Shown here in pieces: positions 1 through 64,000 of a DNA stretch of 64,000 bases. Source of the DNA: Siphonodentalium dalli (taxonomy: Eukaryota; Mollusca; Scaphopoda; Gadilida; Siphonodentaliidae); contig CP136063.1 of assembly GCA_032622095.1 (NCBI GenBank), positions 214,661,982 through 214,725,981 on the forward strand, written 5' to 3'. The position numbers and the translations under genes were made by a program. Position 1 is the first letter of the stretch, and each line of letters opens with the position of its first letter. The notes under the pieces are model-generated. The model saw nothing but the letters and a program-made list of their open reading frames with translations. It was not told the DNA's origin and did no database searches.

Positions 1-292
1 CGTGGCCCAGTAAAAGGTCGACGAGAAGACGGTCTCGGACCAAATTGCGGATCAAGATGGATAACTCTAAAATAAAGTGGCTTTTTGTGTCAAATAATTG
101 ACAAACCGGCAAAATTTCATTGAACAAAATGTTGATAAATAAGAGGTTTTGGGCAATTTTGTACTATAGTTGACTGGTTTATTTTTGGGCAATTAATCGA
201 TTCTGATAACTGGAGCAGCATTTAAAAAACATTATTGTTGTTGTTGTTGGAATCTGATGATATGGGGACCATCGAATCGGATTGAATACCTT
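1..292 (+). repeat. dispersed repeat, copy 1 (cut by window edge)
   Basis: This stretch matches 48,823-49,116 in the same orientation, with roughly 85% of bases alike by eye over the whole length. It is AT-rich, holds a short run of gtt triplets near 237-248 and has no coding potential. Its left end is cut by the window border, so the true length is unknown. I cannot name the family. Confidence 0.7.
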
Positions 293-1600
293 CACGCTCA
301 ATTATTTATAAATGTCAATTTGACTTCCCATATACATGTATATATATGTTCGGTCTTTTTAATAAAGTACCTCAAGATATTATAGGAAAATAAAAATCAA
401 CACCAGTGACGTAGATCTGTTGTAGTATAAGTTACTAATTCGTTGTACTTAGTTAATGATTATAAGACAATTTACAGTCATGTAGAACCGCCGTGGAGCC
501 AGCAAAATGAAGCAATTAACTGGATTGCGGTAGACATTTATCCATGTCAGGAATCGGAACGCTGAAAATGTGTGTGTCGTGAATCGGAACACTCCGAAAA
601 CAGAATCGGAACGTATGGTAGGGTTACTTTTAAGGCAACGTGTCATGCTAAAATCGCGTATTTTGATCAACTGTATTTTTAAAGTAACGATGGGTTGTTT
701 CCGGATACACGTAAGCAATTTGTTCTACAAAACATGATCTTTTTCCCTTCGAAATTCACATTTGTACACCATATTTTTCGTCTGTGTGTGTGGATTTTAG
801 TGAGCAACCCTTGTAATTTAGTTCAGCGTGATATATATGGGACTAAAGAATAAGAAAGTGAAGAGTAGAATACCTTAGAAACAAATCCTAACATTTGAAT
901 GTGTCATCCCATGAGTTGTTCCCTCGATATACCCCAATTAGTAAACATGGTCCAGTGCATGGTCGTGGAAAATCGAGCAAAACGTTCGCGGAATCGGAAC
1001 TTATACCGCTCGGAATCGGAATTTTGCTCGGGCGGAATGAGATTTCGAGGAGCATATCCTCCACAGTGGTTAAAATGAGAATCTGACAAGTGTTGGTTGT
1101 TTATAAGAAATTGACAACAAACTTGTCCGTCACTTAAGGACATCATTGTGCAGCTATAGGAATATATGTAACCGGAAGGAATATAATCGCACAACACTAA
1201 AATGCGCGGCGATTTGAATTTCAGACCTTAGTAACAAAAAACGCATGTCCAATGTCGCTGGGTTGTACATTTGTCTGCGGTAACTCCCAACTATATAATA
1301 ATGCCATTGTCCGCCTGTTTGTGACTAAAATGTCTACTCAACACGTTGAGTGATAATTTGTTGAGCGAACTGTGTTCAGCGGTTGAGGAACGAGAATTCA
1401 ATGACAAATCAGGATATCTGTTACGTTATCTGTTAGAAGTGTTAGCATGATCAAAGAGACTTAGTGAGAGGTACTACCTTTAGCTGTATATCAAATTAAA
1501 GTGTTGAAGGATAAAACATTGAACACTATGTCTTTTACTTCACTCTCTGAGATGTTCGCAACAATGATGCGAGATTTGTGTTTGTTGCGAACCCCAATGA
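293..1600. other. intergenic, no gene recognised
   Basis: There are no convincing exons. The only pattern is a short motif, CGGAATCGGAAC or close variants, that recurs near 549, 583, 603, 990 and 1012; it may be remnants of a small repeat. The open frames here are short and resemble nothing I know. Confidence 0.5.
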
Positions 1601-1834
1601 ATACGCCTTGTCACTGAGTCGCGGCCATATTGGGCCTATATATCCAGCCCCGTTCCTTTTTTTTAGTGCTATACATGTCAAAATTCTGGAATGAATTCCA
1701 TATATGGAGCTTTTGAGTATTCGTGAATTCCATAATATAGAATGCTAATCCAGAACTTTGACATGTAGCAACAACAAAAAACAGAACGGGGCTGGATGGA
1801 TCCAACATGGCCGCGACTCAGTGACAATTCGTAT
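1601..1834. mobile_element. palindromic MITE, about 234 bp
   Basis: The two halves are inverted copies over nearly the whole length. The left end reads TGTCACTGAGTCGCGGCC and the right end is its reverse complement. Arms of about 110 bp meet near 1,715 with scattered mismatches. No coding sequence is present. It looks like a foldback-type MITE; the flanking ATACG/CGTAT may be part of the inverted repeat or a TA target site. Confidence 0.7.
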
Positions 1835-2667
1835 TGATATGATTCGATCGAAATTGTGATCGACATGATGATTGCCAAGGAATGAAGATATACCACAGCT
1901 GATCTTGTAGGAGTGTTGTATTTGTACATTCCTTGCTTTGAGCATTCAAATGGAATGGAGTAAAGGTGGAATGGCCGGTAATTCGACTTACATGTATCAC
2001 GATTTGGTCCCTGTTTTGAGGATGTACCTTCATTGGACAAAATGGCGACTATCAACCTCCATTGTAAATGCGAACAGTTAATTTGTAGTATATAGTCGTT
2101 GTCGGGCGTAGTTAGAATAATTACAGACAAAACATGTGACACGAATTTGGTGTAAACAAAACAATAATACTAAAGGCGTAGGAAGGCAAGTAATCCAAAA
2201 TTTTCGGCGGGAAGTAACCGAAAGTAGTCCTTCAATCCCAGGAGCTAAATGACATATTGATGGTGAAATAACACTTTCGAACTTCTGGGAGTGTGGGTTC
2301 TATTTCTATCTTGGTGTAAAAATGATAACAAAATATAATAGACAGAGCACTCCCTTCATTGTTATATATATGCATGGACCAATTAATTAACTGTGTATAG
2401 CCAGCGATAATGGAGATCTCTTCCCATAAACTATCAGAAACCGTCAAAGACTCACAGCATGCATGCATGATGCATATATATAATGGCAATGCTGTACAAA
2501 GTTAGAATATGCCGATATATACAACAATGATATTCCTGGAATATGTCCCCTCGTGCCCCCAATGATTTGAATCTCTATTCTGGCTACGCCGTATACGTGT
2601 AGATAGCATAGTTCACCTGTTCAACAATCGAGACATCAAACTAATAGCTGAGGTAATATAAGTTTAG
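1835..2667. other. intergenic, no gene recognised
   Basis: AT-rich sequence with short frames on the minus strand (1,678-2,142 and 2,232-2,489) that show no recognisable domain and no splice context. Nothing else can be supported. Confidence 0.5.
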
Positions 2668-3067
2668 TTAACCCTTTACCCAACAAACCGGCCAAAACCG
2701 GCCAAATAAAGCTTCAACAGCCTAAAATATCTTCGGTCTGTGTCAATAGAACCATACAAATATGGATATCATTGGAACCGGCTCCTTGACCACATTGTGA
2801 TGGTTACAGTTATGCCCTGTGCCAATGCATTCTCTTATATATGCGAGTCGACCATAGGTCGCCTCGCATATATAAGAGAATGCATTGGCCTAAAAAACAT
2901 CTTTTTTTAACACTTTTTACCATTTTTTCTTACATTCTTTAACAATTTTATAATTTTTAATGTGTTAAGCCAATGCATTCTCTTATATATGCGAGGCGAC
3001 CTATGGTCGACTCGCATATATAAGAGAATGCATTGGCACAGGGCCGTTCTGTTGGGTAAAGGGTTAA
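2668..3067 (+). mobile_element. 400-bp TTAA-flanked MITE with paired 67-nt hairpins, copy 1
   Basis: The element is bounded by TTAA on both sides and begins CCCTTTACCCAACA, with the reverse complement at the other end. A TTAA target site and CCCTTT termini are typical of the piggyBac superfamily (established knowledge), so this is probably a piggyBac-type MITE. Inside lies a 229-bp cassette (2,815-3,043) bounded by CCCTGTG and CACAGGG. It carries two 67-nt hairpins at 2,822-2,888 and 2,970-3,036, in opposite orientation and separated by an AT-rich spacer. A twin of exactly the same length lies at 61,880-62,279 in reverse orientation, with only a few differences in the unique parts, which suggests recent movement. 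No transposase is encoded. Confidence 0.85.
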
Positions 3068-4223
3068 AGCCTGTTCTTTGATAGTGTAGTTCACGGTAGA
3101 TGAAGACCCCAGCCAGAGTTTACATGATTTAGTCGATTCTTTTGTAGCACATTTTCATATATGTAGTCCAAATAATGTAATCTCAAGCTGCGACCTCCCC
3201 CTACGCGAACTACATTATTGAAAAACGTGTAGTAAATAAGACATATATGGCCTAATACTCTATACTATAAAACAAATGGAAAGAACAGGTGCGTTAACTA
3301 GTTTATTGACAGGAGCCCCACGTGTGTTTGGAAAGATGCCAGCGTTGTTGATTTAAATTGTCTGACCAATGACAATCACGAAAATTAATCATCTCTTCAA
3401 CTGGATGTGCGGTTGGAAGTTATTTCTTGCAAAGATGTAGTGTTGCTCATGGAGATTGCATCCCCGCTTAGGTGGTTATGCCCCTTTTATGTATCGTTAC
3501 ACTACTATGAATTCTGTTCAGCCTAAAACTAGAGTTTTTAGTGTATTTAAGATTCAGCAGCCTATATTGCGGCCTATATTGCAGAAAAACAACATGTTCC
3601 TGGCTGCTAATATGTCACATGACCACGACTTATATTAAAATCCTGATTTCGTCCTTATTGGAGCTTATTTTGATCAAATGTTGCCTATATCTCACCCTCA
3701 TATGTAGTGGAAATTCAGAAAATGAAACAACATGAAATATACATTGGAAATAAGCCACAAAAACGATTAGGTTGTACGTTTATTTTTCTCACAGAAGACT
3801 CGCGTTCACGAAAACAAGCACTGTATTTTGACAGATATGGACATCAAGACACCACTGATCTCGATGAGTCGATAGAATGGTGTCAAGTCATCAATATAAT
3901 AAATATAAGTCTAGAAGCTTATACCAGCCAAATCAGCCTATTTTCTGAACAGGGTGCAACAAAACACATAACACATTTTTCCAATACTCATATCTGTCAA
4001 AAATGTGTCTAAGTACAAAATGTTTCGTGTGTGGATAATGGCGTCTTGGTGTATCGATAACCCTACATAAGGAGGCTCATAAGAGGACTCATCGATAGGT
4101 GATGAATGCATCGCATCGGAAAAATGACGGAATCATGGGCGTTTTCTCGGTCTCGCTCCGTGATCGACACTCTATAGACGCTCATGTTGTAGACACTTAC
4201 AGCGCAACAGGCTTCCATGCAAG
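3068..4223. other. 5' flank of the PAN-domain gene
   Basis: This stretch should contain the promoter and 5' UTR of the gene that starts at 4,224, but I see no strong TATA or initiator arrangement. An open frame of 101 codons (3,707-4,012, plus strand) has no recognisable domain and is probably chance. Confidence 0.4.
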
Positions 4224-4530
4224 ATGCTCTGGGTGCCACTTTTTGCTTTCGTGTGGAGATCTGTTGTCTCCTTCCAAGTAAATCTGTTCACGTCCTATAT
4301 CGACTGTGGCGTGCAACCACAGAATGGGGTTGAACTTCAGACTGGAAGGTTTAGTCTGACAACATGCTCGCTATTGTGCGCTGGGACTCGTGGTTGTACA
4401 TCATTCGTATACTGTTCGGGGGTAGAGGCCTGCACATTGGTTAGTTTTTATCTTGACGTCAGTGTCATCACCGGATATAAACAGCCTGGATGTGATGTAT
4501 ACACAACTAAAGATTCGACTGATTCACTAC
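4224..4530 (+). CDS. secreted PAN/apple-domain protein, exon 1
   Basis: First coding exon of a five-exon gene (4,224-4,530; 14,360-14,520; 18,304-18,473; 21,477-21,652; 26,589-26,638). Joined, these give 864 nt and a 287-residue product with every junction in phase. The ATG opens a hydrophobic leader (MLWVPLFAFVWRSVVSF) that looks like a secretion signal cleaved near residue 18. Residues 28-90 are a cysteine-rich module with cysteines at 28, 48, 52, 58, 64, 70 and 90; the C-x3-C and x5-spaced cysteines fit a PAN/apple fold, which usually binds proteins or carbohydrates outside the cell. The donor AC/GTGAGT leaves one base for the next codon. The role is inferred to be extracellular adhesion, mucus or shell matrix, or innate recognition; the sequence cannot tell which. 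The start is the first ATG giving a leader in frame with the cysteines. Confidence 0.8.
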
Positions 4531-4670
4531 GTGAGTAAATTGTCAGCGTTAGGAATTATCCATTATAATTATCTGGTGTATATGTGTATGCATTATCAAG
4601 GAATGTGGTAAATATATATGCATGCTTCCATACATCCAGTTACAACAAAATATAAAATATAATTTAACAT

Positions 4671-5007
4671 AAATGTTCGGCATATTTCAACGAATACTCT
4701 ATAACAAATGCGATATATATCGAGACTAATAATACAACACGCATCCCTTTTTGTAGTATATATATATCACCCTGTGTACATATTAAGAATTGGATGTAGT
4801 GGGTGTGTGTTATTGTGGGATACGGCACTGTGTCGTTGTGCGCATTTTGCGGTTTACACTAAATGTGTCCCAACGGCCACAGTGCCCAATTCCCCAATAA
4901 CACACCCACTACATTCATTTCTTATATATATATAGCGTTCTGATGATTTATTCCCATAAAAAGCTGAGTGTATCCTTATTTATTTTCACAAAATCTGCCG
5001 AACATTT
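4671..5007. mobile_element. MITE with AAATGTTCGGCA ends
   Basis: Inverted termini AAATGTTCGGCA face each other 337 bp apart. A second, inner inverted repeat (about 4,790-4,915) has arms containing TGTAGTGGGTGTGTGTTATT and its complement, so the whole element folds on itself. No coding sequence. The family is not assigned. Confidence 0.65.
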
Positions 5008-7205
5008 GAGACTAGACCACGCATCACATTAAGTCATCCCAATATAAGATTACCAGACTCTTAGCAACGATTACGTGATCGTTATTTATAACTGGCTTCA
5101 GGTGCATTTCGGCTGAACTTTGAAAAGCACGCCCAATAATTCTGCTGACCGCTTTCAGTGTTTAGGTCAACCATTTGTCTTACGGTTCTGTGTGTTATTG
5201 GGGGTCTGTGTTACTGGGTATAAACCAGGTCGCGCAATTGGCAGTTGACCGATCACCGAACACGATTTAGTGTATATTATTCTATAGGCTAATAGTACTG
5301 AATAAAAGGGCAAACTTGTTTTCCCCAGTTTACCCGTGTGACCTCGACTATGGTACATTTAACTATGCGTTGGTTACATTGGTGACGCATCTTTAATATG
5401 CATTATCTCCCCCTCCTACTCATCCTACTCTGTCCTAACCCCTCCTACTCTTCGCGCATCTCTTCGTCTATACATCATATAATGTCAAAACATTAGCGAA
5501 CACGTAATCAATCAGCCAGTTAATATGCAACTAAATAGCAATGACCAGATACAAGATCTTGGTCCCATGCTGCTTTGGTGAGGAATTCATTAGAATGCAT
5601 GGTACCAACATCTTGTATGGTTTTTAACATCTTAAGAAACTGTGGTACCACCTTCCTACGTGGACGACCACAAAAAGATTATTATATAACTTACTGTCGT
5701 CTCCATTTCCTACCGATATAACATGCCTCCAAATCTCCGATAATATACAGCAGCAGTTTATGTCAACTATACTATGTCTCAACATGTTATTACGCCCTAT
5801 GGGTGTATACTACCAGTGTGTTCTGATCGTGTCAATGAAGAGATGGGGATATCTCGCAGAACAACACATTTCTGGTTTCACACGATGCGAGTTATTTTAG
5901 GAAATTGTAGAAGAACGAAGAGTAATTATAAATAATGTCCTATTCCCAAAAATAACACAAAAGGTGACATTTGGTGATGTTTTAGTAATATATAACCAAG
6001 ACATCAAGTATCATTTGCAGAAGATGTATACAACAAATTGTTTTACAAGAAATATTACGACAAATAAAAAAAAGCGAAACGATGGTGAACAGGTAACGAA
6101 AACAGCAAGAAAGGATTGGTCAACAATGTCTGACGTTGCCGTATACAAATATAATTATAATAGTCAAATAGTAACATATATAAAAATGTATTGAATTTGC
6201 ACTGTATTTTATGAACCGTTTTCTGTTTATATATTCGTTACTTGTGTTATTTTTGACGAGTACAATTTATTTTAAAAAACATTTTGACGAATACAATTTA
6301 TTTTTAAAAAACATTTAAATAGGAGCTATGTGGTAACTTTGATTAATAGCGTACTCGTTATATTGCGTACCGGTTAGACTTTTTCGCAGGATGTATGTAT
6401 TCGCGGATGTCTCACTGTTGCAGTATGTAACTTTTATGCCCGCGTAAATTGCTTTTGATATTTAGGTGTGAACAATATGGCTGGGCCACTCTTGAAGATT
6501 TTATTGTGGCCCGAACACAGTGTATAATATAACAACAAACAGCAAATATTGCTGATGAAGTATGTCTCGCTTGGAATGTAGACTAAAGGTCGTATTGCTA
6601 AGTACCGGGTGTATATTTAATCTGATTACTATAATTTTGATCCGCATTTAGAGGCGTTCTGGTGTGGTGAAAGAGAAACCTACAGTGATAACAGGTGATA
6701 AGCCGTAGTTTTTGTAATAAGTTGAAGGATTAGTTGTTTTTATGGAATTCTGAGGTGTTGCATTCATGAAACCAATATATTTTATATTATAATTTATATA
6801 TATATATGCTTAATAGTTTTATCTTGAGGGCGTTACTATGGTTTTCTTGTCTCCTATGTTTCTGTATTATTGTTTTGTGTCGGAATTAAGTATGCAGGCC
6901 TGCAAATAGTGTGTCTGTTATTTGCAGAATGAGGTCACCAGATGGTGAATTTAGTTATGCTCTCCCGCAGAGGGCAATATCATCACCAAATTCATCCTAT
7001 TGGGACCTAATTCTACTTAGGCCTCATCTTCTGGGAAGTATATATAGTCTCATATTAACTTTGTTTTCATATACTTTTTCCCCTTCTGAGAAGTTTCTAT
7101 ATCCCCTAATTTGAGAATATAAAATGCATAATCGAGGTGACTAATGTGTAAACATCACCAACTTCAACTGGGGAACTTCAATCTTCAATTATATGTCTCA
7201 CATGA

Positions 7206-7580
7206 ACACCAGAATAATCACCCTCGTCGATGGCATATCATCTACATCATGATCATCATTATCACCGCCATCATCATCACCGCCACTCCTTATGGTCATT
7301 ATCATCATCATCACCACCGTCATTATTACCACCATCATGATCACCATCATTCATTGTCGCCATTATCATCTTCCTCGCCACCACCACCGTCATCACCACC
7401 ATCACCATCAGTCGTCGCCTGCACCAGTCATGGTCGTCGTCGGAATCACCATCACCATCATCACTTATTTTCGTCGTCAGCATGACCACCACCATCATCA
7501 TCACCTTCAGTATCATCACCATCATTATCATAATCAGAGTCGCCACCTTTGCCATCATCATCATTGTCATCACTAGCAAC
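7206..7580 (+). repeat. CAT/CAC trinucleotide microsatellite
   Basis: A long imperfect run of catcat, caccac and atc triplets. It creates histidine-rich frames on the plus strand and Met/Asp/Val-rich frames on the minus strand; both are by-products of the triplet repeat and not genes. Confidence 0.9.
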
Positions 7581-8351
7581 ATATCGCTTAGGTGGTATAC
7601 CGTCCTCACTCCATCCTCAACTTTGTCAAGGTAGTCGTCTTTGTTATCTTCGTTACCACTTTTCAACATAATTATGACATCAGAATCATTAGCATAATCA
7701 TGTTGAGACGCACCAATCGGCTTAATTTCACTTTGTGTAGATTACAAATCTGTGCTTATCAGGAATAAATCCAAATTCAAAATTGTTAAATCGGTTACGG
7801 TCGCCTAATGTACTATATGCACAATACTGGACACCTTTAGAATAATGAACTACTACGGATAAGAAATACGAATAAGGTGCTACGTCATAGAATATGTGTT
7901 CTTTCTGTGAGTTGTCGTTTTACCATATCCGTAGTTACGATTATGGTTCCGAGAAGCCGAGCATGGACACGCGAACTTTGTATGCAATAGTCGAGCCTAC
8001 CACTGATATAACTGATATCACCATATATATAATTAAGTAGAAAATAATCACGGCAGACATAACTATATCAGCTTACTGTGATTGACACGACGTTTACACA
8101 CAATATTGTCTCACAAACGACTCGTGTATATAGTCGTTAATTCTGCGAAAGTGTTTTCGGACTGTCCGAAACATTCACGACTACTATTAGCTATTCGCAA
8201 TTATTATCAGTAGTAGTGCATTAAGGGAAACGTGTCAATTGACTGCCACTACCTGCGCCCCAATACTTTTGCGGTTTCAATACTTTTTGTAAAAAATACA
8301 TGATTGTAGGTTCCTTTCCTCTCAGTTCTAATAGCTTGGCGGCTATGTGTC

Positions 8352-8703
8352 TTAAAGGGGGACTATACACTAAATCCGGTCATTTATGGGACCATCTCCT
8401 CTTATACTAAACAAAATATATGCAAAACAATGAATGACTTTGAGCCATGGATTAGTGCAAAATACACTAATATACTCTATGAACGACGCAAACATGGTAA
8501 TTATAATGAAAATTAATTTATGAATGCAGTCATAAAATCATGTTCACTATAATTACTATGTTGTTTGCGTCGTTGAAAGAGCACATGAGTATATTTTGCA
8601 CTAATCCATGGCTCAAATTCATTCATTTATTGCATATATTATGTTGAGTATAAAAGGAGATGGTCCCATAAATGGCCGGATTTAGTGTACAGTACCCCTT
8701 TAG
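8352..8703. mobile_element. palindromic MITE of the TTAA-AGGGG family, copy 1
   Basis: About 350 bp with long inverted arms meeting near 8,527. Termini read TTAAAGGGG on the left and CCCCTTTAG on the right, so the right TTAA is mutated. Arms share blocks such as GCCATGGATTAGTGCAAAAT with their complements. It is closely related to 36,071-36,429. No coding sequence. Confidence 0.8.
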
Positions 8704-9414
8704 GCAATGAGTCTCGGCACAATAAGTTGGTGCTCATAGACAGGTGACTGGGATTGGACACATTTCGTAAAATGAACTATTACACTAAATTACGAATAGC
8801 TCATTGTAGTCGTAATTATTTCAGATGGTCCAAAAATCTTTTCGCATACTGTGAGAGTATCGTGCTTGCCACACTAAGGGGATTATATGTTAATGTATAC
8901 ATTTTGTCAATTTTGACAAGGAGAGATGTTAACATACTTGAACATGACTTTGAACCAAGTAGGTCTGTATGTGGTCATACTAACATACGTACAGTATTTT
9001 TGTTTTGTGTTTTTTGTTGCTATTTTATTTGCCGGTAAGTCATTTTATAAACTGTTACAGTGCTTATGCATTAGCATTTATATTCTTCAAAAGAACATTT
9101 GGACAAGCTGGTGTAAAACGTGTTTTTGCCGTTTCGATCACCTACCCACACAGACAAACCTTCCAGCACATATTTAGAACCCACATGCTGAGAATATAAT
9201 TTCTCGCATACAATAATCAATAATAATATTGGAATTGGTCTCTAACAGTATGTGCTTACGTTGAGGTAATTTGTCATCAAAATTGGTCATTGATACCGAT
9301 TTAGAACACTCACTCAAACTTACTTTTTGAAGCACTGGAATCTAAATAAGACGGTTCATTGATTTTATTGGGAAAATACTTTACTGGTATATGCTGATGC
9401 ATTTTATTTAGTTA

Positions 9415-10925
9415 CTAGCAGGGTTACCCGGCGTTGCCCAGGTTAAAGTGATGTGAAACCCTCTGCACATTGTGGATATATGGTGGGAATAGAGGATACT
9501 CTTGTTAAAAGCGTTACACATATTATCATAAATTATATATCTAAATAGCATCACAAAACATGATTCTTACACACGGAATATAAGTAGTAGCTCAACTTTT
9601 CGGATCGGAGCGATTGCCATTTTGTTTATCGCGATTAAAGATACGGGCGGCGTTGGCGGTGGGTTTTCTGTTAAAATATTCAGCTCCGTCAAAACCCACC
9701 ATAAACAGAAGAATAGTAAAATATAGACAGACATTGTTCTAATACCAATCAGAAATATGGCATAAAAAGGAACTTATTGTCAAAAGTTTTTCCTTTGTTA
9801 TGTAAACAAAAGCAAAAACACGTTACAGAACCTGGCTTTTGTTTAGATCCGGATATGGTAAACATAAAGAGCGTTATTTGTTATAATATGTTTTTGTTTT
9901 CCTGATATGGAGATAATAAAGAGCGTTTATATAATTTGTGTGTGATTAACCAATAGAATTGCGCTGTGTTATGTCAGCAGAAGCAAAACTTCTGTAACAC
10001 AAGCAGGCTCTTGTTTACGAACACCATCGTACGTCTTGACGACAATATAATATTTACGCGCTGATCTTTGGCATATGAACAAAACTATGTATATTTTAAT
10101 ATTCCTTCTATTGATGGCGATTTGAACAAATATGAAAATGTCTGCAACGAACGCCGCCCGTGACTTTAATCCGTCCCACTAATAAAGGACAATTTATTTA
10201 TTTACAACTGCATATATACCGTACTTCATACGTTATAACATGAACATCATAAACACATTAGTTCGCAAAAATAAAAGACGACAATTGGGTTTTACATAGA
10301 GATGTATCATTCAATCTAGTGGGTTTGGCTAAGGTTTTGATGACACCTGGTTATTATATCTCCTTGAAGATACAGATGTTTTCATGAAGAGTCCAGGTGC
10401 TCCTCTATTCATTGTGCTATATACTGGCTAATTATTCTCAGTTTAAAAGAAATGTTGCTATGCTTTTATATCAGCTACATGTGCCCGACACAGAGCGATA
10501 TTTTGAGTTGTTTATGTTAGGCGATGAGTCTGTTCTAAAACATGAAAGATGTCCTCTGTATATTGGGCAGATATAACCTTGTCAGATGTCAGTATTGGAG
10601 GATCCTGAAAAGTCATGTGCCACTGACTCCGTTTTCTTTTATTGCAGAATACATTATATTTGACGGCACACTGTGACCACTATTGTTGAACAGGCCTTCT
10701 ATACATTTCCATATATCTTTTAACCTTTTTGTGGAAACTATATTGAATGGGGCAGACTCAATTGTGTTATAATATTAACATGAGCTATTCTAATATTCTA
10801 ACATGCACCATTATCTTCCTCGTAAAAAGTTACCACTGTTAGAACGCCTTGGTGCCATCTCGATTGTACCCCGTGAAGTTATATATAGAACACATACAGA
10901 CAGACATATATTTTCAAATATATCT
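9415..10925 (+). mobile_element. non-autonomous element starting CTAGCAGGGTTACCCGGCG, interrupted
   Basis: The left end matches 13,314 onward and the start of the element at 27,903. The right end has a CAGACAGACA run followed by AT-rich sequence, like 12,984-13,033. A separate TTAA-flanked element (9,635-10,169) is inserted in it. I see no coding sequence. The layout resembles the 3' part of a non-LTR retrotransposon or its short derivative, but the class is a guess. Confidence 0.5.
9635..10169 (-). mobile_element. 535-bp TTAA-AG MITE, diverged copy
   Basis: TTAA sits at both ends, with inverted termini reading TTAAAG then ACGGGCGGCG. Internally it matches the 500-bp elements at 24,933-25,432 and 30,729-31,232 in the reverse direction, including the repeated AAAGAGCGTT motif and the GTTATGTAAACAAAAGC block. 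It is more diverged than those two and is nested in the 9,415-10,925 element. Confidence 0.7.
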
Positions 10926-10959
10926 AGGCACAAAATGTGACGTTTTTAACACGCACAAT

Positions 10960-12830
10960 TTGATTCATCGTATCATTTGAGAAGAACGTCTATGAATTTG
11001 ATGTTAATTGGCACTAAACATATTTCTATCAGTTTTCTATTTCGGACTCCAGCGGCGCCACATTTGACACCATTAAACCAAAAACTTGGACTCATTATTG
11101 GGATGAATATATATAACATTGTTGAAAATTGGCGAGTACACAAATTGGTAACAAATTTAGGGCCCCCATATCTCTCACCCAAACGGCACTAATTTGGCGT
11201 ATTTAAACCACGCGATTAGATTCCTCGTATCACAGAGAAGAATATATATCAGTCTGGTGGAAATCGGCGTTAAACATACTGTTTATCCATTTGTTATGTC
11301 TCTCTCACCGCTTGTGGACCCCTGTCTCGAATGGCACCACTTTTGACATCTTTAAACCACATCATTAGACTCCTGATATCATGGAGATAAATATTTATAC
11401 GTTTGGTGCCAATCGGCGACTAAACAAATTTTTTTTCTTCAAATTTGGTGCCCACCCCACACCCCACACAATCTCTCGCACAAACAGCACCAATATAGCG
11501 TCTTTAAATCACATGAATTGATTCCTCGTATCATGGATAAGAATGTGTATCAATTTGGTGGAAATTGGCGCTAAAATTATTGTGTATCAATTTTGGTGCC
11601 CCTCTCCTTTTCAGTGCAACCCTGACTCGAATGACGCCACTTTTAACAGTTTTAAGCTACACCATTAGACTCATCATACCATGAGGATGAGTTAGTATAA
11701 GTGTGGTAGCAATCGATGACTAAACCAATTCTTATCAAATTTAGTGCTTACCCCCCCCCCCCCCAATATCACATCAAAACAACACCAATTTGGTGTCTTT
11801 AAATCATACAATTAGATTCCTTGTAGCATGAAGAAGAATGTTTATTAATTTGGTGGAAATCGGCGGCAAAATTATTTGTATCAATGTTGGTGCCCCTCTC
11901 ACTTTCAGTGCACCCCTGACTCGACGGACGCCACTTTTGCCGGCTTTAAGCCACCCAATTAGACTCCTCATACCATGGGGATGATATTGCATAAGTGTGG
12001 TGGCAATTGGCGACTAAACCCATTCTTATCAAATTGAGTGCCCCTCCCACAATCTTTCATCCAAACGACAGCAATTTGGAGTCTTTAAATCACACGATAA
12101 GACTCCTCGTATTATGGATAAGAATGCGTATCACTTTGGTGGAAATTATTGCGTATCAATTGTGGTGCCCCTCTGCCTTTCAGTTCAACCCTGACTCGAA
12201 TGACGCCACTTTTGACAGATTTAAGCCACACCATTAGACTCCTCATGCCATGTGAATGATATTGCATAAGTGTGGTGGCAATCGGCGACTAAACCCATTC
12301 TTATAAAATTGAGTGCCCCTCCCACAATCGTTCATCCAAACGACAGCAAGTTGGAGTCTTTGAATCGCACAATTAGGTTCCTTGTATCATGGAGAAGAAT
12401 ATATATCAATTTGGTGGAAATCGGCATCCGTGCATCGTGCATCCCTGGCGCGAATGGCGCCACGTTTGACATATTTAAACAACACCATTAGATTCCTCAT
12501 ATCATGGAAATGATTATATAAATGTTTCGTGGCAATCGGCGGCAAATTTTTTTTCTACCCCTCCCCCTTTTCTACCCCTGACAACGGCATCACTTTAGAA
12601 AATTCTAACCCGCGCCATTATCTTTCTCGTAAAACGTTACCCCTAGTAGACCGTTGGTGCCATCTAGATGGTCCCTCGGTGCTAAACTTAGTTTATCAAT
12701 GTTGGTGCCCCTCTCCCCTTCCGTGCATCCCTGACTCGACCGGCGCCACTCTTGACATATTTAAACCAGACCATCAGATTCCTTATATCATGGGGATGAT
12801 TATATATAAGTTTCGTGGCAATCGGCGACA
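10960..12830 (+). repeat. tandem array, period about 275-310 bp
   Basis: Landmark phrases recur in order. TTTGGTGGAAAT-type sequence appears near 11,246, 11,557, 11,849, 12,136 and 12,411. GTGGCAATCGGCGACTAAAC-type sequence appears near 11,410, 11,704, 11,998, 12,273, 12,525 and 12,814. Each period consists of two related halves of about 145 bp, so the unit is a dimer. A cytosine homopolymer lies at 11,751-11,764. The short open frames inside follow the repeat and are not genes. The array is bordered by two similar CAGACAGA-bearing ends, at 10,798-10,925 and 12,895-13,033. Confidence 0.75.
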
Positions 12831-12894
12831 ACAAAATATTCTGCCCTCCCCCTTTTCTGCCCCTGACAACAACGGCGTCATTATAGAAAACCCT

Positions 12895-13033
12895 AACACC
12901 CCACCATTATCTTTCTCGTAAAAAGTTACCCCCAGTAGACCCCCATGGTGCCATCTAGATGGTCCCCTGTGAATTTCTATAGAACACAGACAGACAGACA
13001 GACAGACAGACATTCGCAAATATTGATATAGAT
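12895..13033 (+). repeat. second copy of the element end with CAGACAGA run
   Basis: Matches 10,798-10,925, including CCATTATCTT, TCTCGTAAAAAGTTACC and GGTGCCATCT blocks, followed by a (CAGA)n run and ATATTGATATAGAT. It closes the tandem array on its right. Confidence 0.65.
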
Positions 13034-13093
13034 ACGTCATTATTGGTGAATCTAAAATTTCACTAGTTAACAATTTGAATCGAATGTATACAG

Positions 13094-13300
13094 TAATGCC
13101 ATAAATAATCGACTACTTAACCACTGCAGAATTATGGGTAATTTTTCAGGATTTAGTCGGAAATATGGCTTGTTGCCATTCATCGGAAAGCTCTCACTGA
13201 GAGCTTTCCGATGAATGGCAACAAGCCATATTTCCGACTAAATCCTGAAAAATTACCCATAATTCTGCTGTGGTTAAGGAGTCGATTATTTAGGGCATTA
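13094..13300. repeat. 207-bp near-perfect palindrome
   Basis: The arms of about 103 bp differ at only a few positions and meet at a single base near 13,197 (GCTCTCA-C-TGAGAGC). The outer ends read TAATGCC and GGCATTA. No coding sequence. It is either a very young foldback MITE or another hairpin-forming sequence; transcribed with the PAN gene intron it would give a long RNA hairpin. Confidence 0.9.
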
Positions 13301-13313
13301 TTGTAGCTATACA

Positions 13314-13575
13314 TAGCAGGGAGACCCGCTGTTGCCAGACTGAAGTGACGTTGAACACTCCGCTCTAGACATTTGGTGGTAATAGAGAATACTCAGTGTT
13401 ATTCTCATAAATTTTATAAAAGCGCGTCACAAAACTTCATGTTTATATGTGGATTATAAGTATGACTCACCGTGCCTGAGTGATTGACATTTGTTTGTCA
13501 TGATTAATTCGTCCCACGAGTAAAGACGTATTTATTTATAACTGCATGCATGCCCGTACTTCAGGCGTTATATTT
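13314..13575 (+). mobile_element. partial copy of the 9,415 element
   Basis: Aligns with the start of the 9,415 element and then, skipping the nested MITE found there, with its continuation near 10,170-10,260 (the CGTCCCAC and ACTGCATG blocks). This copy therefore shows the uninterrupted state. Confidence 0.6.
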
Positions 13576-14359
13576 TTTCTTAAATTCTACAAACGATGTG
13601 TTGGAATTCTCGGTAATATATATAGTAGATGATTGTTACAGTCTTCCCGATTGAATAATGCCTGATTACTCACTGATCAAGTTGTGCTGGTTCACTAAAT
13701 TGACACAGTTTGCCTTTATAAGCAATCAAACATTATATATATGGTTAAAATTGCTATTGGCAATTTTGCTTTTATCAATTTTGATGCCGCGACTCCGCCT
13801 TAACTCAGACTATGGAATGAATGGACCTCTTCCGTTCAAAGAGTATAAATTTTAAAAGTCCATTGCCCATTGGTAGTGATGTTTCAGAATATTAGAAATA
13901 CTTCAAAATTCTTCCTCAGTCCCATTGGGGGGGTCTTACTACTTGGATTGAGTGCATTTTAGGGGGCACCAATGGGTCAGATGATTAACATTGATGTCTA
14001 TGGGGTTCTCATGGATTTCGTCTCGAAAACAGAGACATCAATGGTTTTCTATGTATGAAAAAAATTATTGGGTAATATAGAGCATTTGCAAAAGACCTGT
14101 TCTCAGTTTATCATGTGGGGGCTGTATATGGTCCTGGACAGGAGACAACAAAAGGGTCAGATAACTATCAATAAAAGAAGTACTTAAAACATCTTTGTTA
14201 TGAATTATATGGATTAAGTACTGTTTACACTTATATATAAAGATACCTACATATACATTACTGTGTATGTGTTTGGCCGTGTACTTATTGTAAAATATGG
14301 TTGTGCTTGTTTCATGTACTATTTAGTGATATTCCAATAAGCTTTCATTCTTTATTTAG

Positions 14360-14520
14360 TCAGGAACAGAACACTGGCTCTCCGTGTCCGGAATGGAACT
14401 GGCGTTGACGTCTTCGGTGTATGGACGAATGATTCAATCACATGCCCCGGGGTGCAATGTGAAGGAAATGTTTACCGAAGCGAGATCGTGACCAACTGGA
14501 ACTCAAATAATTTCACAGAG
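14360..14520 (+). CDS. secreted PAN/apple-domain protein, exon 2
   Basis: Encodes residues 103-156. The acceptor TTTATTTAG and donor GAG/GTAAGA are good matches to consensus. The exon completes a split leucine codon and ends in phase 0. It includes NGTGVDVFGVWTNDSITCPG, a cysteine pair at 131 and 136, and N-glycosylation sequons at 105, 114, 126 and 153, as expected for a secreted product. A second in-frame AG three bases on (TCAG) would break the frame, which fixes the acceptor. I recall similar blocks in uncharacterised mollusc proteins but cannot verify that here. Confidence 0.8.
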
Positions 14521-15827
14521 GTAAGAACTTTGATGCGCGTCGTGGATCATACTAACTGAGCCATCGCCCCACCCTAATTTGTTGTCAGCAATTTTGATCG
14601 ATACTGCAATCAATTCGTTTAATCTTGTCGACCCATAATACACAGGTATTAAGATAACATATAATACATTTATGTACATGGCTTACATAATACATATTCA
14701 AATGATAGCGCCCGCTCTCCCGCGGCAGCGAAGCGACCTAGGGTATACGTATGCGGATATGAGATATACTAATCGACTTTTTCAGCCCAATCTTAAAATA
14801 GATTGAACTTACCTAAAATAGATAATTTATTCATAACTCAAGGGTCAGCCGAGTCCAAAATTATTGTTGGCGACGGCCGCCATTTTGTATTGATTAATAC
14901 CACCTCGAAATGTGTAATTGGGCAAAATGCTCCAGGGCAAAAATAAAAAACTTTGTTCCGGTAAATGTTAGCTATACTTCATCATATGTAGGAACATGCT
15001 CGTGAAGCCAAAGATATTTTTTTTAAATGAATGTAAATTAAACCAAAGCTCTGGTTAACAAAAAAGTGAAATTGCATGAAAAAGTTTTGTTTACATATTT
15101 TATAAAATTATTAAAAATATTTGCCCCGAAAGAGGAATATAGGGGGGTTTAGATATTATCTTCCATTTTCTAACGGTATTTTCGCCTAAAAGATTGATGA
15201 ATTATTCTCAAAGTTCAAGGTCGACAAAGTGAAACTATAAGTTCCGATTGAAAGATCGCAGTCCTTTTAAGATAACTGTTTGGAAAACCAGTAAAGGCGT
15301 CATGACACCAAGACGTGCATCATGACGTCACAACCACCTATATCGGCACGCAAAACTCCAGACACTGAGGACTGCGTCGATGGCCAGACAACTGAGACAC
15401 GTATTACACGGTCAGGATAAACGACACATCTGCCAAACATTTACGTTATATGTGATTATTTACATATATATAAGATTGTCTTGTGTCCCGTTACGGTTTA
15501 TCATCAAATCCTTCTAAAGATAAAATTCATCCGATAATCCAATGAACAGTAACAAACGGGTGCAAATTACGTTTACGTATGATCATATTATACATTATAA
15601 TATATGAACAGTATTTACAATATAAATAATATACATGTTTGCCATAGGTGATATCAGTTGACGCTATATACTATGGTGTCATATGATTGATCAACCCAAA
15701 ATTACCAGCGAGGTAATATAATTAAGAGTATGTATCCACTCTGGTTTAGTCACTTGCGCACGTTATTTCTTATTAGCTTCGTATGAATACAGTGTATTTT
15801 ACTATCATTTTCAGTATCTACCCAAGC

Positions 15828-16418
15828 TTAAAGGGGTACTGTACGCCAAATGTTGTTGTTGGTTTCTATAGTCTCCGAGTCGGAGAATAAGGTAACAATT
15901 TTTCCATTATTTGAAAGTCTGTTGAGTACGAAGTCATGTTACGGATGACAAATTTACCGGAATGCAAAAATACAAATTGTCGTTGTCGAGTAATTTTTGT
16001 AAAGTTTTCAACCAAATGAATCAAATAAAAGTTATATTATATGCATACTAGTCCCATATAATCATTTAAGTTATTGTATCGTCGCTAGTCAGTGAGTGGC
16101 TTGAGTGTTCTCCCCGTATCATCATAATATTTTAAGCAATCGTGTGTGCGATCGGTTTAAAAATCCAGTATCCCTCAATTACTATTTTTGATTACGGTAA
16201 TTCGTAATTTAATTGAAGCCATTTTATGGCTCCAGTCATAAATTCAATTTATATCAAATTATTAACTTTTAAATTATTAAATTTTAAGATAGCCTATTAA
16301 CCTGAGCGTTTACAGAATACATCTTCGACTCAAATTACTTATGTTTCTATATATTATCGATATTAGATCGTTGTTGTCACCGGAAATTTAATGAAAATGG
16401 CGTACAGTACCCCTTTAA
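15828..16418. mobile_element. TTAA-AGGGGTACTGTACGCC element, 591 bp
   Basis: Both ends are intact. TTAA followed by AGGGGTACTGTACGCC on the left is matched by its complement GGCGTACAGTACCCCT and TTAA on the right. The termini resemble those of the two 350-bp palindromic MITEs at 8,352 and 36,071, but the interior differs. It may be a longer relative of that family. No transposase frame is visible. Confidence 0.7.
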
Positions 16419-16974
16419 CCGGATTTATAAGTTCACGATTGATTATTTTAATAAAATCACACAATTTCCATATGTCTGTTGAATTGTTCTGGTTAAGTAT
16501 TTCACTCATTGTGATAGTATTTTGTTTTCTGTTAGTAAATTTTGACAGTAATCGCCGTCGCTCGGGTGACAGTCTCTCGCATTCGAGAAGATAATGACAT
16601 TCATCTCCAATCTTTCTGGAGTTACAGAAGCCATAAAAATTCGCACGAGTATGACATGATCGAATCTAAATTTTCAGAAATAAGCCTGAGTTTTATACGT
16701 GGCATTTGTGAGAAATTTAAATTAATACAGATGAGGGTATGCGTGGGGTGTCCGCCTCTCACTATAGCGGGTCCGGAGTCCTCCCCGGGAAAATTTTGAA
16801 AATGTAATGCTCTGAGAGTTAATCAGGGGTGTTCTGAAGCCTACTTTGTGCTTTTCAGGTTGGTAAATTTAGTCATACTTAGATAGACATTTCTTAAATT
16901 TTAATGATTTGTTTGTAATTGTTGCATGCATGCCACAATGTACCTGAAACTAATCATTAACATACCGGCCATCG

Positions 16975-17092
16975 GCTTACATCGAGTTACAAAGTCCATG
17001 ATGGAAACATCGGATTTGAATCCTCATCGCCAGTTCTGGGGGACAAACGGCTTGGAGTTGTACCCCTAACCGACTGAGCCTCCGATGCCCCT
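16975..17092 (-). repeat. tRNA-derived SINE head or tRNA-like sequence
   Basis: Read on the minus strand, GGCTCAGTCGGTTAG resembles an RNA polymerase III A box and GGATTCAAATCC a B box, with tRNA-like spacing of about 50 bp. CATCGG and CCGATG could pair as an acceptor stem, but the arms are irregular, so this is more likely a SINE head or tRNA relic than a working tRNA gene. Confidence 0.55.
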
Positions 17093-18303
17093 CCAATTTA
17101 ATAGAAGCTAATCTTTAATCTTTATAACCTATTAAATGCACAAATTTTAAGTTTAGCTACATGTAGTAGCTATATTGGACAATTTTATTTGAAAACCTCC
17201 AAGTTGGAGAGCGTACGTACACGCATGGTTATAACTATTATACAATATGTATATCTACAAAGTTACTAGTGTCGGTCACATGACGCTGAAAGAGAGTCCA
17301 TATATGTGAGGTATATGTACATTGCGGAAGTTGTTTAGTCACAAACTTCAAATTAACGGCCAGCTTGCAGGCTTGTGCATGTGTGTTCTCCGATGATACC
17401 ACATATGCGGCACAAGAATCTTGATGTAAATTTAAGGACTACACAATCTGTCGCTTGAGATATAAAATTTGGTAGATTCATTGAGGTCGATATCTTTCTT
17501 GTCACACGCATCAATGCATCCAATGTGAACTGTCCCATTATATTTCTTATATGGGTTTTTAACAAATTCATCAAACTGAATGCAACACATTTAGCAAAGA
17601 CCTGATAGTGAACTGATATTCATTGTTCAACGTTTGCAGAAGTTCTTTCTCATCTTGCATTTCATTTACACCCACCCATGGTTGAACTTATGTGAAGACG
17701 ATTTTATATTAAACCGTTTCCTTTTTCTTTGATACTTCTGGTGTGCCTTCCTCAAAACAAACACTTGCATCTTGAACGATTGGAACTCAGTTTTGATCTG
17801 AGTAGGTGAGAATTCAGGAAACACTTCACAACGTGATTTCGGAATTGGTCTGTGCACTTAAGCTTATTGTCATAGAAATTTGCAAGTGTTTCAATTTCAA
17901 AGTGACAATGGTCGGTAGCTCACTCTCATTTATGGGGAGATTTCTCAAATCAAGGTCCAAAATCCAGAATGCAGTGAGCAAGGATGATGTAGATGTCATG
18001 TCAATTTCCGTTATTAAAGCTGTAATCGTTGGTTTGATAAGGTCTTTACGAAAACAAATAGCTATATTTATCGTTTTCGAAATCGCTAAACGCTGTCTAA
18101 ATTCTGCTGATCCGATATCGGTCAGAACGTCAAAATTAATGAATGGAAACAAGTCACTCTTGCAAATAGACCTACTTGCCATTCAGGATCCGTTTCCAGA
18201 TTTCAAATTGTATAATCCGACTAAAACGCAAGTATTATACGGATTAAGGACTTTGACTTCATCAAATGGGCTCCACTTTGTAGTTTCCATATATTTGTTG
18301 TAG

Positions 18304-18473
18304 GCATTGGTTGCCCTTTTCAATGGGGTGGACGTGGTCGCGTGGCTACTGTTTGACGTCAGATCAATGGATCGTATTTCATGGTTCACACCAGAGAGAC
18401 TAATACGGAGCAGCTGGGTTGATCTGCCGCGACCAACCCCAGCATCATACAATCAATTCCAGATGGACGACGG
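18304..18473 (+). CDS. secreted PAN/apple-domain protein, exon 3
   Basis: Encodes residues 157-212 plus two bases of the glycine codon 213. The acceptor TTGTTGTAG follows a T-rich tract and the donor is GG/GTACGG. The predicted segment runs from ALVALFNGVDVVAW through DRISWFTPERLIRSSW to QFQMDD. The alternation of hydrophobic and polar residues suggests beta strands, and the tryptophan-rich ISWF and SSWVDL blocks look conserved in type. It belongs to the C-terminal region that I cannot assign to a named domain. Confidence 0.78.
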
Positions 18474-19810
18474 GTACGGTATCTTCCTATATTAATACCA
18501 TTTAAGATGGAAATTCACGTTTTGCGCAAATAAAGCCAAATATGGCAAGATATATTCAACAAAGTATTTCTCTGGATCTATCTGGCAAAAAATCTTGAGT
18601 TTCGCATATCATCATCTTCATTGTATGTAGAATCTGAGCAGTTATTAAGAGACAACAAAAACAATGGATTTTAATACAGTGGAGAGATTGAAAATATTAT
18701 TTTCTTTGTTGTCCCTTTAGCTAGAATAATTAATAATAATTTCACACAAATCTACAATCATCAAACAGCGTATTCTCTTGGCTCTATGAGAGGAGGCTTC
18801 ATTTGTATCATAATGTGGAGTTAGCTTTTTAATTGCATAATATAGCCATACCCCCAATATACTATAATGAAGAATAAAGCAGTCAGAAATATTACAGCCC
18901 AATGAAAACAACTGTTGATATGCAGTGTGGTCCACGCAAGCAGGGAGCAATAAACATACATTAGGCCACAGTGTTAAGATATATTGCGGTCAGCTTTAGC
19001 TCGGTCATGAAGCCATGACCCACAACTCATCTCAGTCCAATGTTTTCATTGAACAACATGAAAATTCTCAAATATAAAAAATTATTTGCTGGTAGTTGTC
19101 TTTCTAAGTGAAAATAATCATCAAATTTCATGAATCAAGAAAAATTAAGTCTCCTCTCATGATATAACACCATGGACATATGATCTGCAATTTTGAAACA
19201 AATATAATTTATGGAAGTTCTTGGTACCTGAAAACGGTGAAATTTGAAATATTTTTATATAAAATAAAAGTGAAGTAAAATTGTGCACATAAATTAACTA
19301 TTGTAAATGAGTAGAATTGAATTTTTTCAAATTAACAGGAGAACAGGATGAATTTTGTGATATTCTAAAGTTGTATTTAATTTTACTTTGAATTTCGTTA
19401 ATAATAAACAAAAATGTACATATTAATCCTGCTTGTATGATAAAATATAACATGTGATATGATATAAGTGACTATGCTACGGAACACGCCGATAAGTTTA
19501 CTCTTTTCAACAAATACAAACAAAATTAGATCGAAATCAGTATAATTATATTGTTTGTATTTAGACTAACAATCGCATATGTTCTTACTGTCAGTCAAAA
19601 TGTTCTACTGAAATGGCCATCAGTTGGAAATTGCCAATAGTTGAAAGTTTGGGGTATCAGTTGGACAATTTCAACCCAACGGGTGCAAATCTAATTTCGC
19701 GAATTTGAAAATTTGGTCCAGTTTAAGTGGCGGGTGCAGTTGGAAATTTCAAGGTGGACATTCCCACTCCACCACATGGGGACCTTTAACCAAGTCCCTG
19801 GAAGCGAGTT

Positions 19811-21424
19811 TTAACCCTTTCAGTGCCAGGTCCGATTTTTGTATCAACCCATATACCCTGTGCCAATGCATTCTCTTATATATGCGAGTCGACCATAGGT
19901 CGCCTCGCATATATAAGAGAATGCATTGGCCTAACAATTTTTCATCATTTGTTATTATTTTTTACAATTTTTTACAATTTTAATAATTTTTTCTTATATT
20001 CTTTAACATACTTATTTTGTAGGTTTAGTGCCAGGGAATCTTACGTTTTTCATGGGCATCAAAATTATTACTTGAATACTCGGTGATAGTTTTGAGTTAT
20101 AACATGCCCCTAAGGCTATAGCGAATTTGTTTTTAAATTCGCTATAGCATGCTTAGGGTGCATTTACATTGCTATAGAACTGTACACAGATCTACACGCA
20201 GACTAGTGTAAACGGGTTGTTATAGAAATGCACACAGAAAGAAAACGGTATTAGTTCGTGTGAGCAAAAATCATGTCCGCTATACGTCACGGTCAACGCC
20301 GAAGTATTGTGCCAGGCAAATCTGTTTTGATTAATTGTTGCTCGGGCTTGACGAATGTGTTTTAGCGTTCGTTGTCATTTCAACCCGTGTATTTCGAATA
20401 TTGAACACGGACAGGGACGTGGCAACTTTGGTCAAAATTTTCAACAGTTGGAAATTTCATACCTGACACAACATTAGTTGTAATTTCCAAACCAACAATA
20501 GGTTGAAAATGATCTTGTAGTTTGATTTTCAAACATTATATTGGGGGGGGGTATTGTTTTCGGACCAATATTTGCATAATTTCCTACTTTTTATAAAAAA
20601 TTTGGGCTGGAATGGCCATCAGCTGGAAGTTTTCCAACCTTATGGGGGCCGGTGTCAGGTTGGAAATTTCCAACTCTTGGAAAGATTGTTTCCTGGTCCC
20701 TCCCCGTGGCCAGTCAAAAACTGCTAGTTAATTAAAAATATATATATTGTCCTACATTGGGTCAACATTGCCATTGGAATTGTCATCAGTTGGAATTTTT
20801 ACTACATTTGGTCAAATAAAGGGTGTTGTAGGGTGGATACCCATTCCACACAGATCCAAAATTGCCACCACCCAGATGGTGTCAAACAGGAGACATATAG
20901 ATATATAGATGATCACCTGAAATCCTAAATATTGGTGGAATCGCCATCTAAAGCTATATGGGTGCTCTCCGGCCTCTTTATTTGTGCACACGGTTGTTTG
21001 TTGTGCATTCCTATGCGATTTTCATTCTTTCTTCGAACCATTATCAAGTGGTATAAGGATACACTTTAAATACATGCGGCACATACCAAATCGCTGTTGT
21101 CTGCTGATAGTTGATACATTTTTATGTCTGGCCTAAACTGAAACGACTCGTAGTGAATTGTCAATTACGAGAGTACTGATCAGCGCGCGTTCACTATTAG
21201 TACTCATATTGTGATCACAGTAATGCGGGACACGTGACTTCATACAGATCTGTATACAGTTCTATATCAGTGTAAATGCACCCTTAAGCATACCCAAAAA
21301 CAATTCAACCCAAAAAAACAAAAGCAAAGACAAAAAAACAATTATTTTTAAAAAAATTTACGGCGGATTTTACAGACCGTATATTAGGGCCGATGAGATC
21401 GGCCCCTGGCACTGGAAGGGTCAA
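19811..21424 (+). mobile_element. TTAA-CCCTTTCAGTGCCAG element carrying a hairpin and a nested MITE
   Basis: Left end TTAACCCTTTCAGTGCCAG; right end CTGGCACTGGAAGGGTCAA, its imperfect complement with the TTAA degraded to TCAA. These ends fit piggyBac-type termini (established knowledge of the superfamily). One 67-nt hairpin lies at 19,863-19,929, preceded by CCCTGTG. A different element (20,156-21,283) is inserted in the middle. No transposase frame is present, so it is non-autonomous. Confidence 0.7.
20156..21283. mobile_element. Harbinger-like element nested in the TTAA element
   Basis: Inverted termini GGGTGCATTTACA, extending imperfectly for about 40 bp through ATAGAACTGTA, are flanked on both sides by TTA. 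A 3-bp TTA/TAA duplication with GG-rich ends is typical of PIF/Harbinger elements (established knowledge). The interior of 1.1 kb has no transposase frame. It holds TTGGAA-rich repeats and a guanine run near 20,543. Confidence 0.7.
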
Positions 21425-21476
21425 TCGACATAAACTTAGATAATACAGTAGCTTCGTGAATATCTCGATGTTTCAG

Positions 21477-21652
21477 GAATTACCGATCCAGTCGTGATTT
21501 CTACATCGCATCCTCCTGGGGAGAATGTACCAATGACTTAGGATGGATCTCGGTGTCAGAGGATAAAATGTTTTACCTGTGCAACTACGATCAACATACA
21601 GATTACCCACAGTTTGTGTACTCTACCAAATCATCAATGGCAGTGTTATCAG
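21477..21652 (+). CDS. secreted PAN/apple-domain protein, exon 4
   Basis: Encodes residues 213-271. The acceptor TTTCAG and donor CAG/GTAGGT fit consensus. The exon completes the split glycine codon and leaves one base for aspartate 272. The segment includes RDFYIASSWGECTNDLGWIS and then KMFYLCNYDQ and FVYSTKSS. Its two cysteines, 230 and 248, bring the total to eleven and may pair with each other or with 131/136. Phase agreement with exon 3 and disagreement with exon 2 show that exon 3 cannot be skipped without a frameshift. Confidence 0.8.
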
Positions 21653-23035
21653 GTAGGTTTATAAATTCAACTTAGATTTACAAGCCGTATGGTCACCAGT
21701 GGCAGCGGTCGTTGCACACGAGTCACTACCCGTATTAAAATTAGCGCAGTACCAATATCTGCGCATCCATCGGTATGTCAATTTAATTTTAAATATAGAC
21801 GCAAAAAAATGCCTTCGCAGTAGTTACATGTGAAAAATTATAAAAACAAAATCGTATTAAAAAATCAGCCATCATTATCAAGAAGAAGTAATAGATAGAC
21901 TTTGTTCTTAATTCCATTATTAATAATTGCCCAATAACGAGAGTGTGCATGTTGAAACCATTCTTATTAAACATATGTCAGTTGTGTCATAAAACATCAT
22001 CAATGCATGGCAATTGTGATGCAAATAATATTTACTTGAAAATTATTGTTTTCAGAATATTTCTCAATATTTTCCGATTTCTAATGTCCATTTCATGATC
22101 TAATCGTCTTACCTGAAAAACCTATACTGCGTTCGGAGTAAGGGTACGTTCATACGCTGGCAATATTGCACTGCAAACTGCAAAACTGCCAGCTGCAAAT
22201 TTGCCAAAACCGATTATTTTCTGCCAGTTGTCAACAAATCAGCCTTAGTACGTAGTGATCATTAACAACAGTGGTTTTTTGCGTGGTTACTGATATCGCT
22301 GAGCTGTTTAAAATTTATTAAAACCACAGTGCGTGTTGGTATTCTTAGGCCAGTCAAAATAATGTCACTTGATATGCTCCATCTATGGGATGCTGCTGAT
22401 ATATGAGTAACATAAACGCCACATAGAGACAGATGTTGGGTCCGCACTTGCCTCAACGAAGATACCCGACGACTTTCCGACTTTCGAGAAATCCTATTGG
22501 TATACTCACCCGCTTTGTATTGTTGTTTTTCAACTGGTACCACAAGTTTCAAACTGTCGGTGGAAATTCCTAACCTAACATCCATGGTTGACAAATCACT
22601 CAAAACAATTACAACTGCATGCACGAAAAGTCCCCCTTGTAACACGGATACAATATATAATCTGAATCTGTATTATTAAACAATCCAACCATAGGAATTT
22701 CCATCATAACACCCCCTATGGTTGATAATTCTCAACTGATTGCTACATTTCAGTCCAAAAATTCGGTCTTTCGGTCTAAAAACAACACATATCCCACTTA
22801 ACTCGTTTAGGATGGGAAACGGATATATCCGTTTCCCACTTAAAACACTTGCTCTCAGCGAATGATTCTGTTATAATTAAATGTTTTGCGCATAGTATTC
22901 AATGAACTTGACGTCATTCAGGTCTGTTGATGTCCCTACTTACTTGCGCAATTTGCATATACAATTACGTCATGAAAGTAGTATTAACCTCCCAGAAATA
23001 AAATAAATACCCAAATAAATTATAAAACGTGAACC

Positions 23036-25548
23036 CTGGGTCCCTGGATGACAGCAGGCCTGATCAAATCGAGCATTGTGAAGCACTTTATGCAAAGAAT
23101 TGAAAACTACATCTACTCAAGACACAAATAAATACATGAATTATCGCCGACTTTACAGTAAACTCATAAGAAAGAGCAAAAAACTGTATTACTCGAGAAT
23201 AATGAAAGAGAACAAAAACGACATAAAACAAACTTGGAAAATACTTAAGGGAGCACTAAAATGAATGGTAGCACTATCAGTCATCCTAAAGTTGTATTTG
23301 ACAATGATGGCACTGAACTCACTAGACCCGACATAATTGCCGAAAAATTTAATGAATATTTCTCAAACATTGGTCGAAAAACCAGCCAAAGTATTGTGAA
23401 TGACAGCGATTCTGTAATTTCCGATTATCTCCGCAACAGAATAACTCACGACTTTACTATTACTCCAACAACAGTCCAAGAAATCACCCTTGCTTGCTTA
23501 TCAGTGAAGGGGAAAACTAGCATGGACTTTCAAGGAATAAACAATAAACTTATGAACGAAACGATCCAGATTTTAGCCCCTGCAATGGAACACATATTCA
23601 ATCTCTCATTCGAGCACGGTACAGTCCTCATCAAAATGAAGATAGCAAAGGTAGTCCCAATCCCAAAAACTGATAACTCACCCAAAATTTCCAATTATAG
23701 ACCAATAAGTATTCTTCCTCCATTTTCTAAACTCCTAGAAAAAATAATGCACAAACGATTGGTAGACTTTCTAAACGATTACAGCATCTTGTATAGACAT
23801 CAATATGGATTTCGTCCCAACCACTCAACTTTTCATCCAATTCTGCATCATATCGATCACGTTGCCAACAACAACGATAAACCAACAAAAGACTCTACAG
23901 TAGCCCTTTTCCTAGACCTATCAAAAGCATTCGACACCATCAATCATGACATATTGCTTTCCAAATTAGATCATTATGGCATTAGAGGCATTGCTCTTGG
24001 TTGGCTCCAAAGTTACCTAGAAAACAGACGACAATACGTTGAAATCCAGGGGGGGGAATCTTTATTACTAGACATAACGTGTGGAGTCCCACAGGGATCC
24101 ATCCTCGGGATGATAATTTTTTTAATTTACGCAAACGATATGCATAAGGCAACAACTATGGACATCTTATCACATGGAGACGATACCACCTTAATTGCAA
24201 GCGGAAATAGAGGGGAACTAGTGCAAAGTTACATTAACAACGAGTTACGTAACATTTTCGACTGGTGTTGCTGCAATAAGCTCGCGATAAACTCTGATAA
24301 AAGTAATTATATGCTTATTCACACAGAAAGCAATGACAAAAAAATGGAATACCATAACAATACCGTTAAATAACACTGAGTTAAAAAGAATTGGAAACCA
24401 TGGGCACGAATCTTCAAAAAAATTCTTAGGCATCCATATTGATGAAAACCTAACATTTAAAAAGCACATCTCATCGGTCTGCTCAAAATTGGCTCATGCA
24501 ATATACCACATCAACAAAATCAACAACTTGTTTCCCTAGTAGTGCACTAAAATCACTATATTATGCACTTATCCAAAGTCATTTGGTTTACGGAATTCAA
24601 ATATGGAGCCATGTTCCCGAAGTTAAAAAAAGTATTCCTGCTACAAAAAAGAGCCATACGAACCGTGTGCAATAAAAAGTTTAGGAGTCACACAGAACCG
24701 CTGTTTAAAAAAGAAAATATTTTGAAAGTATATGATCTTCACAAGGTCCACGCTACAATTTTTATACATGACTGGTATTATAATCGCCTACCTGGATCTT
24801 TTTTACAAATGTTTACTAAACGCACAACTGGACCTGTCACCAGGAATAAACAGCCTCTATTCCTCAAGAAACCTAGAACGTCATTCAGTGAACACCTGCC
24901 ATTTCACGCATTTCCCACCATATGGAACAACTTATAAAACGTGCGGCCTTAATTGTCGAAAATATTCATATTTGTTCCAATCACCGTAAACAGAAAAACA
25001 TTAAAACGCATACAGTTCCGTTCATATATACCATGACCATCGCGTACACAGCATGTTATCATAAAGACCTACTATATTTTACCCAAGCAAGAGCCTGATT
25101 GTGTTACAGAAGACAGCACAATGATACTGGCTAATAACACACAAATGGCATAAACGCTCTTTATTAGTTCCATATCAGGTATTCACCAACAAAGAACGCT
25201 CTTTATGTTAACCATCATAATATAAACAAACACCAGAAAAGTAACTTTTTATGCTTTTGTTTACATAACAATGGTCAAACATATGACCACAACATACTGT
25301 TTATGCGATATTTCTTATTTGTATACGGACAAAGTCTATCTAAATTTTGATGTTCTTTCTGTTTGTGGCGGTTTTTGACGGGTGGAGATATTTTCACAGG
25401 ATACCCACCGCCAAGGCCAACCGTGTCTTTAACATCTCAACAAAGTAGACACATACTTAAAAAACGTATTACGAAAAGCATGATAACCCAGTACTCTAAC
25501 AACGTCGAGTGCGAAAACAAAGGATGTCCTGATTGCCCCAACAACTGA
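23036..25548 (+). pseudogene. non-LTR retrotransposon reverse transcriptase, decayed
   Basis: The longest intact frame is 23,261-24,373 (370 codons). It shows the RT motifs in order: SNYRPISILPPFSKLLEK, YGFRPNHST, FLDLSKAFDTINHD (motif A aspartate), GVPQGSILG (motif B) and HGDD where F/Y-A-D-D is normal (motif C). Upstream (23,060-23,260) a linker read-through is broken by stops. No endonuclease domain is present, so the copy is 5' truncated. Downstream the frame shifts near 24,365, near 24,540 and again near 24,630. The C-terminal part is then cut at 24,932 by a MITE and resumes after 25,432 to end in a CPDCPNN tail at 25,548. The product is non-functional; in life it would copy its own RNA at a nicked target. 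Confidence 0.85.
24933..25432 (+). mobile_element. 500-bp TTAA-AGG MITE, copy inside the RT
   Basis: Matches 30,729-31,232 closely along its whole length. It interrupts the retrotransposon reading frame between a TIWNNL block and an ILKKRITKSM block. Ends correspond to TTAAAGGCACG and CGTACCTTTAA of the cleaner copy, here partly mutated. The interior has inverted GCTCTTTAT motifs. No coding sequence; the ORF predicted across its right edge is a chimera with the RT tail. Confidence 0.8.
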
Positions 25549-26588
25549 TATTAAATTAATAATATTAGATTAAAGACATAATAAAAATGTATATGCATTA
25601 TAAGTGTGTGTATATGTATGTATATATACGTATGTATATGTGCATGTGTATAGATATGTATATGTGCATTTATTATACTGGAAGATTATCCCTTAACCTC
25701 ATCCATTATTATACTGCTCGACAACCAGAATTAAAATTAATGATCATTCAATCACCTTCGTCGCGTAGTCACCCTTCTTACACAATGTTGAAGCCAACAC
25801 AATGCCCATCTATATATACCTGGTCCGTACACGGCTTATCCCATAGCCATCTAATATTAAGTACACACTTAAACAGGGGGTGGCAGGAAGACAGTCTATA
25901 TTGGACTAAGCCGTCCCCTCTCAATATACCACATAAATTTGTTATTGTTTATCTAGTTTATTCTATGTTATGTATGTATATGTGTATATTGGAAATAAAT
26001 TATCCTATCCTATCCCAAGCTACGTTGACCTAATAAAGCTAATTTGACGTAATAAACGTAACGTTTATTAGGCAGTATTTATGTAGGCAATAGAGGTAGT
26101 GATGGTGGATAAAGCCTCCCCCAATAGATGCTCAAATCCCCTCACGGGCATTAACAGTTTAAGCGACGACACTAGCTACATATTTTATATTTATCCACCG
26201 CTCACTACCTCTATTGACTTCATAAAACCTGCATCATAAACGTTACGTTTATTACGTCAATGTAGCTTCATTAGGTCAACTTAGCTTTATTAGGTTAGTA
26301 CTACTTTCGTGACGTAATTATATATGCAAATTGCGCAGGTAACTAGGGACGTTAATCGGCCTAAATGACGTCATTGAGATTTGAGAACGTTTTTATCTTC
26401 CATAATTCACTGTTATTGATACAAAATTCGTTAAAGGGTATACGTTTAGCTCTAAAACATCTATAAATCGTCAGAACAAGTTCGGCTAAGAATAACTGTA
26501 AAAAAGTCAACGGAACTATTTCGCTTTAAGCTGCACTCCGGTTTGCCTTGTCAGGAATACTAATTAGTGTGTATTTATTATATTGCAG

Positions 26589-26638
26589 ATACTTCACAGG
26601 TTGGAAAAGCTGAATGGTTCACCATATATCTCAGTTGA
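26589..26638 (+). CDS. secreted PAN/apple-domain protein, last exon
   Basis: Encodes residues 272-287 (DTSQVGKAEWFTIYLS) and a TGA stop. The acceptor ATATTGCAG is good and the first two bases complete the aspartate codon begun in exon 4. The short exon was accepted because phase, acceptor and an aromatic-rich ending all agree; a further alternative exon cannot be excluded. A possible AATAAA signal lies at 27,006-27,011. Confidence 0.7.
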
Positions 26639-27157
26639 TGGGATTGCATGCAGCAAAGAAGCAACACATGCTATTCTTCTTGACCGATGAAAACTTACGA
26701 AAATCCACAAAATCATCAAAAAGGAATACGTCGATAAAAACTCAGAATTAAGAAAACTTTTATCAAATCCTGATTTGGGCGACGGATCGAGAGGCGATCA
26801 TTTGGGCGACGGATCGAGAGGCGATCATTTGCTTTATACTCGGCTGACAAAAATTCAAATAAGGTGTAAATTTCTTTTGAAAGTCGATATATTGTCGAGG
26901 ATTCAAATTAATGGGTTCGTGGCTCCGATCTAATTATTTTCTGCTTTTGTTGTGTCAAATCTGACAGGGCATCTTTAAACATTCACTGCTATCGGGAAAT
27001 TGAATAATAAACGCTCTTTATAATACGTTATCATTAATTTGATATTATTGAAAACCAGCAAAAATCATTAACTGCTACAGCCGCCGTCTTATTGAAACTA
27101 CGACGCCTTATGCGACAAAACCTCCGCTGAATAATTTCGATAGGCTGGATCTCATTT
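26639..27157 (+). other. 3' flank or 3' UTR of the PAN-domain gene
   Basis: Holds a tandem duplication of about 27 bp (GGGCGACGGATCGAGAGGCG, twice at 26,778-26,831) and a possible polyadenylation signal at 27,006. No other gene feature is visible. Confidence 0.5.
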
Positions 27158-27361
27158 TTGGGTTAGATCATGTCATGAATCTCTACTCTGGCTAACGCCC
27201 GTAGAGATCACATCCCACCAGTAAAAACACTTGGAACTTGTTTAAGTTTTGACAGAGACCCTTGTAAAGTCGATAAATAACGCGGGGAATATATTTATTA
27301 GTTATTATATATATCTACGGACGTTAGCCTGAGTAGAGATTCATGGCATGATCTAATGTTT
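27158..27361. mobile_element. MITE with TTAGATCATG ends
   Basis: Inverted arms of about 50 bp: TTAGATCATGTCATGAATCT on the left and its near complement on the right, both continuing through CTACTC and GGCTAACG. The interior is AT-rich. A shorter match to the arm (TCTATTCTGGCTACGCC) is seen near 2,574. Confidence 0.65.
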
Positions 27362-27416
27362 GAGTGTGCATTGTAGTTAAATATTCAGATCGAATTTCCG
27401 CATCTTTAGATTGGCG

Positions 27417-28715
27417 AAATGAGCTCCGCTTCTTTTAGTGTGTATTATACAGTTGTAGTTTAATAATATTTTGCTGTATAATATTTGGTTTGTATGCTTA
27501 TAACATCAAGTCTGATTAGTGTAAGGAGCTCCGCTTCTTTCAATGTGTATTATACTGTTGCAACTTTAATAATATTTCTCTGTGTGGTATTTGGTGTATA
27601 ATATAAGATAAGATTTATTTGCATAAACACCAATAAAGGCAATATGCTAAGAATACAATGCATAATAAAACAATTATTAATAAATGATTCCATATGTGCT
27701 TAAAACGTCAAGTCTGGTTACTTTAAGGAGCTCCGATTATTGCTGTGTGTATACTATTGTATAATTTAATAATATTTCTCTTTGAGATATCTGGTTTATA
27801 TGCTTGTAACATGATTTGTGTAAGGAGTTCGTCTTCTTTCAGAGTGTATGCTGTCGTAACTTCAATAATGTTTATTTTTAGGATATTTGGTTTATATGCG
27901 TACTAGCGGGGGTACCCAGCGTTGCTCGGGTAAGGAAGATTGGAAACAAATTGAAGTGTTTTGGCATACATTCACACAATGTCAAAGAAACTATGTACAC
28001 CACATTGGTAGCCTTCTGTTGCATGGATGAATAGGTTGACTGTTGATCTATTCCTGATATGGTATGGATAAAGAGCGTTTTGATCACTTGTGCTATTCGA
28101 GGCGGTGTGTGGCGCTGATTGCGGTCTCTGTGCAACTAACAATAAAGAGCGTTTGCTATTGATCTAATCCTGATATGGTATGCATAAAGAGCATTCTGCT
28201 CGCTTATGAACGCAACATGTTAACTACATTCCATGCGGAGTTTCAGCTGGTCTTTTTAAGACATCTGAGGTAAACAGGACCTATCTGGTAGTGCTCTCCG
28301 AGTCAAAATACCCCCATAATTCAACTATGATGGTCCAGCAATTAGATCGCCTACAAACAGACAAACGAACAAACATAATTGAGTTTTATTAATATAGATA
28401 ACATCAAGTCTTATTAGTGTAAAGAGCTCAGATTCGTTCAGTGTGTGCATACAGATGTAACTTTAATGATAATTCTCCTTATGATATTCCATGCCTATAA
28501 CATATCATATTTGTTTAGTTTAAGGAGCTCCGATTCTTTCGGTGTGTATACTATTGTAACTTTAATAATATTTCTTTTTATGTTATTTGGTTTATATGCG
28601 TATAACATCAAGAATGATTAGTGCAACTTGAGGAACCCCGTGTAATATACTGTTGTACTACTAACCATACAGACGTTTATGATATTTGGTTCATGGTTAT
28701 AATATTTCAAAGGGA
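27417..28715 (+). repeat. tandem array of about 115-bp units, interrupted twice
   Basis: Units share AAGGAGCTCCGCTTCTTT, TTTAATAATATTT, ATTTGGTTTATATGC and ATAACATCAAG in fixed order; about seven units can be counted. One is interrupted at 27,606-27,705 by an unrelated AT-rich piece. Another is split at 27,903-28,398 by a mobile element. Units are clearly diverged, so the array is old. No reading frame is conserved. Confidence 0.8.
27903..28398 (+). mobile_element. 496-bp non-autonomous element with a visible empty site
   Basis: Starts CTAGCGGGGGTACCCAGCG and ends in CAAACAGACAAACG-type repeats, TTTTATTAATATAGA. The left flank TATGCGTA plus the right flank TAACATCAAG recreates the junction seen intact in another array unit near 28,594, which fixes the insertion limits. 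It is related to the elements at 9,415 and 13,314 and carries AAAGAGCGTT motifs. A minus-strand frame of 85 codons inside it has no recognisable domain. Confidence 0.8.
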
Positions 28716-29803
28716 TAAATTAATTAGGTCAAGTTCCAATGTCGACACGGTTCAATCAATATGTTAGTGCATTTTACTTCTGTGTGTGCGTATTTTCTTT
28801 AAACCGGTATTTGAACAGTCCGGATATTTGCTGAGAAGATCCCATTTTTATTTTTAAGAGATCAGTGGGAATAGGAACTGTCGAAGTGAGAATTGAATAT
28901 TCTCTCCATTTAGAATTAAGCGGTGCGTGTATCACATATATAGTTTCAATTCGCATACAAAATATTGTTTTTATATTCCATTTCCATGTGGTACGCCGAT
29001 ATCCCAAACAAAATGTTGTGGAAAAAAGTTTTATGCAAGATTTCATTATAATTTTTTATGGATTGTTGTATGGTCAGTTCCACGCATTCATAAACAGTAA
29101 GATATAAGCCGGTCTGCTTGTTATAAATGACACATTGATGAGGCTGCCAATCTAAGAAGTGCCATCAATATGACAGCTTGTCGTTTCTACGAGAGTGTTG
29201 TGACAAGTCTAGATTCTCATCGATTACTGGTTCTACGTTACCCTTAAAACTAATTTACCTTCCTGGATCAAAATCCTATTCTTCAAAAATTATAATTGGA
29301 ATATAGAATCGATGAACACTTATGATCGTCCAACACTATATATATACAAACTGCATATTTAGTAGAATTAGGTTCCATCTATAATATATCCGGGCATATA
29401 TCGAGTGATCTTCTCCTTGACCCCAACACATAATGGACTCTTACCCATTATTTTGTTTTATGGCGCGGGCCACAGTGAAAACTCATATTAAAGAGCGTAC
29501 ACATGAAAAGTCGTGATTTGGCTTGTTTGTGTCATTCTCCGCACCAGATCTACTAAGAATCGCCTTATTATGAGTTCTCATTTTCAGCACATTATCGACT
29601 CAAAATGAGGCGATTCTAAGTAGATTATATACCTAAAGCATGTTCTATTATAAGCAGATAATGTCTTGGTTTTCGGGAGAATAGGCTGCACGATGAATCA
29701 ACGCTCGACACTGCTGCGTAACTGCGTTCCATGAGGTTGCGGTTGCCATATCAATTTGTTTTTAAATATATTAATGTATATAAATATGATTGCTCACAGC
29801 CAC
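28716..29803. other. intergenic, no gene recognised
   Basis: AT-rich sequence. An inverted repeat at 29,549-29,626 (TCTACTAAGAATCGCC and its complement) may be a small hairpin element. Overlapping frames on the two strands at 28,774-29,107 have no known domain. Confidence 0.5.
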
Positions 29804-29812
29804 GTTACTTTA

Positions 29813-30186
29813 ACTGAATAGGTCACTCTCGCCGGTTTTCTGTGATAAAGTTACCCAGGTTCTTTAAATTGTGATAAAGTTACCCAGGTTGGAGAGGATT
29901 GTGATAAAATTACCCAGGTTAAGAATATTTCATGTTTAGCAACAAATTAATCATTTTTTGCGATCAAAATAACGAATTATGGTACTACTATGTGCTTAAT
30001 AGGGGCATTTACTTGTCAAAACTGAACAGTATTTCCCTCAGTCACTTTTAAATCAAGTTCTTATTGTGAGATTTGCTTAACCTGGGTAACTTTATCACAA
30101 TTCTCTCCAACCTGGGTAACTTTATCACAATGTCAGGAACCTGGGTAACTTTATCACAGAAACCCGGTGAGAGTGAACCATTCAGC
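29813..30186. mobile_element. foldback element with triplicated internal motif, Mutator-like
   Basis: Both sides carry GTTACTTTA (29,804-29,812 and 30,187-30,195), a 9-bp direct repeat that fits a target duplication. Inside are inverted arms of about 105 bp, beginning CTGAAT and CACTCTC. Each arm holds three copies of GTGATAAAGTTACCCAGGTT spaced about 31 bp apart, facing inward. The 150-bp centre is unique. A 9-bp duplication with long inverted ends is typical of Mutator-like elements (established knowledge); the assignment is inferred because no transposase is present. Confidence 0.75.
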
Positions 30187-30728
30187 GTTACTTTATGTGG
30201 GCAAACTATTCTCGAAATCTTTGGCACCCAGCGCTTTAAATTAACCAAGACAATAGTACAGAAAGCGTATAAGTCATACGTGTTTTGTCAATTCAATTCA
30301 ATTTTTTGTCACCAAACTCATCAAGTATGACTCAATAGATCATGGCAATATAATGAACAGTGCATTTCATTTCTGTGCAAAAATTCAAAGTGGTGTGTGG
30401 TGAAAATTACATACATTGAGAACAACCCATGGTTGTGCATATGTCGGGTTTTAATGTATCACATATATATATTATGACTTGGGAGTTTTTGAGTAAAATC
30501 AGGACACGTGTAATGAATAAAAAAGGTTTTTAAAGGTTTTTCGCTATAAAGCCCCATCCTGTTAATTGATAAATTTACGCGATTGCCGACTACGTGGCGT
30601 CATTTCACCTTTTTTTTTGCCCAGCGAATATCGATCCTTAATGTTTGTTTTCTATTTGACGTCAGATTGAAATGCGTCTGTAGCGATTACAAGCTGTGTT
30701 AACCAACCGAGTGAGCTTAAATTTGACA

Positions 30729-31232
30729 TTAAAGGCACGTGAGGCCTTAGTTGTCGAAAATATTCATATTTGTTCCAAGCACCGTAAACAGAAAAACATT
30801 AAAACGCATACAGTTTCGTTCATATATACCATGACCATCGCGTAAACAACATGTTATCATAAAGATTTACTATATTTTACCTAAGCAAGAGCCTGATTGT
30901 GTTACAGAAGACAGCACAATGCTGCTGGCTAATCACACACAAATAGCATAAACGCTCTTTATTCGTTCCATATTAGGAATTCACCAACAAAGAACGCTCT
31001 TTATGTTTACCATCATAATATAAACAAACACCAGAAAAGTAACTTTTTTTATGCTTTTGTTTACATAACAATGGTCAAATATATGACAATAACGTACTGT
31101 TTATGCGATATTTCTTATTTGTATACGGACAAAGCCTGTCTACATTTTGTTGTTCTTTCTGTTTGTGGCGGTTTTTGACGGGTGGAAATATTTTCACAGG
31201 ATACCAACCGCCAAGGCCAACCGTACCTTTAA
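30729..31232 (+). mobile_element. 504-bp TTAA-AGG MITE, best-preserved copy
   Basis: TTAA at both ends with inverted termini AGGCACG and CGTACCT. Very similar to the copy inside the retrotransposon at 24,933-25,432, and more distantly to 9,635-10,169. No coding sequence. Confidence 0.8.
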
Positions 31233-32006
31233 TTATAATGACTTCCCAATATGATCTTTACATAACAATCTGCAAGTCCCGAATCGGTCTGGATTGTGCG
31301 TTTTGAATTTTATGCTAGACAGATGTGTTAGAACAAGTTACATGTAGCTTGGTGTTGGACATTCGACATTCACTTAAACTTTCAAGAGGCCCAAGGCACG
31401 CACATGGGTGAATGCGTAAATATTATAATAGTCTAAACATCACCAGTGATTGACCACCAAAAGAATACGGAGAAATAGATAAACCTGTTTTCCTATATTC
31501 ATTATTGATACAGTAATCATCCAATAATGAAACCTCGCGTATTGAATCTATTGTTATGAAAACAAAACTGTTACAGTTATTTGTCAACAAATATCGCTAA
31601 AAATGTAGTAAATATAGAACAGGTAACTAGGGCCGTCGCTTAAACGGTTTATGTACGTGAGGAGGGATTTTAGCATCTATTGGACGAGGCTCTGCGGACA
31701 AAAAACGCTTAAGCGACAGCATTAGCTACATATTTTATTTATCCATCGCGCAAAACTTGCCTTTTCATTTTTCTAAGTTTTTCTTTCGTTACTTCGATGA
31801 CCGCATTACATTTATGAGGTCAAGCAAACTAATTATTATTCATGACCTGGCAAACCAAGGTGTAGCTTAGAGCGAAATAGTTCGTTGGCTTTTTTACAGT
31901 TATTGTTCTGATGATTTGGAGCTAAATTGATATACCCATTTATTATATGCTTCCCCATTAAATAGTGGGAAATTGCCAGTGGCGTAGAGCGTTATATCCA
32001 TCGCCT

Positions 32007-32072
32007 GGACCGACTCGATGGATAACATTGACCGACTCGATGGATAACACTGACCGACTCGATGGATAACAC
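32007..32072 (+). repeat. 22-bp repeat, three copies
   Basis: Three direct copies of GACCGACTCGATGGATAACA, nearly identical, inside the insertion that splits the foldback repeat. Confidence 0.85.
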
Positions 32073-32462
32073 AATAGTATTACTTTTTCGGAGATTACTT
32101 CCGGTTTATAGCGGCGAATCACATTAAGTTTCAAAGCGTATCAATAACAGCCGGACTATTGTTTTAATTATTGATTTTCACGGTTCATAAACTGTTATTT
32201 AATTGTTATAATGTTAACTCATTTGTTTTAATATATTCTTATCACTAAATTATGTATACATTAATTTTCTCGCATCATTTCAGAATAAAACAATGGGGAC
32301 TATTTCTTATGGCGGCTATGCTCGATATTTGTCATTCGGTGGTGAGCAAATCAATTGATGGAATGTAAACAAAATGCAAATGTCGAAGCTTTCTAACAAT
32401 TTGAAGTGAACTGTAGGACAAAATTAGCAGTTTTGGTGCGGTTTATAGCGCATATAATAAAA

Positions 32463-32628
32463 AGAAAACCTACGGGTTTTGGTTGATTACCCGGATTATC
32501 TCATTCGTGGGTGCAAGGAGGTACAGAATTTCCACTCGCGGCTTGCAGCCGCTCGTGGAAATTCTGTACTTCCTTGCACCCACTCATGAGATAATTCGGG
32601 TATTCAACCAAAACTCGTAGGTATTCTC
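32463..32628. repeat. 166-bp near-perfect palindrome
   Basis: Arms of about 80 bp (blocks GTGGGTGCAAGGA, TACAGAATTTCCAC) meet near 32,545 in CGCGGCTTGCAGCCGC. Few mismatches. It lies within the sequence that interrupts foldback copy 2. Confidence 0.85.
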
Positions 32629-32850
32629 TATTTACTAATGTTATAAACAACAGTGAATTATGGACGATACAAACGTTCTCAAATCACAATTACGTCATTT
32701 AGACCGGTTGACGTCCCTAGTTCCCAGCGCAATTTGCATATATAATTACGTCATGAAAGTAGTACTAACCTAATAAAACTACATTGATGTAATAAACGTA
32801 ACGTTTATGAGGCAGACGTTGTGTAGTCAATAGAGGTATTGAGCAGTGGA

Positions 32851-33532
32851 TAAATTCAAATATTTTACTATGAATATGATTTTCAGCATTTAATTTGATG
32901 TTTTTGACATTTGTCAACCTGTATTACATGTTGGTATCGTATTTAACTTATTGGTCTTGTATCGGTAATGTTTATATAACAACGGTTTTGACTTGCGAAA
33001 TCTCTCATTATTTGAGAGTTATTAACAATGAATAGAAGGTCGTCTATACTTGAGGTGATAGTTGTTTTAGACTTTATAAAATTGATGTAATTTGGCATGA
33101 ACCCACTTTGAATGCATGTAACGTTGATTCAGTTGATATTTTGGATTCTGTTTACCTATACAATTCGAACAACATGTGCAAATCCGTGGCTATTCTATAC
33201 TTGCAAGGAAAAATTGTCTATAAGTTGGTAACACCTTAAGGGTCAAGTGACCAATTTTGAATGGAGATTTCCATGAAAATCTGCGGTGCAAAAGCTACAA
33301 AGTTGCACATACATATGAGTGTGACTTGATGTGATATTGGAAACAACAGGTTTTTATCTGGCGGATCCGCTTGGAACTTGTTCCATTATTATTGCAAAAT
33401 GTTATAATTTATATGGCGTACCTGCCTGTTAAATATTATAACTGTTCAATGATGTGCCTGCTTTTGTTTTCGGACAACTGCTTTCTAGATTACTTTTTCT
33501 CTGGAGATTTGCATAGAAATGATGAAATAATA
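32851..33532. other. intergenic, nothing recognised
   Basis: AT-rich sequence with no repeat match inside the window and no convincing frame. Confidence 0.5.
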
Positions 33533-33960
33533 ATGTATAGCATTTGTAAAGCGCCTTTCCCATGAGGCCCAAAGCGCTCAAAGTTTTACAATTATTACCC
33601 TGATGAGCCTGAACATTCAGTAACCATCTACTGCTCCCCGGGGACAGGTGGAGGTACAGCCGGGAGTATGCGAGGATACCATATGGCTAGCATACTGACA
33701 AGATCTTTCATTATCTGGTACCCTTGTAATGCATGGGTGGTGCAAAGCAGACACAGTACGAGCGACCTTGCTCAAGGGTCACAACTTGGCGCGAGATTCA
33801 AACAGTGTACAATCCAACAATTGCACATCGCTCAAGTCGGCCAAGCCACTGCTGTGTGGAAACTCATAACAGACCACCAGCCAGCCGCGAACTCGCCTCG
33901 CTGTGTTGACAGCGAAGACAAGTCCAACGCGCTAACCACTGAACCACGGAGCTCCATTTA
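33533..33960 (-). mobile_element. tRNA-derived SINE
   Basis: Read on the minus strand, the head is tRNA-like: GTGGTTCAGTGGTTAGCGCG resembles an A box and GCGAGTTCGCGGCTG a degenerate B box. The body includes the CCTTGAGCAAGG motif common in animal SINEs. The tail is GAGCGCTTTGGGCC, then CATGGGAAAGGCGCTTTACA and an ATT-rich end, a form typical of tails borrowed from LINE 3' ends. The total of about 430 bp is long for a SINE but fits such composite types. The plus-strand frame of 97 codons over it is spurious. Confidence 0.8.
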
Positions 33961-36070
33961 AAATTGTTAACTTGACCTCCCCCTTAATTTATGACACCGT
34001 GTCTATGAATCTGCGCTTGTGGCTGTGTGGTATAGTATCCCTTCATCCTCCCCTGTAATATATGTTGTTAACTGTATGTTTGATATAGGTTGTATATTTT
34101 TATTTTCATTAAATTGTATTGTTTTTAAGTATGACGAATGTTTTTCTTCTTCGAATAGGAACGTAGTGAATTTGATCTACCTCATCCCCGCACCACTTCC
34201 AATATCAACACAAACATACTTTAGAACTTCCCAAACAAGCACAAAAAGGGAAATCTAGTGGTACAATCTAATACATATTTTGAGACTTCTGTTTGTTTGT
34301 CTGTGGCCGGGAAAACTGCCGGACGGATTGAGCCCAAACTTCCTATCTAAGGGTAAACTCGCAGATGAAGTGCCATCGTACCGCTTCTGAGAACGTCAGA
34401 GCACTCCTTCTCCATTCTCAGTCACCAAAATGACCGTCATTGGCACTGTGGGTTTAATCGCGTTCATAGTTAAAGAGCGTTCGTTGCAGTGTCGTTGATA
34501 AAGAGCGTAGTGTGATTCTTATGTCTGGGGCCAGACGTTAGTGTGTCTGTATCCAGACATGAGCGTGTTGTGTGATTCTTATTTCTGTCTTCGTACTTAG
34601 GGGTTCCATGGAACGGGGGAGATTTTCATCGGGTAAGTTTTTCCGCCCGAGGTAATCTTCACCTTGAAACGGGTACCCACATACGTACCTCTTTTAGCGA
34701 CGGGTATACCATCACGGGACGGGTACCATCATTTCTCTTGATTAAAAAGGCAGAATTACGGGGAGTGTTTTGGACGGGTCAAATCGTTACCCCGACCTGA
34801 CCTTGACATTCAAAATTGTCAATTCAAGGTCAAAGCCCGGACGAAGTCGGGTTACCTGCTAGTTACTATATAAATATGAATCTATATACAGCATGTTCAA
34901 GTAAGAGAAACATAATTGCTCTGGGCTACATAGATGGCACTCCACACCAAATAGTGTGTTGCAAAAATGACAACCAAAGGTATAAAACTGCTCTAACTTC
35001 TACTCATCTCTCCTATAGGGCACCTTTGCTGTTTTGAGCTGCTAGCAAATTGTGAAATGTGTACATTGGTGGTGATATCTATTCATTTTGAGAACAAAAA
35101 TATGTATGTCAAAAATAATTGGAACTAAGTCGAATTTCTTTGAGATGTATCAGATGCGGGTTGGCTATGTCGATTAGTCGATAACGCTAGTTAGAGCCAT
35201 ACACTCGGTGTATTTGTCAACATATACATAAATGCATGCCAATAACACGACTTTTCAAATGTAGCCCGACGAAGTTAAAGATTTATTGGTGATGATTAAG
35301 AAATATTCCTTGTTTCAAATAAGTGTAGACAGTAGCCGAAACGTTTGAGAAGAATAAAGACCAAACGTTTATGTTATGAGATATAAGCTTAACCTCCACA
35401 TGAGTTATTTCTTGTAATTTAACCCTTTCATGACTGGAGCTTCCTGATTGTTTTCGAAAACTCTGTGTCCATACATTATCTTATATATGCGAGTCCCCCA
35501 TATATAGCGAGCCTCGCATATATACAAGAATACAATGTCCTAACAATATTTACCTTGACCTGGTAAGCCAGTACATTATCTTATATATGCGATGCTCCCG
35601 ATGGGGAGATACATAAGAGAATCAACTGACACAGGGTCTTTAATGCTGCACCAGCGCAGATCCCGCCATGAAACTCATGGAAGGTTTAATACCAGAATTT
35701 TCAAAACGTCCTGTTTCCCCAACATATTCCCATAGCAACAGATAAGTTATTTGCGAGAAGCAACTGCATATTGAGAAACAAACCACCGCGCATCCCGTTG
35801 AAGAAAGCTTCATTTTTAAATTTGTTAATTGTAAATGATTACTACATGGCTCGATTCAACTCAAATGCGAAGATAACTGACCTAGCAGAGTTTAATAATT
35901 AATTAGGGCAAATGTGACAATACAATGGCTTGTTCAGATAACTTTAATTGGATGAACACAAGAAGGAAACCGACTATTATATTATCATAGAGAAACATTC
36001 GTATAATATATAAGATAAACAATAATTTTTCACATCCAATATTTTGATAGCGAAACATGCGTGAACTCGA
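33961..36070. other. intergenic with repeat fragments
   Basis: Near 34,285-34,560 lies a reversed fragment related to the CTAGCGGGG elements (TTTGTTTGTCTGT run and two AAAGAGCGT motifs). Near 35,469-35,628 are two degraded versions of the 67-nt hairpin, between TTAACCCTTTCATGACTGGAG and GGTTTAAT, apparently a decayed TTAA element of about 275 bp. No genes. Confidence 0.55.
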
Positions 36071-36429
36071 TTAAAGGGGTACTGTACCCCAAATTCGGCC
36101 AGTTATGGGACCATCTACTGTTATACTCAATAGAATATATGCAACAACTCAATGAATTTGAGCCATGGATTACTGCAAAATACACTCATTTGCTCTCTGA
36201 ATGATGAAAACGACATGGCAATTAATTATAATGAAAATTAGTGTTGGCTGGAGTCAAACAATCATTTTCATTATAATTACCATGTTGTTTGCATCGTTCA
36301 TAGAGCACATGTGAGTGTATTTTGCACTAATTCATGGCTCAAATCCATTCATTTGTTGCATATATTATGTTGAGTATAAAAGTAAATGGTCCCATAACTG
36401 GCCGGATTTGGGGTACAATACCCCTTTAA
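36071..36429. mobile_element. palindromic MITE of the TTAA-AGGGG family, copy 2
   Basis: TTAA at both ends, termini AGGGGTACTGTACCCC and its near complement. Arms meet near 36,250. It shares GCATATATTATGTTGAGTAT and other blocks with 8,352-8,703. No coding sequence. Confidence 0.8.
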
Positions 36430-36518
36430 GATAAATGTTCTCATGCAGACATGAAAAGAAGTCGAAACGCACCTTTTTATACTACTTCTTCCTGTGGGTG
36501 AGATCGATCACCGCATTA

Positions 36519-36925
36519 GGGTACGTTCATACGCTGGAAAGTTTGCACGGTATGTTTTGCAGGAATTTCGTCATAGAAACCAGATGGTGCCAGAATATGA
36601 ACGGAAATATCCTATAACATATAAAAGCGAACGACACGAGAAGTAACATGTCTTTAGTTCCACCTGTAACGGTGCTACTGTAATTTGCCTTCAAATACCT
36701 GTATGAGTTATTCTTGCTAGATAATTGCATGATATTTACAGGTAAATTCCGGTAGCATCGTTACAGGTGGAACTACAGAGGGTTCACATCTCACGTAGTT
36801 AGCTGTGGTACAGATGCATTCTATATGCATGTTTCCGTTCATATTCTGGCATTATTTCGTTTTCAATGACGAAATGGCTGCAAACCATATATACCGTGCA
36901 AACTTGCCAGTGTATGAACGTACCC
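36519..36925. mobile_element. MITE with GGGTACGTTCATACGCTGG ends
   Basis: Termini GGGTACGTTCATACGCTGG and CCAGTGTATGAACGTACCC are imperfect complements. Inner inverted blocks (TTCCACCTGTAACG and CGTTACAGGTGGAA) make most of the 407 bp foldable. A single matching end without a partner lies at 22,142. Confidence 0.75.
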
Positions 36926-38183
36926 ATAATCTCATTCACATCCGTGGACAACATAAGGTCATACCACACACACCAATCTCACGATGTTTATTTTTCATTA
37001 GCAACTTGCACCAAAGTGACTTGCAACATCTTTTTTTCTCTATGCACATTCTGCCGCTCTTTAGTTAAGTATACAACCATTAAACAGTGCACTAATGCAC
37101 ACATTCTCTCTGTCGATGTTAAAATACAAATGATGGCAGCCAAATGTAGACATATAGTAGTTCGTTCGAGGGGGGCGCATTGTTATAATGTATCCATACA
37201 TAATTGTGGCATGTATTTGGTAGAATCTTACACGTGTGTTGGTATGATACTTTGGTTGCTCTAAATATGGAACTATCGCAAAGTGGCATGGTAAAACTTA
37301 ACAAGGTGCTAGTCCCCTTATGTTGTTCATTAACCCGTCCAATACTAAAGCATCACTGACGAGTAGTTATCCCATAGGAAATGTTCAGATAATATGTCCA
37401 ACAAACGAACATATGAACTTATTATTTAAATATGTCCCTCAATAAATATGGCTCCTTCTGCACTTTTATTTATCTGTCGTCTGCATTTATCACCTTAACA
37501 TCCCTCCAAATTAGTAATAGACCTTTCCTATGTACACTGTTTAACTGACTGGGAGAATCAGGGATGAGATATGTTGATAAATACAAGAACTACAGATTTA
37601 TAGACTTTACATATTCTGCATAAATTGTCAAACATTGCAATTTTCTAGCTATTTTCAATTTATTCGTATATAAGTGAGACAAATTCTATTTATTTTTGCA
37701 TGCTGAAGAAAAGTCCCGATCCGATTTTTCTAAATCCTAAATTACTTGTATAAGTCTTTTTCTGTGGGATATACAGTCCATATATAGAAGCATTTATCGA
37801 CCTATTTTTATCGCCATAATCAGACATGCGTGTAGCCAGTTCTGGTTAGAACAGAGACTCGCAAAATTTCACGAAGCTCTTTAATGTTACACCAGTGCAG
37901 CTCCCGTCATAAATGTGTATATGTTGTATGTGGCAGGTCAGGCATATAAAATACGAATTATCTCGTTAGTCTCTACGCCCCTCCCCTGATATAGTGGAGA
38001 ATGTGATATATAACTAGAGTTTAATTTATCTTTTCGTTGTACAACAGACCTAGAAGTTTGTTTGCGAATAACCTTCAAATAAAGTGTTAACGATATACAT
38101 CACTAATTATCATCTGGGTAGACATCTAAACCACAATACTCTATGGACGAGACGGAACCTCAACATGCAGACTGTTATGCAGA
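36926..38183. other. intergenic between the convergent genes
   Basis: No exon is visible. The stretch includes the 3' flank of GLOD5; AATAAA on the minus strand occurs near 37,657 and 37,691 and could end that transcript. A segment at 37,325-37,450 resembles 61,710-61,830 (GAGTAGTTA, GGAAATGTTCAGATAATA), so a diverged TTAA-type element may sit here. Confidence 0.45.
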
Positions 38184-40790
<2,607 letters not shown>

Positions 40791-40946
40791 CTGTATATGT
40801 GCCATGATGTCCTTAATGTCGGCGTTGGTGATGAAACAGACATCAGCTGACCCCGGGGTGGGCCAGTTAGCTTTCGGGGTAAATTCTTTACCCTGCTCGT
40901 GCAGGTTAATCTTATGCACGCCAAAATTAAGAGCCTTTCGACCGCC
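40791..40946 (-). CDS. GLOD5: glyoxalase-domain protein GLOD5, middle exon
   Basis: Fifty-two codons, phase 0 at both ends. The acceptor is ATATTTCAG and the donor CAG/GTAAGT. The exon encodes RKALNFGVHKINLHEQGKEF and then PGSADVCFITN and IMAHIQ. NLHE-x-GKEF followed by P-x-PGS-x-D is the hallmark core of GLOD5 proteins. The join to its neighbours gives an uninterrupted frame of family-like length. Confidence 0.9.
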
Positions 40947-41759
40947 CTGAAATATCAAACAAAACTTTAACCCTTGTTTCTTTTTATACGGACATAAATC
41001 ATTTTTTATCAATCAATTTATTGGTATATACTCATCGTCGTTTTTACATATAGAGTGGAAAATATACAATGTTAAATTTCAAAATATTTCTTAATTGTAC
41101 ATGCGTACAGTGCATTATATGAATAAATATACGACAATATAATATTGGATATGTGGTCAGTAATCAGTGGGTTTGGGTCGGTTTTGGTAGTTTTTGGTGT
41201 GCCTCAGGAGATCCTCGTTATTGGTCGGGCTTTCTTAATATATAGAGCAAGATTAGTAAGCATTCGTTTGTTACCGCTATTAAATAGGTCGGTTAGCTGC
41301 AATGCATTGGGTCTTTTATAGTAATATTTCTTTATATATCTTGATCTCAGCTCTTTCAAGTTTGTTTTCAAGTTTGGGCATACCTTGTCGGAGATATATC
41401 GTCACTTCATGACGTTATCAGCACCAACAGAATACGATGTGGATGCAGTGAACATTCGCGTAACTATACCAGAGATCCATGCTTTAGTCTATTTGATATG
41501 TGTGTATAGTCAACACGCCTAGTATGTGTGTTAACATAAAAACTTGATATTGATATGTTTTATTCTCTGATCGAATGTACATAAAGAAATATACATTGAG
41601 AAATATAAATGGAGATAGTATATAGATATAGTGAAACATGGAATATGCATGTATGTACATAATATGTATAGACACTCCGGTTGACATGTCAGATCAATCT
41701 TACTGGGTACAAATACGTATAGTACACGAATCTTCATCGTGTTCATGATCAGCAGCATT

Positions 41760-42310
41760 ATAATTTTTCACCACTACCATCCCCGTCGACCACAACCACT
41801 GCTACTAACACTCTCGTCATCTCAATAATCATCCTCATCGTCATCATCATCATCACTATGTGTACTCACCATCATCATCACCACAACCATCACCATCGCC
41901 ATCGTCAACACCATCAGTGACCATATTTACTCCACAACATCACACCACCATCATCATCATCATCATTATCATAGTCATTTCATTACCATCATCACCATCA
42001 CCATCCTCAAAATCTTAACATCACCACCAGCATAATCATCATCATTATCATAATCATTATCATAGTCATTTCATTACCATCATCACCATCACCATCCTCA
42101 AAATCTTAACATCACCACCAGCATAATCATCATCATTATCATAATCGTTTTCATGTATTGACATCATCAACATCATCGCCACCATGTCAGTATCATCACC
42201 ATCAGCATCACCACCATCATCACCGTTGCCATCGTCGTCATCTTCGTCGTCATCATCATCATTATCGTCACCATCATCATCGACAATGACAACAACAATA
42301 ACAACAACAA
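41760..42310 (+). repeat. CAT/CAC trinucleotide microsatellite with internal duplication
   Basis: Imperfect catcat and accacc triplets. A stretch of about 95 bp starting near 41,965 is repeated directly from about 42,060, including TCAAAATCTTAACATCACCA. The Asp-rich minus-strand frame is a by-product. Confidence 0.9.
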
Positions 42311-44340
42311 TAACAGCCATAACAACTACATCACGTTAGGGAACCTTAATCCCCTTATTAATAATAAGGATAATAGTGCATGGCCTTTGCAATGGAGCTG
42401 AATCCATCATGTTCATCATGATTATTGTATTTGGTCATCACAGACACTCACTTGGCAAATAGCGTGTGCGTTGTTCCGAAAGTTTCTTATATTCAAACAA
42501 ATAATGAAATTCGTCACCGACTCTCCCATCATCTTTCAATTTGTAAGCTACGATTGCTTGTTCGAAATCTAAACAATGTTCTATTTCTGTCCTCCAGTGT
42601 ATTCAAATATTTTTCAAAGTTAATGCCATGCTTGAATATGCCGTATATTTTACCTCTACTGTGTCTAAGTCGTGTTGCCAACTATCGCTGTACTTGATAA
42701 TCAAACTACAATTCACATACTCTATGATTGCTTTTGGAAACAACAGATGATCAGTTTCTAGGAGGTGTCCCTGACCACAATTTATCAGAATAAGTCGGAT
42801 CTTTCTTATCAACAAAAAGATAGGCCGAGAATTACAATTAAATGTTCTAGCCAAGTTGTATAGATTTTTTTACACTTTACAGTATCTGCTTCCATCCACG
42901 TTCATTATTTTAGCCCAATGAAATGAATCGTTACGCCATTGGGAACTCTTTTTGCCATAGATCATGAAGTTTGTTCTTGAGGGTTTAAGTTTTAAAATAT
43001 GTTTAATGAATTTCCGGTGACTATTTTCAAGTATGTCGTTATTATCGAAGCCCCAAATGTCACATCCGTGTGTGAGAATAGGTAATACTTGTATAGATCA
43101 AAACTTCTTTGGCTTACCCCTTTTTATGTCACCTCTGGTTTTGTTTTTCATCACATTCATGAGATTTCAAAGAAAGAAGTCAACTAAAAAAAACTCATGG
43201 AGTATTTTTATTTGTCTCCAAAATCAAGCTCTTTGGGTCGGTCTGGTCCGCTAACCAAAGGCTCTTAAATTTATTAGACACATAGGAAACCAAATATATT
43301 TATTCTTCCATTGACGGTTCTCTCTTTCGTTATGCCAATATACACCCATGGGCAGAACCTTCAACCAAGGGAAGCAGACAATCTTCAGTTCGTAGGGGCT
43401 GCACGATTTACCATATATATCGGCACCCCTGTTAACTATTCGGAATACGAGACACAAACAACAGCTTAGACCACCCGAAGTAGAGAGCTAATGCAGCATG
43501 ACGAATTAGAAGTATACAACGCAATTTACGGATAAGCGCGAGTAGCTATCACCGAGAAGATGACCATTGGAATCTAATGCAGCACGCTATACGAGAAGAG
43601 AAACATATAGAAGACATAGAAGGATTACCCTCGCCTGATTGCCCTAGGTACACCCAGTTTGATGATCCATGTAAAATGCCTCTGGCAGGCTACGACAAGA
43701 ACAACTATAAAGATTCCCGGATTTTCATAGAGAAATCATCATGCTCTGGGACTTCCTCCCGTCGACTGACGCAGACATGCTAAGAAGACAGCTAGGAACT
43801 CCCGATGAAATCCTGGATGGGAATACAAGGTAAGCAACACAATCTTGTATTTCCAACAACGCAACCCCGATGTACCAACGAAGAAACGCAGCAGACGACA
43901 GGCCGATGAACTCAACCGGATATCAACCACGCAGACGACAAGAAGACACGCCCAGCTTATGAAGGCACGAGAAGACCCCAACCCAAGCAGACGACGGGAA
44001 GACGTACCCCACTAGAAGAAACCCTATGACGACGAAGATATCCCATTGAACTGTTTGTTAATAAATGATCAAATCGTTTTGATTGTCTGAGCGTTATATG
44101 TACCCCGTATTGGCACATCGTGCAGTTATTAATGGAATGGTCTCTACTTTATTATCTGCTATCTTCAAGTATAACACGAATATACGACAGAATATAAAGA
44201 CCATGTGGATTACCTATCTTTCATTTGTATAAATATTTGGCTAAATATATTAGCGGAGCATCGCCACAAGCGAATTAAATATGAATCAAGTAACTACACA
44301 CCATATATCCAATGACATGTCATAAGTCGGGATTTTTTTA

Positions 44341-44708
44341 CCCTGTGCCAATGCATTCTCTTATATATGCGAGTCGACCATAGGTCGCCTCGCATATATA
44401 AGAGAATGCATTGGCTTAACAATTTTTTACAATTTAAATAATTTTTTCTTGTATTCTTTAACAATTTTATAATTTCACCCATACAGAGCCCCAGACAAAC
44501 ATGAGCAGACGACACTCTTCTATATGCTTCTATATATGTGTGGGGCTCTCTGCAGGGTAATGGATGTTTTTTATTTAATGTCCTAAAAATTGTAAGAAAC
44601 ATTTATTTAACAAAAATTATAAAAAATTGTTAGGCCAATGCATTCTCGTATATATGCGAGGCGACCTATGGTCGACTCGCATATATAAGAGAATGCATTG
44701 GTACAGGG
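44341..44708 (+). mobile_element. paired-hairpin cassette, free-standing copy
   Basis: Bounded by CCCTGTGCC and GGTACAGGG, flanked by TA on each side, and extending to a longer TTTTTTACCC inverted end. Two 67-nt hairpins lie at 44,348-44,414 and 44,635-44,701 in opposite orientation. The AT-rich spacer matches that of the 400-bp MITEs but is enlarged by a small insertion with CAGAGCCCCA/TGGGGCTCTCTG ends. No piggyBac-like CCCTTT termini surround this copy. Confidence 0.75.
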
Positions 44709-44778
44709 TAAAAAATCAAATAAGCATATACGGTGCGGAAAAAGAGTACAGGATGGACACTTCTGCTAAAGCCTATAA

Positions 44779-45310
44779 GGCCCGTTTCAAACGACGGATT
44801 TTTGTCGACTCGAATCTAATACCAGACCCACGATTGTATTAAATGCGTCAGAGATGCGACGTATGAAATAATTAGATCCATGTCAGACGTACCACAGACG
44901 AATCTCCGTCCAATTCAGACGAATCTTCATCAGTGATGCGTCTGAAATCCGTCTTTGTTTCATACGACGGATTTTGACGACTCGAATCTAATACATGTTA
45001 CCAGAAAGCTGAAAGCTGTCGAAGTACCGAAGCAAATTATATGATAATGATATGATAATGATATGATAATGAGGGAGTTATCTTATCTGCGGAAATACCC
45101 ACATAACGTCATTGGTCGCACGCTCTTTTTATTATAAAGATATATATATTGTATAAATATAATTATATGCTGTATAAGCATTGTTTAGGTATTCTGGTAG
45201 TTTGATTTCTCGACCGATGTATTAGAAACAAAATTGACCGCAGTCGCATCATCGACGGATTTAATACAATTAGATTCGAGTCGACAAAAATCCGTCGTTT
45301 GAAACGGGCC
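44779..45310. mobile_element. Harbinger-like MITE with perfect 42-bp inverted ends
   Basis: Begins GGCCCGTTTCAAACGACGG; the first and last 42 bases are exact reverse complements. TAA flanks both ends, a 3-bp target duplication as in PIF/Harbinger elements. Internal inverted copies of the CGACGGATTT motif occur, and a GATAATGATAT triplication lies near 45,043. No coding sequence. The element interrupts a direct duplication of GGATGGACACTTCTGCTAAA on its two sides. Confidence 0.8.
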
Positions 45311-45362
45311 TAAGAGTACGGGCGTAATAACAGAACAGGATGGAGACTTCTGCTAAAGCCAA

Positions 45363-45831
45363 TATAGAATCAGGGAGCTAAATGTGTTCTAGAGTCGGGG
45401 AGCGAGTACACCGTGGAATGCTAAAGGTGAAGGTAACTGAAGAATGACCTTCACCTGATACATGCGACACGTTATTAAAGGGTGACATCGCGTTTATTTG
45501 ATTTGTACATAATATCTAAATAATTTAATCTGGTGAATGAATGGGGGAACGGATTTTTGTGAGCGGGAAATGTATTTAACTAACTGTTGTAGATCTGGGG
45601 TTTTCCATATCAAATTTGGCTGTGGGATAGCCCTGTCGTACACTTGGGGATTTATTTTAAAAAGTAAACACATGACCTATGATTTTTCTTGCATTTTCGT
45701 GATCAACTGGTGTCAATCTAGCTGGGTAAACATCACTGGTATGGCCTGCAGGCTTCAATTCAGTGAATTTGGCCGAAACGTTAACACTGTCGCCTATGGG
45801 AAACCATTTAGTTCAGTGATTCCATATGAGT
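45363..45831 (+). repeat. 469-bp dispersed repeat, copy A
   Basis: Matches 56,657-57,121 in inverted orientation almost base for base and 52,819-53,066 more loosely in direct orientation. Copies A and B contain GGTGAAGGTAACTGAAGAATG and its inverted neighbour CCTTCACCTGATAC. A 98-codon frame is partly kept between copies but resembles no known protein; similarity of the copies alone explains it. Confidence 0.75.
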
Positions 45832-45834
45832 AGC

Positions 45835-46705
45835 GGCGTTAGAGCCCGAAGCCGCCATCGCACGCCGCCGCCGCCAGCCACATTGGCCACAAGGCGCCGG
45901 CAGCCATATTATTTCTAACGCCAGCCACATTAAAAAATCTCAGCCGCCGGAATTGTAAAATGGGCTTATATGTCAAGCACAACTGTTCTGTGAATCGCAA
46001 AGAACTAAACCGCATTGCCTAATATTGGCATACTCGCGTGGACACGGCATGGTTGTTATATTATCAGAACACCTGGCCCCTTAATGTGGAATAGACTATC
46101 CCAATGCATGCTTTCATATAACTGAATGGGCGCATCCATTCGGTATTGAAAGGGTTAAAATATAAATTGTTTATATCGACAACACCAGTCTCAGACATCA
46201 CTGGCATTTGTCCATATATACACATAAGAATAGAAAATAGTTTGAAATATTATATATCATTACTATCGGGTTCATCATTCAATGATGCATGCATATATCA
46301 CAAGATGGCAGTGATGATAGCAGTCTGAAGTCGACAGAAATCCCAATGTAACTACTTATACCGATTAGATGGGAAACTACATAGTATATCCTGGGACTAG
46401 TATACTAGTACCAGGTATATCCATGCCAGCCGTTCGTGAATTTTCGCCATAATGGAAAAGCCCAACATCAAACGATTACGTGTGATCTGGAATTCTACGG
46501 GTTCACAACAAACGCTAAAAAAACGGCGTCTATAACCGGTAACAGGGGATTAGGAACATTTTGGAAACGAAAATACGCTGAATGATAACATCTCAGCCCG
46601 CTGAGCCGCCATATTTCGCCAGCCACGAACGTCGTGACTGAGCCGGCTTAGCTAGCTAACCAGCCACGAAAATCGGTTGAGCCAGCCATGAAAACTATTT
46701 GTCGT
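45835..46705. mobile_element. element with GC-rich inverted ends CGGCGTTAGAGCCCGAAGCC
   Basis: The left end reads CGGCGTTAGAGCCCGAAGCC and the right end GGCTTCGGGGTCTAAGCGGCG, imperfect complements of each other. Sub-terminal CAGCCA repeats occur on both sides, while the middle is ordinary AT-rich sequence with a TTGAAAGGGTTAA piece near 46,147. No transposase frame. Confidence 0.6.
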
Positions 46706-46988
46706 GGCTTCGGGGTCTAAGCGGCGTAATAACATAACAGGGTGGCAATTCTCAACTTGGAACCAGTCTGTCTGAAATGCTATGTGGTAAATTATATATA
46801 TTTATCAAAATCTGAACTGTTTTGTAATGAGAGTTACCAAACAGATTTTCAACAACATGTGTGCACTCTCTTTTCATGGTCTAAAAGTAAAGGCACCAGC
46901 AATTATATTAGGTCCGCAGTATAGATTGCCTGACAACACCACATTTTAAATAAACATACGAACCCAAATAAGCACCATACAGGGCGGC

Positions 46989-47083
46989 AAATTTTCCAAA
47001 GATTAATAAATTTTCCAAAAATTAATAAATTTTCCAAAAATTAATAAATTTTCCAAAAATTAATAAATTTTCCAAAAAATGAA
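46989..47083 (+). repeat. 19-bp minisatellite, about five copies
   Basis: AATAAATTTTCCAAAAATT repeated with single-base changes. Confidence 0.9.
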
Positions 47084-47240
47084 TAAGCATTCGGGTATGC
47101 TTATTTCGATCAAAAGAGTACAGGGGTTCAAATACGGGCACAATATTATGCGAAAAACTGGACTCATTCACTTCATCCCCGACCCCAGAGAACGATAGTA
47201 AGGCAGTGGACTCGGCAGTATAGATAGACATGTTTATCCA

Positions 47241-48476
47241 TATCTACATCTCACTACCTCTATTGCCTACATAAAGCCTGCCTAATAAACATTACGTTTA
47301 TTACGTCAAGGTAGCTTTATTAGGTTAGTACTACTTTTATGACGTAATTTGATATGCAAATTGCGCAGGTAACTAGGGACGTCAACCGGCCTTAATGACG
47401 TCATTGTGATTTCAGAACGTTCTTATCGTGTATAATTCACTAAAATAATTCGTAAAATGATATATGTTTTAGCTCTAAATCTATAAATCATCAGAACAAG
47501 GTCTGCTTATAATAAATGTAAAAATGCAAATGACAATTTCGCTCTAAGCTGCACTCCGGTTTTCACACGTCATGAATATTAATTGGTTTGCTTGACCTAA
47601 TAAATGTAATGGCGTCATCGAAGTAACGAATGTAAAACTGAGGAAAATGACAGATTTACCTCACAATAGGCAAGTTTGGTGCGATGGATAACTAAAATAT
47701 GTAGCAAATGTCATCGCTTAAACTGTTTATGTCCGCTCGGGGGATTTGTCATCTATTGGACTAGGCAGAGCCTCGCCCAATAGATGCTCAAATCCCCCTC
47801 ACGGACATAAACAATTTAAGCGACGACACTAGCTACATATTCTATATTTATCCACCGCTCACTACCTCTATTGCCTACATAAAGCCAGCCTAATAAACGT
47901 TAGGTTTATTACGTCAATGTAGCTTTATTAGTTCAACGTAGCTTTATTAGATTAGTACTACTTCCATGACGTAATTGCATATGCAAATTGCACATGTAAC
48001 TAGGGACGTCAACCGACCTAAATGACGTCATTGTGATTTTGGGACGTTTTTATCGTCCATAATTCACCGCAATTGATACAAAATTCGCAAACGGAAATGT
48101 GTTTTCGCTCTAAAACATCTACAAACATCTACAAACATCTACAAACATAGTACAAGGCCAGCTAATAATAACCTTAAAACAAACCAACGAACTATCGCTC
48201 TAAGTTGTCCTGTTTTTGCACGTCATGAATGCTAATTAGTTTGCTTGACCTAATAAATATATGGGCGTCATCGAAGTAATGAATGTAAAACTGAGGAAAA
48301 TGACAGATTTTACTAAATAAAATATGTAGCTAATGTTGTCGCTTAAACTGTTTATGTCCGCTCGGGGGATTTGGCATCTATTGGACTCGGCAGAGCTTCG
48401 CCCAATAGATGCTCCAATCTCCCTCACGAACATAAACAGTTTAAGCGACGACACTAGCTACATATTCTATATTTAA
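47241..48476 (+). repeat. large foldback repeat, tandem pair (copy 3)
   Basis: Two direct units of about 603 bp: CACTACCTCTATTGCCTACA occurs near 47,252 and again near 47,855. Each unit has a TTTATTACGTCAA region, a GCAAATTGCGCAGGTAACTA region, a CGCTCTAAG region and a hairpin formed by TTAAACTGTTTATGTCCG and its complement. The first hairpin spans about 47,710-47,830. The block near 47,826-47,850 contains the sequence shared with the 49.7-kb satellite. ACATCTACAA is repeated four times near 48,114-48,145. Confidence 0.75.
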
Positions 48477-48822
48477 GTTTGTCGATTTGCGTATTGTTGG
48501 TAAGGAAGGGAGATATGACAGAGTGAAATAGATGATGAGTGGGGAGGGTGGGCTCCCACGATCTGATATCATATAGAACACATCCCCTTGAACAATGTTA
48601 ATCTATTTTTGTATCCATATTCAGGTATTAAATTCCTCATGTAATCTCATATAATGTATAGGGAATAATCAATGTTTAAAGGTACTCAATCCGAATTAAC
48701 ACTCGCAATTTATTATTTCCTTGGCTTCAGGGGTAAAACATATTTGATTCGAGTCGAAGAATCCACCCATCACAAGTCAGAGTGATCAGATATCGATGTT
48801 TGAAATCTATGATTTAATTGTA

Positions 48823-49116
48823 CGTGGCCCAATAGACAGTCAACGAGAAGAATTTCATGGACCAAATTGCGGGTAAAGGTGGATAACTCTAAAATCAAGT
48901 GGCTTTTTGTGTCAAATATTAGACAAACCGGCAAAATTTCGTTGAATAAAATGTTGATAAATAACAGGTTTTGTGCAATTTTATAATATAGCTGATTGTG
49001 CTTTTCATTATTTTTGGGCAATTATTAGATTCTGATAACTGAAGAGACATTTCAAAAAATGTTGTTGTTGTTGGAATGTGATGATATTGGGACCCTCTGA
49101 TCGGATTGAGTACCTT
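48823..49116 (+). repeat. dispersed repeat, copy 2
   Basis: Aligns with 1-292 along its length, including GTGGCTTTTTGTGTCAAATA and AAAATGTTGATAAATAA. It lies close to the exon of GLOD5 and shows no coding sequence. Confidence 0.75.
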
Positions 49117-49227
49117 TAAACCAAATACGGACAGGTGAAGTTGGAAACATACATGTAAACACATATTAAGAATATTAATGATGATTTTTTTTAGAGGAGC
49201 GACTCTATCACACATTTAACTACTCAC

Positions 49228-49395
49228 CTTAAATGTGGAGACGGTCATTCCCAGAACCTTGGTATAGAAATCAATCGAACGATCGATGTCCTTGACGGTG
49301 ATAACGAAATGATCGAGGCGGTCTATGGTGAATGCCGACATCAGTCTTGTGTAAATTGGAACTGTCGTCTGCGTCGCCGCTCGCCATAGTGGAAC
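49228..49395 (-). CDS. GLOD5: glyoxalase-domain protein GLOD5, upstream exon
   Basis: The donor is AAG/GTGAGT at 49,227. From the ATG at 49,341 the exon gives 38 codons, including RLDHFVITVKDIDRSIDFY and LGMTVSTFK, the first VOC module; histidine 11 is the usual first metal ligand (family knowledge). This start gives a 133-residue protein. The frame stays open for 18 more codons up to an acceptor-like TTTCATTTAG at 49,396-49,405, adding VPLWRAATQTTVPIYTRL, which has arginines, many hydroxyl residues and no acidic ones. That looks like part of a mitochondrial presequence, so an upstream exon with the true start is likely but not found. An out-of-frame ATG (GCGAGC) near 49,386 is therefore probably not the start. 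Confidence 0.85.
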
Positions 49396-49717
49396 CTAAA
49401 TGAAATACACATTGTTTACTATGAAAATATAACGTGCATATCGTATGTCGAGTCACGTATACTGGTGCCATTCGATCAGATCAAGGTGTGTCATGATAAC
49501 CTTGGCATTAATTCACCATAATGTTTAAAGAATTATTGTGGACGTATTTCAGTGTATAAAACTGACAATTTAGTACCAAAACAATATTGCCGATGGACGA
49601 CTGTAACAATCAACTACGATTGTCGAAAATTCCAATCACATATAGACTGTGCTGTATTTCAGAGAACACAACGTCTGATCTTTGCACAAATGTAATTATT
49701 TACTCCCTTGTTCGGGA

Positions 49718-51488
49718 CGAATTATTGGGTGATATATATATAGAATATGTAGCTAGACTATATAGTAAAGTGTCGTCGAATTATTGTGTGATATATACAG
49801 AATATGTAGCTAGACTATATAGTAAAGTGTCGTCGAATTATTGGGTGATATATATAGAATATGTAGCTGGACTATATAGTAAAGTGTCGTCGAATTATTG
49901 GGTGATGTATATAGAATATGTAGCTGGACTATATAGTAAAGTGTCGTCGAATTATTGTGTGATATATATAGAATATGTAGCTAGACTATATAGTAAAGTG
50001 TCGTCGAATTATTGGGTGATGTATATAGAATATGTAGCTGGACTATATAGTAAAGTGTCGTCGAATTATTGGGTGATATATATAGAATATGTAGCTGGAC
50101 TATATAGTAAAGTGTCGTCGAATTATTGGGTGATATATATAGAATATGTAGCTAGACTATATAGTAAAGTGTCGTCGAATTATTGGGTGATATATATATA
50201 GAATATGTAGCTAGACTATATAGTAAAGTGTCGTCGAATTATTGGGTGATATATATGTATAGAATATTTAGCTAGACTATATAGTAAAGTGTCGTCGAAT
50301 TATTGGGTGATATATATATATAGAATATGTAGCTAGACTATATAGTAAAGTGTCGTCGAATTATTGGGTGATATATATAGAATATGTAGCTAGACTATAT
50401 AGTAAAGTGTCGTCGAATTATTGGGTGATATATATAGAATATGTAGCTAGACTATATAGTAAAGTGTCGTCGAATTATTGGGTGATATATATAGAATATG
50501 TAGCTGGACTATATAGTAAAGTGTCGTCGAATTATTGGGTGATATATATATATATAGAATATGTAGCTAGACTATATAGTAAAGTGTCGTCGAATTATTG
50601 GGTGATATATATATAGAATATGTAGCTAGACTATATAGTAAAGTGTCGTCGAATTATTGGGTGATATATATAGAATATGTAGCTGCACTATATAGTAAAG
50701 TGTCGTCGAATTATTGGGTGATATATATATATATAGAATATGTAGCTAGACTATATAGTCAAGTGTCGTCGAATTATTGGGTGATATATATATAGAATAT
50801 GTAGCTAGACTATATAGTAAAGTGTCGTCGAATTATTGGGTGATATATATAGAATATGTAGCTAGACTATATAGTAAAGTGTCGTCGAATTATTGGGTGA
50901 TATATATATATATATAGAATATGTAGCTGGACTATATAGTAAAGTGTCGTCGAATTATTGGGTGATATATATAGAATACGTAGCTAGACTATATAGTAAA
51001 GTGTCGTCGAATTATTGGGTGATATATATATAGAATATGTAGCTAGACTATATAGTAAAGTGTCGTCGAATTATTGGGTGATATATATATATATAGAATA
51101 TGTAGCTGGACTATATAGTAAAGTGTCGTCGAATTATTGGGTCATATATATATATAGAATATGTAGCTGGACTATATAGTAAAGTGTAGTCGAATTATTG
51201 GGTGATATATATATATAGAATATGTAGCTAGACTATATAGTAAAGTGTCGTCGAATTATTGGGTGATATATATATATAGAATATGTAGCTAGACTATATA
51301 GTAAAGTGTCGTCGAATTATTGGGTGATATATATATATAGAATATGTAGATAGACTATATAGTAAAGTGTCGTCGAATTATTGGGTGATATATATTATAT
51401 AGAATATGTAGCTAGACTATATAGTAAAGTGTCGTCGAATTATTGGGTGATATATATAGAATACGTAGCTAGACTATATAGTGTCGTC
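49718..51488 (+). repeat. 57-bp satellite array, about 30 units
   Basis: The unit is ATATAGAATATGTAGCTAG, then ACTATATAGTAAA, GTGTCGTCG and AATTATTGGGTGATAT. The basic length of 57 bp varies with the number of TA steps to about 65 bp. Units are highly alike, so homogenisation is recent. Because 57 is a multiple of three, the array creates long frames repeating YSKVSSNYWVIYIEYVA; these are not genes. The right end passes without a break into a foldback repeat copy at GTGTCGTCGCTTAAACTG. Confidence 0.95.
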
Positions 51489-52100
51489 GCTTAAACTGTG
51501 TATGTCCGTGAGGGATATTTGAGCATCTATTGGGCGAGGCTCTGCCGAGTCCAATAGATGCCAAACCCCCCGAGCGGAAATAAACAGTTTAAGCGACATT
51601 GGCTACATATTTTATTTATCCATCCCACAAAACTTGCCTTTTGTGAAGTAAATCTTCATTGTCTCAGTTTTACGTTCGTTATTTTGTTGACGCTCCTGCA
51701 TGTATTAGGTCAAGCAAACTAATTAGCATCCATGAGGTTCAAAAAACGGAGTGCAGCTTAGAGCGAAATAGTTCGTTAGTTAAGTTTGTTTTATAGTTAT
51801 TCTAAGCTGGCGTTGTATTAATAGTTTACATATGTTTTAGAGCGAAACACATATGCGTTTACGAATTGTGTATCAACTGGGGTGAATTATGGACGATAAA
51901 ACGTCCCAAAAGTTACAATGACGTCATTTAGGTCGTTTGACGGTCCTAGTTACCTGCGCAATTTGCATATTCATTTACGTCATGAAAGTAGTACTAACCT
52001 AATACAGCTATGTTGACCTAATAAAGCTACATTGACGTAATAAACGTAACGTGTATTATACAGGCGTTAAGGCAATAGATGTAGTGAGCGCTGGATAAAT
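51481..52100 (-). repeat. large foldback repeat, copy 4, joined to the satellite
   Basis: Begins inside the central hairpin (GTCGTCGCTTAAACTG) and runs through the family blocks to GTAGTACTAACCTAATACAG, then AATAAACGTAACG and GGATAAAT. The arm expected on the left is absent; the satellite stands in its place. Confidence 0.75.
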
Positions 52101-54592
52101 ATAAGGTAATGATTCCGCGAACAATATTCACTGCATGTACATCCTTTATAACAATGATGTTGTTTTCTGGCTATTATTAAATCAAATTTATGAAAATAAC
52201 TAATTTGGGGAAAATTATTTGCTATTCTGTCCTAAATAAACGGAGTGTGCCACATCACTTTAACCGATGTAGCCTTATTGGGGTTTGTATGCCAACATGT
52301 TCAGTGCCGCAACCATCAGCAGTGCATTATTATGTGGTTAACAACCCCACCTCAGTCCACCAACAATGCCAAAACTTAGATAACGACGGACAAAACCACA
52401 ACCGAGTGCCCGAAAATACACACTTAAAGCCACAATACATTTATTAGAGTAATTACCTTTTAATGGCTCACTTAATTTTCTACCCTCCATATCACATTAT
52501 ATAAAATATTTGTCATAGCATATACCATCTGGACTGTTCTGCAAAGTCTACTATTTTCAATGGAAGGGGAATAACTCGGTATCTCAGTCTGAATTATGTT
52601 GCATTCTGGGAGCGAAGTGGGGGAAATGTTTCTGTGATTTCAGCTATTTTCTATTACTCTATGGGCACCTTCTGAGACACAGACGTTCCAAATGGTGATA
52701 AATTATAGCATGTTAATCATATTTAGTCATATATTGCTATTAAAACCGTAATCATGGCACTATAAAAAACATAATCGCGCCTTTTGGGAATGGCCTTCAC
52801 TTTATACATGTTATACTCTTTTAAAGGATGAAATCTTGTTTATTTGATTTGTACATCATATCTAAATAATTTAAACTGGCGAATTAATGGGGGTGTATTT
52901 TTTTGGGAGTGCGAAATTTATTTAACTACTGAGCCGCGGTACTTCTCTGTGTTTCTAGGCAAAAGTTTGCTGCGGGATAGCTCGGACACCTGTGGATATA
53001 TTTTAAAAAGTGAGCACATGGCCTATGGTTTTTCTTGCATTTTCTTGGTAAACATCACGGGAGTGGCCGGCATGGACTTGATGTGTGTGACTTGGTATAT
53101 GATTTGCGGACATCGTCAATGTATACGCTTTGCAAAGGTATTGAGGACATATGCACGGACACTGGTTATCAACCAAAGAAATTGAAACTTGTGACGTGTG
53201 GGTTTCCCCCAGTTCCGCACTGGCGCAACATCCGCGCAACAACATTATATATTAATGTATAATGGAAGCATGAAGAGCACGTTAGCTTGATAATTGATTT
53301 ATAAGAGTTGAGCTCTCGGCGTTCCGTAGATCTGGTGAAGAATAATTATGCTTTATATCGGTGTCGGCTGGGTACACATCAAATGCTGAGTGTGTGTCGC
53401 GACAGGTCCGACAGGGTAACCAAACAGCTCACAGATCCATGCCCGTCTTTTTGTTTGGGACTATTTGTATTCGATGTTATCATATATACATATAACGTCA
53501 CCTTAAAAGGAACTCGTGTTGGCTAGGAAATGTATGTAATACCACATTGTACTCACTGTATGTTGATAATTCGTCCCAAGGAAAATATGTCCTAACCGTC
53601 GACAGGCAGGGAGCGCCATTTTATGTCGGATGTGTCGCGGGTGGTTGACCTACGGGCGAGTTTGACGATAAACCTCGCTTCAGTAACACATGTTGATATG
53701 CGAGTGCACGTGTGTGTGACTGGGAAAAGCCCATACGTCACAAATTTCAGTTTTGTATTGATCGTCACGCGCTGGTTATATTTCGAGGAAATGTGTTTCA
53801 TACTTCCGCGCACATGTGCACTTATCAGCTTATTTGAAGTAATTTCCGTGTTGTATTTAGCTTTAACATATTGTGTTCCCAATGATAGTGACTGTGTGTA
53901 CATCCTAGATTAATTTAAATTATAATAGCACTTGGCACAAGAAGGGGGTCGGTAAAAAACATTCTGGCACGTGTGAAACTAAAGACTTGTTTTCACCTTT
54001 GATAACAAATTTTTGGACTCACCCACCCCTCGACCCAAAAATGTTTCCATTTTAACAAGTTGTTTTTTTCCGACGATTTTCGACGTCATACATTGCTCGA
54101 AAATTGCAGCAAGGTGTCTCGAAGTGAGTGCTCGCTGTTTTCTTTACCTATATATAAAACAAACTCAACCAAATGAGCTATTTATCAGTTTTTCAAGCTC
54201 ACAATGAAAGCCGTGATTCCCAATCCCATATAAATATTTTAGTGTTCAAGAGACTGAATTCGGTTACCATGTTCGAGGTTGTGAAATTTTAACGCCAAAA
54301 TTTCCTTAATACGATTCTGTTCTATATCCGATTTTTGAAGTATCCACGATGAGTTATTGGGAGAGCTCATTAGTCCAATATATAGATTGTTGATATCTCT
54401 CAAAAATATAGAAAAACACGAATGTTGAAATTTAGAGGAATTTAACCATAAAATTGTCTAGCCTGCAGAGCGGTTCGCAAAAATACTATCTGCGTCCAAA
54501 TGTGGGTACCCACCATAATTTCGGGTATCAAAGCCGCAGATCGAGATGTCGTCAAACCAGATCTGGGATGTCAAAGATGCTAATGATATACT
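52101..54592. other. intergenic, possible GLOD5 5' flank, no gene recognised
   Basis: Frames at 52,190-52,447 and 53,592-53,913 have no known domain; the latter is open on both strands. A loose copy of the 469-bp repeat lies at 52,819-53,066. If GLOD5 has a further 5' exon it should lie here or beyond, but I cannot pick it out. Confidence 0.45.
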
Positions 54593-55275
54593 TCACATTT
54601 TGACCGTTTCTGCTTGAAAATATCCCAATTATCAATCTGACAGGCCGTCACAATATATCATCTTTAGGGTGGGGGTGCACGTGTAAGGGTAAAACGTGTA
54701 TGTTTGTTTGTGTTTTATGTTCTAATGTCATATTAATAGTATAATCCCTATTAATCCCTTAATCAGTCCCTTCAATCGGTACCAAACCTCTTTTTTTTTG
54801 TATTTAGTGCGTAAATTGTTTTCAGACAATTTAAATAATTTCGGCCATATTTGTGAACTGAAATGGTCACCAGATGAAAAAATCTAAACTTAGGGTTGTC
54901 ATATCCAACAATGGGCAGAACCCGTTGAAAACTCGACGAAAACTCGAACCTAACAAGGGTGTGCAAATAGAAGTTACTGGAAGGGGTACATTTAGAAACT
55001 ATAGGTGAACACCCCAACAGGGACCCTCTAGCCACGTCCCTGCTAACTCATGATTTACAATGATTTAATTTTTCCATTCGTTGTACAGTTCCGGGCCTAT
55101 AATATCGAATGACACAGAATAGCCTATACTATTAATATGACATTAGAACATAAAACACCAACAAACATACACGTTTTCACCCTTGCACATGTACCCCACC
55201 CTATAAAGATGATCCAAGTGCCGGCCTGTCCGAATGATAATTAGGATATTTTCAAGCAGAAAAGGTCAAAATGTC
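54593..55275. mobile_element. 683-bp element with long inverted ends
   Basis: Arms of about 145 bp face each other: TTTTGACC, TCTGCTTGAAAATATCC and ATTCTAATGTCATATTAATA-type sequence on the left have complements at 55,126-55,275. The centre contains GGGACCCTCTAGCCACGTCC, which also occurs near 63,330, so a fragment of another repeat is nested inside. No coding sequence. Confidence 0.65.
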
Positions 55276-55307
55276 GACTTTCAATGATTTTTGCACTAAA
55301 TAAGTTT

Positions 55308-55383
55308 TCATAAATGTGGGAAACTACAGTCCTGGAGTGAAGGGTCCTTCACTCCAGGACAGTGTTTTCCCATATTTATAAAT
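55308..55383. repeat. 76-bp hairpin
   Basis: ATAAATGTGGGAAA and CAGTCCTGGAGTGAAGG pair with the right half; the loop is only a few bases. It lies just outside the 54,593 element. Confidence 0.85.
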
Positions 55384-55599
55384 CCATTATTCTATATACA
55401 TTTCATGATTTGTTCAGGCACAGCGTTCCTAAGAATCAATGAGTATCTTAAATGAATTAATTTGATTAATAAATAAGAAAAGTATATGATTATAAGTTAT
55501 ATTTTTTCTTTGTGTGGGTCGGGTTGTCGCTGGTTCGGGTCGTTCTGGTCAGGTTGTCCCTGATAAAAGAAATTTTGACCGCCTATCATAATATCATCT

Positions 55600-55712
55600 T
55601 TAAAGGGGTGGCATACAGGAAGGCACTCTAGTCTGACTATGACACCCCCTAGAATATAGATTACAATATTTGTAAAATGTACTAAATACTAAATAAAATA
55701 TCCTTTCCTATC
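55600..55712 (+). mobile_element. 3' end fragment of a non-LTR retrotransposon
   Basis: A GGGGTGGCATACAGGAAGG block, a CCCCCT block and a terminal AATAAAATATCCTTTCCTATCC resemble the 3' end of the element at 22,994-26,015. Only the tail is present, as expected for a heavily truncated insertion. Confidence 0.55.
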
Positions 55713-55819
55713 CTGAGACGGGTGATCTCTGGCCGATCGGATCGGTTTGTTCCTGGGTCGGTTGGTCCCGTTCCCCCAGCACCAAAGATGCAACTTCTTG
55801 TTTTAGAACAAATGTTATC

Positions 55820-56220
55820 TGTAAATGGGATCCGGTTATATATTCTATAATTCGCCATCTTCAGAGAAATGAACATGATTGACGGAGATAAATATAGCAA
55901 AGTTTCATGAGATATTTATCCCGATTAGAATGAAATTCAATAAGCGTTAAATCATTGTGTAATACTATTTGATATCCATTTAAGACAATTAAACCGCGTA
56001 TATTAACCTTCTTTATGAACGTCGTTTTTTAATGCTTCACTTATTCTGTGGTCATTCATCGAAGTTATGTTTCTTTGACAGTCTCGCACTGCGCACTGAT
56101 ATTTTCTCTACATTTCCAAGATTGATAACTCTACTTTTCCTTCCTATATGTATGCAAGATTCGCTAAATCAGCCGATAGGGTGATCGACCTCCCTTAGAC
56201 TGACATCAGATTATATATAT
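55820..56220 (+). repeat. local duplicated block, copy 1
   Basis: Blocks AGCAAAGTTTCATGAGATAT, GTGGTCATTCATCGAAGTTA, GCACTGCGCACTGATATT and GATTGATAACTCTACT recur at 59,780-60,125, and partly at 58,420-58,540. No reading frame is conserved. Confidence 0.7.
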
Positions 56221-56225
56221 TCAAG

Positions 56226-56606
56226 GTTGCACAGCTGTAAATGTTTTCACAGGCATCAATGCTAACGTTTTAGCGTATACTATATTGGCAATATAAACAT
56301 TGGGTCCAAAATTGTCTTTAAATCTGAAAAATTGACACTTTGTGAAACTTTTTGCACAAAAAAATCAGGTACGACAGGCAGGGAATTCGCCTTTAAATCT
56401 TGTGTTTTCCTAACTAGTGTCAGAACCGCATAAAAAAATACTGTCATATTTTAGACCACAACAAAAAATTCAAACTTCACTACAGAGGGTTAATTCCTGT
56501 GCCAATGGCTATTTTACCAGTGGGAAACCATAGGGAAGAGGTGTGATTATTTTATTATGCAAAAAGCACACAAGGCTATTGACCAATCAGGGCCCAGTGT
56601 ATATTT
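56226..56606 (+). repeat. 381-bp direct repeat, left copy
   Basis: Nearly identical to 58,016-58,400 in the same orientation, 1.8 kb away. Contains GACACTTTG, AAATCAGGTACGACAGGCAG and TTGACCAATCAGGGCCCAGT. It could be a duplicated segment or a pair of terminal repeats; no gag or pol sequence lies between the copies. Confidence 0.75.
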
Positions 56607-56656
56607 TATTCTCTCCGCTAGAGGTCTCTCCGAACCTTATTTACACCAGTATAACC

Positions 56657-57121
56657 TATAGGAATCACGGAACTAAATGGTTTCCCATAGGCGACAGTGT
56701 TAACGTTTCGGCCAAATTCGCTGAATTGAAGCCTGCAGGCCATACCAGTGATGTTTACCCAGCTAGATTGACACCAGTTGATCTCGAAAATGCAAGAAAA
56801 ATCATAGGTCATGTGTTTACTTTTTAAAATAAATCCCCAAGTGTACGACAGGGCTATCTCACTGCCAAATTTGATCTGGAAAAACCCAGATCTACAACAG
56901 CTAGTTAAATACATTTCCCGCTCACAAAAATCCGTTCCCCCATTCATTCACCAGTTTAAATTATTTAGATATTATGTACAAATCAAATAAACGCGATGTC
57001 ATCCTTTAATAACGTGTCGCATGTATCAGGTGAAGGTCATTCTTCAGTTACCTTCACCTTTAGCATTCCACGGTGTACTCGCTCCCCGACTCTATAACAC
57101 ATTTAGCTCCCTGATTCCTAT
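56657..57121 (-). repeat. 469-bp dispersed repeat, copy B (inverted)
   Basis: Reverse complement of copy A at 45,363-45,831 with few differences. It lies immediately to the right of the 381-bp direct repeat. Confidence 0.75.
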
Positions 57122-58015
57122 AGCGATAGCCCGCTTTTTCGCAGAATAATTGTAACTCCCTACATTTCTTCAGAATTGCCCATCAATGGAAAAAATGTGT
57201 TCAAAAACAATATCACTTCTGCGGTTCTTTATTTATCACACACAATTTAACCCCACCCTTTAACACATTATTCATCAAAAAAGCACAAATTTCCACCACA
57301 GGTCATGTTCAGGCCCCATTTTCACACAGTTTTTGGGGTCTGGTGTTGCAAACCTGGCTCAGCTATGGAAGACTGTACAAGATCCTTTCCATGAGAGAAC
57401 TTCATTCTGATAATGTGAGGTCATTGAGTCCAGATTTGAGCAGCTGAGCATGAAGCACATGACTTTATCAGCACATGGAAGACTAAAATATGATATTTTC
57501 AGGTCTGCAAGGGTGATCTGAGATAACTGGATGTGGGTGTATATTGAATTAGTTGAACAAAAATATGCTCTCTTTGAAGTGCTGAAGCATTTTCTTATAT
57601 GTGTCCAAGTTTTAGTGCTATTAACCTTCAAATGACCATACCTACCAGTGGAAATGAATAACTTGTATGATATATATCCGTATATCACTGGCTATAAAAT
57701 CCAAAATACTTGTCAGATTAGCTTCTTATAACAAGTGATATGTGTCTCATTGACATGCTCATGTTATGGGTCATTTGCATTATCATGTGACTACTACCAC
57801 CTTGAAAAAAATTGAAAATACCTTGAAAAATTGGCAATTTTTATGAAAAAATCATACTATTTTTGGCTGATGTAAGAGCAAGAAGACATCAGCAGCAAGA
57901 ATAGCTACACCATGCATGAGAGATTCGTTGGACTGAAAGACCAGGCTGTTAAAAATGCAATAAAATACTTTAAAGTGACTCCCATGAATCAAAAAGACCA
58001 AAAAAGCTCATTTTA
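57122..58015. other. intergenic, nothing recognised
   Basis: A 109-codon minus-strand frame (57,359-57,688) has no recognisable domain. The remainder is AT-rich. Confidence 0.5.
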
Positions 58016-58400
58016 GGTTACACAAGTGTAAATGTTTTCCATAGGCCTCAGTGCTAATGGTTTGGCGTATACTATTGGCAATATAAACATTGGGTCCAAA
58101 ATTTTCTTTAAATCTGAAAAATTGACACTTTGGGAAACTTTTTGCACAAAAAAATCAGGTACGACAGGCAGGGAATTCGCCTTTAAATCTTGTGTTTTCC
58201 TAACTAGTGTCAGAACCGCATAAAAAAATACTCTCATATTTTAGACCACAACAAAAAATTCAAACTTCACTACAGAGTGTTAATTCCTGTACCAATGGCT
58301 ATTTTACCAGTGGGAAACCATAGGGAAGAGGTGTGATGATTTTATTATGCAAAAAGCACACAAGGCTATTGACCAATCAGGGCCCAGTGTATATGTTATT
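58016..58400 (+). repeat. 381-bp direct repeat, right copy
   Basis: Partner of 56,226-56,606, with a few substitutions and a short indel near 58,068. Confidence 0.75.
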
Positions 58401-60425
58401 GTCTCCTATATATTCCTTCCGCATTTGTTCTACATTTCCAAGATTGATAACTCTACGTTTCCTTCCTGTGCATGCAACATTCGCGAAATAAGCCAATAGG
58501 ATTACCTCCCGTAGACCGACATCGGCTCATATTCCAGTTTCTTTCAAACGAGACGGATGTACGTCTCTTTTGGTGTCCACTGAAGTTCATTTCTACAACG
58601 ACGCGGTATTCCCAACATGACGTAAAATTTCCAAATATGGAGTGCATTCCTGGCGTAGTAAATTTTTGTGAGAATCGTAGTTACTTAGAAATAGTTATAA
58701 ATACAACAAGATGCGAAAGAATAATCACTCACGGATATCGTTGACTGATAACAACTCGAATATGAACTCTCCTGTATTGCGATGAGTAAATTGAGTTATG
58801 CATATATGGCCTGTATTCAGTTTTCCAACAATAGTTGAGAATGACAAAGCGTGGGAATCTTGTCAACACGTCATTGACCTCTATCGGTGAAGTGGTCTGT
58901 TATGCCATAAACCAATGAAATTTCGCGCGTGTTTCGCCACTTTGTAATGAAATGGGGGAAATCCCATCAATTCAGTATGTATGAATTCAATGTATGAATG
59001 AGATATCCAGAGACGCAAATATTGTAAAATATTCGTCGGCTTTTTAAAGAGACTGCTTATATTCAAGAACGCGCGCGCATTGGTAAAGAAACGGGTCGCT
59101 GAGTTAAATCCGATACATGGTAAAGTACAATATATATAATTTGTCATCTGGAATTATTTGTTCATTGTTTATGTTGTAATATATTTGGGTAAATTCAACA
59201 AAATACAGACACACTTTATTATTTATCACTATCGAACAACAAATGCATTAAAGACATATTATGGACTTGTTCGAATTCGTGAATCTGATAAGTTAGTGTT
59301 CAGATGTTATGCCAACCTGGATAATGTAGCATTCTACTAACATCGCCGAAAATTTCAAAGAAATTGACCATACCACTCAGTAGAAAACATCGTCAAAACT
59401 ACGCTCAATTGTAAATATTTACATCTGGATTCTGGACTCAACAATCGGCGACAAACAAACACAAATTATTTCGCCATCCAGAGTCAGTGCATTTAAACAA
59501 TATATCTGAATGACGGTGTGTGTTGGCAATTTGGATTAATATTCGTGAAAAGAACAACTTTGAGCAAGGTTATTCTCCATTTCTATTGGATCACCCTGCC
59601 AGAGTGTTTCACATCACTTTAACGCTCTACATTTAGTTTGAGTTCGATGGTGCAATCAGAAAATCAAAAACATTGTAGACTCGGAGCTCCAGCCGTTGAA
59701 GGCCGATACATGTATTTGAGCTGATTGGTCGTATTCGCATGTTTCCGTTGAATAGATTACTCAGTATCTTCATGGCGTTTATTAGATTGATTGAAAATGA
59801 TTGACGAAAATATATATAGCAAAGTTTCATGAGATATTTAACCAGATTAGAATGAAATCAAGGATTCAATAAGCGTTCAATCATTGTATAATACTAATTT
59901 CTATCCATATAAGATAATATAATTAAAACGCGTATCAAGCTTATTAATGTTTCACTTATACTGTGGTCATTCATCGAAGTTATGTTTATCTGACAGTCTC
60001 GCACTGCGCACTGATATTGCGCTACATTTTCAAGATTGATAACTCTACTCTTCCTTCCTATGTTTGCAAGATTCGCGAAATCAGCCGATATGGTAACCTC
60101 CCGTAGACCGACATCAGCTAAAATTCAAGAACGCTCATTAGTTAGATAAGTTTAAATGGTTATGAAACGGGTCGCTGAGTTAAATCTGATACATGGTAAA
60201 AATACAGTAATTTGTCAACTAGAATCATTTGTTAATTATTTATGTTGTTATAATTGGGTCGCAACAAGTAAAGAGTAAATTCAACACAATACAGACACTC
60301 TTTATCATTTATCACTATCGAATAACAAATGCAGAAAATATCTACATTGTCGCTTGAGTTCGATGGTGCAATAAGAAAATCAAAAACATTGTAGAGCTCC
60401 AGTCGTCGAAGGGCGGGCGGACAAA
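58401..60425. other. mosaic of locally duplicated sequence
   Basis: The block at 59,100-59,250 (GAAACGGGTCGCTGAGTTAA) recurs at 60,168-60,330. GAGTTCGATGGTGCAAT with its downstream part occurs at 59,641 and 60,357. The 55,820 block recurs at 59,780-60,125. No genes are visible; the stretch looks like several rounds of segmental copying or one decayed repeat family. Confidence 0.55.
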
Positions 60426-60789
60426 TCCTACTCTTTTATGTATACATATTCCTACTCTTTATGTATATAGATTCCTACTCTTTCTATATATAGATTCCTA
60501 CTCTTTATGTATATAGATTCCTACTCTTTTATGTATATAGCTTCCTACTCATTTATATATATATATATATTGCTACTCTTTTATGTGTTAGATTGCCACT
60601 CTTTTATGTATATAGATTCCTATATTTGTATGTATATAGATTCCTACACTTTTATGTATATAGATTGCTACTCTTTTATGTATATATATTCCTACTCTTT
60701 ATGTATATAGATTCCCACTCTTTTATGTATATAGATTCCTACTCTTTATGTATATAGATTGCTACTCTTTGTGTATATATATTCCTACT

Positions 60790-60860
<71 letters not shown>

Positions 60861-61180
60861 CTATATATATATATTGCTACTCTTTATGTAAATAGATTGC
60901 TACTCTTTTATGTATATAGATTGCTACTATTTTATATGTATAGATTGCTACTCATTTGTATATATAGATTCCTACTGTTTTATGTATATAGATTACTATT
61001 CTTTTATGTGTATAGATTGCTACTCTTTTATGTGTATAGAATGCTACTCTTTTATGCGTATAGATTGCCACTCTTTTGTGTGTATATATTTCTACTCTTT
61101 TATGTATATATATTTTATGCATATAGATTTTATGTATAGATTTTATGTATATAAATTTTATGTATATAGATTGCTACAAG
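60426..61180 (+). repeat. 23-bp minisatellite with a (TA)n core
   Basis: CTACTCTTTTATGTATATAGATT repeats about thirty times with changes. A pure (TA)n run of about 65 bp lies near 60,796-60,860. Frames repeating YVYRLLLF or MYIDCYSF are by-products. Confidence 0.92.
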
Positions 61181-61879
61181 AAAGTTTATAATTATCAGCC
61201 TATTTTAATGAACGGGGTGTAAAAAAAAGCAAACTATGTTTACGTTTAATTTTAGACCTGTACATTATTGGCCGCTTTGACATTTCTTTATGTTCTAACT
61301 CGCCGGGCTCGACCGAACATAAATTATTTATGGAATAACGACAAAGAATGTATGGTACGATATATATGAACTTTAATGGCAAATCGAGATGTGTAGATAT
61401 ATATATCGTTCACCAACAATTCGATAATAATAATAAACATTTCGTAAACTGTATATAATGTGTATATAATGTGACAACTCTTCAGTTCTTTAGCTAATGT
61501 TCTGGATAGTTATGTTGCGGGTGGGTGGGGGGGGGGGTATAAACTAAAAAATCCGAAGTAGAGTGAAGCTTGTTCCAGGTGACAAGCTTCTCAAGTCGAT
61601 ACAAACTCAGCCGTGCGAAAAGACTCACACGCGCTTAGCTCAGTGAGTGATCACTTAGGCGTACACGAAATTGACCCAATTTAAACCAAAAACAAACTGG
61701 ACGGTGTTATTAACTCTTTCACTGCCATACACTCCTGATCGAACTTCAATAAATATATTTACTGAATACTCAATGGTGAGTAGTTACCCCCTTTGGAAAT
61801 GTTCAGATAATAAGTTCAACAAGCGACCTCTCCAGATTAATAATAGATGTTATATATTATAACTGATGGGAGAATCCAC
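61181..61879. other. intergenic, nothing recognised
   Basis: A guanine run lies near 61,528. TTAACTCTTTCACTGCCA near 61,709 resembles a piggyBac-like terminus without a clear partner. Confidence 0.5.
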
Positions 61880-62279
61880 TTAACCCTTTACCCAACAGAA
61901 GGGCCCTGTGCCAATGCATTCTCTTATATATGCGAGTCGACCATAGGTCGCCTCGCATATATAAGAGAATGCATTGGCTTAACACATTAAAAATTATAAA
62001 ATTGTTAAAGAATGTAAGAAAAAATGGTAAAAAGTGTTAAAAAAAGATTTTGTTTAGGCCAATGCATTCTCTTATATATGCGAGGCGACCTATGATCGAC
62101 TCGCATATATAAGAGAATGCATTGGCACAGGGCATAACTGTAACTATCACAATGTGGTCAAGGAGCCGATTCCAATGATATCCATATTTGTATGGTTCTA
62201 TTGAGACAGACCGAAGATATTTTAGGCTGTTGAAGCTTTATTTGGCCGGTTTTGGCCGGTTTGTTGGGTAAAGGGTTAA
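61880..62279 (-). mobile_element. 400-bp TTAA-flanked MITE with paired hairpins, copy 2
   Basis: Reverse-orientation twin of 2,668-3,067, exactly the same length, with TTAA on both sides. Hairpins lie at 61,911-61,977 and 62,059-62,125. The unique side, with AACCGGCCAAAACCGGCC read on the minus strand, differs from copy 1 at only about three positions. Confidence 0.88.
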
Positions 62280-64000
62280 TAAAGCCTTTTCGAGGCCTCC
62301 GAGATTATCCGCGAGTTTACTCCGTTTAAATAACTACAACAACCATATATATTTCATCAAACATTTGATTTGCTTTACTAATAACAAAACAACGTACAAT
62401 AAATAAATACAATTTAAAAAAATTATAATAATAAGCCTCTTTCCCCAAATCCCATCGTCCCCGTTCTACATTTCAGCTAAGTCCTTTGGCTCCTACTTTC
62501 GGTGGCATCTAGCTGGATGGATTTTCTTGTAACCCTCCCCCATAGTAAAACTCTCGGGTTCTGTCGGTAGAGAGGTAATGTCGCAAGAGCTATACTCGAC
62601 CTTCACCTCAGAATTTGCAGTCACGTTATATTCAACTAATTAACGGGTCTTTTTCGGGTGGTTTCTAGAACACCAAAGTGGGTGGAACATCTTGATATAT
62701 AAGTTAAATTGAATATGCGGGTGGAATTGAGTCGATTTGAGATTATAGATGCGCGCCCTACGAGTATACCATTTATTGAGGTCAAGGACGAGTATAGCTC
62801 TTGCGACATTACCCCGCTACCGGTTCTGTCCCCTTCACCTGCCTCCAATGACAATAACTTGGTGAGCATTTGGTCAAAATTGTGGACTGAATTGGTCATC
62901 AGTTGGAGAATTTCCAACCTAAGGGAGAGTGTGAGGTTTTAAATTTCCAACACTAGGAAAGCTTTAGGCCAGTCTGGATGCTAGGATTTGGGGATTTTCT
63001 TGTTTAGTTTTCAAAACTTTCTCACACCGGTCCGAGCAACCATGGTCGGCCCGGTGCATGGTCCTCGTCTCTTGTCCGTATACAGTCGTGTGCATTTGTC
63101 TGGAGTTGGACCACTAGATGTTAGGATTTATGTAATTGTTTAGGTTCAAATAAATATCTGAATGTTCTCATAATGGTATCTAGAGCCATGGTTTATGGAT
63201 ATATAGGCTATTAGGCATGAGCACTGAGATGCAAGGGGAGTGCAAATGGAATTATTCAAAACTTGTGTTTGGTCGGATTCAATGGGGGGGGTTGGGAGTG
63301 CAGTTAGAATTCCCCAAAGTGGACACACCCCAACGGAGACCCCTCTAGCCACGTCCCTGTATTCATGTACAGAGCACTGTCGTTAAGCTGGTTCCCATTC
63401 TCATTGCACTGCCATGGAAACATAGATTCTGGTGTGGTATAGGTGTCATTTAATTAAAATCGAATTTACCTGGCGTCTGCGAATGTCGGGATCGATTTTG
63501 CCATAAAATTACATAATATGTCTAATTCGATATACCGGGTTGTTATGTAAGGAAAATTAATGAAACACCTTATACTATCTACCAAGGCTATCAAATTAAT
63601 TTCTTTACACCAAATCTAATTTTACACTCTCCCCGTCTAGTGCGATAACAACCAATATATGTAAATATGATTTTATTAAAATCATTGGGCGTTCAGGTGG
63701 CATTTAAATTTGATTAATTATGACAACTTGTATCTAAAATGGTCGATATTTGCTCCGGTATATATGTACCGCGAAAAAACATATATGTTGGGTCGTCCTG
63801 ACCGCGAAACAGCATATCCCATTTACCACATTGGGTAAATGAGCATATTTATTTGAAAAGTTTACACCGTGCCAACTATCACATAACCCTTGGTGGCTCA
63901 GTCGACAAGATGAATAGGTTATTAGGTACAATAAACCACACAGCGACGGCGAAGCTAGATCTATTCCTGAAAAGAGCGAAATATGATTCGTGTATATGGG
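62280..64000. other. intergenic with repeat fragments to window end
   Basis: An inverted repeat pairs 62,556-62,632 with 62,775-62,836 (GGTAATGTCGCAAGAGCTAT and its complement). ATCAGTTGGAGAATTTCC near 62,897 and CTCTAGCCACGTCCCTG near 63,342 are fragments also seen in the 19.6-20.8 kb and 55.0 kb regions. GGTGGCTCAGTCGAC near 63,892 faintly resembles a tRNA A box. No gene is supported. Confidence 0.5.

Follow-up and report, generated by a model that had tools for sequence, protein, structure and literature searches.

A 57-bp tandem array at the left edge of a foldback transposon copy in Siphonodentalium dalli, probably formed in place

The closest precedent for the locus described here is Tetris of Drosophila virilis, a non-autonomous foldback element with arm repeats from which the TIR-220 satellite arrays arose (PMC4079207). 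According to the accessible part of that report, an element arm gave rise to tandem repeats and these to longer satellite-like arrays, with unequal crossing-over proposed for the growth, as is also considered here; any special tendency of foldback elements towards satellite formation was left undecided there (PMC4079207). The TIR-220 repeats are approximately 220 bp long and internal to the Tetris arms, whereas the unit at the present locus measures 57 bp and lies at the very edge of the element, apparently with some host flank. As for TIR-220, this unit is homologous to an element arm and the array is contiguous with a copy; unlike in Tetris, the arms of the other copies in the window (the whole 64-kb stretch that was analysed) carry no such repeats (0 of 4).

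Tandem repeats derived from transposable elements (TEs) have been catalogued in the human genome, where, in the accessible part of the survey, 7,276 were recorded, 6,817 of them with neither direct repeats at their flanks nor an incomplete terminal repeat (PMC3389668). They resemble the present case in local tandem duplication within TE copies and in the gradual expansion described for them, but arose in human TEs, and most of the 6,817 have only two units; units straddling a TE edge are not discussed in that part of the survey. The maize repeats CRM1TR and CRM4TR likewise derive from one part of a TE, and illegitimate recombination with at most trinucleotide homology, followed by local growth, was proposed for them (PMC3648361, accessible part). 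These differ in that the source is an LTR retrotransposon, the unit spans LTR and UTR, the loci are centromeric or pericentromeric, and growth is attributed to gene conversion. End-joining and recombination models for TE-derived repeats are covered by the accessible part of a review (PMC9659126). In the open-licence literature, as far as its texts were accessible, no report of a satellite unit straddling a foldback edge was found.

In bivalves, short satellite-like arrays are tied to small non-autonomous elements of the MITE and Helentron kinds, and abrupt satellite edges occur in molluscs, in the accessible parts of two reports (PMC7492417; PMC5139131). The repeats of bivalve Helentrons are central and travel with the element (PMC5139131, accessible part), whereas no other copy in the window has the 57-bp repeats. 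In non-autonomous Helentrons (HINEs) the central repeats lie between conserved ends; here, the array sits at the outer left edge of one foldback copy, and 4 of 4 other copies are without it. Non-autonomous Helentrons insert at T-T and have a typical 3' end.

The initial annotation of the S. dalli sequence described a 57-bp satellite, and this was recovered by Tandem Repeats Finder with a period of 57, 29.8 copies and 93% matches at 49718-51482. The array is approximately 1.8 kb long and comprises 30 units when cut at CGAATTATTG. The features of the array and its junction are as follows.

49718-51489, plus strand: tandem array of 29 full units (57-65 bp each) and, at 51436-51489, a partial one running into foldback copy c1
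49720-49735, plus strand: upstream, flank-like third of the first unit, starting AATTATTGGGTGATA, without significant homologue in other copies (left-edge alignment, shuffle tests)
51473-51481, plus strand: 9-bp insertion ACTATATAG in the left arm of c1 (arm alignment, unit comparison, window search)

The full units were 57 bp (13 units), 59 bp (5), 61 bp (6), 63 bp (3), 62 bp (1) or 65 bp (1) in length. A TA tract was the sole source of this variation, the remainder being 49 bp in 29 of 29, and the consensus core outside the tract was matched exactly by 14 of the 29. The left edge of the array is sharp at 49718, where the flanking DNA ends in TTGTTCGGGA. At the right end, 51489, TCGTCG continues as CTTAAA, and the thirtieth unit passes unbroken into CTTAAACTG. 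In the 57-bp consensus, positions of approximately 18-37 together with 52-57 correspond to the element end, 38-51 to the insertion, and approximately 3-17 to AATTATTGGGTGATA. The array has no fold of its own (z 0.13 for two units), and no function is indicated for it. Approximately 0.4 kb from the array start, which lies upstream of it, is a predicted glyoxalase-domain coding exon (49230-49341, minus strand; Pfam Glyoxalase, E 1.4e-9), followed by a GT splice donor as judged by eye; glyoxalase domain-containing protein 5 (3zw5) is among its matches in PDB. This exon with its donor, and a LINE-like reverse transcriptase elsewhere in the window, are eukaryote-like features.

Comparison of the c1 region (51461-52200) with the window by BLAST gave further pieces, which were grouped by us into four other copies; on this grouping, the family has five copies in 64 kb.

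51453-52104, plus strand: foldback copy c1, hairpin and tail, both ends approximate, its left end being the proposed template of the array (BLAST against the window, alignment)
51458-51617, plus strand: hairpin of c1, left arm at approximately 51458-51521 and right arm at approximately 51562-51617, with the inverted repeat 51486-51521/51562-51597
47855-48476, minus strand: foldback copy c2, without array (BLAST, alignment)
47240-47851, minus strand: foldback copy c3, in tandem with c2, without array (inverted repeat, BLAST, alignment)
31610-32855, plus strand: foldback copy c4, broken by approximately 0.76 kb at about 31887-32652, without array (BLAST, alignment)
22909-26544, minus strand: foldback copy c5, divided by a LINE-like insertion (approximately 22991-26013), without array (BLAST)

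The element is approximately 0.6 kb long, and no coding frame was noticed in it. In c1, c2 and c3, a palindrome of approximately 160 bp, with long inverted arms capable of forming a hairpin, is followed by a tail of approximately 450-490 bp. The palindrome is shortened in c4 and partial in c5, a rearranged copy in which tail parts are inverted around part of a hairpin. Folded as single-stranded DNA, the 176-base stretch containing the c1 palindrome (51450-51625) reached -42.9 kcal/mol, with a z-score of -10.65 against 200 shuffles. The tail terminus GGATAAAT is present in c1, c2, c4 and c5 and decayed in c3. As TAAATA was found before the hairpin of c2-c5 alike, it is likely to be element sequence. 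No clean target site duplication was seen by eye around the element ends, which were placed within a few bases. Neither Rfam families at gathering score nor tRNAs (ARAGORN) were detected in the window, so that nothing points to a tRNA-derived SINE.

Small tandem duplications seem to arise readily in this family. A 19-bp tail stretch is doubled in c1, c2 and c5 (51997-52044, 47896-47950 and 26251-26295) and single in c3 and c4, and a 10-bp unit occurs about four times in c2 (48109-48148). Copies c2 and c3 (47240-48476, minus strand) lie head to tail with a spacing of approximately 625 bp, one tail end being joined to the beginning of the following hairpin. Within the interruption of c4 (31887-32652), a 22-bp unit is repeated three times (32008-32072), and a separate long inverted repeat was seen by eye at approximately 32480-32610. 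The LINE-like element (22991-26013, plus strand, ends placed by eye) has a reverse transcriptase frame at 23249-24373 (Pfam RVT_1, E 6.4e-30), ends in TATCC repeats and was apparently inserted into the tail of c5. A foldback-like inverted repeat with 46-bp arms, 91% complementary, is located at 27163-27356, outside the BLAST matches of the c1 element. Elsewhere in the window, a 275-bp unit is repeated about 4.4 times with 78% matches (11163-12425), and a second array (60426-61114) has a 24-bp unit about 29 times and a long TA tract (60792-60874); BLAST of the 57-bp unit against this second array gave weak TA-rich matches only.

The last partial unit of the 57-bp array is the left arm of c1, so that the array is directly contiguous with the element and in the same register. 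The CTTAAA join after TCGTCG recurs in three other copies, c2, c3 and c5. The initial annotation had the array flow into a foldback copy at 51,480 and regarded the left arm of this copy as missing. Continuity is indeed unbroken, but the array ends at 51489, and the arm is present, made up of the end of the last partial unit and 51482-51521, and pairs with the right arm. Two short blocks of the unit had been described as adjacent in other copies near 47826-47850 and 26180, and were located together there; in the element they overlap by one G, and the net gap between them is 14 bases in the unit, rather than the 13 extra bases first counted, and 9 in the c1 arm.

Nine arms, five left and four right, were aligned. 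An ungapped GTAGCTAGTGTCGTCGCTTAAA is present in the left arms of c2, c3 and c5; the left arm of c4 has a decayed version, and that of c1 reads GTAGCTAG ACTATATAG TGTCGTCGCTTAAA. The insertion ACTATATAG was present in 30 of 30 units, the thirtieth being c1's own arm, and was absent from the 8 other aligned arms and from any further site on either strand of the window. It is followed by AGTAAAGTG in 28 of the 29 full units and by AGTCAAGTG in unit 18. Relative to the c1 arm, the full units thus have about five extra bases, TAAAG, exact in 28 of 29. Only one of the five copies in the window carries the array, and c2-c5 have neither the array nor the insertion (0 of 4). Since the array has an insertion that, of the copies compared, only c1 carries, and since the register is unbroken, c1's own left end is the likely template.

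Alignment of the doubled unit with the left arms of c2, c3 and c5 scored better in each case than all 2000 dinucleotide shuffles, while 73 of 2000 shuffles aligned equally well with the diverged arm of c4. With the two shared blocks masked, the best score was 15 against every arm, under the means of 17-21 for unmasked shuffles. Chance similarity was rejected on the alignments of unit and arm against shuffles; the foldback origin initially preferred to chance is well supported by the common register, the direct continuity and the presence of the c1-private insertion in all 30 units.

The upstream third of the unit presents a different picture. The sequence AATTATTGGGTGATA (approximately positions 3-17) was absent from the window outside the array and did not match the left flanks of c2 and c4, and over roughly its initial 15-18 bp the unit did not significantly match the left end of other copies. 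When the 318 bp upstream of the array were compared with the element, similarity did not exceed that of shuffles in any of the six direct-orientation comparisons; of the six in reverse, two ranked at 20 and 11 among 200 shuffles, a result that we attribute to chance, given twelve tests. As the upstream third is without significant element homology, the simplest reading of the sequence is that approximately one third of the unit is flank and two thirds element end plus insertion; the unit would then straddle the element edge and include some neighbouring DNA. The expansion inside the element suggested by the initial annotation accordingly holds for the element-end part (about two thirds, with the insertion) and not for the remaining third or so, which appears to be upstream DNA. 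Apart from this point and the arm taken to be missing, the initial interpretation is sound in essence. If this third is host flank, the empty site would read GTTCGGGACGAATTATTGGGTGATA, closely followed by AGGTAATGATTCC.

Outside the TA tract, the units differed by a mean of 2.2% in pairwise comparison, whereas the ten pairs of element copies diverged by 12.8-18.9% (with c4 taken without its interruption and c5 represented by its minus-strand tail only). As unit divergence is low relative to that of the old element copies, the array is either younger than the element or homogenised. Unless reset by homogenisation, the array would postdate the c1 insertion by a wide margin. Units resembled their third neighbour (21 of 5000 permutations as good, P ~0.004), a signal that is modest after correction for the best of 10 lags (208 of 5000, ~0.04). 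The first and second halves of the array differed (9 of 5000 permutations), TA length increased rightward (Spearman 0.57, P 0.001), and the unit lengths 63-59-57 occurred twice in succession at units 15-20; runs of units identical in both core and TA length were not significant (210 of 2000). Stepwise duplication would give a resemblance between third neighbours, and the lag-3 signal agrees with it. Insertion of one uniform concatemer fits less well than local duplication of single units or small groups of them. At the duplication junction two bases (CG) are shared; since random breakpoints attain as much in 17.8% of trials, a homology-driven start is not indicated.

The array most likely formed in place, through local duplications where the single copy c1 has its left edge. 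In the sequence of events that we infer, c1 would have come to adjoin AATTATTGGGTGATA, and its left arm would have acquired ACTATATAG as a short insertion, perhaps together with TAAAG. Tandem duplication would then have affected a segment that began in the flank and crossed the element edge as far as TCGTCG, joining TCGTCG to AATTATT. The array may have reached 30 copies through successive local duplications, each of one or a few units, by slippage or unequal exchange, and the TA tract would have changed in length independently while the array grew. As the c1 arm and the units differ by five bases, one extra event is needed. Other points against an origin in place are that a single array was seen, at one locus, that the c4 arm alone gave no clear match to the unit, and that homogenisation could equally make an old array appear young. 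If the array did arise in place, AATTATTGGGTG would adjoin GTTCGGGACG at the empty site.

A different source for the first third of the unit would be the decayed end of a second copy, with c1 lying downstream in a tandem pair comparable to c2-c3 and the unit deriving from a junction of tail end and hairpin start. The tail end GCGGTGGATAAATA does stand directly before the hairpin start at the c2-c3 junction and in c5, where the unit has GGGTGATATATA, and the match of the unit at c3 was lengthened by BLAST to 28 bp at 93%. However, when GGTGATA was compared with the tail end GGTGGATA, with the TATATATAG end fixed, controls did equally well in 872 of 5000 cases for the c2 end and in 1023 of 5000 for the c5 end, and nothing tail-like was found further upstream in direct orientation. 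A tail remnant upstream of the array was rejected on these controls, and the paired origin is retained as an unlikely rival. More doubtful still is a mobile subfamily, in which foldback copies elsewhere would carry and spread the same left-end repeats in the manner of repeat-carrying MITEs and Helentrons. Such mobile elements are known, from the accessible parts of two reports (PMC7492417; PMC5139131), and the family has the other short tandem duplications, of 19 bp in its tails and of 10 bp in c2, but the window's four other copies have neither the array nor the private insertion. A search of viral_contigs with an exact 34-base stretch of the unit gave no match, which argues against a mobile subfamily only weakly, the collection being viral; searches for relatives by exact pattern likewise gave 0 matches in viral_contigs and genome_contigs, collections that are viral and prokaryotic, so that this has little weight.

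It is very improbable that the similarity is coincidental or that the satellite is older and was the target of a foldback insertion. The DNA at the left end of the array is without significant direct-orientation similarity to the element, as an older satellite would allow; yet the unit holds the element's arm in the register of the run-in, and the private insertion is common to c1 and the array. A pre-existing satellite hit by the element was rejected on these grounds. A repetitive protein, for which a unit of 57 bp (3 x 19) and a stop-to-stop frame of 211 codons spanning the first units (49566-50201) might speak, is almost certainly not encoded: the length is a multiple of three in only 16 of the 29 full units, and no Pfam family exceeded its cut-off.

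Formation in place at the edge of c1 would make this array, most likely, a clear and well-preserved single example of a known event, the generation of satellite-like DNA by mobile elements. As foldback-derived satellites have already been published (PMC4079207, accessible part), what the locus adds is no new principle but an instructive case, together with the testable prediction of edge-straddling units. A more general proposal, which we consider rather unlikely, is that foldback insertions act as local satellite nurseries, the strong hairpin just inside the edge stalling replication and triggering tandem duplication of the edge; among the open-licence titles retrieved, none concerned such a replication-stalling role of the hairpin. 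If so, new units would be part transposon end and part captured host flank, differing for each insertion site. A satellite seems to be preserved here with its founding junction, still joined to its source; the template copy, a private mutation that marks it, both edges of the array and low divergence are visible at one place. Such a case makes the first duplication step open to study.
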